Positions 1 to 64,000 of a DNA stretch of 64,000 nucleotides are shown one piece after another. Source of the stretch: Xanthomonas sp. NCPPB 1128. GTDB taxonomy: Bacteria; Pseudomonadota; Gammaproteobacteria; Xanthomonadales; Xanthomonadaceae. Position numbers and translations under genes: made by a program. Under the pieces are notes generated by a model. It was not told where the DNA came from and ran no database searches. It was given only the letters and a program-made list of their open reading frames with translations. The DNA lies in assembly GCF_001043115.1 (NCBI RefSeq), contig NZ_LFME01000001.1:310001-374000 (forward strand). Direction: 5' to 3'. Position 1 is the stretch's first letter. Each line of letters starts with the position of its first letter.

Positions 1-131
1 TCGTCGATGGTCCGCGCGACGATGCCGGTGCGCTGGAGCCCAAGGCCGATGCCACGGTGGACTACCGCGGTGAGGGCGTCGATGTGCCGCATGTCAGCGC
101 CGGGCGCGCCGGTGTGGCCGGCGCCGGATGA
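1..131 (+). CDS. Possible C-terminal end of a gene cut by the window edge
   Basis: An open frame enters from the left edge (codons in phase with base 3) and ends at a TGA at 129-131. About 42 residues are visible (VDGPRDDAGALEPKADATVD..., ending GVAGAG), hydrophilic then Gly/Ala-rich. No family is recognisable from so short a tail. Other frames are also open here, so the assignment rests only on the residue composition looking protein-like. Confidence 0.25.
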   Translation, partial: VDGPRDDAGALEPKADATVDYRGEGVDVPHVSAGRAGVAGAG

Positions 132-625
132 GTGTGGCGCGAGGCCAGCGAAGCGACGGCCATCGTCCTTGCGCCGCCATCATCGCGGCGGGCTGCATGC
201 ACGCGCGTCGTCCGCATGGAGAGGCAGACGCGGCAGCAGCGTGTGCTCCTATATCTGCTGCAGCGCATCAAGACGGTGCCGTGTGTAGACATATCCTGCG
301 CAGAGTCGAGACCGCGCCATTCGCCATCGTGTCGCGCATGCGACGCGCCATCACGGCATGCAGTGACATCCATTGGCTCGATCGGTGTCCTGCTTCTGCA
401 TGCGTTGACCGCGAATTGGCTGCAGGACAGCCGGATGCACGGCGTGCGTGCGCCATCGCGCGAGCCGCGCTGGCAGGGCGGGGGCACTCGGCGTCATCAT
501 GCGCCGCTGCGTGATGCGTGCGGTGCGCACTACACTCGGCGTCACGGCGGGTGGCCCCCGCACGCCGGCCTTTCTCCTGGAGCGATGATGGACGTGGGTG
601 TGTGCAAGATGTGGCAGGTGCGGCA
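132..625. other. Intergenic stretch upstream of xylB, nothing firm
   Basis: This stretch of nearly 500 bases carries several short open frames on both strands, none with a recognisable protein or a ribosome binding site. A TACACT at 531-536 could be a -10 element for the xyl genes, but I see no convincing -35. I looked for a palindromic xylose operator of the Xanthomonas type and did not find one. Confidence 0.4.
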
Positions 626-2119
626 ATGAGTCTGTACATCGGTCTGGACGTGGGCACGCAGAGCGTCAAGCTGCTCGCCTACGATGCCGACAGCCGGCAG
701 GTGGTGGCCACCCACGGTCATGCGCTGGAACTGATCAGCCGCGACGACGGCACCCGCGAGCAGCAGGCGCAGTGGTGGATCGACGGCATCGTCGCCTGCT
801 TCGCCGCGCTGAGCGCCGCGCAGCGGGCGCAGGTGCGGGCCATCGCGGTGTCCGGGCAGCAGCACGGCTTCGTGCCGCTGGACGCGCACGGCCAGGTCAC
901 CGCGCCGGTCAAGCTGTGGTGCGACACCAGCACCCAGCGCGAGTGCGAGGAGATCATGGATGCGGTCGGCGGCGCGCAGCGCTGCGTGGCGCTGGCCGGC
1001 AATCCGATCCTGGCCGGCTACACCGCCTCCAAGCTGCCGTGGACGCGCAAGCATCGCCCAGAGGCGTACGCCGCGATGACCTCGGTGCTGCTGCCGCACG
1101 ACTACGTCAATTTCTGGCTCACCGGCGAGCGCTACGCCGAGGTCGGCGACGCGTCCGGCAGCGGCTGGCTGGACGTGCGCACGCGGCAGTGGTCGGCGCC
1201 GCTGCTGCAGGCGATCGATCCGCAGCGCGACCTGGCCGCGGCGCTGCCGCCGCTGGTGCCGACCGAAACCAGTTTCGTCCTCTCCGCCGCCGCGGCGCAG
1301 ACGCTCGGCCTGCCGCGCGAGGTGCGCGTGGCCACCGGCGGCGGCGACAACATGACGGCGGCGATCGGCACCGGCAATGTGGTGCCCGGACGCCTGAGCA
1401 TGAGCCTGGGCACCTCCGGCACGCTGTTCGCCTACGCGGAGCGGCCGGTGGTGGACCCCGACGCACGCTGGGCCGCGTTCTGCTCCTCCAGCGGCGGCTG
1501 GCTGCCGCTGATCTGCACCATGAACTGCACGGTCGCCACCGAGACCATCGCGCGCCTGTTCGGCATCAAGACCGGGCAGGGCGAAGCATTGCTCGCCGCC
1601 ACCGAGCCCGGTGCCGACGGACTGGTGCTGCTGCCGTTCTTCAACGGCGAACGCACCCCGAACCTGCCGGCAGCGCGTGGCTGCCTGACCGGCATGGACC
1701 TGCACAACACCACGCCGGCGCATTTCTATCGCGCGGCGATGGAGGGCGCCAGCTACAGCCTGCGCAACGGCTTCGACGCGTTCGTCGATGCCGGCCTGCA
1801 GTTCGATGCGATCTCCCTCACCGGCGGCGGCAGCAACAGCGCCGGCTGGCGCCAGCTCATCGCCGACTTGTTCGAGCTGCCGGTGCACGTGCCGGCGCAA
1901 CCGGAGGGCGCGGCGTTCGGCGCCGCGCTGCAGGCGCTGTGGGCCGACGGCTGGGCGCAGGGCGAGCGCGCGAGCCTGGCCGAGGTGGTGCTGCAGCACC
2001 AGCAGGACGACCCGGCACGGTCCGCGCAGCCGGACGCGCAGCGTGGCGCGCAGTACCGGGCGCACTACCAGACCTTCCAGCGGCATCTGCAGGCCATCGG
2101 CCCGCTGTACGCCGCGTGA
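626..2119 (+). CDS. xylB: Xylulokinase
   Basis: FGGY-family carbohydrate kinase of 497 residues. It phosphorylates D-xylulose with ATP to D-xylulose 5-phosphate, the entry to the pentose phosphate pathway, in the cytoplasm. Seen: the N-terminal actin-like fold motif [12 protein letters not shown] at residues 6-17, the GQQHG block near residue 75, and the C-terminal [12 protein letters not shown] block near residue 396, where nucleotide binds. The ATG at 626 is chosen because family homology begins exactly there ([12 protein letters not shown]). xylA follows after 34 bases and a sugar porter after that, so this is the first gene of a xylose catabolic cluster. Length and motif content fit a functional enzyme. 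Confidence 0.95.
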
Positions 2120-2153
2120 TTTCCTTTCCCCCGCAACGCACCAGGACTTCGTG

Positions 2154-3494
2154 ATGAGCACTTCCGTCTACACCGGCGCCAAGGACTACTTTCCGGGCAT
2201 CGGTCGCATTCCGTTCGAAGGCAAGGCCTCGGACAATCCGCTGGCGTTCAAGGTCTACGACGCCGGCAAGCGCATCGGCGACAAGACCATGGCCGAGCAC
2301 CTGCGCTTCGCCGTGGCCTACTGGCACAGCTTCTGCGGCAACGGCGCCGATCCGTTCGGCCCGGGTACCCGCGCCTATCCCTGGGACGCCGGCAGCGACG
2401 CGCTGGGCCGGGCCGAGGCCAAGGCCGATGCGGCATTCGAGTTCTTCACCAAGCTCGGCGTGCCGTACTACTGCTTCCACGACGTGGACCTGGCGCCGGA
2501 CGCCGAGGACGTGGGCCAGTACGAAAACAATCTCAAGCACATGGTCGGCATCGCCAGGCAGCGCCAGGCCGACACGGGCGTCAAACTGCTGTGGGGCACC
2601 GCCAACCTGTTCTCGCACCCGCGCTACATGAACGGCGCGGCGACCAACCCGGACTTCGACGTGGTCGCGCGCGCGGCGGTGCAGGTCAAGGCCGCGCTGG
2701 AGGCGACGGTGGAACTGGGCGGGGAGAACTACGTGTTCTGGGGCGGCCGCGAAGGCTACGCCTGCCTGCACAACACGCAGATGCGGCGCGAGCAGGAGCA
2801 CCTGGCGCGGTTTTTGACCCTGGCCCGCGACTACGGTCGCAGCATCGGCTTCAAGGGCAATTTCCTGATCGAGCCCAAGCCGATGGAGCCGATGAAGCAC
2901 CAGTACGACTTCGACAGCGCCACCGTGGTCGGCTTCCTGCGCCAGCATGGGCTGGACCAGGACTTCAAGCTCAACATCGAGGCCAACCACGCCACGCTGT
3001 CCGGGCACAGCTTCGAGCACGACCTGCAGGTGGCCAGCGACGCCGGCCTGCTCGGCAGCATCGACGCCAACCGCGGCAATCCGCAGAACGGCTGGGACAC
3101 CGACCAGTTCCCGGTCGACCTGTACGACACGGTCGGCGCGATGCTGGTGGTGCTGCGGCAGGGCGGGCTGGCCCCGGGCGGGCTCAACTTCGACGCCAAG
3201 GTGCGCCGCGAGTCGTCCGATCCGCAGGACCTGTTCATCGCCCACATCGGCGGCATGGACGCGTTCGCGCGCGGCCTGGAAGTCGCGCACGCGTTGCTCA
3301 CGACGTCGCCGCTGGAGCAATGGCGCCGCGAGCGCTACGCCAGCTTCGACGGCGGCGCCGGTGCGGCCTTCGCCGCCGGCAAGAGCACGCTGGCCGACCT
3401 CGCCGCGCACGCCGCGCAGGCCGGCGAGCCGACCCAGCGCAGCGGCCGCCAGGAAGCCTACGAGAACCTGATCAACCAGTACCTGCTGCGCTGA
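2154..3494 (+). CDS. xylA: Xylose isomerase
   Basis: Divalent-metal-dependent aldose-ketose isomerase of 446 residues that converts D-xylose to D-xylulose, the substrate of the kinase just upstream. It belongs to the longer, class II type of xylose isomerase. Seen: YYCFHDVDL with the catalytic His, [26 protein letters not shown], and [19 protein letters not shown] near residue 300, which contains metal-binding Asp residues. The ATG at 2154 is preceded by CAGGACTTCGTG; homology ([13 protein letters not shown]) starts about seven residues in. It probably shares a transcript with xylB. Confidence 0.96.
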
Positions 3495-3584
3495 ACCGGT
3501 GCGCGGCGGCGGCCCGGTGCCGCCGCCGCGCACGCGTCTTCCCGCGCGCCAGCCGTCTCCTCTTGCACGCCACCAGGTGAACCC

Positions 3585-5012
3585 ATGTCCAGTGTTCCGA
3601 TCGATCGCCACGCCGACGCCGGCGAGAACACCCGCCTCATCATCCTGATCAGCTGCGTCGCCACCATCGGCGGCTTCCTGTTCGGCTTCGACAGCGGCGT
3701 CATCAACGGCACCGTCGATGGCCTCAAGGCGGCCTTCCAGTCCAGTTCCGCCGGCACCGGCTTCGAGGTCGCCTCGATGTTGCTGGGCTGTGCGGTCGGC
3801 GCGTTCCTGGCCGGCTCGCTGGCCGACCGCTGGGGGCGGCGCACGGTGCTGATCGTCTCGGCAGCGCTGTTCCTGCTGTCGGCGCTGGGCGCCGGCGCGG
3901 CGCACAACTCGGCGGTGTTCGTGCTGGCGCGGATGATGGGCGGTTTCGCGGTGGGCGCGGCCAGCGTGATGTCGCCGGCCTACATCGCCGAGGTCGCTTC
4001 GGCGCGCTACCGCGGGCGCCTGGCCACGGTGCAGCAGATCGCCATCATCGGCGGGCTGTTCTGCGCCTTCCTCAGCAACTACCTGCTGGCCAAGGCCGCC
4101 GGCGCCTCCACCGAGGCGTTGTGGCTGGGCCAGCCGGCCTGGCGCTGGATGTTCTGGATGCAGGCGTTGCCGTCCACGGCGTTCCTGCTGCTGTTGCTGG
4201 CGATTCCGGAAAGCCCGCGCTTCCTGGTGGTGAAGGGACGCCGCGAACAGGCGCTGGCGGTGCTGACCCGGCTGTACGGCGCCGGTGCCGCGCAGACCAA
4301 GCTGACCGAGATCTCCGGGTCGCTGTCGGCCGACCAGCACAAGCCGCGGTTGTCGGACCTGGTCAGCAAGGTCACCGGCAAGATCCGTCCGATCGTGTGG
4401 ATCGGCATCGGCCTGGCCACCTTCCAGCAACTGGTGGGCATCAACGTGGTGTTCTACTACGGCGCGGTGCTGTGGCAGGCGGTCGGCTTCGCCGAGAGCG
4501 ATGCGTTGTTGATCAACGTGCTGTCCGGCGCGTTGAGCATCGGCGCCTGCCTGGTCACGGTGGTGCTGATCGACCGGATCGGGCGCAAGCCGCTGCTGTG
4601 GATCGGCTCGGCCGGCATGGCGGTGTCGCTGGCGCTGGTCACCCTCGCGTTCGCCAGCGCCTCGCTGGATGCGGCGGGCAAGCTCGCGCTGTCGCCGGGC
4701 ATGGGCCGGCTGGCGCTGATCGCCGCCAACGTCTACGTGGTCTTCTTCAACATGTCCTGGGGCCCGGTGATGTGGGTGATGCTGGGCGAGATGTTCCCCA
4801 ACCAGATCCGCGGTTCCGGGCTGGCGGTGGCCGGTGCGGCGCAGTGGATGTCCAACTTCGCCATCACCGTGACGTTCCCGATCCTGCTCGGCAGCATCGG
4901 CCTGGCCGGCGCCTACGGCATCTACACCGTGGCCGCGTTCCTGTCGGTGTTCTTCGTGCTGCGCTACGTGTACGAGACCAAGGGCAAGGAACTGGAGCAG
5001 ATGCAGGGCTGA
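3585..5012 (+). CDS. MFS sugar porter, probable D-xylose:proton symporter
   Basis: Twelve-helix major facilitator of the sugar porter family, 475 residues, inner membrane. Seen: GGFLFGFDSGVINGT in helix 1, DRWGRR in the loop between helices 2 and 3, PESPRFLVVKGRR before the central loop, DRIGRKPLL in the second half, and the C-terminal VYETKGKELEQM expected of XylE/GalP-type porters. It starts 90 bases after xylA, so the context argues for xylose import to feed XylA and XylB. Glucose or another pentose cannot be excluded from sequence alone. A GCGGCGGCCC...GCCGCCGCGC hairpin sits in the xylA-porter gap and may reduce downstream expression. Confidence 0.88.
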   Translation: MSSVPIDRHADAGENTRLIILISCVATIGGFLFGFDSGVINGTVDGLKAAFQSSSAGTGFEVASMLLGCAVGAFLAGSLADRWGRRTVLIVSAALFLLSALGAGAAHNSAVFVLARMMGGFAVGAASVMSPAYIAEVASARYRGRLATVQQIAIIGGLFCAFLSNYLLAKAAGASTEALWLGQPAWRWMFWMQALPSTAFLLLLLAIPESPRFLVVKGRREQALAVLTRLYGAGAAQTKLTEISGSLSADQHKPRLSDLVSKVTGKIRPIVWIGIGLATFQQLVGINVVFYYGAVLWQAVGFAESDALLINVLSGALSIGACLVTVVLIDRIGRKPLLWIGSAGMAVSLALVTLAFASASLDAAGKLALSPGMGRLALIAANVYVVFFNMSWGPVMWVMLGEMFPNQIRGSGLAVAGAAQWMSNFAITVTFPILLGSIGLAGAYGIYTVAAFLSVFFVLRYVYETKGKELEQMQG

Positions 5013-5081
5013 GGCGAAGGCCGGCGCGCACGCGGCGCGCCGGCATCGTCAAAGCTGCGCGTCGTGCGCGTCGCGTCCGGC

Positions 5082-6863
5082 TCAGTGCGTCTGCAGGTAG
5101 CGGCTGAAGGCGAGCATGTCCACGCTGCCCCAGCCGGACGCATAGTCCCAACCGGGACCGGCGCGGTAGCCGTCGCGATACAGGCCGTTGTCGCCTAGCA
5201 GCACGTCGTACGTATTGCCCGCGGTCCTGGCATAGGCATACAGGGCTGGGCCGACGAAGCCGACCCGGTTGCCGTTGGCCTGCAGCACGCGGGCGAGCAG
5301 GCCGGCGAAGGTCGGCGCCGCCGCGCTGGTGCCGTAGACGTAGCCGCTGACCTCGGTGCCGATGGTGCTGCCGGTCTGCAGGATGTAGGCGCTGCTGTCG
5401 CCGGAGCCGTTGAAGCTGACGTCGGGCACCGCGCGGTAGCCGTTGCCGAGCATGCTCGGGATCGCGCTCTGCTGCCAGCTGGGCGCGGCGTACATCTTGC
5501 TGAGCCCGCCCTGGGTGATGCCGTGGCCGCGGTGCGCGTTCCAGACCACTTCCTCGCCGTAGGTGGTGGGCGCGCCGGCCGGCGTGCGCAATTCGGTCGC
5601 GCCGACGGCGATCACGTATGGGCTCGAGGCGGGGAAGGCGACTTCGCGCTGTTCCGGATGGGCGCTCAGGTCGGGATAGTACGGCGCGTTGGCATTGGCG
5701 CTCAGCGGCAGGTAGACCCCGTCGTCGCCGCTGCAGAACACGAAGTTCTGGCCGTTGCTCACCGCCTGGTTCAGCGCCGCATTGGCCGCCTGCAGGGTAT
5801 CCCGGTACACCTGCGCTTCCGATCCGTAGATCGAGACGCTGATCACCCGCGCCAGGTTGTCGTCGGCCGCCCGCTGCATGCCGTCGATGATGCTCTTCCA
5901 TGAAAAGTCGGGAATGTCGTAGATGATCAGTGTCTTCAGGCCGCCGGACGTGCCGAGCAGCAACTGCGTGTCCATGTCCCACTCGACGTCGGCCGAGGGA
6001 TCGTTGGTCGGCCGGTAGCCGGGCGAGGCCGGATCGGCGGTCTGCACCACGCGCACCATCGTGTGCAGGTTGTGCTGCGCCTGGAAGCTGGCCAGGTGCC
6101 GCAGGGTCTCGCCCATGTTGCCGACCGCGATGATCGCCGCGGTGGTGTTGGTGGCGGCCGGCAGACTGGCGGCGTCGTACAGCACCGGCAGGTCTTCCAC
6201 CCGGTGCATCACGGCGACCAGGTCCGGCGTGGCCTGCGCCGTCGCCTGGGGCGAGGCGATGGCCTGCGCTGCCTGACGGGTGACGATCTGTGGCGCCGCT
6301 GCGCTGCGCACGGTGTCCAGGCCGAGCACGCCGGCCACGCTGCCGGCCAGTGCCGCCGGCACCTTGGCCGCGCCCTCGTTGACGTAGTAGCGGCGGCCAT
6401 TCTCGCTGTAGCTGCGGATCGCCGTGTCGAACGCGGCCTGGATCGCGGCGACGCTGGCCCGGGCCCGCAGCAGGGTGCCGTTGCCGGCCACGCGCACGTC
6501 GCCGATGCCCTTGCCGAGCAGGTAGTCCTGGACCCGGCGCAGGGCGGCGGCGTTCGGCTGGGCCAGGGCCTTGGCCCGGGCCTGCAGCGCCGGATCGGCG
6601 GAGGACTGGGCGGTCAGCGCCGCGGTGGCCTGCTGCAGCGCGGCCGGATCGGCCGGGCGCAGCACGATGCTGATGTCCAGGGTGGCGTCCAGCGGCGCCG
6701 GGCTCAGCGCTTGCTCGGGGCGGGCGAGGGCGCGGCCCGCGGCGACCTGGCTGGCGGTATCGGTGGCGACCCAGCCTGCCGCGGGCGCGGCGTGGGCGGT
6801 GGTGACGAGTGCGGCACACAGGGCGCCGGTGAGCAGGGCGGTACGGAACCTCGGGTGGGACAT
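5082..6863 (-). CDS. Secreted sedolisin-type serine-carboxyl peptidase (S53)
   Basis: Exported acid protease of 593 residues. An N-terminal signal peptide (MSHPRFRTALLTGALCAALV, cleavage likely after THA-A) is followed by a pro-kumamolisin activation domain (about residues 30-200) and the S53 catalytic domain. Seen: E-x3-D in DVEWDMDTQ, the two carboxylate residues of the sedolisin catalytic centre; SVSIYG, around the oxyanion Asp position; and YGTSAAAPTFAG with the nucleophilic Ser in the GTS-x3-P context. Xanthomonalisin-type enzymes of this family act extracellularly at low pH. It stands alone on the minus strand, convergent with the sugar porter and divergent from folE2. Confidence 0.9.
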   Translation of the reverse strand: MSHPRFRTALLTGALCAALVTTAHAAPAAGWVATDTASQVAAGRALARPEQALSPAPLDATLDISIVLRPADPAALQQATAALTAQSSADPALQARAKALAQPNAAALRRVQDYLLGKGIGDVRVAGNGTLLRARASVAAIQAAFDTAIRSYSENGRRYYVNEGAAKVPAALAGSVAGVLGLDTVRSAAAPQIVTRQAAQAIASPQATAQATPDLVAVMHRVEDLPVLYDAASLPAATNTTAAIIAVGNMGETLRHLASFQAQHNLHTMVRVVQTADPASPGYRPTNDPSADVEWDMDTQLLLGTSGGLKTLIIYDIPDFSWKSIIDGMQRAADDNLARVISVSIYGSEAQVYRDTLQAANAALNQAVSNGQNFVFCSGDDGVYLPLSANANAPYYPDLSAHPEQREVAFPASSPYVIAVGATELRTPAGAPTTYGEEVVWNAHRGHGITQGGLSKMYAAPSWQQSAIPSMLGNGYRAVPDVSFNGSGDSSAYILQTGSTIGTEVSGYVYGTSAAAPTFAGLLARVLQANGNRVGFVGPALYAYARTAGNTYDVLLGDNGLYRDGYRAGPGWDYASGWGSVDMLAFSRYLQTH

Positions 6864-7008
6864 GGCATCACTCGCTGCGGGGGAAGGGGAAAGGCGTCAA
6901 GTGGACACGGACGGAAGCCGAATGGTTCAGCCCGTTGCAACGTTGTCTACGGCACGGCCGGGGCATGAGCGTGCCGAGAGTGACGCACGCCGCCGCGATG
7001 GTTCGATG

Positions 7009-7023
7009 TGTTACTTTATAACA
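7009..7023. promoter_or_regulatory. Zur-type operator upstream of folE2
   Basis: The palindrome TGTTACTTTATAACA (arms TGTTA/TAACA) sits 48 bases before the folE2 ATG. It closely resembles the core of gammaproteobacterial Zur boxes (TGTTATANTATAACA). FolE2 paralogs under Zur control are known in several bacteria. The regulatory assignment is inference from motif plus gene identity. Confidence 0.7.
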
Positions 7024-7070
7024 ATTGCGATGCCTTCCCGCTGTCCTTCCTTCGTTCCGTTGCCCAGCCG

Positions 7071-8018
7071 ATGAACCTGCCATCCCCCCCGCCGTTGCCC
7101 GATGTCGCCGCCGATGAACCCTCGCAGATCGCCGCCCCGCTGAATTGGGTCGGCATGGACGGCATCGCGTTGCCGATCTGCCTGGAGGTGGGCGAGGGCG
7201 GGAATGCGGCGCATGTGCCGGCGCAGGCCGCGCTCGCCGTGGACCTGCCGTCGGCGCAGGTCAAGGGTATTCATATGTCGCGGCTGTACCGCCTCCTCGA
7301 CGAGTGTGCGCAGCAGCCGCTGTCGCCGTCGCGGCTGTCGCAGTTGCTGCGGGCGATGGTGCACAGCCATGCCGATTGCGCCTCGACCGCGGCGCGGGTG
7401 TCGCTGCGCCTGGAGCTGCTGCGTCGCCGCCCGGCGTTGCGCAGCCCGGGGCTGGCCGGATGGCGGGCGTATCCGCTGCGGATCGACGCCGAACTGCGCG
7501 GCGGCGTGGTCCGGCTCGGGCTCGGCGTGGATGTGCTGTATTCCTCGACCTGTCCGTGTTCGGCAGCATTGGCGCGGCAGCTGCTCAGCGAGGCCTTCGT
7601 GCAGCAGCATGCGGACCAGGTCTCGGTCCCGCGCGAGGCGGTCGCGGACTGGCTGCTCCAGCACGGCAGTCACGCCACCCCGCATAGCCAGCGCAGCGTG
7701 GCCTCGGTCCGGGTCGGCGTGTCGGCGCGCGCGGTGCGCTTCGACGCGGAGGGCGTGATCGCGCTGGCCGAGCAGGCCCTGGCCACGCCGGTGCAGGCGG
7801 CGGTGCGGCGTGCCGACGAACAGGCCTTCGCGCGTCGCAATGGCGAGAACCTGATGTACGTGGAAGACGCCGCGCGGCGTCTGCAGCAGGCGCTGGGCGC
7901 GCGCTACGCCGACGTACAGGTGCAGGTACGGCATCTGGAAAGCCTGCATGCGCACGATGCGGTGGCAGAGACCGCGTCGGCGCCGGTGGCCGTCGCCGCC
8001 GGCGAGGCTGGCGACTGA
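7071..8018 (+). CDS. folE2: GTP cyclohydrolase FolE2 (type IB)
   Basis: Enzyme of 315 residues that converts GTP to 7,8-dihydroneopterin triphosphate, the first step of folate (and queuosine) precursor synthesis. It belongs to the COG1469 family, which can use metals other than zinc. Seen: VDLPSAQVKGIHMSRLYRLL near residue 57, and YSSTCPCSAALARQL near residue 157 with the conserved Cys, followed by a QHADQ/HSQRS region. The ATG at 7071 is chosen because it follows the Zur-like operator; a start at the upstream GTG (7008) would lie inside that operator. A perfect terminator follows at 8192. Confidence 0.92.
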   Translation: MNLPSPPPLPDVAADEPSQIAAPLNWVGMDGIALPICLEVGEGGNAAHVPAQAALAVDLPSAQVKGIHMSRLYRLLDECAQQPLSPSRLSQLLRAMVHSHADCASTAARVSLRLELLRRRPALRSPGLAGWRAYPLRIDAELRGGVVRLGLGVDVLYSSTCPCSAALARQLLSEAFVQQHADQVSVPREAVADWLLQHGSHATPHSQRSVASVRVGVSARAVRFDAEGVIALAEQALATPVQAAVRRADEQAFARRNGENLMYVEDAARRLQQALGARYADVQVQVRHLESLHAHDAVAETASAPVAVAAGEAGD

Positions 8019-8191
8019 CGCCGTGCGGGCCAGGCGACGACCCACCCGGCCGGTGCGTTGACCTGCGTCGACCGGTCGCGTCGCGCGCCGGTTGCATGAT
8101 TGCGCTGGCCGATGCCCGAATCGGCCCGTTCGCGGGCGACTCGGCGCCTGCGCTCCCCGGGTGAGGCGCGCAGACGCCGACCCCAGAACGC

Positions 8192-8218
8192 AAAAAACCC
8201 CGCCAAGGCGGGGTTTTT
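8192..8218. terminator. Bidirectional rho-independent terminator
   Basis: A-tract, CCCCGCC, AAG-type loop, GGCGGGG and T-tract form a symmetric hairpin with A/T runs on both sides. It can end folE2 transcription from the left and tRNA-Glu transcription from the right (30 bases downstream of the tRNA 3' end). Confidence 0.92.
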
Positions 8219-8247
8219 GCTGTGTCGCGCTGCAGGCGAGGCGAGGA

Positions 8248-8322
8248 TGGCGCTCCCTAGGGGACTCGAACCCCTGTTTTAGCCTTGAGAGGGCCACGTC
8301 CTAACCACTAGACGAAGGGAGC
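8248..8322 (-). tRNA. tRNA-Glu (anticodon CTC)
   Basis: On the minus strand the acceptor stem GCTCCCT pairs with AGGGAGC, followed by discriminator G and an encoded CCA (8248-8250). The anticodon loop is CTCTCAA, giving anticodon CTC. The D-arm (TCGTCTAGTGGTTAGGACG) and T-arm (CAGGGGTTCGAGTCCCCTA) match bacterial tRNA-Glu. The minus-strand promoter is at 8349-8377 and the terminator at 8192-8218. Confidence 0.95.
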
Positions 8323-8323
8323 G

Positions 8324-8377
8324 TTGGTCGCGTCGATTGCAGCGCGCTAGTATATGGGTCTCGCCGCCCTTCGGCAA
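8324..8377. promoter_or_regulatory. Overlapping divergent promoters of tRNA-Glu and pcnB
   Basis: Minus strand: -35 TTGCCG (8372-8377), 17-base spacer, -10 TATACT (8349-8354), giving a start about 19 bases before tRNA-Glu. Plus strand: -35 TTGGTC (8324-8329), 18-base spacer, -10 TAGTAT (8348-8353), giving a start near 8360 for pcnB. The two -10 elements occupy the same bases. The minus-strand promoter is the stronger match. Confidence 0.6.
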
Positions 8378-8402
8378 TCCCGCAACCCGATACGGAAGCG
8401 CC

Positions 8403-9770
8403 ATCATCAATCCGCCAGTTCCATCGCCATTCACCCTGCGCGCGATCCCGCGCGATCAGCACCCCATCTCGCGCAAGGACATCAGCCCCAACGCCCTGCG
8501 CGTGCTGTACCGGCTGCGCGAGGCCGGCTTCGGCGCCTACCTGGTCGGCGGCGCGGTCCGCGACCTGCTGGTCCAGGTGCAGCCCAAGGACTTCGACGTC
8601 GCCACCGACGCCACCCCCGAGCAGGTCAAGCAACTGTTCCGCAACTGCCGCCTGATCGGCCGCCGCTTCCGCCTGGCGCACGTGGTCTACGGCCGCGAGA
8701 TCATCGAGGTCGCCACCTTCCGCGCCAATGTCGACGACGGCAGCGGCGACCGCGAGGTGGACAACGGCCGCCTGGTCCGCGACAACGTCTACGGCAGCAT
8801 CGAGGACGATGCGGTGCGCCGCGACTTCACCTGCAACGCCTTGTACTACGCCATCGAGGACTTCTCGGTGCGCGACTACACCGGCGGCTTCGAGGACGTG
8901 CAGGCACGGCTGATGAAGCTGATCGGCGACCCGGAGCAGCGCTACCGCGAGGATCCGGTGCGCATGCTGCGCGCGGTGCGCCTGGCGGCCAAGCTCGGCT
9001 TCGAGATCGAGGCCGGCACCGCCGAGCCGATCCCGCGCCTGGCCGGGTTGCTGGCCGAGGCCGCGCCGGCGCAGCAGTTCGAGGAAGTGCTCAAGCTGTT
9101 CCTGTCCGGCCATGGCGTGGCCAGCTTCGAGGGGCTGGAGCGGCACGGTCTGCTCGCCGCGCTGTTCCCGGAAAGCGCGGCGGCGCTGCGCTCCAACCGC
9201 AGCGGCGCGCTGCGGCGGATGCTGATCGAAGGCCTGCGCAACACCGACAATCGCGTCGCCAACGACGAGCCGGTGTCGCCGGCGTTCCTGTTCGCGCTGT
9301 TGCTGTGGCCGGCCTACTGCCGCGCGCTGATGACCCTGCAGAAGCAGGGCATGCAGATGGAGGAGGCGCAACGCCGCGCCGCCGACCGGGTGACCCTGCA
9401 CCAATTGAGCACCGTGGCGCTGCCGCGGCGCTTCTCGCTGCCGATGCAGGAGATCTGGCTGCTGCAGTCGCGCTTCACCTCGCGCCAGCGCAAGCGGGTG
9501 ATGCGCACGCTGTCGCATCCGCGCTTCCGCGCCGCGTTCGATTTCCTGATCGTGCGCCAGTCGGCCTCGGACGAGCATGCGGCCGACATCGCCTACTGGC
9601 GCGAGCTGCAGCAGCAGCCCGGCTACGCACCGCCGCCGCGCGGCTTCGATCCGGAGGTGGACTACGCCGGCGACGAGCTGGCGTTCGCGCCGCCGGCCGA
9701 CAGCGAAGAGACCCCCAAGCGCCGCCGGCGCCGGCGCCGCCGTCCGGACGCCACCGCGCCCGTCGAGTGA
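8403..9770 (+). CDS. pcnB: Poly(A) polymerase I (probable AUC start)
   Basis: Class II CCA/poly(A) nucleotidyltransferase, about 455 residues, which adds poly(A) tails to RNA 3' ends and promotes RNA decay. Seen: LVGGAVRDLLV with the GG nucleotide-binding element and KDFDVATDATPEQV with the DxD metal site, then RFRLAHVVYG, RRDFTCNALYY and RYREDPVRMLRAVRLAAKLGF. The C-terminus is strongly basic ([10 protein letters not shown]). Conserved sequence begins at about 8439 (AIPRDQHPISRKDIS), yet the frame has no ATG or GTG between the promoter and that point. GGAAG at 8394-8398 precedes ATC-ATC at 8403/8406, so an AUC start is proposed. The only upstream alternative is TTG at 8337, which lies before the predicted transcription start. 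Confidence 0.9.
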   Translation: MINPPVPSPFTLRAIPRDQHPISRKDISPNALRVLYRLREAGFGAYLVGGAVRDLLVQVQPKDFDVATDATPEQVKQLFRNCRLIGRRFRLAHVVYGREIIEVATFRANVDDGSGDREVDNGRLVRDNVYGSIEDDAVRRDFTCNALYYAIEDFSVRDYTGGFEDVQARLMKLIGDPEQRYREDPVRMLRAVRLAAKLGFEIEAGTAEPIPRLAGLLAEAAPAQQFEEVLKLFLSGHGVASFEGLERHGLLAALFPESAAALRSNRSGALRRMLIEGLRNTDNRVANDEPVSPAFLFALLLWPAYCRALMTLQKQGMQMEEAQRRAADRVTLHQLSTVALPRRFSLPMQEIWLLQSRFTSRQRKRVMRTLSHPRFRAAFDFLIVRQSASDEHAADIAYWRELQQQPGYAPPPRGFDPEVDYAGDELAFAPPADSEETPKRRRRRRRRPDATAPVE

Positions 9771-10279
9771 GTGCCGTGGTGGAGACGCCGGTCCAGGCCT
9801 GCATCGGCCTGGGTGGCAACCTCGGCGATGCCGCGGCGACCCTACGCGCGGCCCTGGCCGCGCTCGACACCCTGCCGCAGACCTGCCTGCTGCGGGCCTC
9901 GCAGCTGTACCGCAGCCCGGCCTGGGGCCGCGAGGACCAGCCCGACTTCATCAACGCCGCGGCGCTGGTGACCACCACGCTGCCGGCGCCGGCGCTGCTG
10001 CAGGCGCTGCTGGACCTGGAACACCGCCACGGCCGCCAGCGCCAGCCCGGCGAACGCTGGGGCCCCCGCACCCTGGACCTGGACCTGCTGCTGTACGCCG
10101 AGGCGGTGATCGATCTGCCCGGGCTGCTGCAGGTGCCGCATCCGTTCCTGCACGTGCGCGCCTTCGTGCTGCTGCCGCTGGTCGAGATCGCCGCGGACGC
10201 GGTCATTCCGGGACATGGAACGGTGCGTGACGTACGCGACCGCATCGAAACCGGCGGGATCGCACCAATCGGTAGATAA
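9767..10279 (+). CDS. folK: 2-amino-4-hydroxy-6-hydroxymethyldihydropteridine pyrophosphokinase
   Basis: HPPK, 170 residues, transfers pyrophosphate from ATP to 6-hydroxymethyl-7,8-dihydropterin in folate synthesis. Seen: [14 protein letters not shown] at the N-terminus, [19 protein letters not shown] near residue 45, and [12 protein letters not shown] near residue 100, the family signature with metal-binding Asp residues. The GTG at 9767 overlaps the pcnB stop (GTGA), indicating translational coupling. panB follows after 31 bases. A GATAAT at 10275-10280 could serve panB independently. Confidence 0.93.
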
Positions 10280-10310
10280 TGCTCGGCTCATTACCGCAGC
10301 ACATGAGCTT

Positions 10311-11129
10311 ATGAGCAGTCACGCCGACAGCAAGCCCTGGACCGTTCCCGCCCTGGCCGAGGCCAAGCGCCGCCAGCAGAAGCTGGTGATGCTGACCGCC
10401 TACGACGCCGGCTTCGCGCGGACCTTCGACGCCAACGGCGTGGACCTGATCCTGATCGGCGATTCGCTGGGCATGGTGGTGCAGGGCCACGATTCGACCC
10501 TGCCGGTGACCGTGGACGACATCGCCTACCACACCGCCGCGGTGGCGCGGGTGCTGCAGCGCGCGCTGCTGGTGGCCGACCTGCCGTTCCAGTCCGATGC
10601 CACCCCCGAGCGCGCGCTGGACGCGTCGACCCGGCTGCTGCAGGCCGGTGCGGAGATGGTCAAGCTGGAGGGCGCCGGGCACAAGCTGGAGGTGATCCGC
10701 TTCCTCAGCGAACGCGACATCCCGGTGTGCTCGCACCTGGGCCTGACCCCGCAGTCGGTGCTGACCTTCGGCGGCTACAAGATCCAGGGCCGCGAAGAGG
10801 CCGCCGCGGCCAGGCTGCTCGCCGACGCCAAGGCGGTCGCCGCGGCCGGCGCCGCGCTGCTGGTGCTGGAGTGCGTGCCGTCGCCGCTGGCCGCGCGGAT
10901 CACCGCCGAGATCGACATCCCCACCATCGGCATCGGTGCCGGCCCCGGTTGCGACGGCCAGGTGCTGGTGATGCACGACTTCCTCGGCCTGGACAGCGGC
11001 CATCGCCGCCCGCGCTTCGTCAAGGATTTCCTGGCCGAAGGCGGCTCCATCGCCGGTGCCGCTCGCGCCTACGCCGACGCGGTGCGCGCCGGCACCTTCC
11101 CCGACGCCGAACACGCCTACGCCAAATGA
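10311..11129 (+). CDS. panB: 3-methyl-2-oxobutanoate hydroxymethyltransferase
   Basis: Ketopantoate hydroxymethyltransferase, 272 residues, a TIM-barrel enzyme that adds the methylene-THF one-carbon unit to 2-oxoisovalerate as the first committed pantothenate step. Seen: [33 protein letters not shown] near residue 45 with metal-binding Asp, VKLEGAG near residue 120 and [14 protein letters not shown] near residue 205. The ATG at 10311 matches the family's N-terminus ([19 protein letters not shown]). Its stop overlaps the panC start (ATGA). Confidence 0.95.
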
Positions 11130-11965
11130 TCGAGACCATCACCGACCTGGCGCGACTGCGCGCCACCGTCTCCGGCTGGAAGCGGCAGGGCCTGCGCGTG
11201 GCCTTCGTGCCGACCATGGGCAACCTGCATGCCGGACATTTCTCGCTGGTGATGCTGGCGCGGCAGTACGCCGACCGCGTGGTCTCCAGCGTGTTCGTCA
11301 ATCCGACGCAGTTCGGCCCGAACGAGGATTTCACCCGCTACCCGCGCACCCCGGAAGCCGACACCAGCGGCCTGGAAGGCGCCGGCTGCGACGTGCTGTG
11401 GCTGCCGACGGTGGAAAGCATGTATCCGCTGGGCGTGGAACTGGCGCTGCGCATGCACACCCCGGGCGTCAGCGAGGTGCTGGAAGGCGCCTGCCGGCCG
11501 GGCCATTTCGACGGCGTGTGCACCGTGGTCGCGCGCCTGTTCAACCAGGTGCAGCCGGACCTGGCCGCGATCGGCAAGAAGGACTACCAGCAGCTGGCGG
11601 TGATCCGGCAGATGGTGGCCGACCTGGCGTTCCCGATCGAGATCCTGGGCGGCGGCATCGTGCGCGAGGCCGACGGCCTGGCGATGAGTTCGCGCAACCA
11701 GTATCTGTCGGCGGAGGAGCGGCCGCGTGCCGCGCACATCCACCGCACCTTGCTGGCGATGCGCGAGGCGCACCTGGCCGGGCGCCCGCGTGCGCAGGTG
11801 GAGGCGGCGGCGACCGCGCAGTTGCAGGACGCCGGCTTCGAGGTCGACTACAGCGTGCTGCGCACGCCAGACCTGAGCGAGCCGCAGGACGGCAACGGCC
11901 CGCGTGTGGCGTTGATCGCCGCGCGCCTGGGCCGCACCCGGCTGATCGACAACCTGGAATTCTGA
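11126..11965 (+). CDS. panC: Pantothenate synthetase
   Basis: Pantoate-beta-alanine ligase, 279 residues, ATP-dependent, class I aminoacyl-tRNA-synthetase-like fold. Seen: [14 protein letters not shown] near residue 29 with the HxGH-type nucleotide signature, [20 protein letters not shown] near residue 57, [15 protein letters not shown] near residue 150 and MSSRNQYL near residue 185. The ATG overlaps the panB stop by four bases. Beta-alanine is supplied by PanD, encoded beyond the REP palindrome. Confidence 0.95.
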
Positions 11966-11983
11966 GGGCGGTCGCCTGATCCC

Positions 11984-12058
11984 GTCGTAGCAGCGGCTTT
12001 AGCCGCGACCGGGCCTTCATCGGTCAGGCCCGGTCGCGGCTAAAGCCGCTCCTACGAC
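11984..12058. repeat. GTAG-type REP inverted pair
   Basis: Two REP-like arms face each other: GTCGTAG at 11984 through CGCGACC, and GGTCGCGGCTAAAGCCGCT through CTACGAC at 12058. Each arm is itself a small palindrome (GCGGCTTTAGCCGC). Related copies lie at 39587-39653 and 44284-44347. It separates panBC from panD and could form a stabilising hairpin at the panC mRNA end. Confidence 0.85.
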
Positions 12059-12141
12059 GCTTACGGCGGGCGCCGCCTGCCACCGCCGTTTCACCGCCCG
12101 GCTGCTAAACTGCACGTCTTTCCTGACCGCAGTCCCGTGCC

Positions 12142-12522
12142 ATGCAACTGAGCCTGTTGAAGACCAAGATCCACCGCGCCACCGTCACCCATTCCGAGCT
12201 GAACTACGAAGGCTCGATCGCCATCGACGGGCTGCTGCTGGACGCGACCGGCATCCGCGAGTTCGAGCAGGTACACATCTGGGACGTCACCAACGGCGCG
12301 CGCTTCAGTACCTACGCGATCCGCGCCGACGAAGGCAGCGGCATCATCTCGCTCAACGGCGGCGCCGCGCGCCACGTGCAGGTCGGCGACCTGATCATCA
12401 TCGCCGCCTTCGCCGGCATGAGCGAAGAGGAAGCCGCGCGCTTCCAGCCGACCCTGGTCTACGTGGACGGCAACAACACGATCACCCACACCAACCACAG
12501 CATCCCAAAGCAGGCCGCATGA
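12142..12522 (+). CDS. panD: Aspartate 1-decarboxylase
   Basis: Pyruvoyl enzyme of 126 residues, made as a proenzyme that self-cleaves between Gly24 and Ser25. Both are present in NYEGSIAID, and Ser25 becomes the pyruvoyl group. It makes beta-alanine from L-aspartate for PanC. Seen also: [20 protein letters not shown], and [19 protein letters not shown] with the conserved Asn-Gly-Ala-Ala motif near residue 72. The stop overlaps the pgi start (ATGA). Length matches the family. Confidence 0.95.
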
Positions 12523-14033
12523 CACAGTCCACCGGTTTCGACGCACTGCATTCCCACGCCCAGCGCTTGCGCGGGGCGCGCCTTCCCGACCTGCTGGCGG
12601 CCGAACCCGGCCGTGCCGAGACGTTGGCGCTGCAGGTCGGACCGCTGTACTTCAATTTCGCCCGGCAGAAGTACGACCGCGCCGCGCTCGACGCGCTGCT
12701 CGCGCTGGCCGCCGAACACGACCTGGCCGGCGCCTTCCAGCGCCTGTTCCGCGGCGAGACGGTCAACGTCACCGAAGGCCGCGCCGCATTGCACACCGCG
12801 CTGCGCGGCGACCTCACCGGCGCGCCGGTGGCCAGCCAGGCCCATGCCAGCGCGCGCGAGGTGCAGCAGCGCATGCGCGCGCTGATCGACGCCTTGGCGC
12901 AGACCGAGGTCACCGACATCGTCAGCGTCGGCATCGGCGGCTCCGATCTCGGCCCGCGCCTGGTCGCCGACGCGCTGCGTCCGGTCGCCGGCGCGCGCTT
13001 CCGCGTGCACTTCGTCTCCAACGTGGACGGCGCGGCGATGCAGCGCACCCTGGCCACGCTGGACCCGGCGCGTACCGCCGGCGTGCTGATCTCCAAGACC
13101 TTCGGTACCCAGGAAACCCTGCTCAACGGCCAGATCCTGCGCGACTGGCTGGGCGGCAGCGAGCGCCTGTACGCGGTCAGCGCCAACCCCGAGCGCGCCG
13201 CCAAGGCCTTCGACATCGCCGCCGGCCGCGTGCTGCCGATGTGGGACTGGGTGGGCGGCCGCTATTCGCTGTGGTCGGCGGTGGGCTTCCCGATCGCCCT
13301 GGCGATCGGTGCCGATGCCTTCGAGCAATTGCTGGAGGGCGCCGCACAGTTCGACGACCACGCCCTGAACGCGCCGCTAGAGCGCAACGTGTCCATGCTG
13401 CATGGCCTGACCACGCTGTGGAACCGCAACCTGCTCGGCTACGCCACGCAGGCGGTGATGACCTACGACCAGCGCCTGGCGCTGCTGCCGGCCTACCTGC
13501 AGCAGTTGGTGATGGAGAGCCTGGGCAAGCGCGTGCGCCTGGACGGCAGCCCGGTCGAGGCCGACACCGTGCCGGTGTGGTGGGGCGGCGCCGGCACCGA
13601 CGTGCAGCACAGCTTCTTCCAGGCGCTGCACCAGGGCACCAGCATCGTGCCGGCCGACTTCATCGGCTGCATCCGCAACGACGATCCGTACACCGTCAAC
13701 CACCAGGCACTGCTGGCCAACCTGCTGGCGCAGACCGAGGCGCTGGCGAACGGGCAGGGCAGCGACGATCCGGCCCGCGACTACCCGGGCGGCCGCCCGA
13801 GCACGCTGATCCTGCTCGACGCGCTGACCCCGCAGGCGCTGGGCGCGCTCATCGCGATGTACGAGCACAGCGTGTACGTGCAGTCGGTGGTCTGGGGCAT
13901 CAACGCCTTCGACCAGTTCGGCGTCGAACTGGGCAAGCAGTTGGCCAGCCAGTTGCTGCCGGCGCTGCAGGGCCAGTCCACCGAGGTCGCCGATCCGGTG
14001 ACGCGCGCGGTGCTGGCGCGGTTGCAGGGCTGA
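12519..14033 (+). CDS. pgi: Glucose-6-phosphate isomerase
   Basis: Interconverts glucose 6-phosphate and fructose 6-phosphate; 504 residues, two SIS domains. Seen: [19 protein letters not shown] near residue 131, VSNVDG near residue 165, [12 protein letters not shown] near residue 191, [20 protein letters not shown] near residue 350 and the C-terminal signature [14 protein letters not shown]. Somewhat shorter than the roughly 549-residue E. coli enzyme, mostly at the ends. Translationally coupled to panD although metabolically unrelated. Confidence 0.95.
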
Positions 14034-14045
14034 GCGATAAAGCAT

Positions 14046-14080
14046 CCGATCGCGCGAGCCCGAGCGGCTCGCGCGATCGG
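14046..14080. terminator. Perfect 15-bp hairpin between convergent pgi and phoX
   Basis: The arm CCGATCGCGCGAGCC (14046-14060) and its exact complement (14066-14080) flank a 5-base loop. It lies 13 bases after the pgi stop and 22 bases beyond the phoX-like stop. No T-tract follows, so it may act as a transcript-end stabiliser or a rho-assisted terminator for both genes. Confidence 0.55.
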
Positions 14081-14102
14081 TCATCACGCTGCATACCGCG
14101 CC

Positions 14103-16067
14103 CTAGACCTCGTCCAGGCGCAGCCCGACCGGGTCGCCGGTGAGATAGCCCACCGCGGCGCCGTAGCGGTCCTTGTAGTTGGCGCGGATCAGCGGATCCA
14201 GCTGCGCCTTGACCTTGTCGTGCAGCGGGCTTTCCCAGTCCCCGGGATGCTGGAAGTTGCTCATCACGTAGGTCCAGCCGTGGATCTCGTCGACCGCGTG
14301 CAGACCGGTGGATTCGGCGCCGGCCGGCACCGACAGCAGGCGCGACAGCTTGCCGGTGTCGACGTTGTAGGCCCACAGGAAGTTGTTCACGTGCATGGCG
14401 CTGTCCTCGCCGATGAACAGCGTGCGCAGGCGTTGCGAGAACTTGATGTTATCCGGATTGGCGATGCGCTCCGGGTCGGCCAGATTGCCCAGCGCGTCGG
14501 CCACAGGCAGATCACGCCCGACCAGCGCGGGCGGCGCGCTCATCGACACAGGCACCCAGTCGCTGCGGATCGGCTGGCCGAGATGGTCGCGCTGGCCGCC
14601 GCGCAGTGGCAGCGCATAGATCGCGCCGGCGGTCGGGCCTTCCACGCGGATGTCGCCGGAGCCGTCGAGCATGCTGCCCTGGATGTAGGACATCGCCGAG
14701 TAGGCGATGCGGTCGTGGGCATCGACCGTGGTGCCTTCCATCTTGGTGAAGCCCAAGCTGCCGCCGCACAGTGCGGCATAGCGGTGGGTTTCCAGGAAGG
14801 CGGCGGCCTGCTCCATGCCTGGGCGCAGCCGCACCCAGTTGAAGCCGCCGCTGTAGGGAATGCGGGTGTAGCTGGAGTCGCCCGGATCGCGCGTGGCCAC
14901 GTCCATGATGTCGCCGATGCGCAGCACGTCGGCCATCGCTTCGATCTCGTCGCTGCAGGCGCTGCCCAGGCGGATCCACTCCAGCGTGGCCGCGCCGGGG
15001 CCGCTGGCCGAGCGCTGTCGCCACTTCGCCACGTACAGGGTGCCGCTGGCCAGGTCGCACTCGCGATCGGCGACGAACAGGAACAGGCCGCCGTTGCTAG
15101 CATCGTCGCCCATCAACACGGTGCGCCGGTCCGGCATGACCTGCACCAGTTCATGCGAGATGCGGCCCAGGCAATAGTGCTTGCGGATGCTGCCGCTGCC
15201 GTCGGCGTGCACGGTCACTTCCGGCAGGTGCCCGTAGTGATACGGATTGGCGCGCGTGGGATCGCCGTAGAGGTGTTCGCTGAAACGCTGGAACTGGGTG
15301 TTGCCGGCGATGCTGGCGGCATCGGGTTCGTATTCCTCGCTGGACAGGTGCGTGTTCCAGGGCGAGAGGCTGGCGCCGCAGGTGGTCCATAGGCCGTGCA
15401 CCGCCGAGGTGTCGACGTTGTGGTACTTGACCAGGCGCAGGTGGCCGCTGCGCGGATCCTGGTCCAGGGTCAGCACCGCGATCGGCGCCGGCAGCTGGCG
15501 ATAGGTGCCGTTGCCGGCAAGATCGCGCGTGGTGTACTCGAACTGCACCACCGCGAACACCGTGTTGCCGCGTACGCCGGGCACATGCGCATGCGGTAGG
15601 GTCAGCAGCGACGAGCCATCCGGACAATCCGAGAAGAACGGCCGTTCGCTGCCGGGGACAGAGCGGTCCAGGATCGGCCGGTTGTGGATGTCGTAGTAGC
15701 CGCCGGCCAGCACGGTGCCGCCGGTGCCGTCGGGCACCTGGTCGCCGGTCATGAAGAACGGGCGGTAGGCCAGGGCGTACCGCTGGCGGCTGCCGTCGTG
15801 CAGGATCACGTCGACATGCGAGCGCACGCTGGTGGTGGCCATCGCCGCCGGCTCGGCCAGCGACGGCGCCGCCATGCCGTCGAAGCTGACCGCGCGTAGG
15901 CGCGACCGTGGCGGGCGGACTGGCCGCGGCGCGGGCTGGTCCGGCCCACGCGCGGCCGCAGGGGCGCTCGCCAACGCCGCGGCGGAGAGACTGCCCAGCG
16001 GCAGCAGGGAGGTGCCGGCCAGCAGGCGCAGGGCGCGGCGGCGACCGGAATCAGGGAGGTGCGACAT
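14103..16067 (-). CDS. PhoX-type alkaline phosphatase, Tat-exported (DUF839)
   Basis: Protein of about 654 residues with a twin-arginine signal (SGRRRALRLLAGTSLLPLGS) and Ala-rich cleavage region, implying folded export to the periplasm. PhoX-family enzymes are Ca/Fe-dependent phosphatases that release phosphate from organic phosphates. Seen: TGGTVLAGGYYDIHNRPIL, LTLPHAHVPGVRGNTVFAV, GDDASNGGLFLFVAD and NPDNIKFSQRLRTLFIGED, consistent with the beta-propeller of this family. The start at 16067 (MSHLPDSGRRR) is preferred to the ATG at 16103 because it gives a normal Tat n-region. A Pho-box-like site lies about 77 bases upstream. Confidence 0.83.
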   Translation of the reverse strand: MSHLPDSGRRRALRLLAGTSLLPLGSLSAAALASAPAAARGPDQPAPRPVRPPRSRLRAVSFDGMAAPSLAEPAAMATTSVRSHVDVILHDGSRQRYALAYRPFFMTGDQVPDGTGGTVLAGGYYDIHNRPILDRSVPGSERPFFSDCPDGSSLLTLPHAHVPGVRGNTVFAVVQFEYTTRDLAGNGTYRQLPAPIAVLTLDQDPRSGHLRLVKYHNVDTSAVHGLWTTCGASLSPWNTHLSSEEYEPDAASIAGNTQFQRFSEHLYGDPTRANPYHYGHLPEVTVHADGSGSIRKHYCLGRISHELVQVMPDRRTVLMGDDASNGGLFLFVADRECDLASGTLYVAKWRQRSASGPGAATLEWIRLGSACSDEIEAMADVLRIGDIMDVATRDPGDSSYTRIPYSGGFNWVRLRPGMEQAAAFLETHRYAALCGGSLGFTKMEGTTVDAHDRIAYSAMSYIQGSMLDGSGDIRVEGPTAGAIYALPLRGGQRDHLGQPIRSDWVPVSMSAPPALVGRDLPVADALGNLADPERIANPDNIKFSQRLRTLFIGEDSAMHVNNFLWAYNVDTGKLSRLLSVPAGAESTGLHAVDEIHGWTYVMSNFQHPGDWESPLHDKVKAQLDPLIRANYKDRYGAAVGYLTGDPVGLRLDEV

Positions 16068-16143
16068 CGGGGGACTCTCCAGAACGGGCGGGATACCGGT
16101 CACTCCCCCTCGGCGCCGGCGCGGTCCAACCTAGGCGCGCTTG

Positions 16144-16161
16144 GTGACATTTGTTTGAAAC
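16144..16161 (-). promoter_or_regulatory. Pho-box-like site upstream of the PhoX-type gene
   Basis: On the minus strand the 18 bases read GTTTCAAACAAATGTCAC. Aligned to the E. coli Pho box CTGTCATAAAACTGTCAC, 13 of 18 positions agree and the second half-site TGTCAC is exact. A weak -10 (TAGGTT) follows ten bases later, as expected when PhoB replaces the -35. The assignment is inference. Confidence 0.5.
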
Positions 16162-16489
16162 CTGCGAGCGGTCGCGGCCGGCAGCGATTGCGCCAAATGC
16201 GACGCCGCCTTGCGCAGTGCGCACTTCGGGCGATATTGCGGCGCAGCAAACGCCGTGGCGGCCGATGGCGTGGGGGAGCGCGGTCAACGACCCGGACGCA
16301 GCCCCGCACAAGCAAACCCGGTATTCCATCGCTATAGCGTCAGCCGATATCCCTGCGGCATAGGGGCATACCTCGCGGCGCGGTTGACAGGCTTGGGGCG
16401 ATTCGGGAAGCGTAGGCGCCGGCCGTACCTCGGCGTGTGCGGTCCGGCCGCGACATGGCATGCGTTCGCCGTTCCTGGGAGGGAGTCTC
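16162..16489. other. Divergent intergenic region between PhoX-type and GH3 genes
   Basis: It contains a TTGACA at 16384-16389 on the plus strand that could be the -35 for the GH3 gene, without a clear -10, and the small palindrome CGCTATAGCG at 16331-16340. A strong ribosome binding site, GGGAGGGAG, ends at about 16486. No gene is supported. Confidence 0.4.
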
Positions 16490-19078
16490 TTGCATACACA
16501 GCCTGCTGGCGCGCGCGCGCCGCTTCGCACTGCGCTGGCCGCGGCCGCTGCGCTTGGCCTGCTGGCGTTGGCCGCCGCCGGTCCCGGTCGCTCCGTTCCG
16601 GTCGCACCGGCGGCCGCGCCGCCGCCGCCGATCCATCCGGACCGGTGGCCGTCCCCGGCCTGGCCGCTGCAGGAGGATCCGGCGCTGGAGGCGCGCATCA
16701 CCACGCTGATGGCGCAGATGTCGGTGGAGCAGAAGGTCGGGCAGACCGTGCAGGGCGACATCGGCAGCATGACCCCGGAGGACGTGCGCAAGTACCACAT
16801 CGGTTCGGTGCTGGCCGGTGGCAATTCCGATCCCGGCGGCAAGTACGACGCCAGCCCGGCGCAATGGCTGGCGCTGGCCGATGCGTATTACGCGGCGTCC
16901 ATGCAAAAAGACGGTGCCGGCCCGGCGATCCCGATCATCTTCGGCATCGACGCGGTGCACGGGCAGAGCAACATCGTCGGCGCCACGCTGTTCCCGCACA
17001 ACATCGGCCTGGGCGCGACCCGCGACCCGGCGCTGATGCGCAAGATCGGCGAGATCACCGCCGCCGAGACCCGCACCACCGGCATGGAGTGGACCTTCGC
17101 CCCGACCGTGGCGGTGCCGCAGGACGACCGTTGGGGCCGCACCTACGAAGGCTATTCCGAGTCGCCCGAGGTGGTGGCGAGCTACGCCGGCCAGATGGTC
17201 GAGGGCCTGCAGGGGGTGCCCGGCACGCCCGGTTTCCTGGACGGCTCGCACGTGATCTCCTCGGTCAAGCACTTCCTCGGCGACGGTGGCACCACCGACG
17301 GCAAGGACCAGGGCGATACCCGGATCAACGAACAGCAACTGCGTGACATCCACGGCGCCGGCTATCCGCCGGCGATCGCCGCCGGCGCGCAAACGGTGAT
17401 GGCCTCTTTCAACAGCGTCAACGGGGTCAAGATGCATGGCAACAAAGTCATGCTGACCGACGTGCTGAAGGGGCAGATGCATTTCGGCGGCTTCGTGGTC
17501 GGTGACTGGAACGGCCACGCCCAGGTCCCCGGCTGCCGCAAGGACGACTGCCCGGCCGCGTTCAACGCCGGCGTGGACATGCTGATGGCCCCGGACAGCT
17601 GGAAGGGCGTCTACGAGAACGCACTGAAGGCGGTGAAGTCGGGCGAGATCCCGATGGCGCGGCTGGACGATGCGGTGCGGCGCATCCTGCGGGTGAAGCT
17701 GCGCCTGGGCCTGTTCGAGGCCGGCAAGCCGTCGCAGCGTCCACTCGGCGGCAAGTTCGCGCTGCTCGGCGCGTCCGAACACCGCGCGGTGGCGCGGCAG
17801 GCGGTGCGCGAATCGCTGGTGCTGCTGAAGAACCAGCAGCAACTGCTGCCGCTGAAGCCGCAGCTCAAGCTGCTGGTGGCCGGCGACGGCGCCAACGACA
17901 TGGGCAAGCAAGCCGGCGGCTGGACCCTGAATTGGCAGGGCACCGGCACCAAGCGCGCCGATTACCCCAACGGCACCACCATCTGGGAGGGCCTGCAGCA
18001 GCAGGTCGGCGCCGCTGGCGGCAGCGCCGAACTGGCGGTGGACGGCAAGTTCACCACCAAGCCGGACGTGGCGGTGGTGGTGTTCGGCGAACATCCCTAC
18101 GCCGAGTTCCAGGGCGACATCGCCACGCTGCTGTACAAGCCCGGCGACGACAGCGACCTGGACCTGATCAAGTCGCTGAAGGCGCAAGGCATCCCGGTGG
18201 TGGCGGTGTTCCTGAGCGGGCGGCCGCTGTGGGTGAACCGCGAGATCAACGCGGCCGACGCCTTTGTCGCGGCCTGGTTGCCGGGCTCGGAAGGCGCCGG
18301 CGTCGCCGACGTGCTGCTGCGCAAGCCCGACGGCAGCGTGCAGTACGACTGCCACGGCAAGCTGAGCTTCTCCTGGCCGCGCAATGCGATGCAGTTCGCC
18401 AACAACGTCGGGCAGAAGAACTACAGCCCGCAGTTCGCCTTCGGCTACGGCCTCACCTACGAAGACAAGGGCGATCTGAGCCGCCTGTCCGAGGTCTCGG
18501 GCGTGTCCGGTGCACAGGCGGTGGGCGGGGTGTATCTGGACCGTGGCAAGCCGGCGACGGGCATCAACCTGATCCTGTTCGGCGGCGCTCAGGCCAACCT
18601 GCCGGCGCCGACCTTTCCGGCCGCGCTGGCCGACGGCTCGCTGAAGGTCACCGCGATCGACGACAAGGCGCAGGAGGATGCGCGTCGCTTCGTCTGGTCT
18701 GGCAGCGGCACGTCGGGGGTGGCGCTGGTGTTGCCCAAGCCGCTGGACGTCTCGCGCGAGAGCAATGGCGATGTGCAACTGATCCTGACCATGAAGGTGG
18801 ACGTGGCGCCCAGCGCTGCCGCCCGCATCGGCGTGGCCTGCGGCCATGACTGCGGCGTGCGCCTGGACCTGGGCAAGGCGCTGGCCGCGCTGCCGAAGGG
18901 TGAGTGGCGCACGCTCGGCGTGCCGTTGAAGTGCTTCGCGGCGGCCGGCGCCGACCTGACCCGGCTCGAGCGCCTGCCGGTGATCGAGAGCAACGGCGCG
19001 CTGGATCTTTCGCTGTCGCGGATCGCGCTGGGCAGCAGCAACGACGCGCAGAGCGTGGTCGACTGCCCGCTGCATTGA
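16490..19078 (+). CDS. Glycoside hydrolase family 3, exo-beta-glucan glucohydrolase
   Basis: Exported enzyme of about 862 residues that releases glucose from beta-1,3/1,4-glucans or cello-oligosaccharides. A signal peptide (LRTALAAAAALGLLALAAAG) is followed by the GH3 N-terminal TIM barrel, with FGIDAVHGQSN, TFAPTVAVPQDDRWGRTYEG, KHFLGDGGT and the nucleophile Asp in GFVVGDWNGH (near residue 339). Then come the GH3 C-terminal domain (ESLVLLKNQQQLLPL) and an ExoP-type C-terminal domain of about 200 residues. The TTG at 16490 is chosen because GGGAGGGAG sits just before it; the ATG at 16460 in the same frame is the alternative. The following gene is a sugar symporter. Confidence 0.85.
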   Translation: MHTQPAGARAPLRTALAAAAALGLLALAAAGPGRSVPVAPAAAPPPPIHPDRWPSPAWPLQEDPALEARITTLMAQMSVEQKVGQTVQGDIGSMTPEDVRKYHIGSVLAGGNSDPGGKYDASPAQWLALADAYYAASMQKDGAGPAIPIIFGIDAVHGQSNIVGATLFPHNIGLGATRDPALMRKIGEITAAETRTTGMEWTFAPTVAVPQDDRWGRTYEGYSESPEVVASYAGQMVEGLQGVPGTPGFLDGSHVISSVKHFLGDGGTTDGKDQGDTRINEQQLRDIHGAGYPPAIAAGAQTVMASFNSVNGVKMHGNKVMLTDVLKGQMHFGGFVVGDWNGHAQVPGCRKDDCPAAFNAGVDMLMAPDSWKGVYENALKAVKSGEIPMARLDDAVRRILRVKLRLGLFEAGKPSQRPLGGKFALLGASEHRAVARQAVRESLVLLKNQQQLLPLKPQLKLLVAGDGANDMGKQAGGWTLNWQGTGTKRADYPNGTTIWEGLQQQVGAAGGSAELAVDGKFTTKPDVAVVVFGEHPYAEFQGDIATLLYKPGDDSDLDLIKSLKAQGIPVVAVFLSGRPLWVNREINAADAFVAAWLPGSEGAGVADVLLRKPDGSVQYDCHGKLSFSWPRNAMQFANNVGQKNYSPQFAFGYGLTYEDKGDLSRLSEVSGVSGAQAVGGVYLDRGKPATGINLILFGGAQANLPAPTFPAALADGSLKVTAIDDKAQEDARRFVWSGSGTSGVALVLPKPLDVSRESNGDVQLILTMKVDVAPSAAARIGVACGHDCGVRLDLGKALAALPKGEWRTLGVPLKCFAAAGADLTRLERLPVIESNGALDLSLSRIALGSSNDAQSVVDCPLH

Positions 19079-19174
19079 GCGGTGGCAAACGTTTTTCTTG
19101 AACGAGCGGCGCCGCCCACCCGGGCGGCGTCATGGACAACGGTGCGACAGGGCTGCGGCCCGTAGGAGAAGGCA

Positions 19175-20737
19175 GTGGGGTTGGCGACGTTGGATGTGGC
19201 GATTGTGGTGGTCTACCTGGCGGGCATCTTCCTGCTTGCGCAATGGGTGTCGCGGGAGAAGGCCGGGCACAGCAAGAGCGCCGAGGACTACTTCCTGGCC
19301 AGCAAGACCCTGCCGTGGTGGGCGATCGGCGCCTCGCTGATCGCGGCGAACATCTCCGCCGAGCAGATCATCGGCATGGCCGGCTCCGGCTACGCGATCG
19401 GCCTGGCGATCGCTTCCTACGAATGGATGGCGGCGCTGACGTTGCTGATCGTCGGCAAGTTCTTCCTGCCGATCTTCCTGCGCAACGGCATCTACACCAT
19501 GCCGCAGTTCCTGGAGCAGCGCTACGGCAAGTGGATCCGCACGCTGATGGCGGTGTTCTGGCTGCTGCTGTACGTGTTCGTCAACCTGACCTCGATCCTG
19601 TGGCTGGGTTCGATCGCGGTGAGCCAGGTCACCGGCATGGACCAGACCCTGGCGCTGGCGCTGATCGGCGTGTTCGCGCTGGTCTACCAGTTGTACGGCG
19701 GACTGAAGGCGGTGGCGCTGACCGACATCGTGCAGGTCACCTTGCTGGTGCTGGGCGGCCTGCTGGTCGCCGGCCTGACCCTGTCGCGGATCGGCGACGG
19801 CGCCGGCGTGCTCGCCGGCTTCCGCCACCTGTGGAATATGCACCCGGAGCACTTCCACATGATCCTGTCCAAGGACAACCCGTTCTACAAGGACCTGCCG
19901 GGTCTGAGCGTTCTGCTCGGCGGCCTGTGGGTGATGAACATCAGCTACTGGGGCTTCAACCAGTACATCATCCAGCGCGCGCTGGCGGCCAAGGACATCG
20001 GCGAGGCGCAGAAGGGCATGGTGTTCGCCGCGTTCCTGAAGCTGCTGATGCCGGTGGTGGTGGTGGTGCCGGGCATCGCCGCGGTGGTGCTGGCGCCGGA
20101 CCTGGCCAAGCCGGACCAGGCCTATCCGACCATGATGCAGCTGTTGCCCAGCGGCATCCTCGGCCTGGTGTTCGCCGCGCTGGTGGCGGCGATCGTGGCC
20201 TCGCTGGCGTCCAAGATCAATTCGGTGGCGACCATCTTCACCCTGGACTTCTACGCCAAGTTCCGCCCGCAGGCCGATCAGCCGCAGCTGGTGCGGGTGG
20301 GCCGCGTGGCCGCGGTGACCTCGGTGCTGATCGGCATCCTCACCGCGCGGCCGCTGCTGGGCAACTTCGACCAGGGCTTCCAGTTCATCCAGGAATTCAC
20401 CGGCTTCTTCACCCCGGGCGTGGTGGTGATCTTCATGCTCGGCCTGTTCTGGAAGCGCGCCAACGAGGCCGGCGCGCTGACCGCGGCGATCGGCTCGGTG
20501 CTGCTGTCGTTCGCGCTGAAGAAGCTGTGGCCGGAACTGCCGTTCATGGACCGCATCGGCCTGGTGTTCGTGCTGTCGCTGGTGGCGGCGGTGCTGGTGT
20601 CGCTGCTGACCCCGCAGGCGCCGGCGCGCGACCTGATCCGCACCGACGACGTGCGCTACGGCACCACGCTGGGCTTCAAGCTCGGCGCCGCGGCGGTGAT
20701 CGCGATCCTGGTGGCGTTGTACGCGGTGTTCTGGTGA
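19175..20737 (+). CDS. Sodium:solute (glucose/galactose-type) symporter
   Basis: SSS-family inner-membrane transporter, 520 residues, about 14 helices. Seen: DYFLASKTLPWWAIGASLIA and ANISAEQIIGMAGSGYA near residue 55, YQLYGGLKAVALTDIVQV near residue 170 (the family signature region), and the conserved SLASKINSVATIFTLDFY near residue 345. It resembles SglT-type sodium/sugar cotransporters. The GTG at 19175 is chosen because AGGAGA lies five bases upstream; no ATG is available nearby. It lies 96 bases after the GH3 enzyme, so it probably imports the released glucose. A GC hairpin (GCCGCCC...GGGCGGC) lies in the gap. Confidence 0.88.
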   Translation: MGLATLDVAIVVVYLAGIFLLAQWVSREKAGHSKSAEDYFLASKTLPWWAIGASLIAANISAEQIIGMAGSGYAIGLAIASYEWMAALTLLIVGKFFLPIFLRNGIYTMPQFLEQRYGKWIRTLMAVFWLLLYVFVNLTSILWLGSIAVSQVTGMDQTLALALIGVFALVYQLYGGLKAVALTDIVQVTLLVLGGLLVAGLTLSRIGDGAGVLAGFRHLWNMHPEHFHMILSKDNPFYKDLPGLSVLLGGLWVMNISYWGFNQYIIQRALAAKDIGEAQKGMVFAAFLKLLMPVVVVVPGIAAVVLAPDLAKPDQAYPTMMQLLPSGILGLVFAALVAAIVASLASKINSVATIFTLDFYAKFRPQADQPQLVRVGRVAAVTSVLIGILTARPLLGNFDQGFQFIQEFTGFFTPGVVVIFMLGLFWKRANEAGALTAAIGSVLLSFALKKLWPELPFMDRIGLVFVLSLVAAVLVSLLTPQAPARDLIRTDDVRYGTTLGFKLGAAAVIAILVALYAVFW

Positions 20738-20765
20738 GCCACGCGCGGGCCGTGGCGCGGTGCGC

Positions 20766-22559
20766 TCAGGCGTCGCCGTTCTGCCACGGCTCGGCCAGCC
20801 AGGCGTCGAGCGCCTCGGCCGGCATCGGCCGCGCGATCCAGTAGCCCTGGCCTTCGTCGCAGCCCCAGTCGCGCAGCATCTTGTACACGGTTTCGCTCTC
20901 GATGCCCTCGGCCACCACTTGCTGGCCGAAGTCGTGGCCGAGATGGATCATCGACGGCACCAGCATGCCGTCGCTGCGGCTGCCGGGCAGGGCGCGGATG
21001 AACGACTGGTCGATCTTCAGCGCGCTGGCCGGGATGTTCTTCAGATAGCCGAGGTTGCTGTAGCCGGTGCCGAAGTCGTCGATGGCGATCTTTACCCCGA
21101 GCGCGCTGATCTGCTGCAGCTTTTCGCCCACGCGCTGCGGATCGCGAATCATCGCGCTCTCGGTGAATTCGATCTCCAGCGCGCCGGGCGCCAGCGCATG
21201 CTGCTGCAGCAGCGCCTGCAGCCGGGTGATGAAGTCGGCCTGTTCCAGGTCCACCGCCGACACGTTCAGCGCGACGCTGAAGGTGTAACCGCGCTGTCGC
21301 CACAGCGCCGCCTGGGCGATGCCGGCGCGCAGCACCCAGGCGGTGATCCGGCTCATCAGCGCGGTCTTTTCGGCCAGCGGGATGAAGTCGTTCGGCGCCA
21401 CCGTGCCCAGCAACGGATGCTGCCAGCGCAGCAGCGCTTCCACGCCGACGCAGGCGCCGCTGCGCAGGCTCACCCGCGGCTGGTAGTGCAGGCTCAGCTG
21501 GCCCCGGGTCTCCAGCGCCTCCGGCAACGCGGCCAGGATCCGGAAGGCATTGCGCTGGTTGGCGTCGTGGTTGCGCTCGTACAGGCTCCAGCGCTGCCCG
21601 CGCTGGCGCGCCATGTCCACCGCGGTGGTCAGCGAGCGGACCGTGTGATTGGCGCTGAGCGCCCCGTCCAGGCGCACCGCGCCCAGCGAGGGGCTGGCCG
21701 CATGCGGAATGCCCTGGTGGTCGATCGCCGCGGCGAAGGCGTCGCAGACGTGCTCGCACCAGTACTCCAGATGCGCCGTGTCGCTGCCTTCCATGATGAA
21801 CACGAAGGTGGTGGTGTCGATGCGGTACAGCGGCAGGCTGCCCAGCGCCTTGCGCAGGCGGTCGCGCGTGGCCAGCAGGTAGCCCTCGGCGTACTCCCAG
21901 CCCAGCGCCTTGACCATGTCGCGGAAATAGTCGATGCCGCACACGTCGATCGCCACCGCGGTGTCGTGCTGATCCGCGCTCTGCAGCGACAGCCACATGG
22001 TCAGGTCGTCGTTGAAGCGGCTGCGGTTGGGCAGGCCGGTCAGCGCATCGACGAAACCGCTGTTGCGCAGCGTGTCGATGCGGACCATCAGCAGGTCGCG
22101 CAGGTCCTGCAGGGTGCGGCGCGCGACCTCGTCGAACTCGTGGCGCGGCTCGGTATCGATCACGCACAGCGTGCCGAGGCTGGCGCCGTCGGCCATCAGC
22201 AGCGGGGCACCTGCGTAGAAGCGGATGAACGGCGGGCCGGTGACCAGCGGGTTGTCGCGGAAGCGCGGATCCTGGCGCGCGTCGGCCACCACCATCAGTT
22301 CCGGGCTGTGGATCGCATGTGCGCAGAACGCCTGGCTGCGCGGCGTCTGCGCAACCTCCAGGCCGACCCGGGACTTGAACCACTGGCGCTGTTCGTCGAT
22401 CAGCGAGACCAGCGCGATCGGCACCCGCAGGTAGCGGGACGCCAGCTGCGTGACCAGGTCGAACACCTGGTCGGCGGGCGTGTCCAGCAGGCACAGCTGG
22501 CGCAGGGCGCTGAGCCGTTGCGGCTCGTCCAGCAAGGCGGGTGGGGGAGATTTCAACAT
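20766..22559 (-). CDS. GAF-GGDEF-EAL cyclic-di-GMP phosphodiesterase
   Basis: Cytoplasmic signalling protein of 597 residues. An N-terminal GAF domain (about 20-165; FCAHAIHSPELMVV, RFYAGAPL, GTLCVID) is followed by a GGDEF-like domain (about 165-335) whose active-site motif is replaced by RIDTTTFVFI, so cyclase activity is unlikely. The EAL domain (about 345-585) keeps VEALLRW, LNVSAVDL, IEFTES, DDFGTGYS, KIDQSFI and VAEGIE, the metal and catalytic residues of an active phosphodiesterase. It probably hydrolyses c-di-GMP under GAF control. It is convergent with the symporter and monocistronic. Confidence 0.9.
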   Translation of the reverse strand: MLKSPPPALLDEPQRLSALRQLCLLDTPADQVFDLVTQLASRYLRVPIALVSLIDEQRQWFKSRVGLEVAQTPRSQAFCAHAIHSPELMVVADARQDPRFRDNPLVTGPPFIRFYAGAPLLMADGASLGTLCVIDTEPRHEFDEVARRTLQDLRDLLMVRIDTLRNSGFVDALTGLPNRSRFNDDLTMWLSLQSADQHDTAVAIDVCGIDYFRDMVKALGWEYAEGYLLATRDRLRKALGSLPLYRIDTTTFVFIMEGSDTAHLEYWCEHVCDAFAAAIDHQGIPHAASPSLGAVRLDGALSANHTVRSLTTAVDMARQRGQRWSLYERNHDANQRNAFRILAALPEALETRGQLSLHYQPRVSLRSGACVGVEALLRWQHPLLGTVAPNDFIPLAEKTALMSRITAWVLRAGIAQAALWRQRGYTFSVALNVSAVDLEQADFITRLQALLQQHALAPGALEIEFTESAMIRDPQRVGEKLQQISALGVKIAIDDFGTGYSNLGYLKNIPASALKIDQSFIRALPGSRSDGMLVPSMIHLGHDFGQQVVAEGIESETVYKMLRDWGCDEGQGYWIARPMPAEALDAWLAEPWQNGDA

Positions 22560-22570
22560 GCCGGGTTAGC

Positions 22571-22602
22571 GGCCCGGCGCCAGGGGACTTGAGCGCCGGG
22601 CC
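22571..22602 (-). terminator. Hairpin downstream of the regBA-type pair
   Basis: GGCCCGGCGC (22571-22580) is exactly complementary to GCGCCGGGCC (22593-22602) with a 12-base loop. It lies just past the response-regulator stop on the minus strand and upstream of the EAL gene start. There is no T-tract. Confidence 0.45.
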
Positions 22603-22632
22603 CAGGCGCGGTTCACGCCGCCGCCGCGCGGC

Positions 22633-23199
22633 TCAGCGTGGCGGGTCGCGCTGCGGGCTGGGCCGCTTGGCCAGCTTGCGCTGCAGCGAGCGGCGGTGCA
22701 TGCCGAGCAGGCGCGCGGCCGCGGAGACGTTGCCGCCGGTCTCGTGCATGGCCTGCTGGATGTGCTCCCACTGCAGGCGGCTGAGCGGGGTCATCGCGTC
22801 CGGCACGTCGCTGCCGTCCTCGTCCTCCTCCTCCTCGGCTTCCAGGCCGATCGCGCGCAGGATCATCGGCACGGTGGCCGGCTTGGGCAGGTAGTCGTCG
22901 GCGCCGAGCTTGATCGCCTCCACCGCGGTGGCGATGCTGGCGTAGCCGGTGACCAGCAGGATGCGCATGTCGGCGCGGATCGCGCGCAGCGGCTGGATCA
23001 GCGCCAGGCCGGATTCGTCGCCGAGCTTGAGGTCGATCAGCGCGTAGTCCGGCGGCGCGGCGGCGGCCAGCGCCAGCGCGGCGGCGGCGCTGTCGGCGGT
23101 GCGCGTCTCCAGGCCGCGGCGGGCGAGGGTGCGCTGCAGGGTGCGCAGGTACAGCGGATCGTCGTCGACCAGCAGGCCCAGCGGGGAGTCGGTGTTCAT
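22633..23199 (-). CDS. RegA/PrrA/ActR-type redox response regulator
   Basis: Response regulator of 188 residues. The receiver domain has LLVDDDPLYLRTL (acidic pocket), DYALIDLKLGDESG with the phosphoacceptor Asp near residue 53, and YLPKP with the conserved Lys. An acidic linker (EAEEEEDEDGSD) leads to a Fis-type helix-turn-helix, GGNVSAAARLLGMHRRSLQR, which is characteristic of the RegA family (closely similar to GNVSETARRLNMHRRTLQR). The ATG overlaps the stop of the kinase gene by four bases. In other proteobacteria such pairs adjust respiration and nitrogen or carbon metabolism to redox state. Confidence 0.88.
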   Translation of the reverse strand: MNTDSPLGLLVDDDPLYLRTLQRTLARRGLETRTADSAAAALALAAAAPPDYALIDLKLGDESGLALIQPLRAIRADMRILLVTGYASIATAVEAIKLGADDYLPKPATVPMILRAIGLEAEEEEDEDGSDVPDAMTPLSRLQWEHIQQAMHETGGNVSAAARLLGMHRRSLQRKLAKRPSPQRDPPR

Positions 23200-24428
23200 G
23201 CGGAGGTCTCCAGGGCGAGCAGCGGCAGGCGGAAGCCGACCCGGGCGCCATGGTCCGGCGCCGGCTCGGTCCACAGCTCGCCGCCCAGGCGTTCGATGGT
23301 CGCATGCGACAGCGCCAGGCCCACGCCCATGCTCTCGGGCTTGCCGCTGCGGAACAGAGTGGCCGGCAGGCCGACCTGGTTGGCGTCGAAGCCGCCGCCG
23401 TAGTCGCGGACCTCGCCGACCAGCTCGCTGCCGGTGACGCGCACGCTCAGGTCCACCTGCGGATGGCCCGCGCGTTCGCCGGCGTCGGCGGCGTTGTTCA
23501 GCAGCACCTGCAGCAGGTGGCCGATGGCGCTTTCCATGCGCAGTTGCAGCGGCGCGTCGTCGTTGCGGCGCAGGCGCACGGTGGGCCGCACCAACTGCCA
23601 TTGGTGCAGCACCTGCGCCAGCGACACGGTCCGCCCGCCGGCGCGCTGCGCCGGGGCGGCCAGTGCCAGCACCCGTTCGCGGCACTGCACCAGCAGTTCG
23701 CGCAGGGTGTCCAGGTCCTCGCGCAGTTCCGGCTGGGTGCTCTGCTCGGCGATGTCGTCGGTGAGCAGGGTCATCGTCGCCAGCGGCGTGTTCAGTTCGT
23801 GGGCCACCGAGGCGGCATGGGTGGCCAGGGCGACGATGCCCTCGTTGCGGGTGAAGCGCTCGCGCAGTAGCGCCAGCTCGCGCTCGCGTTCGCGCATGGC
23901 CATCGCCAGGCGGGTGGAGAACACCAGCACCACCACGGTGGACAGCAGGAAGTTGGCGGCCATGCCCCAGCGCTGCAGGTCCAGCGCCTGGTAGGGGCCG
24001 TGCGGCAGGGGCAAGCCGAACAGCGCGCTGACCGCATAGCCGGCCACGCAGGCCAGCGCCACCGCCAGCGCCCAGCGCAGCGGCAGCGCCAGCACCGCCA
24101 GCGCGATCAGCACCAGGAACAGCGAGCCGAAGGCGTTGCCGATGCCGCCGCTCCAGCCGACCATCCAGGTCAGCACCGTCACGTCGACTAGGATGTGGCC
24201 GAAGGCGGTGGCCGGCGCGGCCGAGTCGGCATGACGCAGGCGCAGCTGCGCGTACAGGTTGAACAGCGCCAGCACCGCCACGCCGGCCCATAGCGGCGCC
24301 TGCGGCAGCGGCAACTGCAGCGGCCAGGTCGCCACCAGGATCGTCGCGGCCTGGCCGGCGGTGGCCAGCCAGCGCAGGCTGCACAGGGTGCGCAGGAAGG
24401 AGGCGTCGGTGGAATCCATGCTGCGCAT
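23196..24428 (-). CDS. RegB/PrrB-type membrane sensor histidine kinase
   Basis: Sensor of 410 residues with about six N-terminal membrane helices (residues 15-180), containing SGGIGNAFGSLF. This is close to the GGxxNPF quinone-binding motif of RegB. The phosphoacceptor His is in ASVAHELNTPLATMTLL near residue 223, followed by a Cys in LLVQCRERVLAL at a place comparable to the RegB redox-box Cys (my recollection, unaligned). The HATPase domain shows NNAADAG, DYGGGFD and GVGLALSHATIERLGG. ATGs at 24428 and 24419 are both possible starts. It is divergent from ispG. Confidence 0.87.
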   Translation of the reverse strand: MRSMDSTDASFLRTLCSLRWLATAGQAATILVATWPLQLPLPQAPLWAGVAVLALFNLYAQLRLRHADSAAPATAFGHILVDVTVLTWMVGWSGGIGNAFGSLFLVLIALAVLALPLRWALAVALACVAGYAVSALFGLPLPHGPYQALDLQRWGMAANFLLSTVVVLVFSTRLAMAMRERERELALLRERFTRNEGIVALATHAASVAHELNTPLATMTLLTDDIAEQSTQPELREDLDTLRELLVQCRERVLALAAPAQRAGGRTVSLAQVLHQWQLVRPTVRLRRNDDAPLQLRMESAIGHLLQVLLNNAADAGERAGHPQVDLSVRVTGSELVGEVRDYGGGFDANQVGLPATLFRSGKPESMGVGLALSHATIERLGGELWTEPAPDHGARVGFRLPLLALETSA

Positions 24429-24543
24429 CGTATGCGCTGGACCGGGGGCCTGCCTGCGACAAACCGTCGCAGCGGTGCCGCCTCGCTGAATCGCCGGTGC
24501 CGGTGCATGCGGCAGGAGGCGCCGCGCAGGCTAAAATGGGCAG

Positions 24544-25809
24544 ATGTACGACGCCGTCAGCCGCCCCACGCCTCCCGCCGATGCCGCGCCCTGGGCGCGC
24601 CGTCTCACCCAGCCGGTCCGCATCGGCGGCGTCACCATGGGCGGCGGCAAGCCGGTGGTGGTGCAGTCGATGACCAACACCGACACCGCCGACGTCGCCT
24701 CCTCGGTCAAGCAGGTGGCCGAACTGTGGCGCGCCGGCTCGGAACTGGTGCGCCTGACCGTCAACAATCCCGAGTCGGCGGCGGCGATCCCGCGCATCGT
24801 CGACAAGCTGCGGATGATGGGCATCGAGGTGCCGCTGATCGGCGACTTCCACTACAACGGCCATCAGCTGCTGGCCGCCGAGCCGGCCTGTGCCGAGGCG
24901 CTGGCCAAGTACCGGATCAATCCCGGCAACGTCGGCTTCGGCAAGAAGAAGGACACCCAGTTCGCGCAGCTGATCGAGTTCGCGCTGAAGTACGACAAGC
25001 CGGTGCGCATCGGCGCCAACTGGGGTTCGCTGGACCAGGCGCTGGCCGCGCAGCTGATGGACGAGAACTCGCGGCGCGAGGTGCCGTGGGATGCCGGCCG
25101 GGTGTTGCGCGAAGCGCTGATCCGTTCGGCGCTGGACTCGGCCGAGCGTGCGGTGGAACTGGGCCTGGGCCGCGACCGCATCGTGCTCAGTTGCAAGGTC
25201 AGCGGCGTGCAGGAGCTGATCGCGGTGTACCGCGACCTGGCGCAGCGCTCGGACTTCGCCCTGCACCTGGGCCTGACCGAGGCCGGCATCGGCAGCAAGG
25301 GCATCGTCGCCTCCAGCGCGGCGTTGGCGGTGTTGCTGCAGGAAGGCATCGGCGACACCATCCGTATCTCGCTGACCCCCGAGCCGGGGCAATCGCGCAC
25401 GCAGGAGGTGATCGTCGCCCAGGAACTGCTGCAGACCACCGGCCAGCGCGCCTTCACCCCCCTGGTCACCGCCTGCCCGGGCTGCGGCCGCACCACCTCC
25501 GAGTTCTTCCAGGAGCTGGCCAAGGTGGTGCAGAACCACGTCCGCGCCAAGATGCCGGAGTGGAAGGTGACCCATCCCGGCGCCGAGAGCATGACCCTGG
25601 CGGTGATGGGCTGCGTGGTCAACGGGCCGGGCGAGTCGCGCCACGCCAACATCGGCATCTCGCTGCCGGGCACCGGCGAGGCGCCGGCCGCGCCGGTGTT
25701 CATCGATGGCGAGAAAAAGGTGACCCTGCGCGGCGAGAACATCGCCCACGAGTTCGTCGCACTGATCGACGACTACGTCGAACGTACCTATGTCCGCCGC
25801 ACCGGGTGA
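24544..25809 (+). CDS. ispG: 4-hydroxy-3-methylbut-2-en-1-yl diphosphate synthase
   Basis: [4Fe-4S] enzyme of 421 residues that converts MEcPP to HMBPP in the non-mevalonate isoprenoid pathway. Seen: [20 protein letters not shown] near residue 20, [10 protein letters not shown] near residue 102, [15 protein letters not shown] near residue 125, and the cluster ligands in [13 protein letters not shown] (two Cys near residue 310) and [14 protein letters not shown] (third Cys near residue 357). The upstream TAAAAT at 24532 could be a -10. A PAP2 phosphatase gene begins within its last 20 bases. Confidence 0.95.
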
Positions 25810-26515
25810 ATCCGCCGCCGAGGCGGCCGGCCTGCGCCGCTGGCTGCGGCTGAACGCGTGGCGCGTGGTACTGCTGTTCGCCGGGGTGTTGCTGCCGCTG
25901 GGCGTGTTCGTGATGCTGGCCGAGGACGTGCACGCACTCGAAGACCTGTATTTCGACGAGCCGCTGCTGTGGAGCATGCGTGGGCTGACCAGCCCCGGCT
26001 GGGACCGCTTCTTCACCGTGGTCACCGAGGCCGGCTACCAGTACGGCGTAATTCCGCTGGACACGCTGATCGTGCTGGTGCTGCTGGGCCTGCGTCGTTG
26101 GCGCGAGGCGCTGTTCGCCGCACTGTCCTTCATCGGCTCGGCGCTGCTGAACATGGGTGCCAAGCAGTTCTTCCAGCGCGACCGGCCCAGCCTGTGGGAG
26201 TCGATCGCGCCCGAGCACCACACCTTCAGTTTTCCCAGCGGCCACGCGATGGGCTCGATGACCCTGGCGGCGGTGCTGATCGCGCTGAGCTGGCGCACCC
26301 GCTGGCGCTGGCCGGTGCTGTGGCTGGCCGGCAGCTTCACCCTGCTGGTCGGGGTGTCGCGGGTGTACCTGGGGGTGCATTACCCCTCCGACATCCTCGG
26401 CGGCTGGAGCGCGGCGCTGGTGTGGGTGGTGGGGCTGTACCTGCTGCTGTTCCGCGGCGAGCGCCGGCCGCGCTGGCGCGCGCGCCGCGCACTGGCCGCT
26501 ACCGACGCGCGCTGA
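25790..26515 (+). CDS. PAP2-family membrane phosphatase
   Basis: Integral membrane phosphatase, 241 residues, five or six helices. It carries all three PAP2 motifs: [12 protein letters not shown] (K-x6-RP), [10 protein letters not shown] (PSGH) and [16 protein letters not shown] (SR-x5-H-x3-D). Candidate substrates are undecaprenyl pyrophosphate or phosphatidic/phosphatidylglycerol phosphates; sequence does not decide. The ATG at 25790 lies inside ispG, overlapping 20 bases, so the two are probably cotranscribed. Association with an isoprenoid gene would fit a polyprenyl-phosphate role, but that is inference. Confidence 0.87.
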
Positions 26516-26541
26516 CGCCGACGCGGGGGCGTCGCCGCACG

Positions 26542-27720
26542 CTACCAGCTCGAACTCGCGCCGCCGCCACCGGAGCTGCCGCCGCCGGAGGACGAGTCGC
26601 TGCTGGAGGACGAAGATGAGGAGGACGAGGACGATCCTGTGGATTCGGCCGCGGCGCGTTCCCTGGCGGCTTGCGCAGCATGGTAGCCGGCGGTGTAGGC
26701 GAACACGCCGGGCGCGGTCTCGGCGATATGGCCCTTGCGGATCAGCGCATTGCGTCGCCGTGTGAGCGCCTGCAGGAAGCGGCTGTAGCGCTGCGGCGAG
26801 CGGTAGCGCTGCGCGGCGATGGCCAGGGTCAGCACCAGGACCAACAGTTCCAGCGCCAGGAAGATCACCGTCATCGTCATCGACCTGGCCGACAGCAGTA
26901 TCACGAAGATGCCGGGATTGGCGCTCAGGAACAGGCGGATGAACCACGCCCAGAAACCGCCGCGTGTGGTGTCTTGGACCAGCTCCTCGGGCTTGGCCGA
27001 CAGGCGCGGATGCCGCCGCAGCAGGCGCCCGCCCAGATAGCCGGTCCAGGCCTGGCGCAGCGGCAACAGCAGCCACACCAGCACCAGCAGGCCGGCCCAG
27101 GCGATGGCGCCGCGCCGCCAGTTCATCTCTTCGTCGGCCGGTTGCGCCAGTTCGGCGATGGCGTCGGGATCCTGTGCAGCGGCGCGGCCCATGAAGTCGA
27201 ATGCCGCCACGATGGCGTCGGCGGTGTCGCCCTGGCGCAGGCGCGGGGCCAGGTAGTCGTCCAGCGCGTGGCGGGCGACCACGTCGGGCAGCACGCCTTC
27301 CAGGCCGTAGCCGACTTCGAAGCGCGAACGCCGGTCCTGCATCGCCAGCACCAGCAGCAGGCCGTTGTCGCTGCCCTGCCGGCCGAGCCGCCAGGTGCGG
27401 AAGGCGCGTTCGGCCAGGCGTTCGATCGGTTCGTCCTGCAGCGACGGCACGAGGTAGACCGCGCCCCAGATGTGCTGGCGTTCGCGCAGACGCTGCAGTG
27501 CCGCGTTGATCCGCTGGGTGTCGTCCGCGCTGAGCGTGCCGGCGGGATCGACCACGTTGGGCGTGTAGGGCGGAATGGCGACGGCGCCGATGCCGCGTAC
27601 CGGCCACAGCAGCAGGGCCAGGACCAGCAGGGCGCCGAGCCGAACCGGAGTTCGCACGTGCGAGGCGCCGGCTTGGCGGCGGCAGGTGATGGCCGCGGAT
27701 CGCTGGGCGTTCCTGCGCAT
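26542..27720 (-). CDS. TPM-domain membrane protein (YgcG-like)
   Basis: Protein of 392 residues with a signal sequence (VRLGALLVLALLLWPVRGIG), then a TPM domain (about 50-190) with YTPNVVDPAGTLSADDTQRI, DNGLLLVLAMQDRRSRFEVGYGLEG and LPDVVA. Membrane helices lie at about 217-240 and 290-325, and the low-complexity Ser/Gly C-terminus ending GGGGASSSW is usual for this family. Function is not established in bacteria; roles in membrane protein quality control have been suggested for TPM proteins. ATG 27720 is used; an in-frame GTG near 27657 would give a shorter signal peptide. Its start lies two bases after the racemase stop, so the two are probably cotranscribed. Confidence 0.85.
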   Translation of the reverse strand: MRRNAQRSAAITCRRQAGASHVRTPVRLGALLVLALLLWPVRGIGAVAIPPYTPNVVDPAGTLSADDTQRINAALQRLRERQHIWGAVYLVPSLQDEPIERLAERAFRTWRLGRQGSDNGLLLVLAMQDRRSRFEVGYGLEGVLPDVVARHALDDYLAPRLRQGDTADAIVAAFDFMGRAAAQDPDAIAELAQPADEEMNWRRGAIAWAGLLVLVWLLLPLRQAWTGYLGGRLLRRHPRLSAKPEELVQDTTRGGFWAWFIRLFLSANPGIFVILLSARSMTMTVIFLALELLVLVLTLAIAAQRYRSPQRYSRFLQALTRRRNALIRKGHIAETAPGVFAYTAGYHAAQAARERAAAESTGSSSSSSSSSSSSDSSSGGGSSGGGGASSSW

Positions 27721-27722
27721 CG

Positions 27723-28412
27723 CTAGGCCAGGCTATACAAGGCCGCGGCGCGCGCATGCAGCGCGGTCGTATCGAACAGCGGCACTGCCGCGTCGGCAGG
27801 TCCGACCAGCAATCCGATCTCGGTGCAGCCCAGGATCACCGCCTCCGCGCCTTGCGCCTGCAGCCCGGCGATCACTTCGCGGTAGCGCAGCCGCGACGGC
27901 GCCTGCACCAGGCCCTGGCACAGCTCTTCGTAGATGATGCGGTGCACGTCCTCGCGTGCCGGCGCATCCGGGATCAGCACCTCGAAGCCGCGCCGCTGCA
28001 GCCGTTCGCGGTAGAACGCCTGCTCCATGGTGAAGCGGGTGCCGAGCAGGCCGACGCGGACGATGCCGGCGGCCTGCAGCGCGTCGGCGGTGGCATCGGC
28101 GATGTGCAGCAGCGGCAAGGGGACCGCGGCGGCGATCGCGTCGGCGACGCAGTGCATGGTGTTGGTGCACAACACCAGGAAATCGGCACCGCCGGCCTGC
28201 AGTGCGCGCGCCGAGGCCGCCAATACGGCGCCGGCCGCATCCCAGTCGCCGGTGCGCTGATACTGCGCGATCTCGTGGAAGTCCACGCTGTGCAGCAGCA
28301 GCTTGGCCGAATGCAGGCCGCCCAACTGTGCGCGCACCGTCTCGTTGATGTGCCGGTAGTAGGGCAGGGTGGATTCCCAGCTCATGCCGCCGATCATGCC
28401 GATGGTCTTCAT
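27723..28412 (-). CDS. Aspartate/glutamate racemase family protein (YgeA-like)
   Basis: Cytosolic amino-acid racemase of 229 residues, cofactor independent, with two catalytic cysteines: Cys in VLCTNTMHCVAD near residue 84 and Cys in VILGCTEIGLLV near residue 198. The N-terminus MKTIGMIGGMSWESTLPYY is characteristic of the aspartate racemase family. The substrate may be Asp, Glu or a broader range of amino acids; the sequence does not decide. It is first of a pair with the TPM gene. Confidence 0.88.
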   Translation of the reverse strand: MKTIGMIGGMSWESTLPYYRHINETVRAQLGGLHSAKLLLHSVDFHEIAQYQRTGDWDAAGAVLAASARALQAGGADFLVLCTNTMHCVADAIAAAVPLPLLHIADATADALQAAGIVRVGLLGTRFTMEQAFYRERLQRRGFEVLIPDAPAREDVHRIIYEELCQGLVQAPSRLRYREVIAGLQAQGAEAVILGCTEIGLLVGPADAAVPLFDTTALHARAAALYSLA

Positions 28413-28540
28413 CCTGCGCCGCGTGCCGTGGTTGCGTGTGCGCGAGGATGGTAGCGGCATCGGCCGCGTGCAGCGAACGCGCGCTGTGCCTGTGTCGGCG
28501 ATTGCAGCGAAGTCGGAGCGCGTCGCGGCGTCATGCGCCC

Positions 28541-29449
28541 CTAGGCGTCGAGCGTCGGCGGCGTACCGACACCGACGCGCGCCGCGCGCCGCGCCAGCAC
28601 GGCCTCGCGATGGGCGATGTAGGCGTTGGCGCCGAGGATCACCAGCGCGCCCAGCACGGTGCCGCCGTCCGGGGTCTCGTCGAACAACCACCAGCCGAAC
28701 AGCGCCACCAGCGGCAATTGGGTGAAGCTGATCGGGGTCAGCGCGGAGACCTCGCCCAGACGCAGCGCGTGCGTCCACAGCAACTGCCCGAGGGTGCCGA
28801 ACAGGCCGGTGGCCAGCAGCCACAGCCATTCGATGCCATGCGGCCAGCGCCACACGAACAGCGCCGGCAGCAGCGACATCGGCACCCAGAACACGTAGGT
28901 GTAGAACACCACCGTATTGGCCGCGTCCACGCGTGCCAGTTGCTTGATCTGGATCGCGACCAGGGCGCTCATCACTGCGGCCAGCACCGCCACCAGGGTG
29001 CCGGGGCTGAACGCGGCGGCGCCGGGGCGCACGATCAGCAACACCCCGACGAAGCCGCACAGCACCGCCAGCCAGCGCCGCAGGCGCACCGTCTCGCCCA
29101 GCCACAGCGCCGCGGCCAGGGTCGCGAACAGCGGGGTGGAGTAGGACAGCGCGATCGCCTGCGACAGCGGCAGGTGGCCGATCGCCCAGAACCCGGCCAG
29201 CATCGACACCAGGCCGATCGCGGTACGCAGCAGGTAGCGCGGCAGCTGCGCGGTGCGCGGCCACGGCCGGCCCGGGCGCAGCAGCATCGGCAGCAGGAAC
29301 AGCAGGCCGAACAGGTTGCGGAAGAAGGCGATCTGCAGCGTCGACAACTGCGCCGAGGCCAACCGGATCGCCACCACCATCAGCCCGAAGGCCATGGTGC
29401 TGGCCAGCATCAGCAGCGCCGCGCGCAGCGGCGTGGCGGCGGCTACCAC
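28541..29449 (-). CDS. EamA/DMT-family transporter
   Basis: Inner-membrane transporter of 302 residues with about ten helices in two EamA repeats (residues 5-140 and 150-285). Seen: [33 protein letters not shown] and the conserved LWLGE in repeat 1, and [20 protein letters not shown] in repeat 2. The substrate is unknown; relatives export amino acids or metabolites. The GTG at 29449 overlaps the murB stop (GTGGTAG), which decides the start in the absence of a usable ATG. Last gene of a pyrD-murB-EamA run. Confidence 0.85.
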
Positions 29450-30486
29450 TGCGCGCCGACGATGCGCGGTTCCGGTTCCAGGACCACGCCGAAGCGCTCG
29501 CGTACCGAGGCGGTGATGCGCCGCGCCAGTGCCAGCAGTTCGGCACCGCTGGCCTGGCCGTGGTTGACCAGCACCAATGCGTGCGCGGCGGAGACGCCGG
29601 CGTCGCCCTCGCGGTAGCCCTTCCAGCCGCAGGCCTCGATCAGCCACGCCGCCGACAGCTTGCGTTGGCTGTCGTCGTCGCCGGGAAACACCGGCAAGGC
29701 TGGGTGTTCGTGCTGCAGCGCCAATGCCTGTTCCAGCGGCAGCAGCGGGTTCTTGAAGAAACTGCCGGCGTTGCCGAGCACGTCCGGGTCGGGCAGCTTG
29801 CGCCGGCGGATGTTGATCACCGCCTGGGCCACGTCGGGCGCGCCGGGCGTGGCGATGCCCATCGCCTGCAGCTCCTCGCCGATGCCGGCATAGTCCAGGC
29901 GCAGCGCGTGCAGCCGCGGCAGGTTGAACTCCACCGCGGCGATCAGGTAACGGTCGGGCTGGCGCTTGAACAGGCTGTCGCGGTAGCCGAACTCGCAGGC
30001 GGCCGCGTCCAGCCGCACGAAGCGCGCGTCGGCGCGGTCGTAGGCCTCGACCACGTGCACGAACTCGCCCATCTGCACGCCGTAGGCGCCGATGTTCTGG
30101 ATCGGCGCGGCGCCGACCGTGCCCGGGATCAGCGCCAGGTTCTCCAGGCCGGACAGGCCCTGCGCCAGCGACCACATCACCAGGTCGTGCCAGCCCACGC
30201 CGGCGCCGGCGCGGACGATGGCGTAGTCGGCGCGGTGCTCCAGGGTGTCGATGCTGCGGTTGGCGAAGCACAGCACCACGCCGGGCGCATCGCCGGCGAA
30301 CAGCAGGTTGCTGCCGCTGCCCAGCGGCAACAGCGCAGCGCCGGCCAGCTCCGGCGCCAGCAGTGCCTCGGGCAGCGCCTCGGGCGCGAAGATCTGCAGC
30401 AGCCACGGCGCCTGCGCGGCGACGTGGAAGGTGTTGAGCGCCTGCAGCGGCGCCTGCGCGGTGAGCGACCAGGCCGTGGTGCTCAT
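29443..30486 (-). CDS. murB: UDP-N-acetylenolpyruvoylglucosamine reductase
   Basis: FAD enzyme of 347 residues, type I (E. coli-like), that reduces UDP-GlcNAc-enolpyruvate to UDP-MurNAc in peptidoglycan precursor synthesis. Seen: [23 protein letters not shown] near residue 50 and [20 protein letters not shown] near residue 115 (FAD site). Also seen: [19 protein letters not shown] near residue 235 with the catalytic Ser, and the C-terminal [13 protein letters not shown]. The ATG overlaps the pyrD stop (ATGA). Confidence 0.95.
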
Positions 30487-31538
30487 GAGACGACCACGTC
30501 CCCGCGGCTGGGCGCTTCGCGGCGCCGGCGCATCGCCTCGACGCACTCGCCGATCAGCTCCGGCCCGCGGAACACCAGCCCGCTGTAGCACTGCACCAGC
30601 GCCGCGCCGGCGGCCATCTTCGCCACCGCGTCGGCGCCGGAGAGGATGCCGCCGACGCCGATCAGCGGGATGCTCTCGGGCAGGCGCGCGCGCAGCCGGC
30701 GCAGCACCAGGGTGGACTGGCCCAGCAGCGGCGCGCCGGACAGGCCGCCGCTCTCGGCGCCCAGCGGCTCGTGCTCCAGGCCAGGGCGGGCGACGGTGGT
30801 GTTGGTGGCGATCACCCCGTCCACCTGCAAGTCCGACAGCACCCGCGCCGCCGCGTCGATGTCGCTGTCGCTCAGGTCCGGCGCCACCTTGACCAGCATC
30901 GGCACGCGCTTGCCGTGGCGCGCGGCCAGCGCTTCCTGCGCCTCGCGCAGGCGCGCGATCAACTGCCGCAGCGCCTGCTCCTCCTGCAGTTCGCGCAGGC
31001 CGGCGGTGTTGGGCGAGGAGATGTTGACGACGACGTAGTCGGCCAGCGCGTAGACCTTTTCCAGGCAATGCAGGTAGTCGGACGCGGCGTCCTCGTTCGG
31101 GGTGTCCTTGTTCTTGCCGATGTTGATGCCGAGCAGGCCGCGCCGGCGCCGCGCGCGCTCGACGTTGCGCACCAGCGCATCCACGCCCAGATTGTTGAAG
31201 CCCATGCGGTTGATCACCGCCTGCTGCCGCGGCAGCCGGAACATGCGCGGCTGCGGATTGCCGGCCTGCGCGCGCGGGGTGACGGTGCCGATCTCGACGA
31301 AGCCGAAGCCCAGCGCCAGCAGCGCGTCGATGTGCTCGCCGTTCTTGTCCAGGCCCGCGGCCAGCCCGACCGGATTGGGGAAGTCCAGGCCGAAGGCGCG
31401 CGTGGGCATCGGCGCGATCGTGCGCGCCAGCAGCGGATTGGTGCCGGTGCGGTAGGCCAGCTCGATCGCGCGCAGGCCCAGGGCATGCGCGCGCTCGGCG
31501 TCGAAGGCGAACAGGAACGGTCGGGCGAGGGAATACAT
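30483..31538 (-). CDS. pyrD: Dihydroorotate dehydrogenase (quinone), class 2
   Basis: Membrane-associated FMN enzyme of 351 residues that oxidises dihydroorotate with ubiquinone in pyrimidine synthesis. Seen: the class 2 N-terminal extension ([20 protein letters not shown]), [21 protein letters not shown] near residue 51, NRMGFNN near residue 110, [16 protein letters not shown] near residue 142 and [15 protein letters not shown] near residue 171 with the catalytic Ser. [15 protein letters not shown] lies near the C-terminus. It lies 10 bases after the methyltransferase gene and is coupled to murB. Confidence 0.96.
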
Positions 31539-31548
31539 GGCGTGTGGC

Positions 31549-32322
31549 TCAGTTCAGCGTCCCGGCGAAGGCGCGGGTGCGGTAATGGAACGCGACGACG
31601 CCGTCGCGCTGGTGCCGGTCGAACAGCGCGCGCAGCGCTTCCAGCATCGACGCATGGCGCGGGTGGCCGGGCAGCGGCGCGTAGGAGGACGAGAGCAGGC
31701 GTCCGCGCAGGGCCTCGAAGTCCATGCGCTGTTCGTTGGGGAACTGCGCGGTGCCGCGCAGGCCGGCACCGAACCAGCGCTGCATGGTGGCATCGTCGTG
31801 GTAGCGCTCGGCCACCGCGCTGTAGTCGGTGCCGTACTCCAGCAGCAACTGCTCGTAGCCTTCCAGGAACGGTGTGGCGTCGAGCAGGCGCGAGTTCCAG
31901 TACACCAGCGCAAGCCCGCCGGGACGCAGCACCCGCGCCCATTCGCGGCGCACCGCCTCCAGGTCGAACCAGTGGAAGGCCTGCGCGGCGCTGATCACAT
32001 CGACGCTGGCGTCGGCCAGGGTGGTGGCCTCGGCGCTGCCGTCGATGGCGCGGAAGCCTGGCAGGTCCTGCAGCAGCGCCACCGCGGCCTCGCGCATCGC
32101 TGCGTTCGGCTCCACCGCCAGGGTCGGGTGCCCGGCCTGCAGGAACAGGCGCGTGGAGATGCCGGTGCCGGCGCCGATGTCGGCGACCAGCGCCACGCGC
32201 GCCACGCCCAGCTCGCCGTGCACCCAGTCCAGCAGCGCCGGCGGATAGCTGGGGCGGTAGCGCACGTAGTCGGCGACGCGGTCGCTGAAGCGCTCGCGCG
32301 GCGCGGCGGCGTCCCGGCTCAC
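31549..32322 (-). CDS. Class I SAM-dependent methyltransferase
   Basis: Cytosolic methyltransferase of 257 residues. Seen: [15 protein letters not shown] (motif I, SAM glycine loop) near residue 43, LAVEPNAAM (acidic loop), [15 protein letters not shown] near residue 102 and [15 protein letters not shown] near residue 123 (post-motif). The AQAFHWFD segment is typical of a Methyltransf_11 subgroup of unknown substrate. The GTG at 32322 overlaps the stop of the DUF4190 gene (GTGA). Confidence 0.85.
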
Positions 32323-32600
32323 GACTGGGTGCTGGCGAACCAGGCCAGCCCGCCGAAGAACACCACGAAGGCCAGCACCGCCAGGACCGCCAGCACCACC
32401 GCGGTCCAGCCCAGGATCAGCCCGCCGACTGCCAGGCCATCGCCCTGGAAGCGCTGCGGCTGGCGGCGGATCTCCGCCCGGGCCAGGTGCCCGGTGACGA
32501 TCGCGCCGAGGCTGCCCAGCACCGGCATCAGGGTCCAGCCGAGAATGCCGGCGACCAGGCTGACCACCGCCAGGGAATTGGTTTCGCGCACCTGACTCAT
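32319..32600 (-). CDS. Small DUF4190-type membrane protein
   Basis: 93 residues with two hydrophobic segments (about 12-35 and 58-85) and the DUF4190 pattern NSLAVVSLVAGILGW...LGSLGAIVTGHLARAEIRR. Function unknown. The ATG at 32600 is preceded by AAGGAGCGACAG, a good ribosome binding site, which favours it over the ATG at 32618. First gene of the likely operon through pyrD and murB. Confidence 0.82.
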   Translation of the reverse strand: MSQVRETNSLAVVSLVAGILGWTLMPVLGSLGAIVTGHLARAEIRRQPQRFQGDGLAVGGLILGWTAVVLAVLAVLAFVVFFGGLAWFASTQS

Positions 32601-32666
32601 CGCTGTCGCTCCTTGCACAAGGAAAGGGGGCGGCGGCCGCAGGGTGCGGACGCCGCACTCACCGCG

Positions 32667-34199
32667 TCACAGATCGAACTTGATGCCCTGCGCCAGCGGC
32701 AGCGAGTCGGAGTAGTTGATCGTGTTGGTCTGCCGGCGCATGTACACCTTCCACGCGTCCGAGCCGGACTCGCGGCCGCCGCCGGTGTCCTTCTCGCCGC
32801 CGAAGGCGCCGCCGATCTCGGCGCCGGAGGTGCCGATGTTGACGTTGGCGATGCCGCAGTCGCTGCCGGCCGCGGACAGGAACTTCTCCGCCGCCTTCAG
32901 GTTCTGGGTGAAGATCGACGAGGACAGTCCCTGCGGCACGCCGTTCTGCATGTCGATGGCCTCGTCCAGGGTGCTGTACTTCATCACGTACAGGATCGGG
33001 GCGAAGGTCTCGTGCTGGACGACCTCATCGCTGTTCTTCAGCCCGGTGACGATGGCCGGCAGCACGAAGTTGCCCGGACGGTCCAGCGCGGTGCCGCCGG
33101 TCTCGACGGTGCCGCCGGCGGCCTTGGCCTTGGCGATCGAGTCCAGGAACTGCTCGACCGCGCCGCGGCTGTTCAGCGGGCCCATCAGGTTGGCCGGGTC
33201 GGTGGGATCGCCGATCTTGCCTTCGACCTGCCTGTAGGCCTTGACCAGGGTCGCCAGCACGGTGTCGTAGATCGATTCGTGCACGATCAGCCGGCGCGTG
33301 GTGGTGCAGCGCTGGCCGGCGGTGCCGACCGCGCCGAACACGATGCCGGGCACCGCCAGTTTCAGGTCGGCGCTCTCGTCGAGGATGATGGCGTTGTTGC
33401 CGCCCAGTTCCAGCAGGCAGCGGCCCAGGCGGCGCGCGCACTTCTCGGCGACGTTGCGGCCGACCTGGGTGGAGCCGGTGAAGCTGATCAGCGGGATGCG
33501 GGTGTCCTCGACCAGGCGCTCGGACAGGGCCACGCCGGCGTCGTTGATCAGGAAGAAGATGTCCGGGAAGCCGGCGTCGCGCAGCGCCTCGTTGCAGATC
33601 TTCATCGATGCGATCGCGGTCAGCGGGGTCTTGTTGGACGGCTTCCAGATGCAGATGTCGCCGCAGATCGCCGCCAGGAACGCGTTCCAGCTCCACACCG
33701 CGACCGGGAAGTTGAACGCGCTGATGATGCCGACCAGGCCCAGCGGCTGGTACTGCTCGTACATGCGGTGGCCGGGGCGCTCCGAATGCAGGGTGTAGCC
33801 GTACAACATGCGGCTCTGGCCGACCGCGAAATCGGCGATGTCGATCATCTCCTGCACTTCGCCGTCGCCTTCCGGCTTGCTCTTGCCCATTTCCAGCGCG
33901 ACCAGCGAACCCAGCGCGTCCTTGTGCTTGCGCAGCGCTTCGCCGCACAGGCGCACCGCTTCGCCGCGGCGCGGCGCCGGAGTGGTGCGCCAGACCTTGA
34001 ACGCGGCCTGGGCGCGGGCCATCACCGTTTCGTAGTCCTGCTCGGTGGTGGCCTGCACCTCGGCGATGACGGCGTTGCTGGACGGGTTCAGCGGCTGCAG
34101 CACGCCGGCGCCGGTGGCGCTGGACCACTCGCCGTTGCCGAGGTAGGTGCCGGAGTTGGTGGCGGCAAGGCCGAGCGCCTTGAGCAGGTCAGCGGACAT
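32667..34199 (-). CDS. ALDH7-family aldehyde dehydrogenase (alpha-aminoadipic semialdehyde / piperideine-6-carboxylate type)
   Basis: NAD(P)-dependent aldehyde dehydrogenase of 510 residues, closest to ALDH7/AmaB enzymes of lysine degradation. Seen: [18 protein letters not shown] near residue 155, [11 protein letters not shown] near residue 183 (cofactor Lys), [10 protein letters not shown] near residue 235, [11 protein letters not shown] near residue 258 (catalytic Glu) and [13 protein letters not shown] near residue 291 (catalytic Cys). The ALDH7 assignment rests on the overall look of the GNNAI and QRCTTTRR blocks. It is monocistronic on the minus strand. Confidence 0.87.
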
Positions 34200-34424
34200 G
34201 GAATCTCCTGGGTTCGTTGCGACAGGGAAGGCGACCGCAGGCGGGGGACGCGGCGCGCGCAGCCGACAATTTTAGCAGACCGGACGCCGCCGGCCGCCGC
34301 CGCCGGCCTGAAGCGGCTGGCGAGCGCAAAAACGCACAGGCATCCCGCCGCGCGGCGCGGCTTGCATCGGGAAGCTAAGGGGGAGGCCACTGGCGACATG
34401 GCGGCCGCGGGCATGAACGAAGAA

Positions 34425-34501
34425 TGGTGACCCCGGCGCGATTCGAACGCACGACCTGTCCCTTAGGAGGGGACCGCTCTATCCAGCTGAGCTACGGGGC
34501 C
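34425..34501 (-). tRNA. tRNA-Arg (anticodon CCT)
   Basis: On the minus strand the acceptor arms GGCCCCG and CGGGGTC pair (one G-T), followed by discriminator A and encoded CCA (34425-34427). The anticodon loop is CTCCTAA in the stem GTCCC/GGGAC, giving CCT. The D-arm (TAGCTCAGCTGGATAGAGC) and T-loop (GTTCGAATC) are canonical. A minus-strand TAGAAT at 34517-34522 is a plausible -10. Confidence 0.95.
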
Positions 34502-34844
34502 ATTGGCCTGCCGGGGATTCTACGACGCTGAATCGCGCGTTGTCGCCCTGGCTTGCAATAACGTCCTCTACACCTTGTGCCGACGCGGCCTGAGCATCGC
34601 CCTGCGTAGGCTGCGTACGTCCGCTACTGCGGCGCGCGACGGCTCGCTCCGCGATCCCGCGTTGCCGCAGCGGCGACGGTCGATGGCGAAGTCATCCGCC
34701 ACGTCCGCGACAAGCGCCCCGCCCGCCCACTGCGGCGGGGCGATCGCCGCCGCGCATCGGCGGTCCTGGTCGCCTTGGCGTGACCGCCGGCTAGTCGGCG
34801 CGCACGTGGCGATTTCCACCCCCTATGCGAAGCAGGAGTGACTC
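34502..34844. other. Intergenic region between tRNA-Arg and lipoprotein gene
   Basis: No gene is supported. A 9-bp perfect hairpin (CGCCCCGCC at 34716-34724 with GGCGGGGCG at 34735-34743) is present. CAGGAGTGACTC just before 34845 is the ribosome binding site of the next gene. I see no strong promoter for that gene. Confidence 0.4.
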
Positions 34845-35186
34845 ATGAACACCGCAATGAAGATGGTCTTGGTCGGTTCGATGATGGCAGCGCTGGCAGC
34901 GTGCAAGCGCGATGAGCAACCCACCACCGATCCGAATGCGGCCAACCCGCCCGCCGCCGCCGACGGCAGCCCGGCGGGCGGCAGCACCGCACCGGCCGGC
35001 AGCACCAGCGGTGATGCCAGCGGCACCGCCACGGGCACCACCGGCACCGATGCCAGCCAAGGCACGATGCAGGGGCAGGACGGCACCTCGCCGACCACGC
35101 CGCCGCCGACCAACCCGCAGGATCCCGCCAATCCGGATCCGCAGCAGCCGCCGCAGACGCCGCCGGCAGATCAGAAGCAGCAGTAA
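34845..35186 (+). CDS. Small low-complexity lipoprotein
   Basis: 113 residues. A lipoprotein signal peptide (MNTAMKMVLVGSMMAALAAC) ends in the lipobox LAAC, with Cys20 as the lipidation site. The mature part is low complexity, rich in Gly, Ser, Thr, Pro, Asn, Asp and Gln (for example PADQKQQ at the end), with no fold expected. CAGGAG lies 8 bases upstream of ATG. The Lys-Arg-Asp-Glu after the Cys does not give a clear Asp+2 retention signal, so outer-membrane sorting is possible. Function unknown; conserved small lipoproteins of this sort occur in Xanthomonas. Confidence 0.75.
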   Translation: MNTAMKMVLVGSMMAALAACKRDEQPTTDPNAANPPAAADGSPAGGSTAPAGSTSGDASGTATGTTGTDASQGTMQGQDGTSPTTPPPTNPQDPANPDPQQPPQTPPADQKQQ

Positions 35187-35424
35187 GGCTTGCGCAAGCG
35201 CGCGGCGCCACGGCGTCGCGCGCTTGGTTGCCAGGGTCTTCGCGCACATGCCGAGCGCGGCGTTTTTCGCGTAGGCGCAAGCGCCGCGATCCGGCGCAAC
35301 GCTGGGTTTTCCGGCCTTTCGCGATAGTCACTTTTGCAACCGTTTTCTTCGGCCAGCAGGTCGATGCTGCGCTTGCACACGCGGCGCTTGACAGCGCCCC
35401 GGCGCATGATGTCCTCTTGCGTCC

Positions 35425-35559
35425 ATGCCTCAGGTCCTTGCCCACACCGCCCTCTCGCTTTCGCGTTCGCCTCGGCACGCGGCGGCAGTGGCTGCGGGCA
35501 TTACCACCGGTATTACCACCCTCACCATTCGCCCGGTGCGGCCCGTCGTCTTCGCCTGA
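35425..35559 (+). CDS. thrL: Threonine/isoleucine-rich thr operon leader peptide
   Basis: A 44-codon frame from ATG 35425 to TGA 35557-35559 contains the run ITTGITTLTI at codons 26-35 (five Thr and three Ile in ten codons), 90 bases before thrA ends its leader. E. coli ThrL has the same Thr/Ile-rich character and function. A GTG at 35488 in the same frame is an alternative start giving a 23-residue peptide. A perfect TTGACA (35388-35393) could be the promoter -35. The regulatory role is inferred from residue content and position. Confidence 0.65.
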   Translation: MPQVLAHTALSLSRSPRHAAAVAAGITTGITTLTIRPVRPVVFA

Positions 35560-35644
35560 TCGTCGAACACCACGGCCCCGCACCCGGATCAGGATGCGGG
35601 GGAATCCCTCGGCCTGATGCGAGCGGGGCCTCCACTCCGAGGTC
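35535..35644 (+). promoter_or_regulatory. Candidate thr attenuator with mutually exclusive hairpins
   Basis: Four complementary segments occur in order. GGTGCGG (35535-35541) can pair with CCGCACC (35578-35584). GGCCCCGC (35574-35581) can pair with GCGGGGCC (35623-35630), or CCCCGCA with TGCGGGG (35595-35601). GGCCTC (35627-35632) can pair with GAGGTC (35639-35644), which contains the thrA ribosome binding site. The last two pairings exclude each other. No U-tract is present, so control of translation initiation rather than termination is suggested. Confidence 0.5.
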
Positions 35645-35648
35645 TCCC

Positions 35649-38162
35649 ATGTCGCCCCCTGCTGTCGCCGCTTCGCTTGAATCCGCTGTAGATCCCGCGC
35701 TCGCCGCCGCCACTGTCGTGCACAAGTTCGGCGGCACCTCGGTGGCCGATGCCGAACGCTATCGCCATGTGGCGCAACTGCTGCTGGCGCGCCCGGAACG
35801 TCTCCAGGTCACCGTCGTCTCGGCGATGAAGGGCGTCACCGATGCCTTGATCGGCCTGGCCGAGCTCGCTGCGCGCGGCCACGGCGACTGGCGCGAGCGC
35901 TGGCACGAGACCCGCGCCCGCCATCGCGCCGCGGCGGTGGCCCTGCTCGGCGAGCATGCCGGCTCCACGGTGGAATGGCTGGACGCGCGCTTCGAACACT
36001 TGGCCGAGATCCTTGCCGCACTTGCGGTGATCGGCGAGTTGCCGCGCGAAGTGCTGGACCGCGTGCAGGGGCTGGGCGAGGTGTATTCGGCGCAGCTGCT
36101 CGGCGACCACCTGCGTGCGCTGGGCGAGGACTGCGCGGTGCTGGACGCGCGCGAGGTGCTGGTGGTCGACCGCGGCGAATTGGGCGTGGACGTGGACTGG
36201 TCCGCCAGCGCGCAGCGCCTGGCGCAATGGCGCGCGGAGCATCCGCAGCAACGCATCGTGGTCACCGGCTTCGTCGCCCGCGACCGCGCCGGCCGCATCA
36301 CCACCCTCGGCCGCAACGGCAGCGACTACTCCGGCGCGATCTTCGCCGCGCTGTTCGACGCCGCCGAGCTGCACATCTGGACCGACGTCGACGGCGTGCT
36401 CTCGGCCGACCCGCGGGTGGTGCCCGAAGCGGTGCAACTGGAGACGCTCAGCTACGACGAGGCTTGCGAACTGGCGTACTTCGGCGCCAAGGTGGTGCAC
36501 CCGCAGACCATGTCGCCGGCGATCGAGCGCGGCCTGCCGATCATCATCCGCAACACCTTCCAGCCCGAGCATCCGGGCACCCGCATCACCGCCAGCAGCG
36601 CCACCAGCGGGCCGATCAAGGGGCTGACGCTGAGCCCGGATCTGGCCGTGCTCAACCTCGAAGGCACCGGCCTGATCGGCGTGCCCGGCACCGCCGAGCG
36701 CGTGTTCGCCGCGCTGCGCAATGCGCGGGTGTCGGTGGTGATGATTTCGCAGGGCTCGTCCGAACATTCCATCTGCTGCGTGGTGCGGCAGAACGAGGCC
36801 GAGCGCGCCCGCGACGCGGTGCTCTCGGCCTTCGCCCACGAGCTGGTGGTGGGCCAGGTGCAGCGCGTGCAGCTGACCACCGGCATCAGCGTGCTGGCCG
36901 CGGTCGGCGACGGCATGGCCGGGCAGCCCGGCGTGGCCGCGCGCCTGTTCGAGTCGCTGGGCCGCGCCCAGGTCAACATCCTGGCGATCGCGCAGGGCTC
37001 GTCCGAGCGCAACATCTCGGTGGCCATCGACAGCGCGCATGCGACCAAGGCGCTGCGCGCCGCACATGCCGGCTTCTGGCTGTCGCCGCAGACCTTCTCG
37101 GTCGGCGTGATCGGGCCGGGCAACGTCGGCGCGGCGCTGCTGGACCAGTTGCGTGCGGCGCAGCCGCAGCTGCTGGCCAAGGCCAACCTCGACCTGCGCC
37201 TGCGCGCGGTGGCCTCGCGCAGCACGATGCGCCTGGAGCCGCGTGCCTTCGCCGGCGACTGGCGGCAGGCGCTGGCGGCCGGACAGCAGCCGACCGATCT
37301 GGACGCGTTCACTGCGCACCTGTTGTCGGCGCATCTGCCGCATGCGGTGATCATCGACTGCAGCGGCAGCGCCGACGTCGCCGACCGCTACGCCGGCTGG
37401 CTGGCCGCCGGCATCCATGTGGTGACCCCGAACAAGCAGGCCGGCGCCGGGCCGTTGCCGCGCTTCCACGCCATCCGCGCCGCGGCCGCCGCCAGCGGCG
37501 CGCGCTTCCGCTACGAGGCCACGGTCGGCGCCGGCCTGCCGGTGATCACCACCTTGCGCGACCTGGTCGATACCGGCGACGCCGTCACCGCGATCGAAGG
37601 CATCTTCTCCGGCACCCTGGCCTGGTTGTTCAACAAGTACGACGGCAGCGTGCCGTTCGCGCAACTGGTCGCCGAGGCGCGCGGCATGGGCTACACCGAA
37701 CCGGACCCGCGCGACGACCTGTCCGGTACCGACGTGGCGCGCAAGCTGGTGATCCTGGCGCGCGAGGCCGGGCACGAACTGAGCCTGGAGGACGTGGCGG
37801 TGGAAAGCCTGGTGCCGGAAGCGCTGCGCCAGGCCAGCGTGGACGATTTCATGGCGCGCCTGCACGAAGTCGATGCCGCCTTCGCGCAACGCCTGCAGGC
37901 GGCCAAGGCGCGCGGCTGCGTGCTGCGCTACGTGGCGCGGCTGGTGCCGGGGCATGCGCCCAGCGTCGGCCTGGTGGAGCTGCCGGCCGACCATGCCTTC
38001 GCCAACCTGCGCCTCACCGACAACGTGGTGCAGTTCACCACCCGCCGCTACTGCGCCAATCCTCTGGTGGTGCAGGGGCCGGGCGCTGGCCCGGAAGTGA
38101 CCGCCGCCGGCGTGTTCGCCGACCTGCTGCGGGTGGCGGCGGGCGAGGGCGCGCGCCTGTGA
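35649..38162 (+). CDS. thrA: Bifunctional aspartokinase / homoserine dehydrogenase I
   Basis: Protein of 837 residues carrying the first and third steps from aspartate to threonine. The aspartokinase domain (about 22-310) starts with [16 protein letters not shown] and has [14 protein letters not shown] and [12 protein letters not shown]. Two ACT regulatory domains follow (about 330-480; [41 protein letters not shown]). The homoserine dehydrogenase domain (about 485-837) has [52 protein letters not shown] and the catalytic Asp/Lys region [20 protein letters not shown]. The ATG at 35649 follows GAGGTCTCCC. Feedback by threonine is expected for the family. Confidence 0.95.
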
Positions 38163-39127
38163 GCCGGATGCAGACGCTGCCGGCCGCTGCTATCGGCACC
38201 GCCGCGCTGCCGGCGCAGGCACGTGCGTTCGCACCGGCCTCGGTGGCCAACGTGGCGGTGGGCTTCGACCTGCTGGGCTATGCAGTGGAGGGCGTCGGCG
38301 ACACGGTGACGGTGCGCCGCATCGATGCGCCCGAGGTGCGCATCGTCGCGATCCGCGGCACCACCGTGGCCTTGCCGCTGGAGGCCGCGCGCAACACCGC
38401 CGGCGCCGCCCTGATGTCGCTGCGCGAGGCCTTGGCGCTGCCGTTCGGCTTCGAACTGGAGATCGACAAGGGCATCCCGCTCAGCTCCGGCATGGGCGGC
38501 TCGGCCGCGTCGTGCGTGGCCGCGCTGGTGGCGGCCAACGCCTTGCTCGAGGCGCCGCTGTCGCGCGATCAGCTGTATCGCTACGCGCTGGACGGCGAGG
38601 CGGTGGCCAGTGGCAGCCGCCATGGCGACAATCTCGGGCCGATGCTGCTCGGCGGGCTGGTGCTGTCGACCCTGGAGCGGATGGTGCCGGTACCGGTGCC
38701 GAGCGGCTGGCACAGCCTGCTGGTGCATCCGGACGCGACGTTGGAGACCCGCCACGCGCGCGCGGCGCTGGCCGGCGAGTACCGGCTTGGCGAGTTCGTG
38801 GCGCAGAGCGCGAACCTGGCATTGGTGCTGGCGGGCTGCCATGCCGGCGATGAGGCACTGGTACGCGCCGGCTTGCGCGACGTGCTGATCGAGCCACGGC
38901 GCGCGCCGCTGATTGTCGGCTTCGACGCGGCCAAGGCGGCGGCGCTGGCCGCGGGGGCGATGGGTGCGGGCATTTCCGGCGCCGGCCCGAGCGTATTCGC
39001 CTGGTTCGCCAGCCGTGCCGAGGCCGAGGCCGCGGCCCCGGCGGTCCAGGCGGCCTTCGCTGATGTCGGTTTTGGCAGCCAGCACTGGGTGTCGCCGTTG
39101 CAGTGTCCGGGCGCGACGTTGCTGTAG
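38159..39127 (+). CDS. thrB: Homoserine kinase
   Basis: GHMP kinase of about 322 residues that phosphorylates homoserine for threonine synthase. Seen: [20 protein letters not shown] near residue 25, the ATP-binding loop [19 protein letters not shown] near residue 105, [15 protein letters not shown] near residue 160 and [17 protein letters not shown] near residue 270. The GTG at 38159 overlaps the thrA stop (GTGA); ATG 38168 in the same frame is the alternative. Cotranscribed with thrA. Confidence 0.93.
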
Positions 39128-39504
39128 TGGAGTGTTGGCGCGGCGCGTCGACGCCTTTGTTGTTGTCGTTACTGCCGCTGCCGCTATTGTTGCTGTTGCT
39201 GTTGCTGATTTCGAATCTGCTTTTGCTTTTGCTGTCGCAGTAGCTGTTGTCGTTGCTGTTGCTCTGGTCGTTGCTCTTGTTGTTGCTGTTGCTGTTGCCG
39301 TACCGGGTTCCCTTCCGAAGCGGCGGCCATCGCGGGGAAACACCCGAAGGGCGGCGTACATGGATGTACGCCGTCCGCGGCAGGGGCAGGATGCCCCTTC
39401 CGCGGATCCCCGTGATGGACGCGGACCCGGAGCGCGCAGCGCGGAGGGCGCGAAGGCAGGGCGCGCTTGACCAGCCTTCGGCTGTGGTAAAGCGCTTCTT
39501 TTGG

Positions 39505-39537
39505 TTACCTTTTCTTTGCGCGAGCAAAGAAAAGTAA
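39505..39537. repeat. TTTTCTTTGC/GCAAAGAAAA hairpin, left copy
   Basis: The arm TTACCTTTTCTTTGC pairs with GCAAAGAAAAGTAA (one extra C on the left arm), 4-base loop. Its sister copy is at 39715-39747 in the same composite element. Unlike its surroundings it is A/T-rich. Confidence 0.75.
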
Positions 39538-39586
39538 CTCGCCCGCAAGGGCGAAAGCCGTTGCTGTTGTTGTTGCTTAAGACCAT

Positions 39587-39653
39587 GTAGGAGCGGCTTC
39601 AGCCGCGACAGGTGCTCGTCCATCGGCTAGGTCGCGGTTGAAGCCGCTCCTAC
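39587..39653. repeat. GTAG-type REP inverted pair, centre of the composite element
   Basis: GTAGGAGCGGCTTCAGCCGC begins at 39587 and its inverted partner ends GCGGTTGAAGCCGCTCCTAC at 39653. It belongs to the same family as 11984-12058 and 44284-44347. Confidence 0.88.
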
Positions 39654-39714
39654 AAGTTCCGCTCGTCCGATAGGGAAAAAGCATCAGCAGCAACAGCTTT
39701 CGCCTGGCGGCGAG

Positions 39715-39747
39715 TCACTTTTCTTTGCTTGTGCAAAGAAAAGTAAC
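39715..39747. repeat. TTTTCTTTGC/GCAAAGAAAA hairpin, right copy
   Basis: TCACTTTTCTTTGC (39715-39728) pairs with GCAAAGAAAAGTAAC (39733-39747). It is the mirror partner of the hairpin at 39505-39537 about the central REP. Confidence 0.75.
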
Positions 39748-40031
39748 CAAAAGAAAGCACACCCCGCAGCGCGCCCTCCGCGCTACGCGCTCCGGGTCCG
39801 CAGCCACGACGGGCATTTTTCGACGGCACATCCATGTGCCGGCGAAAAACGACGCGCATCCTGCGCGTCGCCCTTCGGGTACTCGCCCGCCGCGGCTGCC
39901 GCGCCGAGGGGGCCCCGGGTGAAGCAGAAGCGCAACAGCGAAAGCAACAGCAACAGCTAGAGCAACAGCCAAAGCAACAGCCAAAGCCGAGAATGCCAGT
40001 GCGACCGAATTCCCCTGCCACCGGAACCAAC

Positions 40032-41333
40032 ATGAACTTCATCTCCACCCGTCACGCCGCACCCCCCGTCTCGCTCAGCCAGGCCATCGCTGCCGGCCTC
40101 GCCCCCGATGGTGGCCTGTACGTGCCCGAGCGCATGCCCGCCGCCCGCGACCTGCGTGCCGGCGCCAGCCTCGCCGAGACCGCCGCGGAGCTGCTGGCGC
40201 CGTTCTTCGCCGGCGATGCACTGGCCACGGAACTGCCCGCGATCTGCGCCGAAGCCTTCGACTTTGCCGCACCGCTGCAGCCGCTGGCCACGCCCGGCGA
40301 CCATGCGCTGGAGCTGTTCCACGGCCCGACCGCGGCGTTCAAGGACTTCGGCGCGCGCTTCCTGGCCGCCTGCCTGGCGCGGCTGCGGCGCGATGCGGCG
40401 ACCCCGCTGACCATCCTGGTCGCCACCTCCGGCGATACCGGCGCCGCGGTCGCGGCGGCGTTCCATCGCCAGCCCGGATTGCGCGTGGTGGTGCTGTATC
40501 CGGACGGGCGCGTGTCGCCGCGCCAGGCGCATCAGCTGGGCTGCTTCGGCGACAACATCCATGCGCTGCGCGTGGCTGGCTCCTTCGACGACTGCCAGAC
40601 GCTGGTCAAGCAGGCGCTGAACGACGCCGACCTGCAGGCGCAGGCACCGTTGAGTTCGGCCAACAGCATCAGCCTGGGGCGCCTGCTGCCGCAGATGAGC
40701 TACTACGCGCACGCAGCACTGCAGCACCATGCCGCGCATGCGCAGCCGCTGAATCTGGTGGTGCCCACCGGCAACCTGGGCAATGCGCTGGCCGCGATCC
40801 TGGCGCGTGCGCTGGGCGTGCCGCTGGGCCGGATCGTGCTGGCGACCAATGCCAACCGCGTGCTGCCGGACTTCTTCGCCGGCGCGGACTACGCGCCGCA
40901 GCCCAGCGTGGCGACCCTGGCCAATGCGATGGACGTCGGCGCGCCGAGCAACGTCGAGCGCCTGCGCTGGCTGTACCAGGGCGACGACGCCACCTTGCGC
41001 ACCCAGTTCCAGGCGTACTCGGTGGACGATGCGCAGATCCGCCAGACCATCGGCGAGCGGTTCCGCCGCTACGGCGAGGTGCATTGCCCGCATACCGCCA
41101 CCGCGCTGCACGTGCTGCAGCAACTGCGCGCCGAGGGCGCCGAGGCCGATGCCGGCGACTGGGCGGTGGCGGCGACCGCGCATCCGGCCAAGTTCGAAGG
41201 GGTGGTGGAGCCGCTGATCGGGCAGCCGGTGCCGGTGCCGCCGGCCCTGGCGGCGCTGCTGCAGCGGCCGGCGCAGGCCGAGCCGATCGCGCCGGACTAC
41301 GCGGCCCTGCGCGCGCGCCTGCTCGCTGGTTGA
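40032..41333 (+). CDS. thrC: Threonine synthase
   Basis: PLP enzyme of 433 residues that converts O-phosphohomoserine to threonine. Seen: MNFISTRHAAPPVSLSQAI at the N-terminus, ELFHGPTAAFKDFGARFLAA near residue 95 with the PLP Lys, VATSGDTGAAVAAAFH near residue 133, SANSISLGRLLPQM near residue 210 and VPTGNLGNALAAILA near residue 245. Homology begins at ATG 40032; the open frame upstream runs through the low-complexity repeat and is not coding. It is separated from thrAB by the 0.9 kb composite element, so it may need its own promoter or rely on read-through. Confidence 0.95.
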   Translation: MNFISTRHAAPPVSLSQAIAAGLAPDGGLYVPERMPAARDLRAGASLAETAAELLAPFFAGDALATELPAICAEAFDFAAPLQPLATPGDHALELFHGPTAAFKDFGARFLAACLARLRRDAATPLTILVATSGDTGAAVAAAFHRQPGLRVVVLYPDGRVSPRQAHQLGCFGDNIHALRVAGSFDDCQTLVKQALNDADLQAQAPLSSANSISLGRLLPQMSYYAHAALQHHAAHAQPLNLVVPTGNLGNALAAILARALGVPLGRIVLATNANRVLPDFFAGADYAPQPSVATLANAMDVGAPSNVERLRWLYQGDDATLRTQFQAYSVDDAQIRQTIGERFRRYGEVHCPHTATALHVLQQLRAEGAEADAGDWAVAATAHPAKFEGVVEPLIGQPVPVPPALAALLQRPAQAEPIAPDYAALRARLLAG

Positions 41334-41367
41334 GTGGGGCGCGGGCGGCGGCTGCGCACCTGCCGGC

Positions 41368-41682
41368 TCAATCGGTGGGCTGCAGCCGCTGCCAGGCGGC
41401 CAGGACGATGCCGCGCACCTGCAGCCAGTCCAGGCGCGAGCGCGGATGGTCGCGCAGGAACACGTCGCGCAGTTGCGCGACCACGTCCTCCACGCGCTGG
41501 CCGTGGTACTTGAGGTAGGCGTCGTAGGCCAGCTTGAGCGCCGGCTCGTAGTCGTGGAACGTGTAACCGGGCTGATGGAATGGGCTGTGTGCGAAATGCG
41601 CCTTCCAGAACTCCAGTTCGCGCTCGCGGTCAAGCATCACGCAGGCGCGCGAGGCGTGTTGCATCTCGATGGCGACGGCCAT
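41368..41682 (-). CDS. Small conserved-looking protein of unknown function
   Basis: 104 residues, soluble, rich in aromatic and charged residues (LEFWKAHFAHSPFHQPGYTF, YEPALKLAYDAYLKYHGQ, LRDHPRSRLDWLQVRGIVLAAWQRL). It looks like a real helical protein, but I do not recognise a family. The ATG at 41682 (MAVAIEMQ) is preferred over 41715 because the upstream residues are low complexity and GGAGGGCCACT precedes it. It is convergent with thrC and downstream of the FNR-type gene on the same strand, with a 300-base gap. Confidence 0.65.
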   Translation of the reverse strand: MAVAIEMQHASRACVMLDRERELEFWKAHFAHSPFHQPGYTFHDYEPALKLAYDAYLKYHGQRVEDVVAQLRDVFLRDHPRSRLDWLQVRGIVLAAWQRLQPTD

Positions 41683-41869
41683 AGTGGCCCTCCGAGTGGT
41701 CCCCCCCACCGGCACCGCGGCGGCGCCGCAGGTGTCTTGCGCACGCAGTCTATGCCGCTCGGCCGCCGCCGCCGCGAAGGCCGGCTGAAGCGTTCAGAGG
41801 TGGCGCGGCGGCAGTGCTGCACGCGGCAGCAGACAGGCGATCGGTCGGCCGCCAGCGGGCACAACGCGG

Positions 41870-41915
41870 TTGTCCACACGCGATGTGGAGCGTTCCTCTG
41901 GAATCCTGTGGATAA
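41870..41915. other. Pair of DnaA-box-like 9-mers
   Basis: TTGTCCACA (41870-41878, plus strand) and TTATCCACA (41907-41915, minus strand) lie 28 bases apart in inverted orientation in the gap between the small unknown gene and the FNR-type gene. The second is a perfect DnaA box. CCACA-CGCGA-TGTGG also forms a small palindrome. This could be chance or a DnaA-titrating or regulatory site; there is no dnaA, dnaN or gyrB context for an origin. Confidence 0.3.
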
Positions 41916-41950
41916 GTGGCCGTGCGCCGCGTGGCGTCAGTGCCTGGGGT

Positions 41951-41975
41951 GGCGTGGCGAAAAAATCGCCACGCC
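41951..41975 (-). terminator. Hairpin downstream of the FNR-type gene
   Basis: GGCGTGGCGA (41951-41960) is exactly complementary to TCGCCACGCC (41966-41975) around a 5-base A loop, immediately after the FNR-type stop. On the minus-strand RNA the loop is U-rich but no U-tract follows the stem. Confidence 0.45.
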
Positions 41976-41982
41976 GGTCCGC

Positions 41983-42738
41983 TCAGTCTTCGTCGGACGC
42001 CAGCCGATGCAGCGCGGCGAAGTCGCGGATCTCCACCACATGCAGTTGCGGCAGCGCGATCAGGCCTTGCTGGCGCAACTTGGTGAAGGTGCGGCTGACC
42101 GTCTCCATGGTCAGGCCGAGATGGTCGGCGATGTCGCCGCGGCCCATCGGCAGCACCACCTTGTTGCCGGCGTCGCCCTGGCGCGCGGCGCGGGCAGCGA
42201 GCTTGAGCAGGAAATCGGCCAGTTTCTCCGCCGGCTGCAGTCGCGCCAGCGACAGCGCCGCGTCCTGTGCCGCGTCCAGTTCCAGGCAGGCGCGCTGCAG
42301 CAGCTTGCGCTCCAGGTGCGGGAACTGGGTGCGCAACTGCTGCATCTGCGCCACCGACACCCGGCACACCCGGCTGTCGGCGATGGCTTCGATGTCGTGG
42401 CGGTGCCTGGCCGATTCGCTCAGGCCCACGTAGTCGCCGGGCAGCACGAAACCGGCCACCTGGCGACGGCCGTCGGCGAGGGTGCGGACCAGGCGCAGCG
42501 CACCGGCGGTGACGGTATAGACCGCCTGCCGCGCCTCGCCGGTACGCGCCAGGGTAGCGCCGGCGGAGTAGGTCAGCGAAGTGGTGACCCGCTCCAGCGC
42601 CTGCACCTCGTCGCAGGCCAGCGCCGAACAGATCGCCAGGTGGCGGACCGCGCAATGCAGGCATTCGTTGCCGTGCGGCGCGCGCGGGGCGGCCGGTTCG
42701 GCGTAGGGCAGGGCGAATCCGGAAGGAGGCCTGTTCAT
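41983..42738 (-). CDS. FNR/CRP-family oxygen-sensing regulator
   Basis: Transcription factor of 251 residues. N-terminal cysteines C26, C29 and C37 (ECLHCAVRHLAIC, spacing C-x2-C-x7-C), plus C125 (DSRVCRV), can ligate a [4Fe-4S] cluster as in FNR, whose own spacing is C-x2-C-x5-C. The cyclic-nucleotide-fold sensor domain (about 45-160) is followed by a helix-turn-helix with GRGDIADHLGLTMETVSRTF. This keeps E-x2-SR, the FNR DNA-reading residues for TTGAT-N4-ATCAA sites. It is divergent from hisS. Distinct from Clp, which lacks the cysteines. Confidence 0.88.
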   Translation of the reverse strand: MNRPPSGFALPYAEPAAPRAPHGNECLHCAVRHLAICSALACDEVQALERVTTSLTYSAGATLARTGEARQAVYTVTAGALRLVRTLADGRRQVAGFVLPGDYVGLSESARHRHDIEAIADSRVCRVSVAQMQQLRTQFPHLERKLLQRACLELDAAQDAALSLARLQPAEKLADFLLKLAARAARQGDAGNKVVLPMGRGDIADHLGLTMETVSRTFTKLRQQGLIALPQLHVVEIRDFAALHRLASDED

Positions 42739-42849
42739 GGGCGTGGCAGCGGCTTCGGCACCGGCGAATGATACGCCGATGCGGCCGGGCGTGGCCGGTG
42801 CGGCTAGAATTGGCGTCCCGCTCGCCCCCGAATCGCAGGAGTTCCGCAC

Positions 42850-44250
42850 GTGATCAAGCCCCGTACGCCGCCCGGCATCATGGAATTGCTGCCGCGCGAG
42901 CAGATCGCGTTCCAGCGCATGCTGGACGTCATCCGCCGCAACTACGAGCGGTTCGGGTTCCTGCCGGTGGAAACGCCGGTGTTCGAGTTGTCCGACGTAC
43001 TGCTGACCAAGTCCGGCGGCGAGACCGAGCGCCAGGTGTACTTCGTGCAATCCACCGGCGCGCTGGCCAATGCCGCCGCCGAGGGCGGCGAGGGCGGGCT
43101 GCCGGAGCTGGCGCTGCGCTTCGACCTGACCGTGCCGCTGGCCCGCTACGTGGCCGAGCACGAGCACGAGCTGAGCTTCCCGTTCCGCCGCTACCAGATG
43201 CAGCGCGTGTACCGCGGCGAGCGCGCCCAGCGCGGCCGCTTCCGCGAGTTCTACCAGTGCGACATCGACGTGATCGGCAAGGACGCGCTGAGCATCCGCT
43301 ACGACGCCGAGGTGCTGGCGGTGATCCACGCGGTGTTTGCCGAACTGGGCATCGGCGACTTCGCCGTGCAGTTGAACAACCGCAAGCTGATGCGCGGCTT
43401 CTTCGAGAGCCTGGGCGTGGCCGAGGGCGAGCGCCAGCTCGCGGTGCTGCGCGAGGTCGACAAGCTGGACAAGCGCGGCGCCGACTACGTGCGCGAGACG
43501 CTGGCCGGCGAAGGCTTCGGCATCCCGGCCGAGCAGGTGCAGCGCATCCTCGACTTCGTCGCGGTGCGCTCCAGCGGCCACGACGATGCGCTGGCACGGC
43601 TGCAGGCGCTGGAAGCCGATGCGGCGTCCAGTGCGATCCTGCGCGAGGGCGTGGCCGAGCTGCGCGAGGTGCTGGCCCTGGTCAAGGCGCTGGGCGTGCC
43701 GGAGACCGCGTACTGCCTCAACTTCTCCATCGCCCGCGGCCTGGACTACTACACCGGCACCGTCTACGAGACCCTGCTGACCGACTACCCGCAGATCGGC
43801 TCGATCTGTTCGGGCGGGCGCTACGAGGACCTGGCCAGCCACTACAGCAAGTCCAAGCTGCCCGGCGTGGGCATCTCCATCGGCTTGACCCGGCTGTTCT
43901 GGCAGCTGCGCGAGGCCGGGCTGATCGACGGCATCGCCTCCAGCAGCGTGCAGGCGATGGTGGCGCTGATGGACGAGGCCAAGCTGGACGACGCGCTGGA
44001 CATCGCGCGGCGCCTGCGTGCCGGCGGCATCAACACCGAAGTGCAGATGGAGCCGAAGAAGATCGGCAAGCAGTTCCAGTACGCGGCCCGCGCCGGCATC
44101 CGCTTCGTGGTGCTGGCCGGCGACGACGAACTGGCGCGCGGCGTGGTCGCGGTCAAGGACCTGCTGCGCGAACAGCAGTTCGAGGTCGCCCGCGACGAAC
44201 TGGCCAGTACCCTGCAGGTGGAACTGGAGCAGGCCAAGGTGATGGCCTGA
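42850..44250 (+). CDS. hisS: Histidyl-tRNA synthetase
   Basis: Class II aminoacyl-tRNA synthetase of 466 residues that charges tRNA-His. Seen: [20 protein letters not shown] (motif 1 region), [13 protein letters not shown] and [27 protein letters not shown] (motif 2, near residue 115; first and last parts shown separately in the sequence). [18 protein letters not shown] (His-A signature, near residue 290), GGRYEDL and [13 protein letters not shown] (motif 3) follow. The GTG at 42850 is chosen because CAGGAG lies 9 bases upstream and homology begins at once; no ATG is near. Confidence 0.95.
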
Positions 44251-44283
44251 GCCGGTCGCGGCGGCCGGCGTGCAGGTGATGTC

Positions 44284-44347
44284 GTAGGAGCGGCTTCAGC
44301 CGCGACGCATCACCGGGAACGCCTGTCGCGGCTGAAGCCGCTCCTAC
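44284..44347. repeat. GTAG-type REP inverted pair
   Basis: GTAGGAGCGGCTTCAGCCGC (from 44284) and GCGGCTGAAGCCGCTCCTAC (to 44347) face each other. The rightmost CTA (44344-44346) reads as a TAG stop on the minus strand for the thioredoxin-like gene. Confidence 0.9.
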
Positions 44348-45569
44348 AGCAGGCCCGCATCCTGCAGCATTGCCTTCAGTGCCCTGCGCTGCGCACCAGC
44401 GTCCGCCGGCCAGCCCTGCAATTGCGCGACGACCTTGCCGTCGCGCACCACGAAGAACGTCGGCATGCGCCTTCGCGCGGCAGCAGCGGCCATTCCTCCA
44501 CGTCGTAGAGCGGGTGCAGCGGCGTCTGCGGCTGCGCGCGGTTCCAGGCGCGCAGCGCGCCCATGTCCTCGCGGCCGGGCGGCAGCGTCAGCCACAGCGC
44601 ATGGCGGCGAAACGCCGGCCCCAGCTCGGGATCGGCGGCGATGGCGCGTGCGGCGTCGGCGGCGAAATGGCAGCCGGCGGTGACCAGAATCTGCGGCGGC
44701 CGCAGATCGATCCGCTGCCGGCGCAGGGTGCGGCCATCGGCGTCCAGCGACCATAGCGTCGGCCCCTGTGCCGATGCGCCCAGGCGGTCGTCGAAGCGCA
44801 GCCACTGCGGCCAGTCGGCGCTGCCGCCATCGGCCAGCAGGTCTTGCGCTTCCTTCACGCGATGCGCCAGCAGCAGCGCGTTGCCGGCGGCATCCACCTG
44901 CTCGGCACTGGCCTGGCCACGGCGGCGCAGCTGCGCCAGTACCTGCAGTTGGGCATCCAGTCCCGCCGGGGTGGGGCGCAGCGCATAGGTGGCGACCACC
45001 GCCCGATACAGCAACTCCAGCGCGTCGTCGTCCAGCCGCGCGGTGGCGTCGCGGTCGGAGGCCTCGGGCAGGGCGCTGCGCAACGCGGGCCAGGGATCGC
45101 GCCCGCTATGGCCCATGCCGTCCAGGTTCCGGTTGTAGCGGTTGTAGCGGCGCTCCAGGTCGCCGATCCGGCCGGCGGGATCGCCAACGCGCGGCTGCGT
45201 CGCCCAACGCGGCAAAGTCTCCGCGTAGCGTTCGACCCCAAACAGGGCCAGTAATGCGCGGCCCTGTGCGCGGGTCAACTTCGGCAGGTCCTGCGTCGCG
45301 AATCCGCCCAGGCCGTTACGACCGAAGACGAGGCTATCCAGAAAGCGTTCGCGGGCGCCGGGCGTGAGCGCGTCCAGTGGCGTGCGCTGGTCGGCGTGGG
45401 CGCGCAGGTAGGTCTCGAGCTGGGCCCTGGAGCGGATCGGCAAGTCTTCCGCGGCGACCGCGCTGCCGCCGCTTGTCGCCATCTCGGCCGTAGGTGTCGG
45501 AGGCGGCGGTTGCGCCAGTGCGTGCGTCGCCAGGCACAGGGCGAGGCTGGCAAAACATGCATGGCGCAT
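44344..45569 (-). pseudogene. Exported thioredoxin-fold protein, frameshifted near its C-terminus
   Basis: About 405 residues when the frame is repaired. A signal peptide (MRHACFASLALCLATHALAQ) is followed by a helical region of unknown type (RSRAQLETYLRAH, LERRYNRYNRNLDGMGHSG). The C-terminal thioredoxin-like domain has ILVTAGCHFAADAARAI, with a single Cys where CxxC is usual, and LYDVEEWPLLPREG. In the original frame the end becomes GACRRSSWCATARS... and runs to 44376. In the +1-shifted frame it reads MPTFFVVRDGKVVAQLQGWP and ends at TAG 44344, a far better thioredoxin ending (MPTFF holds the cis-Pro). A one-base deletion near 44465 explains this; it could be real or a sequencing error. Confidence 0.7.
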
Positions 45570-45746
45570 GCGGCGTTCCAGGGGCGGTGGTCGTGTTGCC
45601 GATCCTAGCGGTCGCCGGGTGGTCCTTCCAACTGTGCGAGCTGTAGCGTCCGCGAAGGCTCGGAGCGCGCCGCACAGGGTGGGGCGCCGGAACGGCCGGC
45701 AGGCGACCTGTCGGCTGAACGGTAGGACGGCACCACCCGGACGAAC

Positions 45747-45775
45747 TTGACCTTGTAATAGCGTGCTATTACATT
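45747..45775 (+). promoter_or_regulatory. Promoter and operator palindrome of the his operon
   Basis: -35 TTGACC (45747-45752), 17-base spacer, -10 TACATT (45770-45775). The palindrome TGTAATAGCGTGCTATTACA (45754-45773; perfect 9-bp arms, GT centre) covers the spacer and most of the -10. A bound dimer would block RNA polymerase. The predicted transcription start (about 45781-45783) coincides with the ATG at 45782, so the first mRNA is probably leaderless. Confidence 0.75.
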
Positions 45776-45781
45776 AGCGCA

Positions 45782-46108
45782 ATGAAACAACGTCCCGCCC
45801 CCGCAGAAGACCGCGCCAGCGACGCCTCGTTCAAGGCGTTGGCGCGCACCCTGGCCCAGCTCGGCAAGCCGCAGGAAGTGGCGGCGTTCCTGCAGGACCT
45901 GTGCACGCCGGCTGAGCTGGAGGCGATGGCCGACCGCTGGCGGGTGGTACCGCTGCTGCTCAAGGGTGTGCCGTATCGCGAGATCCACGACCTGACCCAG
46001 GTCAGCGTCACCACCATTGGCCGTGTCGCACGGACCCTGGAATACGGCGCCGGCGGCTATGCCGCGGCGCTGCGCCGGCAGACGGCGCGCCCCTCCGATT
46101 CCCACTGA
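45782..46108 (+). CDS. TrpR-family repressor, probable regulator of the his operon
   Basis: Small DNA-binding protein of 108 residues with the Trp-repressor fold (TrpR/YerC group). Seen: [21 protein letters not shown] (helices before the reader) and [23 protein letters not shown] (helix-turn-helix, residues 60-82). It is the first gene of the his operon, ten bases before hisG, with a perfect palindrome over its promoter. It is therefore likely to sense histidine (or a derivative) and to repress itself and the his genes. Such TrpR-like his regulators have been proposed in Xanthomonadales by comparative genomics (recalled, not checked). Start: no ribosome binding site, consistent with leaderless initiation. 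Confidence 0.87.
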
Positions 46109-46117
46109 GATGTCCTG

Positions 46118-47032
46118 ATGAGTGCTTCCCTGGCAGCACCGGCCCGCGACCGGCTGCGTATCGCGATCCAGAAGAGTGGCCGCCTGGCCGAGCCGGCCCG
46201 CGCGGTGCTGGCCGCCTGCGGGCTGAGCTGGCGCGAGAGCCGCGACAAGCTGTTCTGCTATGGCGAATCGTTGCCGGTGGACCTGTTGCTGGTCCGCGAC
46301 GACGACATTCCCGGCCTGATCGCCGATGGCGTGTGCGACTTCGGCATCGTCGGCCGCAACGAACTCGAAGAGCAGGCCGGCGAGCGCCGTCGCAATGGCC
46401 TGCCCGAGGCGTATCGCGCCCTGCGCGGGCTCAACTTCGGGCAGTGCCGGCTGATGTTGGCGGTGCCGGACAGTTGGGAGTGGAGCGGCCCGCAGCAGGT
46501 GCAGGGACTGCGCATCGCCACCAGCTACCCGGCGGTGCTGGCCGACTGGCTGGACGCGCGTGGCATCGCCGCGCAGGTGGTGGAACTGTCCGGTTCGGTG
46601 GAGATCGCGCCGCGCCTGGGTACCGCCGACCTGATCTGCGATCTGGTCTCCAGCGGCGCCACCCTGGCCGCCAACCAGCTCAAGCCGGTGGAGACGCTGC
46701 TGGAGAGCGAGGCGGTGCTGGCCGGTCCGGTGCGCGAACCGGCCGACGCCCGCGCCGGCCTGGCGGCGATGCTGCTGCGCCGGCTCGACGGCGTGCTCAA
46801 GCTGCGCGACAGCAAGCTGCTGATGTTCCGCGCCGCGCGCGAGCGCGTCGCCGACCTGGCGCGGCTGCTGCCCGATGCCGAACCCCTGGTGCAACTGCCC
46901 AGCGACGCCGATGGCCCGCTGCAATTGCAGACCATGTGCCACGGTGCGATCACCTGGCAGCGCATGGAGGAACTGGAGCGCGCGGGCGCGCAGGGATTGA
47001 TGGTGTTGACGGTGGAGCGGTCGCTGGCATGA
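46118..47032 (+). CDS. hisG: ATP phosphoribosyltransferase
   Basis: First enzyme of histidine synthesis (ATP + PRPP), 304 residues, the long form with a C-terminal ACT-like regulatory domain. Seen: [20 protein letters not shown] at the N-terminus, [20 protein letters not shown] near residue 58, [12 protein letters not shown] near residue 133, and [20 protein letters not shown] near residue 150 with the PRPP-binding region. The C-terminal domain probably mediates histidine feedback. The stop overlaps the hisD start (ATGA). Confidence 0.95.
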
Positions 47033-48324
47033 ATCGATTGGAATGGAGCGCGCTCGACGCGCAGGAGCGGACCCAGGCGCTGACCCGGCCGGTGCAGCGC
47101 GTCGCCGAGCAGACCCGCAACGCGGTGGCGCAGGTGTTGAACGCGGTGCACAACCGCGGCGACGTCGCCCTGCGCGAACTCACCGCGCGCTTCGACGGCG
47201 TGGTCCTGGACACCTTCGAAGTGAGCGCCGCCGAGTTCACCGCCGCCGAGGCGGCGGTGCCGGCGCCGTTGCGCGCAGCGATGGCCGAGGCGGCGGCGCG
47301 GATCGACACCTTCCACCGCGCCGGCATGGCGCAGCCGTACGCGGTCGAGACCGCGCCGGGCGTGGTCTGCGAGCGCGTGGTGCGGCCGATCGGCCGGGTC
47401 GGCCTGTACGTGCCGGCCGGCAGCGCACCGCTGCCGTCGACCGCATTGATGCTGTGCGTGCCGGCGGCGCTGGCCGGTTGCCGCGAAGTGGTGCTGTGCA
47501 CACCGCCGCGCGCCGACGGCTCGGCCGATCCGGCGGTGCTGGTCGCCGCGACGTTGTGCGGGGTCGACCGGGTGTTCAAGCTCGGCGGCGCCCAGGCGAT
47601 CGCGGCGATGGGCTTCGGCACCGAGTCCGTGCCGTCCTGCGACAAGCTGTTCGGCCCCGGCAACAGCTATGTCACCGAGGCCAAGCAGCAGGTGGCGCAG
47701 GCCGGCGCGGCGGCGATCGACATGCCGGCCGGTCCGTCCGAGGTGCTGGTGATCGCCGACGCCGGCGCCAACGCCGCCTTCGTTGCCGCCGACCTGTTGT
47801 CGCAGGCCGAGCACGGCCCGGATTCGCAGGTGCTGCTGCTGTCCGACAGCGCCGCGCTGATCGAGGCCGAGGAGAGCGAACTGGAGCGGCAGCTGGCGAC
47901 GCTGCCGCGCGCAGCGATCGCCCGGCAGGCGCTGGCCGCGTCGCGGCTGATCCGCGTGGACACACTGGAAGACGCGTTCGCCATCAGCAACCGCTATGCG
48001 CCGGAACACCTGATCCTGGCGCTGCGCGCGCCGCGCGATTGGCTGGACCGGGTCGAGGCCGCCGGCTCGGTGTTCCTCGGCGACTACACCCCCGAGGCGC
48101 TGGGCGACTACTGCAGCGGCACCAACCACGTGCTGCCGACCAGCGGCGCCGCGCGTGCCTACAGCGGCGTGAGCGTGGCCAGCTTCCAGAATTTCGTCAG
48201 CGTGCAGAGCGCCAGCGCCGACGGCATCGCCACGATCGGCGGTTGCGCGGTGCTGATGGCACGTGCCGAGGGTCTGGACGCGCACGCCAATGCGGTGGCG
48301 CTGCGCATGGAGAAGGCGGCATGA
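47029..48324 (+). CDS. hisD: Histidinol dehydrogenase
   Basis: NAD and zinc enzyme of 431 residues that oxidises histidinol to histidine (last two steps). Seen: [20 protein letters not shown] near residue 120, [15 protein letters not shown] near residue 185, [15 protein letters not shown] near residue 205 and [14 protein letters not shown] near residue 228. [11 protein letters not shown] near residue 258 carries the zinc ligands Gln and His. [18 protein letters not shown] near residue 363 carries the catalytic His region. Overlaps both neighbours by four bases. Confidence 0.96.
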
Positions 48325-49421
48325 GCGCGACCTCCGACGTGCGCGCCGTGTTGGCGCTGGTCCGCCCGGACCTGCGCGACTTCGCCGGCTACTCGTCCGC
48401 GCGCAGCAGTGCGCTGCAGGGCGAAGTCTGGCTCAACGCCAACGAATCGGCCTGGGCCAATGTCGCCGATGGCGACGCCGGCAATCGCCGCTATCCCGAT
48501 CCGCAGCCGCCGTTGCTGCGCGCCGCACTGGCGCAGCTGTACGCCTGCACCCCGGAACAGCTGCTGCTCGGCCGCGGCAGCGACGAGGCGATCGATCTGT
48601 TGCTGCGCGCCCTGTGCGAGCCGGGCCGCGACGCCATCGTCATCACCCCGCCAGTGTTCGGCATGTACGCGGTGTGCGCGCGGCTGCAGAATGCACGCGT
48701 GGTCGAGGTGCCATTGCGCGATACGACCGAGGGGCTGCTCACCGACGTGGACGCGGTGGTGGAGGCTGCGCTGAGCCAGATGGCCAAGCTGGTGTTCCTG
48801 TGTTCGCCGGGCAATCCCGGCGGCGCGGCCATCGCGCTGGCCGACATCGATCGCGCCGCCGAGCGCCTGCAGGGCCGTGCGGTGCTGGTGGTGGACGAAG
48901 CCTATGGCGAGTTCTCCGACGAGGCATCGGCCACGACCTTGCTGGCGCGCCACGCCAACCTGGCGGTGCTGCGCACGCTGTCCAAGGCGCACGCGTTGGC
49001 GGCGGCGCGGATCGGCTGCGTGATCGCCGACCCGGCGCTGATCGCAGTGCTGCGGCGCTGCCAGGCCCCGTATCCGATTCCGGCGCCGTGCACGCAGTTG
49101 GCGCTGGCCGCGCTGCAGCCCGAACCGCTGCGGCAGACCGCGGCGCGGGTGCAGGAAGTGCGCGCCGAGCGCACGCGCATGCAGGCGGCGCTGGCGGCAA
49201 TGCCGGGCGTGCGCCAGGTGTATCCGTCGCAGGGCAATTTCCTGCTGCTGCGCTTCGACGACGCCGAGGGCGCGTTCCAGGCGCTGCTGGCGGCCGGGGT
49301 GGTGGTGCGCGATCAGCGCGCCGCGCCGGGACTGGGCGATGCGCTGCGCATCACCCTGGGCACGCCGGCGCAGAACCAGCGCGTGCTCGGTGCGCTGCAG
49401 GCGTGGAGGGCGGCGGCATGA
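48321..49421 (+). CDS. hisC: Histidinol-phosphate aminotransferase
   Basis: PLP aminotransferase of 366 residues, fold type I, that makes histidinol phosphate from imidazole-acetol phosphate. Seen: [10 protein letters not shown] near residue 37, [18 protein letters not shown] near residue 80, [16 protein letters not shown] near residue 157, [15 protein letters not shown] near residue 190 and [14 protein letters not shown] near residue 219 with the PLP Lys. Coupled to hisD and hisB by ATGA overlaps. Confidence 0.95.
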
Positions 49422-50491
49422 CCCCAATCCTGTTCGTGGACCGCGACGGCACCCTGATCGAGGAGCCGGCCGACTTCCAGATTGACGCCTACGAGAAGCT
49501 GCGCTTCGTGCAGGGCGTGATCCCGGCGATGCTCAAGCTGCGCGATGCCGGCTACCAGTTCGTCATCGTCACCAACCAGGATGGCCTGGGCAGCGAGGCC
49601 TACCCGCAGGCCGCCTTCGACGGCCCCAACGACCTGATGCTGCAGATCTTTGCCAGCCAGGGCATCGTGTTCCGCGAAGTCCTGATCGACCGCAGCTGGC
49701 CGGCCGACAACGCGCCCACGCGCAAGCCCGGCATCGGCCTGATGCTGCCCTACCTGCAGGACCGCAGCATCGACTGGGCGCGCTCGGCGATGGTCGGCGA
49801 CCGCGTCACCGACATCCAGTTCGCCGAGAACCTGCGCATCCGCGGCTTCCAGTTGCGCACCGCGCAGTTCGGCGGCGAGTGGGACTGGGCCGGCATCGCC
49901 CATGCACTGGCCGATGCGCCGCGGCGCGCGCGGGTGCAGCGCGACACCAAGGAAACCCGCATCGCGGTGGAACTCGACCTGGACTTGGCGCGCGATCCGC
50001 ACTGCGCCACCGGCCTGCCGTTCTTCGACCACATGCTCGAGCAGATCGGCAAGCACGGCGGTTTCGCGCTGGACGTGCGCGCCGAGGGCGACCTGCATAT
50101 CGACGAACACCACACCATCGAAGACACTGGCCTGGCCCTTGGGCAGGCGCTGCGCCAGGCGTTGGGCGACAAGCGCGGCATCGGCCGCTACGGCTTCACC
50201 CTGCCGATGGACGAGACCCTGGCCAGCGCGGCGCTGGATTTCAGCGGGCGTCCGTATTTCGTGTTCGAAGGCGAGTTCAAGCGCGAGCGGGTCGGCGACA
50301 TGCCCACCGAGCTGGTGCCGCACTTCTTCCGCTCGCTGTGCGACGCGGCCGGGCTGAACCTGCATCTGAGCGTGCGTGGCGACAACGACCACCACAAGGT
50401 CGAGGCCTGCTTCAAGGCGCTGGCGCGTGCCCTGCGCCAGGCGCTGCGCCGCGAGGGCGCGGCGTTGCCGTCGACCAAGGGCGTGCTGTGA
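49418..50491 (+). CDS. hisB: Bifunctional histidinol-phosphatase / imidazoleglycerol-phosphate dehydratase
   Basis: Two-domain protein of 357 residues. The N-terminal HAD phosphatase (1-165) has [12 protein letters not shown] with the DxD nucleophile (D8, D10), VTNQDGLGS and [12 protein letters not shown]. The C-terminal IGP dehydratase (175-357) has [43 protein letters not shown] and [19 protein letters not shown] with the manganese-binding His and Glu residues. Notable: the E. coli zinc loop CPHLPADECDCRKP is replaced by [14 protein letters not shown], so all four zinc ligands are missing. Confidence 0.95.
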
Positions 50492-50549
50492 GCGGGCGCG
50501 TGCCGGCTGGCGGCGCGCAGCGGGACGGCGCCTGCGTGCGGAGGCCGCG

Positions 50550-51152
50550 ATGAGCACGGTCGCGCTGATCGACGCCGGCGGCGCCAACCTCGGTTCGGTG
50601 CGCTATGCGCTGGAGCGGCTGGGCGTGGAGGCGCGGCTGGTCCGCGACGCGACCGGCCTGCAGGGCGCGGAGCGGGTGATCCTGCCTGGCGTCGGCGCCG
50701 CGCCGCATGCGATGGCGCGGCTGCGCGAGCAGGGGTTGGTGGAGCCGTTGCGCGCACTGCAAGTGCCGCTGCTCGGCATCTGCCTGGGCATGCAGTTGCT
50801 GTTCGAGCGCTCGGAGGAGGGCGATGTCGATTGCCTGGGCCTGCTGACCGGCGTGGTCCGGCGGATGCCGCCGGCGCTGGGCATCCGCGTGCCGCACATG
50901 GGCTGGAACCGACTGCTGCCGCTGCAGCCCTCGCCGCTGCTGGCGGGCGTGCCGGACGGCGCCAGCGCCTATTTCGTGCACGGCTATGCCGCGCCGGTCA
51001 CCGCCGACACCGTCGCCGCCTGCGACCATGGCGGCCTGTTCACCGCGGTGGTGCAGCATGGCCGCCGCTGCGGCGCGCAATTCCATCCCGAGCGCTCGGC
51101 CGACACCGGCGCGCGCATCCTGCGCAACTTCCTCGAGACCGATTTCCCATGA
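50550..51152 (+). CDS. hisH: Imidazole glycerol phosphate synthase, glutaminase subunit
   Basis: Class I glutamine amidotransferase of 200 residues that supplies ammonia to HisF. Seen: [20 protein letters not shown] at the N-terminus, [15 protein letters not shown] near residue 44, [18 protein letters not shown] near residue 75 with the nucleophilic Cys, and [18 protein letters not shown] near residue 175 with the catalytic His and Glu. It begins 58 bases after hisB, the only sizeable gap within the operon. ATG 50550 follows GGAGGCCGCG. Confidence 0.95.
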
Positions 51153-51883
51153 GCTTCGTCGTCTATCCCGCCCTGGACATCCGCGACGGCCGCGTGGTGC
51201 GGCTGGCGCAGGGCGACTACGCCCGCGAGACCCACTACGGCGACGATCCGCTGCGCCGTGCGCAGGCCTTCGCCGAGGCCGGCGCGCAGTGGATGCACCT
51301 GGTCGACCTGGACGCGGCCCGTGCCGGCGGCTACACCCTGACGCCGCTGCTGCAGCGGATCCGCAGCGAGACCGGGCTGCAGGTGCAGACCGGTGGTGGC
51401 GTGCGCTCGCGCGCCGACGTGCAGCACCTGCTGGATGCCGGCGCCAGCCGCGTATTGATCGGCTCGCTGGCGGTGCGCGATCGCGACTCGGTGCTGGAAT
51501 GGCTGGCCGAGTTCGGGCCCGACCGCATCACCGTCGCGCTGGACAGCCGCCAGGACGCGCACGGCGTGTGGCGCTTGCCGGTGCACGGCTGGACCGAGAC
51601 CTCGTCGCTGAGCCTGGACGCGCTGGCCGGCGAGTACGCCGCGGCCGGGCTGGTCCACCTGCTGTGCACCGACATCGCCCGCGACGGCATGCTGTCCGGG
51701 CCGAACCTGGCGCTGTACGCGCACCTGCGCCAGCTCGCGCCGGCGTTGGCGGTGCAGGCCTCCGGCGGCATCCGCAACGCCGCCGACGTGCGCGGCGCGC
51801 GCGAGGCCGGCTGCGCCGGTGCCGTCCTCGGCAAGGCCTTGCTGGAAGGGCGGCTGCGCCTGGACGAGGCGCTGGCATGCTGA
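51149..51883 (+). CDS. hisA: ProFAR isomerase
   Basis: TIM-barrel isomerase of 244 residues (5-ProFAR to PRFAR). Seen: [20 protein letters not shown] at the N-terminus with the catalytic Asp, MHLVDLDAA near residue 48, [13 protein letters not shown] near residue 78, VALDSRQD near residue 128 and [14 protein letters not shown] near residue 171 with the second catalytic Asp. [13 protein letters not shown] is near residue 203. Overlaps hisH by four bases and hisF by seven. Confidence 0.96.
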
Positions 51884-52653
51884 GCCGGCGCATCATCCCG
51901 TGCCTGGACGTGCGCGAGGGGCGCGTGGTCAAGGGCGTCAAGTTCCGCGACCACGTGGACATGGGCGACATCGCCGAACTGGCGCTGCGCTACCGCGACC
52001 AGGGCGCCGACGAACTGGTGTTCTACGACATCGGCGCCAGCCCGGAAGGGCGCTCGGTGGACTACGCCTGGGTCGAGAAGGTGGCGCGGTTGCTGGACAT
52101 CCCGTTCTGCGTGGCCGGCGGCATCCGCGAAGTCGCCACCGCGCGCGCGGTGCTGCACGCCGGCGCCGACAAGATCTCGATCAATTCGCCGGCGCTGGAG
52201 CGGCCGGCGCTGATCGCCGAGCTGGCCGAGGCGTTCGGCGTGCAGTGCGTGGTGGTCGGTATCGATTCGATCCGCGAGGACGACGGCCAGTGGCGCGTGC
52301 GCCGCTTCACCGGCGACCCGAGCAAGACCCAGGCGCTGCGCATGCGCACCCTGGACTGGGTGGTGGAGGCGCAGCGCCTGGGTGCCGGCGAGATCGTGCT
52401 CAACTGCATGGACAGCGACGGCGTGCGCCGCGGCTACGACATCGCCCAACTGCACGAAGTGCGCGCCCTGTGCAAGGTGCCGTTGGTGGCCTCCGGCGGC
52501 GCCGGCGAAATGCAGCACTTCGCCGACGTGTTCGAGCGCGCCGACGTCGACGGCGCACTGGCCGCCAGCGTGTTCCACAGCGGCGCGATCGCCATTCCCG
52601 AACTCAAGCGCTTCCTGCGCCAACAACAGATCGAGGTGCGCGATGGCGCATGA
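51877..52653 (+). CDS. hisF: Imidazole glycerol phosphate synthase, cyclase subunit
   Basis: TIM-barrel cyclase of 258 residues that joins HisH-derived ammonia with PRFAR, making IGP and AICAR. Seen: [20 protein letters not shown] with catalytic Asp11, [14 protein letters not shown] near residue 46, [20 protein letters not shown] near residue 80, and [13 protein letters not shown] near residue 170 with the second catalytic Asp (E. coli Asp130 region precedes). [13 protein letters not shown] is near residue 200. Overlaps hisI by 11 bases. Confidence 0.96.
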
Positions 52654-53266
52654 ACACTCCGACGACGCAAACGTCGCCGACGCGGCGCTGGATTGGGGCA
52701 AGGGCGACGGCCTGCTGCCGGTGGTCGTGCAGGACGCCGCGACCCTGCGCGTGTTGATGCTGGGCTACATGAATCAGGAGGCGCTGGCGGCCACGCGCCG
52801 CAGCGGCCAGGTCACCTTCTACAGCCGCAGCAAGCAGCGGCTGTGGACCAAGGGCGAAAGCTCCGGCCACGTCCTGGAGGTGGTGGCGATCGACACCGAT
52901 TGCGACCGCGACACCCTGCTGGTGCTGGCGCATCCGAAGGGGCCGACCTGCCACCTCGGCCGCGACAGCTGCTTCCCGCAGGCACCGGGCCAGTTCCTTG
53001 GCGCGCTCGATCGCCTGGTCGCGCAACGCGAGCGCGAACGGCCGGCCGGCAGCTACACCACGCAGCTGTTCGAGAAAGGCACGCGGCGCATCGCGCAGAA
53101 GGTGGGCGAGGAGGGCGTGGAGACCGCGCTGGCCGGCGTCGCCCAGGGCGACGACGAACTGCTCGGCGAGTCCGCCGATCTGCTCTACCACCTGACCGTG
53201 CTGCTGCGCGCGCGCGGCCTGGGCCTGGCCGATGCGGTGGCGGTGCTGGAAGCGCGGCACCGCTGA
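52643..53266 (+). CDS. hisI: Phosphoribosyl-AMP cyclohydrolase / phosphoribosyl-ATP pyrophosphatase
   Basis: Bifunctional HisIE of 207 residues for steps 2 and 3 of histidine synthesis. The cyclohydrolase domain (about 15-110) has [38 protein letters not shown], and [10 protein letters not shown] and [11 protein letters not shown] with the zinc and magnesium ligands. The pyrophosphatase domain (about 115-207) has [20 protein letters not shown] and [11 protein letters not shown] with the metal-binding Glu residues, then [11 protein letters not shown]. Last gene of the operon. Confidence 0.95.
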
Positions 53267-53334
53267 GCCGACCCGACGCGGTCATCGCTGCGTCGGCATA
53301 GCTGGCTACAATCGGGGGTCCTCGGCTTCCCCGG

Positions 53335-54927
53335 ATGTTCCGCATGTTGCGCACCGTCGTCCTCGCCTGCCTGTTGGCTGCCGCTGCTCCCGCCTTGGCG
53401 CAGACCACGACGATCAGCGGCAGCGTCTACCAGGAACGCGACAACGCCCCGGGCCGCGGCGCGGGCGATATCGGCATCGCCGGCGTGCAGGTCTCCGATG
53501 GCGTGCACATCGTCCGCACCGATGCGCAGGGTCGCTACCACCTGCAGGTGGAACCCGGCCGCACGGTGTTCGTGATCAAGCCCGACGGCTACAGCTTCGC
53601 CAGCGCCGGCAACGGGCTGCCGGACTACTGGCGGCACTACGCACCGGCCGGCTCGCCCAAGCTCAAGTACCCGGGCATCGCGCCGACCAGCGGTGCCACC
53701 GACCACTGGGATTTCGCGCTGCGCGCGCAACCTAAGGCCGACAGCACCGAGGTGCTGGTGTTCGCCGATACCCAGACCGCATCGATGACCGACGTCGGCT
53801 ACTACGCCCGCGACATCGTCGAGCCGCTGCGCGGCAAGACCCATGCGCGCATCGGCACCACCCTGGGCGACGTGGTCAGCGACGACCTGTCGCTGTATCC
53901 GGCGCTGAATGCGGAAACCGCCAAGCTCGGCGTGCCGTGGTTCCACGTGCCCGGCAACCACGACCTCAACTTCGATGCGACCGACGACGTCGATTCGCTG
54001 TCGAGCTGGCGCGCGGTCTACGGCCCCGATACCTACGCGGTGGAAGAGGGCGGCGCCAGCTTCGTGTTCCTGGACGACGTGGTCTACCAGCCGACGCAGC
54101 AGCCCAAGTACATCGGCGGCCTGCGCGCGGACCAGTTCGCATTCCTGCAGGCCTACCTGGCCGGCGTGCCCAAGGACCGCCTGGTGGTGCTGGGCCTGCA
54201 CATCCCGCTGTTCGACGCGGCGCCCGGCAAGGAGACCTTCCGGCATGTCGACCGGGCGCGGCTGTTCGCGCTGCTGCAGGCCTTCCCGCACGTGCTGGTG
54301 CTCAGCGGCCACAGCCACACCCAGCGTCACTACTACCACGGTGCCGACGAGGGCTGGCACGGCGCGCAGCCGTTGCACGAATACAACGTCGGCGCGGCCT
54401 GCGGCGCGTTCTGGTCCGGGGTCAAGGATGCAGAGGGCATTCCCGCCGCGACCATGGCCGACGGCACCCCGAACGGCTATGCGTTGCTGACCGTGCGCCG
54501 CGACGGCGACTATGCGCTGGCCTACCACGCCGCGCGAGCCGCCGACGACACGCAGATCGGCCTGCATGCGCCGAAGGTGTTGCGCCGCGGCGCCTATCCG
54601 GCCTGGGGCGTGTACGCGAACGTGTACATGGGCGAGGACGACAGTCGCGTCGAGTACCGCGTGGACGACGGCGCCTGGAAGCCGATGCAGCGCGTCGAAC
54701 AGCCCGACCCGGCGCTGCTCGCCGAGAACGCGCGCGACGATGCCGCCGACGCGCTGCGCGGCTACGATCGGTCGCCGGAAGCGACTCCTTCGCAGCACCT
54801 GTGGCGCGGTGCCTTGCCGACCGACCTGAACGTGGGCGCGCACCGCATCGAGGTCCGCGCGTTCGACCGCTGGCGTGGCGAGCAGCACGCCAGCGGTCGC
54901 TACCGCTTGCAGGACGCCTCTCCCTGA
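53335..54927 (+). CDS. Exported calcineurin-like metallophosphoesterase
   Basis: 530 residues with signal peptide (LRTVVLACLLAAAAPALAQ). An N-terminal carboxypeptidase-regulatory-like beta domain (about 25-130; ISGSVYQE, GVQVSDGVHIVRTDAQGRYH) precedes a metallophosphatase domain (about 135-400). The latter has VLVFADTQT, TLGDVVSD (GD motif), VPGNHDLNFD (GNHD motif) and LSGHSHTQRHYY (GHxH motif). A C-terminal domain (about 400-530) follows. The order N-beta, calcineurin, C-terminal matches the MetallophosN/C-containing phosphoesterases. Substrate unknown. ATGs at 53335 and 53344 are both possible. It may be read with its own promoter 68 bases after hisI. Confidence 0.87.
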   Translation: MFRMLRTVVLACLLAAAAPALAQTTTISGSVYQERDNAPGRGAGDIGIAGVQVSDGVHIVRTDAQGRYHLQVEPGRTVFVIKPDGYSFASAGNGLPDYWRHYAPAGSPKLKYPGIAPTSGATDHWDFALRAQPKADSTEVLVFADTQTASMTDVGYYARDIVEPLRGKTHARIGTTLGDVVSDDLSLYPALNAETAKLGVPWFHVPGNHDLNFDATDDVDSLSSWRAVYGPDTYAVEEGGASFVFLDDVVYQPTQQPKYIGGLRADQFAFLQAYLAGVPKDRLVVLGLHIPLFDAAPGKETFRHVDRARLFALLQAFPHVLVLSGHSHTQRHYYHGADEGWHGAQPLHEYNVGAACGAFWSGVKDAEGIPAATMADGTPNGYALLTVRRDGDYALAYHAARAADDTQIGLHAPKVLRRGAYPAWGVYANVYMGEDDSRVEYRVDDGAWKPMQRVEQPDPALLAENARDDAADALRGYDRSPEATPSQHLWRGALPTDLNVGAHRIEVRAFDRWRGEQHASGRYRLQDASP

Positions 54928-55154
54928 TCGCGGCACTGGCGTCGCGGCCTGGCGACACCAGCCCGATCGCGATCCAGGTTCTTTCGACCGCTATCTGGGC
55001 GGTGCCCGGCATGCGCGTGCGCTGGGCGCCGCGCACTGCGCGCAGAAGTCGAAGTGGAACCGGCCGTGTAGTCGGCGATGAAGCCGGTGAGCTGATCGGC
55101 GATGGCATTGGCGAACGCCAGTCCGGCGCACCGTGCCAAGAGCCGAGCCGACTC
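54928..55154. other. Gap with a possible gene remnant on the minus strand
   Basis: A short minus-strand frame here encodes ARCAGLAFANAIADQLTGFI, which reads like part of a protein but lacks a plausible start, end or neighbours. It may be debris of an ancestral gene beside the small secreted protein. No promoter or RNA is recognised. Confidence 0.25.
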
Positions 55155-55496
55155 TCATTTGCACGTTACGCGAAGGACATTTTTTGTATTGATCGAATAG
55201 CTGCACTGCTCCACGCGTTTCGTCAGCGTTACATCATGCGTTTGTTTGTCCGCGTACTTGCAGCGTAGGGTGACGAACCGGCCCTCATCGTAGATGTGGC
55301 CGAGAACCCAGTGGCCGTATCGTTCCTTTGCCACGTCAGGTTCGAGCGTTGCGAGGTCCTGTGGTTCTCCATCGAATGCATCGATGTAGCGAAGTGGCTG
55401 ATTCTGTCGCATGGGGCAGACGGAAGGCGCGGCGAGCACACTGCTGCAGCCCAATAGGCAAAGGAGAAGCGCGGCAATTTGCTTGCTCAATGACAT
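55155..55496 (-). CDS. Small secreted Cys-containing protein, possibly STY0301-like
   Basis: About 113 residues from ATG 55496 (MSLSKQ; ATGs at 55511 and 55526 are alternatives). The signal peptide (KQIAALLLCLLGCSSVLA) is followed by SVCPMRQNQPLRYIDAFDG, LEPD, GHWVLGHIYDEGRFVTLRCKYADKQTHDV and VEQCSYS. The C-P near the mature N-terminus, central W and two later Cys resemble STY0301-family periplasmic proteins (my impression, moderate). Base composition is clearly lower in GC than the neighbours. It lies beside an IS remnant, suggesting horizontal acquisition. Confidence 0.6.
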   Translation of the reverse strand: MSLSKQIAALLLCLLGCSSVLAAPSVCPMRQNQPLRYIDAFDGEPQDLATLEPDVAKERYGHWVLGHIYDEGRFVTLRCKYADKQTHDVTLTKRVEQCSYSINTKNVLRVTCK

Positions 55497-55559
55497 AGAA
55501 GTCGTTTCCATTGTTTGAGTTGCCATGGGCGCCCCATCGCAGAATGCTTCGGCCGACAG

Positions 55560-56385
55560 CGTTGGAGCGTGTTATGAACTCGGGAGTAGAGAAGCAGCGT
55601 TTCCGAGCATGAGGATGGTGAGGACGACGACGTGGAGTCCTGCAAGGGTTTCCGGCAGGCGTTCGTCGTCACGGGCCAGGCGCCGGAACCGATCGACCCA
55701 ACCGAAACTGGGCTCCAAAACCCGGCGACGCGACAGCAGCACAACGCCCTTCTTGGCCTCCGCCAGCTTTAGCACATGCAGTTCGCTGCCTTCCTCCTGT
55801 GCCGCTTCGGCCGGGCTTTGCCCCGTGTAGTCTTGATCGACGAAAGCGGGTTTCACCGTCTTGCCCGCGACATGTTGAACGTCCTGCGCCAGCGATCGCA
55901 CCTGCGCGCGCTCCTGCTGCCAACAAGTGGCCACCGCCATAGGGACCTTGCAGCCTTTCTTGTGGTTGCACCCATCGTAGCCGGCGCTGATCCGCTTTCG
56001 CAGGTGGACTGCAGCGTTCGGCCATCCAGGATCACGGCGCAGCGCTGTCCTTGCTTGCCTTGCGCCACCCGCAGGATCGAACGCGAGTCGCTGACCATGG
56101 CCTCAAAAGCGGCCAGCCTGCAACCGCCGCTGGGTTTGCTCGTAGACCATCTCCCACGGCGGAAACTCATCGGGCATCAAGCGCCAGGGCGCCCCAGCGC
56201 GTGTCATCCAGCGCAATGCGTTGAACATCAAGCGCACGCTGCCGTGCCTGCGGATGCATCAGTACCAGGTAGGGCGCGGCGAAGGCCCATTCTTCATCGG
56301 AGACGGGGGTTGCAGAGGGGCGTGGCGGCCTCATCCGCCTACGATAGATAGCCGCGTGAACTCCAGGTTCTTGACACGCCCCAGG
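55560..56385 (-). mobile_element. Decayed IS5-family insertion sequence
   Basis: About 825 bases. Imperfect terminal inverted repeats: GGAGCGTGTTATGAACTCG at 55564-55582 and CAGGTTCTTGACACGCCCC at 56364-56382, which agree at most positions when one is reversed. The transposase inside (56334 to 55572) has lost its frame. No full-length copy occurs in this window. I did not find convincing target-site duplications by eye. Confidence 0.75.
55572..56334 (-). pseudogene. IS5-family transposase, frameshifted
   Basis: Three frames must be joined. They begin MRPPRPSATPVSDEEWAFAA and continue through FEAMVSDSRSILRVAQG, with the first catalytic Asp in AVILDGRTLQST. The end is VKPAFVDQDYTG (second Asp), then KKGVVLLSRRRVLEPSFGWV and RFRRLARDDERLPETLAGLH with the Glu. 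Compared with intact Xanthomonas IS5 transposases as I remember them, the segment after PYLVLMH is internally rearranged or deleted (QARQRALDVQRIALDDTRWG), so more than simple frameshifts are present. Confidence 0.82.
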
Positions 56386-56488
56386 CCCGGCGATTGCTCC
56401 GAACACCCACCTCATCGACCTGTTGAGACGGCTGTGAACCATCGCTGCGGCACGGTCCGGCGGCTGCCTGTCCGGAGTCGGCATGAAA

Positions 56489-56615
56489 CAAAAAAACCTC
56501 CATGAAGGAGGCCGATGAAACGAGAGGATCCTGGCTGGCGAGCGAAGGCTGGCGGGCGGATCGGTGCGCAGCTGGCTGGCGAAAGGCTGGCGGGCTTGCT
56601 GCGGGGCGCAGTGTA
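56489..56615 (-). ncRNA. Candidate small RNA ending in a rho-independent terminator
   Basis: Minus-strand -10 TACACT (56610-56615) and terminator (56490-56513) bracket about 115 bases without a convincing coding frame. The transcript would carry two copies of a C-rich module (reverse complement of CTGGCTGGCG...GGCTGGCGGGC at about 56531-56557 and 56572-56597), each with two CCAGCC words. I see no clear -35. Alternatively the terminator serves the peptidase gene 240 bases upstream. Confidence 0.4.
56490..56513 (-). terminator. Rho-independent terminator (minus strand)
   Basis: On the minus strand CCTCC-TTCAT-GGAGG, extended by two G-U pairs, is followed by seven T. It reads transcripts coming from higher coordinates. 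Confidence 0.8.
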
Positions 56616-56752
56616 GCGGCCGTATGCGATCGACGATCGAACGCGAATCACTCTCATCTATTGTTCGCTACGGACGCCTGCTCTAGGCCCTGTCAGGCAC
56701 ACCGATCGTCGGGGCCGCCGCGGATGGGGCCGTACCGGCGCTGCTCGACCGA

Positions 56753-57868
56753 TCAGGGTGGCTCACTGCGTGGGGGAGTGGCGGTCGGTGGCGGTAGCGC
56801 CTGTCTTGCGGGCGTCGGGGGAGCAGTGGCTTGCGTGGCCCCGGGCGCAAGGTCCGGTTCGTCATCGGTCGCAGTCGCTGTGTCGTCCGCCTCGGGCTCC
56901 GGATACGGATAGGGCGGTGCGGCGGCGTTCGGGAACTGCGCGCGCCAGCGCTGCAGCCACTGCCCGATGCGCGCACCCACGTAGAGCTGCGGATACGACG
57001 GCGCCTCGCCTTCGGCCTGCTCGCGTGCGCTGATCTCGGCACTGGCCAGGCGATAGCTGTCGACCAGATCGGTGGTGTGCGCCAGCGCATCGATCAGCCA
57101 GGCGCGGCCGAAATAGGTGGCGCTGGCGGTGTTGCCGCAGCCGAACGAGGGCCGGTCGCGGCGCGCGGCGGTGATCACCAGGGTGTCGGCGGTCTTCAGC
57201 GCCGGCACGAAGCCACCGGAGTAGCAGGCCGAGATCACGATGATGCGGTTGCGGATGCCGGCGTCGTCGAGCAGGCGGCGCAGTTCCTGCGGGGTGATGG
57301 TGTCGTACTCGGCATCCTCGCCGGGACCGAACTGCAGATACAGCTCGTGCTGGTCGGTGCCGTGGCTGGTCAGGAACAGCAGCAACGCGTCCTCGCGCTT
57401 GTCCATCAGCTTGCCGACGCGTTCCAGCGTATCGGCCAGGTTGTCGTAGGACGCCTGCGGTGCGTAGGCATGCGCGCCGAGATTGTCGCCGTGGTTGATC
57501 AGGGTGGCGATGCGGCCGGCGGCGCCGAAGCGCTGCGCGAACAGCTGCCGCAGGTACAGCACCTCGTTGCGGAACACGTCCTCGCTGGCGTCGCCGGCGA
57601 AGCCGACCACGTACAGGTCGGGAATGCCGGGGCGCTGTGGCTGCAGCGACCCCAGCGCCTGCCGCAGTTGCGCCTGGTCGACCGGGTCCTGCGCCGCCTC
57701 GTCCTGCGCGGTGTCGGCCGCGCCGGCCGGCATGGCGCCGGCGTCGGAATGGCAGGCGGGCAGCGCCAGCGCCAGCAGGGCGGCCAGCAGCAGCCGGCCG
57801 CGCACCACGGCGAGCGGGCGCTGCAATGCCGCCAAAGCGGCCATCAAGACAGCGACGGGCCTGCGCAT
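56753..57868 (-). CDS. Legumain-like (C13) caspase-fold peptidase, lipoprotein
   Basis: 371 residues. After an Arg-rich start, a hydrophobic segment ends in the lipobox (LLALALPAC), making a membrane-anchored lipoprotein. The C13 domain (about 80-300) has DLYVVGFAGDASEDVFRNEV, INHGDN, LLLFLTSHGTDQHEL with the catalytic His, and IVISACYSGGFVPAL with the catalytic Cys, the His/Cys dyad of legumain and caspase folds. The C-terminal 60 residues are Pro/Ala/Asp-rich low complexity. Substrate and role unknown. It lies 8 bases beyond mtnC on the same strand and may share its transcript. Confidence 0.83.
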   Translation of the reverse strand: MRRPVAVLMAALAALQRPLAVVRGRLLLAALLALALPACHSDAGAMPAGAADTAQDEAAQDPVDQAQLRQALGSLQPQRPGIPDLYVVGFAGDASEDVFRNEVLYLRQLFAQRFGAAGRIATLINHGDNLGAHAYAPQASYDNLADTLERVGKLMDKREDALLLFLTSHGTDQHELYLQFGPGEDAEYDTITPQELRRLLDDAGIRNRIIVISACYSGGFVPALKTADTLVITAARRDRPSFGCGNTASATYFGRAWLIDALAHTTDLVDSYRLASAEISAREQAEGEAPSYPQLYVGARIGQWLQRWRAQFPNAAAPPYPYPEPEADDTATATDDEPDLAPGATQATAPPTPARQALPPPTATPPRSEPP

Positions 57869-57876
57869 GCGCGGGC

Positions 57877-58575
57877 TCAGAAGCCCAGGTCGGCGAAGCT
57901 CTCCGCGCGGCGGTGGCCGTTGCAGGCCTCGCCCTGGCGCGGTTGCGGGTAATCGTCGCGGCGATCGATCAGCACCGTGTCCAGCCCGGCGGCGCGGGCC
58001 GCATCCAGTTCGGCGACCACGTCGGACAGGAACACGATCTGCGCCGGTGCCACGCCGATCGCCTCGGCGATGCGCGCGTAGCTGGGCTGCTCGCGCTTGC
58101 CGCCGATCTCGGTATCGAACCAGCCGGAGAACAGCGCGCGCAGGTCGCCAGCATCGCTGTGGCCGAAGAACAGCTTCTGCGCCGGCACCGAGCCGGACGA
58201 GTACACGTACAGCGCGCGGCCGTCGGCATGCCAGCGGCGCAGCGCCGGCGCGGCATCGGGATAGATGTGCGCGGTGAAGTCGGCATCGCGGTAGCCGGCG
58301 TCCCAGATCATGCCCTGCAGCGCCTTCAGCGCGGTGTGCTTGCGGTCCTGGTCGATCCAGCCCTGCAGGGTCTCCACGATCACCGCATCGGTGCAGATGC
58401 CGCCGCATTCGGTGGCGACCGCGTCCAGCCACTGCCGCACCTGCGGTTGCTGGCCATGCTCGCGCACGAAGCCGGGCAGGGCGCGGCGCGCGTAAGGGAA
58501 CAGCACATCCTTGACGAAGGAGATGCTGCTGGTGGTGCCTTCGATGTCGGTGAGAACGACGCGTGGATCGGTCAT
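57877..58575 (-). CDS. mtnC: Enolase-phosphatase E1 (acireductone synthase)
   Basis: HAD-family enzyme of 232 residues in methionine salvage that enolises and dephosphorylates 2,3-diketo-5-methylthiopentyl-1-phosphate to acireductone. Seen: [20 protein letters not shown] at the N-terminus (DxE nucleophile variant typical of MtnC), [20 protein letters not shown] near residue 120 and [18 protein letters not shown] near residue 178. It starts 3 bases after the mtnD stop. Confidence 0.95.
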
Positions 58576-58578
58576 CGC

Positions 58579-59145
58579 TCAGTGCGCCTCGCCGCGCAGC
58601 TTCGCCTCGTAGCGCGGGAAGCGCTGGGCGATGTCGGTGCCGGTGAAGTGGCCGACCCAGCCATCCGGCTCGGTGAAGAAGCGGATCGCGACGAAGCGCG
58701 GTTCCGGCCCCATGTCGAACCAGTGGTGGGTGCCGTCCGGCACCGCGATCAGGTCGTTCTGCACGCACTCGATCTCGTAGACCTTGCCATCCACGTGCAG
58801 GGTGAACAGGCCGGAGCCGGCGACGAAGAAGCGCACCTCGTCTTCCTTGTGGAAGTGCTCGTCGAGGAACTTCTTGCGCATCTCCTCGCGCTGCGGGTTG
58901 TCCGGGGCGATGCTGACCACGTCCACGGTCTTGAAGCCGTTGGCGGCCACCAGGCGGTCGATGTCGGCCTTGTAGGCGGCCATCACCGCCTCTGGCGTGG
59001 CGCCGGCCTCGATCGGTTGGTTGGCCTGCCAGCGCTCGAAGGTGACGCCGATCTTGCGCAGTTCGGCGGCGATCGCGTCGCCCTCGCGGCTGTCGAACAG
59101 CGGCGTGTCGGGAGTGGTGTCGGCGAAGATGCGGAGTCGGCTCAT
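58579..59145 (-). CDS. mtnD: Acireductone dioxygenase
   Basis: Cupin metalloenzyme of 188 residues. With Fe it yields the methionine precursor KMTB; with Ni it gives an off-pathway product and CO. Seen: [20 protein letters not shown] near residue 97 with His-x-His-x4-Glu metal ligands, and [14 protein letters not shown] near residue 133 with the fourth ligand His. N-terminus [17 protein letters not shown] matches the family. Transcribed with mtnC; a 94-base gap separates it from mtnB. Confidence 0.96.
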
Positions 59146-59239
59146 GGCGGCGGGCGAAAGCGGCAGTGGGGATGAAAAGGGTAGCAGGTGCGCGGCCGGC
59201 GGCCGTTGCGGCGCTGGAACGCTGTCGCGCCGCGGCGGA

Positions 59240-59881
59240 TCAGCCGGCGGCGCGCAGCTTGCGCAGCTCCAGCTCGCAGTGCAGCAGGAATTCGAAGGCT
59301 TCGAGGTGGCGGCGCGCCTCGGCCATGTCGCGGCCCCAGGCGTACAGGCCGTGGCCGTCGATCAGGTAGCCCCACAGCGGCGTGCGGTCGAGCAGGGCGT
59401 CGACCTGCGCCGCCAGCACGGTCATGTCCTGGGTGTTGGCGAACACCGGCAGGTCCACCGCGGTCTCGTGGGTCTGGTTGCCGTGCAGCGCCTTCAGCAG
59501 CTCGTAGCCTTCCAGGCGGATGTGGCCCTGCGGCGCATACAGCCGCGAGGCGATGGTCTGCACCGGCGAATGCGTGTGCAGAATGCAGCCGACCTCCGGG
59601 AAGCGCCGGTACAGCTGGGTGTGCAGCAAGGTTTCGGCGGACGGGCGCAGCGGCCGGCCGACGGCCTGGCCGTCGAAGTCCACCACCATGATGTCGTCCT
59701 CCACCAGCCGGCCCTTGTCGCGGCCGGAGACGGTGATCGCCGCATGGCGATCGTCCAGGCGGTGCGAGAAGTTGCTGCTGGTGGCGGGCGTCCAGCCGGA
59801 CTGCGAGAGCTCGCGGATGTTGTCGATCAGCAGGTGCGCCAGCGTGCGCAGGCGCTCGGAATCGTAAGGCAGTGCGTTCAT
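59240..59881 (-). CDS. mtnB: Methylthioribulose-1-phosphate dehydratase
   Basis: Class II aldolase/adducin-fold zinc enzyme of 213 residues, the step before MtnC. Seen: [16 protein letters not shown] near residue 29, [31 protein letters not shown] near residue 84 with the zinc-binding His-x-His and [18 protein letters not shown] near residue 167 with the third His. First gene of mtnB-mtnD-mtnC. mtnA and other salvage genes are not in this window. A minus-strand TAAACT lies 6 bases before the ATG, so initiation may be leaderless or the promoter elsewhere. Confidence 0.95.
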
Positions 59882-59955
59882 GCGCGTAGTTTAGGGCTTG
59901 ATGGCTGGATTGGGATGACAGGTGATGGTGCACCCAGTAGCACCTGTTCGCGCCG

Positions 59956-60379
59956 TACCCTCACCCCAACCCCTCTCCCGGAGGGAGAGGGGCTCTGTTT
60001 TTCCCTTCTCCCGCCGGGAGAAGGTGCCCCGCAGGGGCGGATGAGGGTCCGGGCGAAGCCTCGTGCAGCCAAAACGCCGCGTGCGCTTCGCACCCGTACC
60101 CTCACCCCAACCCCTCTCCCGGGGGGAGAGGGGCTCTGGCGCTTCCCTTCTCCCGTCGGGAGAAGGTGCCCCGCAGGGGCGGATGAGGGTCCGGGCGAAG
60201 CCTCGTGCAGCCAAAACGCCGCATGCGCTTCGCGCCCGTACCCTCACCCCAACCCCTCTCCCGGAGGGAGAGGGGCTCTGTTTTTCCCTTCTCCCGCCGG
60301 GAGAAGGTGCCCCGCAGGGGCGGATGAGGGTCCGGGCGAAGCCTCGTGCAGCCAAAACGCCGCGTGCGTTTCGCGTCCG
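59956..60379. repeat. Three tandem copies of a 141-142 bp repeat
   Basis: Units start at 59956, 60097 and 60239; a fourth begins at 60380 but stops after about 12 bases. Each unit has CCCTCACCCCAACCCCTCTC, the hairpins CTCTCCC-GGAGGGAGAG and CTTCTCCCGCCGGGAGAAG, TGCCCCGCAGGGGCGGATGAGG, and a segment ending AAAACGCCGCGTGCG. Copies 1 and 3 are almost identical; copy 2 differs at several positions. No gene is supported in 59882-60412. Confidence 0.93.
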
Positions 60380-60412
60380 TACCCTCTACCGGAAGCAGAG
60401 GGGCGCTATGGC

Positions 60413-61849
60413 TCAGCCTTGGCCGGTGCGGCGCAGGCGGCTGTGGCGGTAGCCGTAGCCGAAGTAGATCGCCAGGCCGATCACCGTCCAGCCGGCCATC
60501 AGCATCCAGTTGTGCGCGGTCATCGCCGACAGCAGCGCCAGGCAGCTGAGCACGCCGGCGATGCAGATCGGCCAGGCAAAGGGGATGCGGAACGGGCGCG
60601 GCAGGTCCGGCTGGGTACGGCGCAGGATCAGCACGCCGGCGCAGACCGCGGCGAAGGCGATCAGCGTGCCCATCGAGGTCAGTTCGCCCAGCACGTCCAG
60701 CGGGAACAGCGCCGCCAGCAGCGCGATGCCGATGCCGGTGATCACCGTGTTGACGTGCGGGGTGCGGTAGGTCGGGTGGATCTTGGTGAACACCGGCGGC
60801 AGCAGGCCGTCGCGGGCGATGATCATGAAGATGCGCGGCTGGCCGATGATCATCACCAGCACCACCGAGGACAGGCCGATCAGCGCGCCGATCTCCACCA
60901 CCACGCGCAGCCAGGCCAGCTGCGGATGCGCCGCCACCGCGGTCACCACCGGTTCGTCGGTGCCCAGTTGCGTATACGGCAGCAGCCCGGTCATCACCGC
61001 GGCCATGGCGATGTACAGCACCGTGCAGATCACCAGCGACAGGATCATGCCGATCGGCAGGTCGCGCTGCGGCCGATGCGATTCCTGCGCCGCCACCGAC
61101 ACCGCCTCGAAGCCGATGTAGGCGAAGAACACCATCGCCGCGCCGCGCAGCACGCCGTCCAGGCCGTACTTGCCCGGGCCTTCGTTGGCCGGGATGAACG
61201 GGTGCCAGTTGGCCGGGTCCACGTACTTCCAGCCGGCGGCGATGACCAGCACGATCAGGCCGCTCTTCAGCACCACCATCGCCATGTTCATCGCCGAGGA
61301 CTTGCGGATGCCGACGTAGCACAGCCAGGTCAGCAGCAGCACGATGCCGGCGGCGGGCAGGTTGGCGATCGCGCCGGTGGGCTGCAGCTTGCCGTCCAGC
61401 GGCGCGTTGACCAGGGCCGCGGGCAGATGGATGTCGAAGTGGTCGAGCAGGCTGAGGAAATAGCCGGTCCAGCTGACCGCCACCGCCGAGGCCGACACGC
61501 CGTACTCCAGCACCAGCATCCAGCCGATGAACCAGGCCGCCAACTCGCCGAAGGTGGCGTAGGTGTAGGTGTAGGCGCTGCCGGAGACCGGCACCATCGC
61601 CGCGAACTCGGCGTAGGCCAGCGCGCAGAACGCACAGCACACCGCGGCCAGCACGAACGAGAGCATGATCGCCGGCCCGGCGTGGTTGGCCGCGGCCTGC
61701 CCGGTGATGACGAAGATGCCGCCGCCGATCACCGCGCCGATGCCCAGCGCGGTCAGGCCCCAGGGGCCGAGCGCGCGTTGCAGGCCCAGCCCGCCGGCGT
61801 CCTCGTGGCTGGCATGGGGGTGTTTGGTGGCCAAGAGTTGTTTGAGCAT
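60413..61849 (-). CDS. APC-family cationic-amino-acid-type permease
   Basis: Inner-membrane permease of 478 residues, about 12-14 helices. Seen: LGPWGLTALGIGAVIGGGIF and VITGQAAANHAGPAIMLSF in helix 1, YAEFAAMVPVSGSAYTYTY, FFAYIGFEAVSVAAQESHRP near residue 245, PQRDLPIGMILSL and GQPRIFMIIARDGLLPP near residue 340. It resembles YhdG/CAT transporters of the APC superfamily. Substrate not decidable. It is a close paralog of the next gene upstream, 85 bases away. Confidence 0.88.
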   Translation of the reverse strand: MLKQLLATKHPHASHEDAGGLGLQRALGPWGLTALGIGAVIGGGIFVITGQAAANHAGPAIMLSFVLAAVCCAFCALAYAEFAAMVPVSGSAYTYTYATFGELAAWFIGWMLVLEYGVSASAVAVSWTGYFLSLLDHFDIHLPAALVNAPLDGKLQPTGAIANLPAAGIVLLLTWLCYVGIRKSSAMNMAMVVLKSGLIVLVIAAGWKYVDPANWHPFIPANEGPGKYGLDGVLRGAAMVFFAYIGFEAVSVAAQESHRPQRDLPIGMILSLVICTVLYIAMAAVMTGLLPYTQLGTDEPVVTAVAAHPQLAWLRVVVEIGALIGLSSVVLVMIIGQPRIFMIIARDGLLPPVFTKIHPTYRTPHVNTVITGIGIALLAALFPLDVLGELTSMGTLIAFAAVCAGVLILRRTQPDLPRPFRIPFAWPICIAGVLSCLALLSAMTAHNWMLMAGWTVIGLAIYFGYGYRHSRLRRTGQG

Positions 61850-61934
61850 GGAGCGGTTCCAGCCGGACGCGGCGTGCGAGGAAGAGGGGGCGAACGCGAA
61901 GACCGGCGCGGACGCCGGTCTTCGGGGGAGCGGA

Positions 61935-63407
61935 TCAGGCCTTGGCGGCCAGGCGGCTGTTGCGGATGCCGTAGAAGAAGTAGATGCACAGGCCGATCAG
62001 GGTCCAGCCGACGAACACCTTCCAGTGCTCCTGGAATGCCTGGAAGAACAGGCCGACGCAGAACAGCGCGCCCAGCGGGCACACCGCCCAGAACAGCGGC
62101 ACCCGGAACGGACGCGGCAGATCGGGACGGGTGAAGCGCAGCACCATCACGCCGACGCAGACCGTGGCGAAGGCCAGCAGGGTGCCCATCGACACCAGTT
62201 CGCCGAGCACGTCCAGCGGGATCAGCCCGGCCAGCAGCGCGGCCAGCACGCCGACCACCACGGTGCCGACGTACGGGGTGTGGAAGCGGCGATGGACCTT
62301 GCCGAACAGCTTCGGCAGCAAGCCATCGCGCGCCATCGTGTAGAAGATGCGCGGCTGCGCCATCAGCATCACCAGCACCACCGAGGACAGGCCGGCGATG
62401 GCGCCGATCTCGACGAAGGTCTTCAGCCAGGCCAGCTGCGGGTAATGCTCCAGCGCGGTGGCCACCGGCTTGGCGGTGCCCAGTTGGGTGTAGGGCAGCA
62501 GGCCGGTCAGCACCGCGCAGACGATGATGTAGATGACGGTGCAGATGGCCAGCGACACCAGGATGCCGATCGGCATGTTCTTCTGTGGGTCCTTGGTCTC
62601 GCCGGCGGAAGTGGAGACCGCATCGAAGCCGATGTAGGAGAAGAACACGATGGAGGCCGCGCGGAAGATGCCGCTCCAGCCGAACTCGCCCGGGCCGGTA
62701 TTTTCCGGGATGAACGGATGCCAGTTGTCCGGGTTGATGTAGAAGACGCCGACGCCGACGAACAGGCAGATCACCAACACCTTGATCGCCACCACGATGG
62801 CGTTGACGAAGGCCGACTGGGTGACGCCGACGTAGCACAGCGTGCTGACCGCGGCCACGATCAGCACCGCCGGCAGGTTGACGATGTTGCCCGAGGCCAC
62901 GAACGCGTGGCCGGTCCAGGTCAGTGGCGCGCTGGCCAGTTCCGCGGGGAAGGGCAGGCCGAGGGTGCCGGTGACGAAGCTGATGAGGTAGGCCGACCAG
63001 CCGACCGCGACGCTGGAGCCGGCGAACAGGTATTCCAGCACCAGGCACCAGCCGATGAACCAGGCCACGCCTTCGCCGAGCGTGGCGTAGGAATACGAGT
63101 AGGCGCTGCCGGAGACCGGCAGCATCGCCGCGAACTCGGCGTAGCACAGGCCGGCGAAGGCGCAGGCCAGGCCGGCGAACACGAACGACAGCATCACCGC
63201 CGGGCCGGCGTGATTGGCCGCGGCCTGGCCGGTGAGCACGAAGATGCCGGCGCCGATCACCGCGCCGATGCCGAGCAGGATCAGGTGCCGGGCGGTGAGG
63301 GTGCGTTTGAGGGTGCCTTCGCCCTCCAGACTGCCTTCGAACGGTTCGCCGGCATCGACGTGACCGGCGGGTTCGATCGGCTTGACCCTCAACAGAGACT
63401 TGAGCAT
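61935..63407 (-). CDS. APC-family cationic-amino-acid-type permease (paralog)
   Basis: 490 residues with the same architecture as the downstream permease. Seen: LGIGAVIGAGIFVLTGQAA, CYAEFAAMLPVSGSAYSYSY, WFIGWCLVLEYLFAGS, FFSYIGFDAVSTSAGETKDP, PQKNMPIGILVSL and AQPRIFYTMARDGLLPK. It has an extra hydrophilic N-terminus (VKPIEPAGHVDAGEPFEG). Identity with its neighbour is high over the helices and low at both ends, the pattern of an old tandem duplication. ATG 63407 is used; 63416 is possible. Confidence 0.88.
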   Translation of the reverse strand: MLKSLLRVKPIEPAGHVDAGEPFEGSLEGEGTLKRTLTARHLILLGIGAVIGAGIFVLTGQAAANHAGPAVMLSFVFAGLACAFAGLCYAEFAAMLPVSGSAYSYSYATLGEGVAWFIGWCLVLEYLFAGSSVAVGWSAYLISFVTGTLGLPFPAELASAPLTWTGHAFVASGNIVNLPAVLIVAAVSTLCYVGVTQSAFVNAIVVAIKVLVICLFVGVGVFYINPDNWHPFIPENTGPGEFGWSGIFRAASIVFFSYIGFDAVSTSAGETKDPQKNMPIGILVSLAICTVIYIIVCAVLTGLLPYTQLGTAKPVATALEHYPQLAWLKTFVEIGAIAGLSSVVLVMLMAQPRIFYTMARDGLLPKLFGKVHRRFHTPYVGTVVVGVLAALLAGLIPLDVLGELVSMGTLLAFATVCVGVMVLRFTRPDLPRPFRVPLFWAVCPLGALFCVGLFFQAFQEHWKVFVGWTLIGLCIYFFYGIRNSRLAAKA

Positions 63408-63576
63408 TCGGTGCATCCCCAGGTGGCGGTACGGGGCAAGCGGCCCCGGCAATGGCGAAGCGCCGGGCCCGCAGCGGGCGACGCAAGCGTCGTACCATGC
63501 CAAAGCCGGCCGGCCGCCACAAGCCGCGCTGCACCGTGGACGGCGATAATGGCCGCCCCCGAACGCGAGAACGCCG

Positions 63577-64000
63577 ATGCCGGAGCCGTCCCTACGCCAG
63601 CAGTTGCAGGTCCATGCCCGGCAATGCCCGGACCAGGCCGAGGTCGCCGCGCAGTTCCTGGCCTTGCTCGACGACACCGCCGATCCGTTCGTGCGCGACC
63701 GCCTGGATGGCCATCTCACCGGCTCGGCCTGGCTGGTCAGCGCCGACGGCACGCGCACCCTGCTGACCCACCACCGCAAGCTGCAGCGCTGGCTGCAACT
63801 GGGCGGGCACGCCGACGGCGACCGCGATCTGGCGCGGGTGGCACTGAAGGAGGCCGAGGAAGAATCCGGGCTGCCCGGCCTGGCACTGGAGGATGGTGCG
63901 ATCTTCGACCTGGACCGCCACTGGATTCCCGCCCGCGGCGAGGTATCAGGACACTGGCATTACGACGCGCGCTACGTGGTCCGCGCCGGCGTCGACGAGG
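63577..64000 (+). CDS. NUDIX hydrolase, truncated by the window edge
   Basis: About 141 residues are visible. N-terminal helical part, then WLVSADGTRTLLTHHRKLQR and the Nudix box GGHADGDRDLARVALKEAEE, continuing ESGLPGL, near residues 76-102. The usual R-E of the box is K-E and the first Glu position is Asp, so metal binding should be largely kept. The family hydrolyses nucleoside diphosphates linked to other groups; substrate unknown. It is divergent from the APC permease; GATAAT at 63544-63549 is a possible -10. Confidence 0.85.
   Translation, partial: MPEPSLRQQLQVHARQCPDQAEVAAQFLALLDDTADPFVRDRLDGHLTGSAWLVSADGTRTLLTHHRKLQRWLQLGGHADGDRDLARVALKEAEEESGLPGLALEDGAIFDLDRHWIPARGEVSGHWHYDARYVVRAGVDE

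Follow-up and report, generated by a model that had tools for sequence, protein, structure and literature searches.

The window analysed here, a stretch of 64,000 nucleotides from the genome of Xanthomonas sp. NCPPB 1128, contains a short open reading frame with Thr and Ile codons ahead of the thrA gene. Attenuation through such codons is known as a transcription switch. The question raised by the locus is whether the short frame controls thrA, and at which level. We consider it likely that the region is a ribosome-mediated thr attenuator that senses Thr and Ile, is carried on a leaderless leader mRNA and acts on the translation of thrA. Comparison of related sequences establishes the putative leader, its control codons, three predicted pairings, the absence of a long U-tract and the position of a -35-like element. 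The leaderless 5′ end, the sensing of Thr and Ile, the direction of the response and the translational output are the parts that we infer. The coordinates of the features are collected in Table 1.

Table 1. Features of the thr leader region in the window
Feature	Positions	Strand	Description
Predicted -35 element TTGACA	35388..35393	+	37 nt before leader AUG
Leader peptide ORF	35425..35559	+	ATG to TGA, 44 codons, 44 aa (MPQVLAHTALSLSRSPRHAAAVAAGITTGITTLTIRPVRPVVFA); probably leaderless mRNA
Thr/Ile control codons ITTGITTLTI	35500..35529	+	Run ends at codon -10 from stop
Segment 1	35535..35554	+	GGTGCGG core (35535-35541) and 3′ extension inside last leader codons
Segment 2	35564..35584	+	Core GGCCCCGCACC (35574-35584); predicted partner of 1, 2′ and 3
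Segment 2′ TGCGGGG	35595..35601	+	Predicted local hairpin with 35576-35582; stem like that of the E. coli thr terminator, no U-tract
Segment 3 GCGGGGCCTC	35623..35632	+	Predicted to pair with 2 (anti-sequestor) or 4 (sequestor)
Segment 4 GAGGTCTC	35639..35646	+	Contains thrA Shine-Dalgarno GAGG; predicted hairpin of -12.2 kcal/mol in window
thrA, putative regulated gene	35649..38162	+	Bifunctional aspartate kinase/homoserine dehydrogenase; Pfam PF00696, PF00742, PF03447, ACT domains
GHMP kinase, thrB-like, next gene	38159..39127	+	PF00288/PF08544; start approximate

The thrA product has 837 aa and consists of aspartate kinase, ACT and homoserine dehydrogenase domains. The GHMP kinase gene and a threonine synthase gene lie downstream of thrA and identify the locus as a thr region. 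The initial annotation had placed a leader peptide with the run ITTGITTLTI ahead of thrA, and both the frame and the run are present there. The leader product ends with GITTGITTLTIRPVRPVVFA, and the thrA ATG (35649) is located 89 nt beyond the leader frame. A megablast search of phage records gave no match. Ahead of the thr leader, a tRNA gene was detected on the minus strand (34428-34501, 61 bits). The thrB-like frame and the threonine synthase frame are separated by a gap of about 0.7 kb (39128-39830), in which there are degenerate TTG/CTG runs as well as an inverted repeat of the form GTAGGAGCGGCTTCAGCCGCGAC ... GTCGCGGTTGAAGCCGCTCCTAC at approximately 39588-39656. Transcription of thrC as a unit of its own is therefore possible at this locus.

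Relatives of ThrA were obtained from 80 named contigs and from 395 genomes of the family (30 loci taken), and further ones from 60 of the 395 genomes searched again (30 loci) and from 20 upstream regions. Leaders were scored by the number of Thr and Ile residues in the best 12-residue window (T/I score). A T/I-rich frame was found at the first pass in 107 of 110 loci; the remaining three lacked only the anchor motif, and a T/I-rich leader was read there with a looser anchor. In the distant set, 47 of the 50 loci taken were anchored, and 40 of these 47 carry a T/I-rich leader. In total, 150 of the 157 family loci that could be anchored have such a leader ahead of thrA, with duplicates and the window included in the count. 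The 150 accepted leaders have scores of 5-11 (one of 5, in L156, four of 6, the others at least 7), and the seven family loci with a thrA homologue and no T/I-rich leader (L123-L128, L134) have scores of 2-4. These seven loci and three without an anchor (L120, L159, L162) were left out of the counts. Removal of rows that were more than 93% redundant reduced the 150 leaders to 66 representatives. A further 20 regions came from members of the order that lie outside the family, and 18 of them were anchored. Four of these 18 carry a T/I-rich leader with scores of 8-9, namely L163, L165 and L166 from one other family and L167 from a second; the other 14 have scores of 2-5, with three at 5, and were counted as having no leader. 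Since the leader is present in nearly all family loci but in few outside the family, the leader system is, judging by its distribution, old in the Xanthomonadaceae lineage and not order-wide. One record, titled Bacillus subtilis SK7B5 (L047), contains a Stenotrophomonas-like thrA and leader with 84% identity to the window protein and is probably mislabelled or contaminated.

The start of the leader transcript was assessed from the upstream sequences. In each representative the pairs of an in-frame ATG and a TTGAC 28-60 nt apart were listed, and the pair closest to 38 was taken. Of the 66 representatives, 63 have a TTGAC 36-39 nt ahead of an in-frame leader ATG (L132, L148 and L158 have none), compared with 10 of 1320 shuffled upstream stretches. 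It is followed by A in 56 and by G in 7 of the 63. When these are aligned on the ATG, T occurs at -12 in 32, T at -7 in 47 and C at -1 in 59 of them, and a Shine-Dalgarno-like 4-mer precedes the leader ATG in none of the 63. The -10 element of the window leader is weak, and no sigma-70 site was predicted there. With the usual promoter spacing, transcription would begin at the leader AUG or immediately ahead of it. The position of TTGAC and the lack of a Shine-Dalgarno-like motif therefore suggest that the leader mRNA is probably leaderless, with its 5′ end at the AUG or a few nucleotides from it. When the strain's genome was scanned for further leaders preceded by TTGACA at the same distance, 18 matches on both strands were listed, versus 30 for the reversed control pattern. 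A leaderless start at the leader ATG is described for trpL of Sinorhizobium meliloti in the accessible text of PMC7298713, which deals with transcription attenuation and with Trp, in both respects different from the thr leader.

The initial annotation had proposed three alternative pairings between the leader and thrA, and the complementarity of all three was confirmed. GGTGCGG (35535-35541) matches CCGCACC (35578-35584) in pairing 1:2, GGCCCCGC (35574-35581) matches GCGGGGCC (35623-35630) in pairing 2:3, and GGCCTC (35627-35632) matches GAGGTC (35639-35644) with one G-U pair in pairing 3:4. The accompanying caveat that pairings are easy to find in GC-rich sequence was well placed. The window leader on its own folds much like its shuffles, with energies that differ from theirs by less than one standard deviation (z -0.94, with 27 of 200 shuffles at least as good; z -0.29 and 75 of 200 in a second fold). 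Conservation of the pairings was examined in an unfitted MAFFT alignment of the 66 sequences (A1), in which segments 3 and 4 are out of register in some rows, and in an alignment of 32 closer sequences (A2). Pairing 1:2 is formed in 80.7% of the cells of A1 and 93.9% of those of A2, compared with at most 51.5% and 51.7%, respectively, when the partners are slid. For 2:3, 63.4% of the cells are paired on A1 versus 61.5% when slid by +1 column, and 85.7% on A2. For 3:4 the value on A1 is 73.2% versus 70.6%, which is no better than shuffles, and on A2 87.5%, without covariation. RNAalifold returned no consensus pairs for the 66 sequences of A1.

An alignment-free swap test was also carried out, in which duplex energies of native partners were compared with those of partners swapped between species in 5000 permutations. 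The segments of the 66 representatives were cut by their distance from the leader stop or the thrA start. Native partners are better than swapped ones for 1:2 (z -6.1, 0 of 5000 permutations) and for 2:3 (z -9.8, 0 of 5000), and no better for the control combinations 1:3, 1:4 and 2:4. For 3:4, this crude first cut gave z -0.4; a cut anchored on the Shine-Dalgarno sequence, chosen after this result, gave z -4.4 and 0 of 5000. The arms match the Shine-Dalgarno type of their lineage: rows with a GAGG-type Shine-Dalgarno (35 of 66) reach -12.9 kcal/mol when the arms come from their own group and -8.6 kcal/mol with GGAG-type arms, and the difference is small for the GGAG-type rows (23 of 66), with -10.7 kcal/mol for their own arms and -10.3 for the other ones. 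A hairpin with at least 75% of the Shine-Dalgarno bases paired and an energy of -6 or lower was found at 53 of the 66 thrA starts versus 20 of 50 other gene starts, the latter being long-ORF starts picked by a script in the loci of the representatives and in the window. Hiding of the Shine-Dalgarno sequence at thrA is enriched, not unique. Coevolution of the partners suggests that 1:2, 2:3 and 3:4 are mutually exclusive helices, with some alignment measures weaker or negative. The annotation was open to refutation by a lack of conservation, and both the Thr/Ile run and the pairings passed this check. The reading as translational attenuation is supported by the conserved leader, Thr/Ile run and pairings and by the three swap tests.

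The level at which the leader acts was considered against the enterobacterial thr leader (thrL; Rfam RF00506). In thrL, as here, a Thr/Ile peptide precedes aspartate kinase/homoserine dehydrogenase, and CCGCACC can pair either with the GGTGCGG of the leader end or with a TGCGGG arm farther downstream. After GGTGCGGGC, the end of E. coli thrL, come GCCCGCACC, GTGCGGGC and nine T, and these three arms match segments 1, 2 and 2′ in order and core sequence. Both descent and convergence are compatible with this likeness. The Rfam search did not report RF00506 at E up to 1 in the window region 34000-37000 or in 21 relatives, and the positive control on E. coli gave 122.1 bits; membership of this Rfam family was therefore rejected. 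The Xanthomonadaceae leaders differ from thrL in that no T run longer than 4 follows and in that they have an extra segment 3 and a Shine-Dalgarno-hiding arm 4, for which no thrL counterpart is seen on reading the sequence alone. Between 20 nt after the leader stop and 15 nt after the thrA start, the longest T run is 4 and occurs in 2 of the 66 representatives (L116, L154), which bears out the annotation's remark that the U-tract of E. coli is missing. The 10 nt after the Shine-Dalgarno sequence contain on average 2.8 T in the 66 representatives, with a maximum of 6 (L050, L154). No terminator-like site was predicted in positions 35000-36000 of the window. An intrinsic terminator with a U-tract as last arm was rejected on these grounds. 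The lack of both long T runs and a terminator site means that the output is most simply translation of thrA.

The same leader may instead control transcription, through the 2:2′ hairpin or through Rho, which would act on the untranslated leader RNA once 3:4 is closed, the hiding of the Shine-Dalgarno sequence then being secondary. The hairpin 2:2′ shares its core with the E. coli thr terminator and is conserved, with 85.2% of the cells paired on A1 versus at most 56.6% when slid and 93.8% on A2, without covariation there. The Rho alternative is compatible with the sequence. The short T runs and the missing terminator site count against transcriptional control, as does the location of 3:4 on the Shine-Dalgarno sequence with native partners that fit better than swapped ones. 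We regard transcriptional control as unlikely, and it is the alternative that keeps the most weight. The sequences suggest a translational variant of the classical Thr/Ile attenuator.

In the proposed translational attenuator, segment 1 would by default pair with 2 and segment 3 with 4, so that the thrA Shine-Dalgarno sequence is covered (OFF). With too little charged Thr-tRNA or Ile-tRNA, the ribosome would slow on the last Thr/Ile codons and mask segment 1, 2:3 would form, and segment 4 would be freed (ON). When the amino acids are ample, ribosomes would finish the leader and leave, and 1:2 and 3:4 would re-form. This switch was modelled by calculating the probabilities of the three helices (P12/P23/P34) with a ribosome masking segment 1, A-site positions being given as leader codons. 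The ribosome-free window leader gives 0.71/0.06/0.92. These values become 0.13/0.86/0.43 for an A site at -10 and 0/1.0/0.02 for one at -9; between -11 and -9, 2:3 displaces the Shine-Dalgarno-hiding hairpin stepwise. Four front edges (12 to 18 nt) were combined with three 3′ ends, and in these settings 1:2 disappears between -13 and -10. At -9, P34 is at most 0.12 in 9 of the 12 settings, and the other three (0.28, 0.66 and 0.43) all have a front edge of 12. At -10 and with longer 3′ ends, 2:3 has a competitor in the local 2:2′ hairpin, and P34 is therefore often 0.36-0.65. Inclusion of more of thrA in the fold raises 2:2′ up to 0.65, and P34 is about 0.6 at -11 and -10 for several footprints. 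The switch point in the model is the end of the Thr/Ile run. In the model, the annotation's proposal that a ribosome stalled on the Thr/Ile codons releases thrA applies mainly to late stalls, with the A site at about -12 to -9; at -14 and -13, 1:2 is mostly intact.

The effect is less pronounced in the family as a whole. With the A site at -10, the mean P23 of the 66 sequences rises from 0.17 to 0.40 and P34 falls from 0.70 to 0.59. The 32 nearer sequences change from 0.24 to 0.62 and from 0.77 to 0.56, respectively, and the 34 distant ones show barely any switching in helix probabilities. Counting changes greater than 0.2, P23 increases in 28 of the 66 sequences and P34 decreases in 20. The Shine-Dalgarno sequence of ribosome-free leaders is unpaired with a mean of 0.17 in natural versus 0.31 in shuffled sequences. 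A stall at -10 raises the natural mean to 0.22; among 66 natural leaders one gains more than 0.3, compared with 22 among 660 shuffled ones. Modelled exposure of the Shine-Dalgarno sequence upon stalling is thus weak across the family.

The annotation had further assumed that a ribosome at the leader stop codon crowds segment 2 and allows 3:4 to close. The model does not support this at ordinary footprints, since with front edges of 12-16 nt 2:3 is still formed (P 0.84-1.0); only at +18 does 3:4 come back in part (0.26-0.56). In terms of the model, OFF is better taken as the ribosome-free state after release and refolding, which is the simpler route. The persistence of the modelled ON state with a ribosome at the stop codon is also what would be expected if translation of the leader itself, not starvation, opens thrA and couples it to general translation. 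Such coupling leaves unexplained why Thr/Ile codons are conserved before segment 1 and why ATT is preferred among the Ile codons, and we consider it quite unlikely.

Among the 66 representatives, Thr or Ile prevails at codons -10 to -19 (at codon -17, Thr in 44 and Ile in 20) and drops off at -9. The Ile codons between -24 and -9 are ATT in 102 of 128 cases, compared with 104 of 1533 (7%) in the thrA genes. Fisher's test on a slightly different background gave p of about 4e-79, a value that is only indicative for related sequences. Gly codons in the same part of the leader are GGT in 51 of 97 cases versus 352 of 3737 in thrA. The GGT codons are often part of ACCGGTACC repeats, from which a small hairpin could arise among the control codons.

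Segment 1 falls in the last leader codons. For the Arg codon at -6, 55 of 66 rows use CGG, which makes up 13.9% of the Arg codons in thrA; this preference argues that the RNA, and not the peptide alone, is under selection. Most Xanthomonas and Stenotrophomonas leaders end with VRPVVFA or close forms, as might be expected of an arrest peptide or a trans-acting peptide with an important C-terminus. In other lineages the ends are VRSVMPG, MRLGVVD or VRTGVSS, and GGTGCGG is retained while the peptide end varies, three rows having a compensated GGATGCGG that faces CCGCATCC. The variable C-terminus, the retained segment 1 and the CGG choice led us to reject an arrest peptide, and a function of the peptide itself is very improbable. 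Chance complementarity in GC-rich sequence, which would agree with the ordinary single-sequence folds, is ruled out for practical purposes by the swap tests and the conservation.

Several known systems share parts of the proposed translational attenuator. In ermC/cat-type translational attenuators and in mycobacterial poly-Cys leaderless uORFs, the ribosome-free RNA is OFF and a stalled ribosome frees the downstream start; inducers and genes are other than those of the thr leader. T-boxes sense tRNA directly. The accessible text of PMC1262725 describes LEU elements and ileS T-boxes of Actinobacteria as predicted leaders that sequester the Shine-Dalgarno sequence, the same output as proposed here, in another taxon and for other amino acids. 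The LEU elements described there differ from the thr leader in that the partner of the Shine-Dalgarno sequence is the run of Leu codons.

A possible, though rather doubtful, origin of the system is that an enteric-type thr transcription attenuator turned translational in an ancestor shared by Xanthomonadaceae and a neighbouring family of their order, perhaps Rhodanobacteraceae. The 2:2′ hairpin without U-tract would be the surviving terminator stem, to which a new segment that pairs with 2 and hides the Shine-Dalgarno sequence was added, on a leaderless mRNA. If this is true, the conversion of the output could be traced within one operon. A family-wide version that hides the Shine-Dalgarno sequence and is read from a probably leaderless mRNA would imply that sensing module and output are separable in evolution. 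A terminator-based survey states, in its accessible text, that translational attenuators go undetected by it (PMC2965389), and a translational thr leader would escape surveys of this kind. Among the literature matches listed, no title or abstract beginning was concerned with a Xanthomonas thr leader. The most likely earlier description is reportedly that of Vitreschak et al. 2004. The claim to novelty concerns the mechanism, and priority is uncertain, with Vitreschak et al. 2004 and Lopatovskaya et al. 2010 as possible earlier mentions.

In four distant relatives, matches to the TPP riboswitch were observed near the thr leader, at positions 290-385 of L155, 438-540 of L156, 257-358 of L157 and 348-446 of L160.
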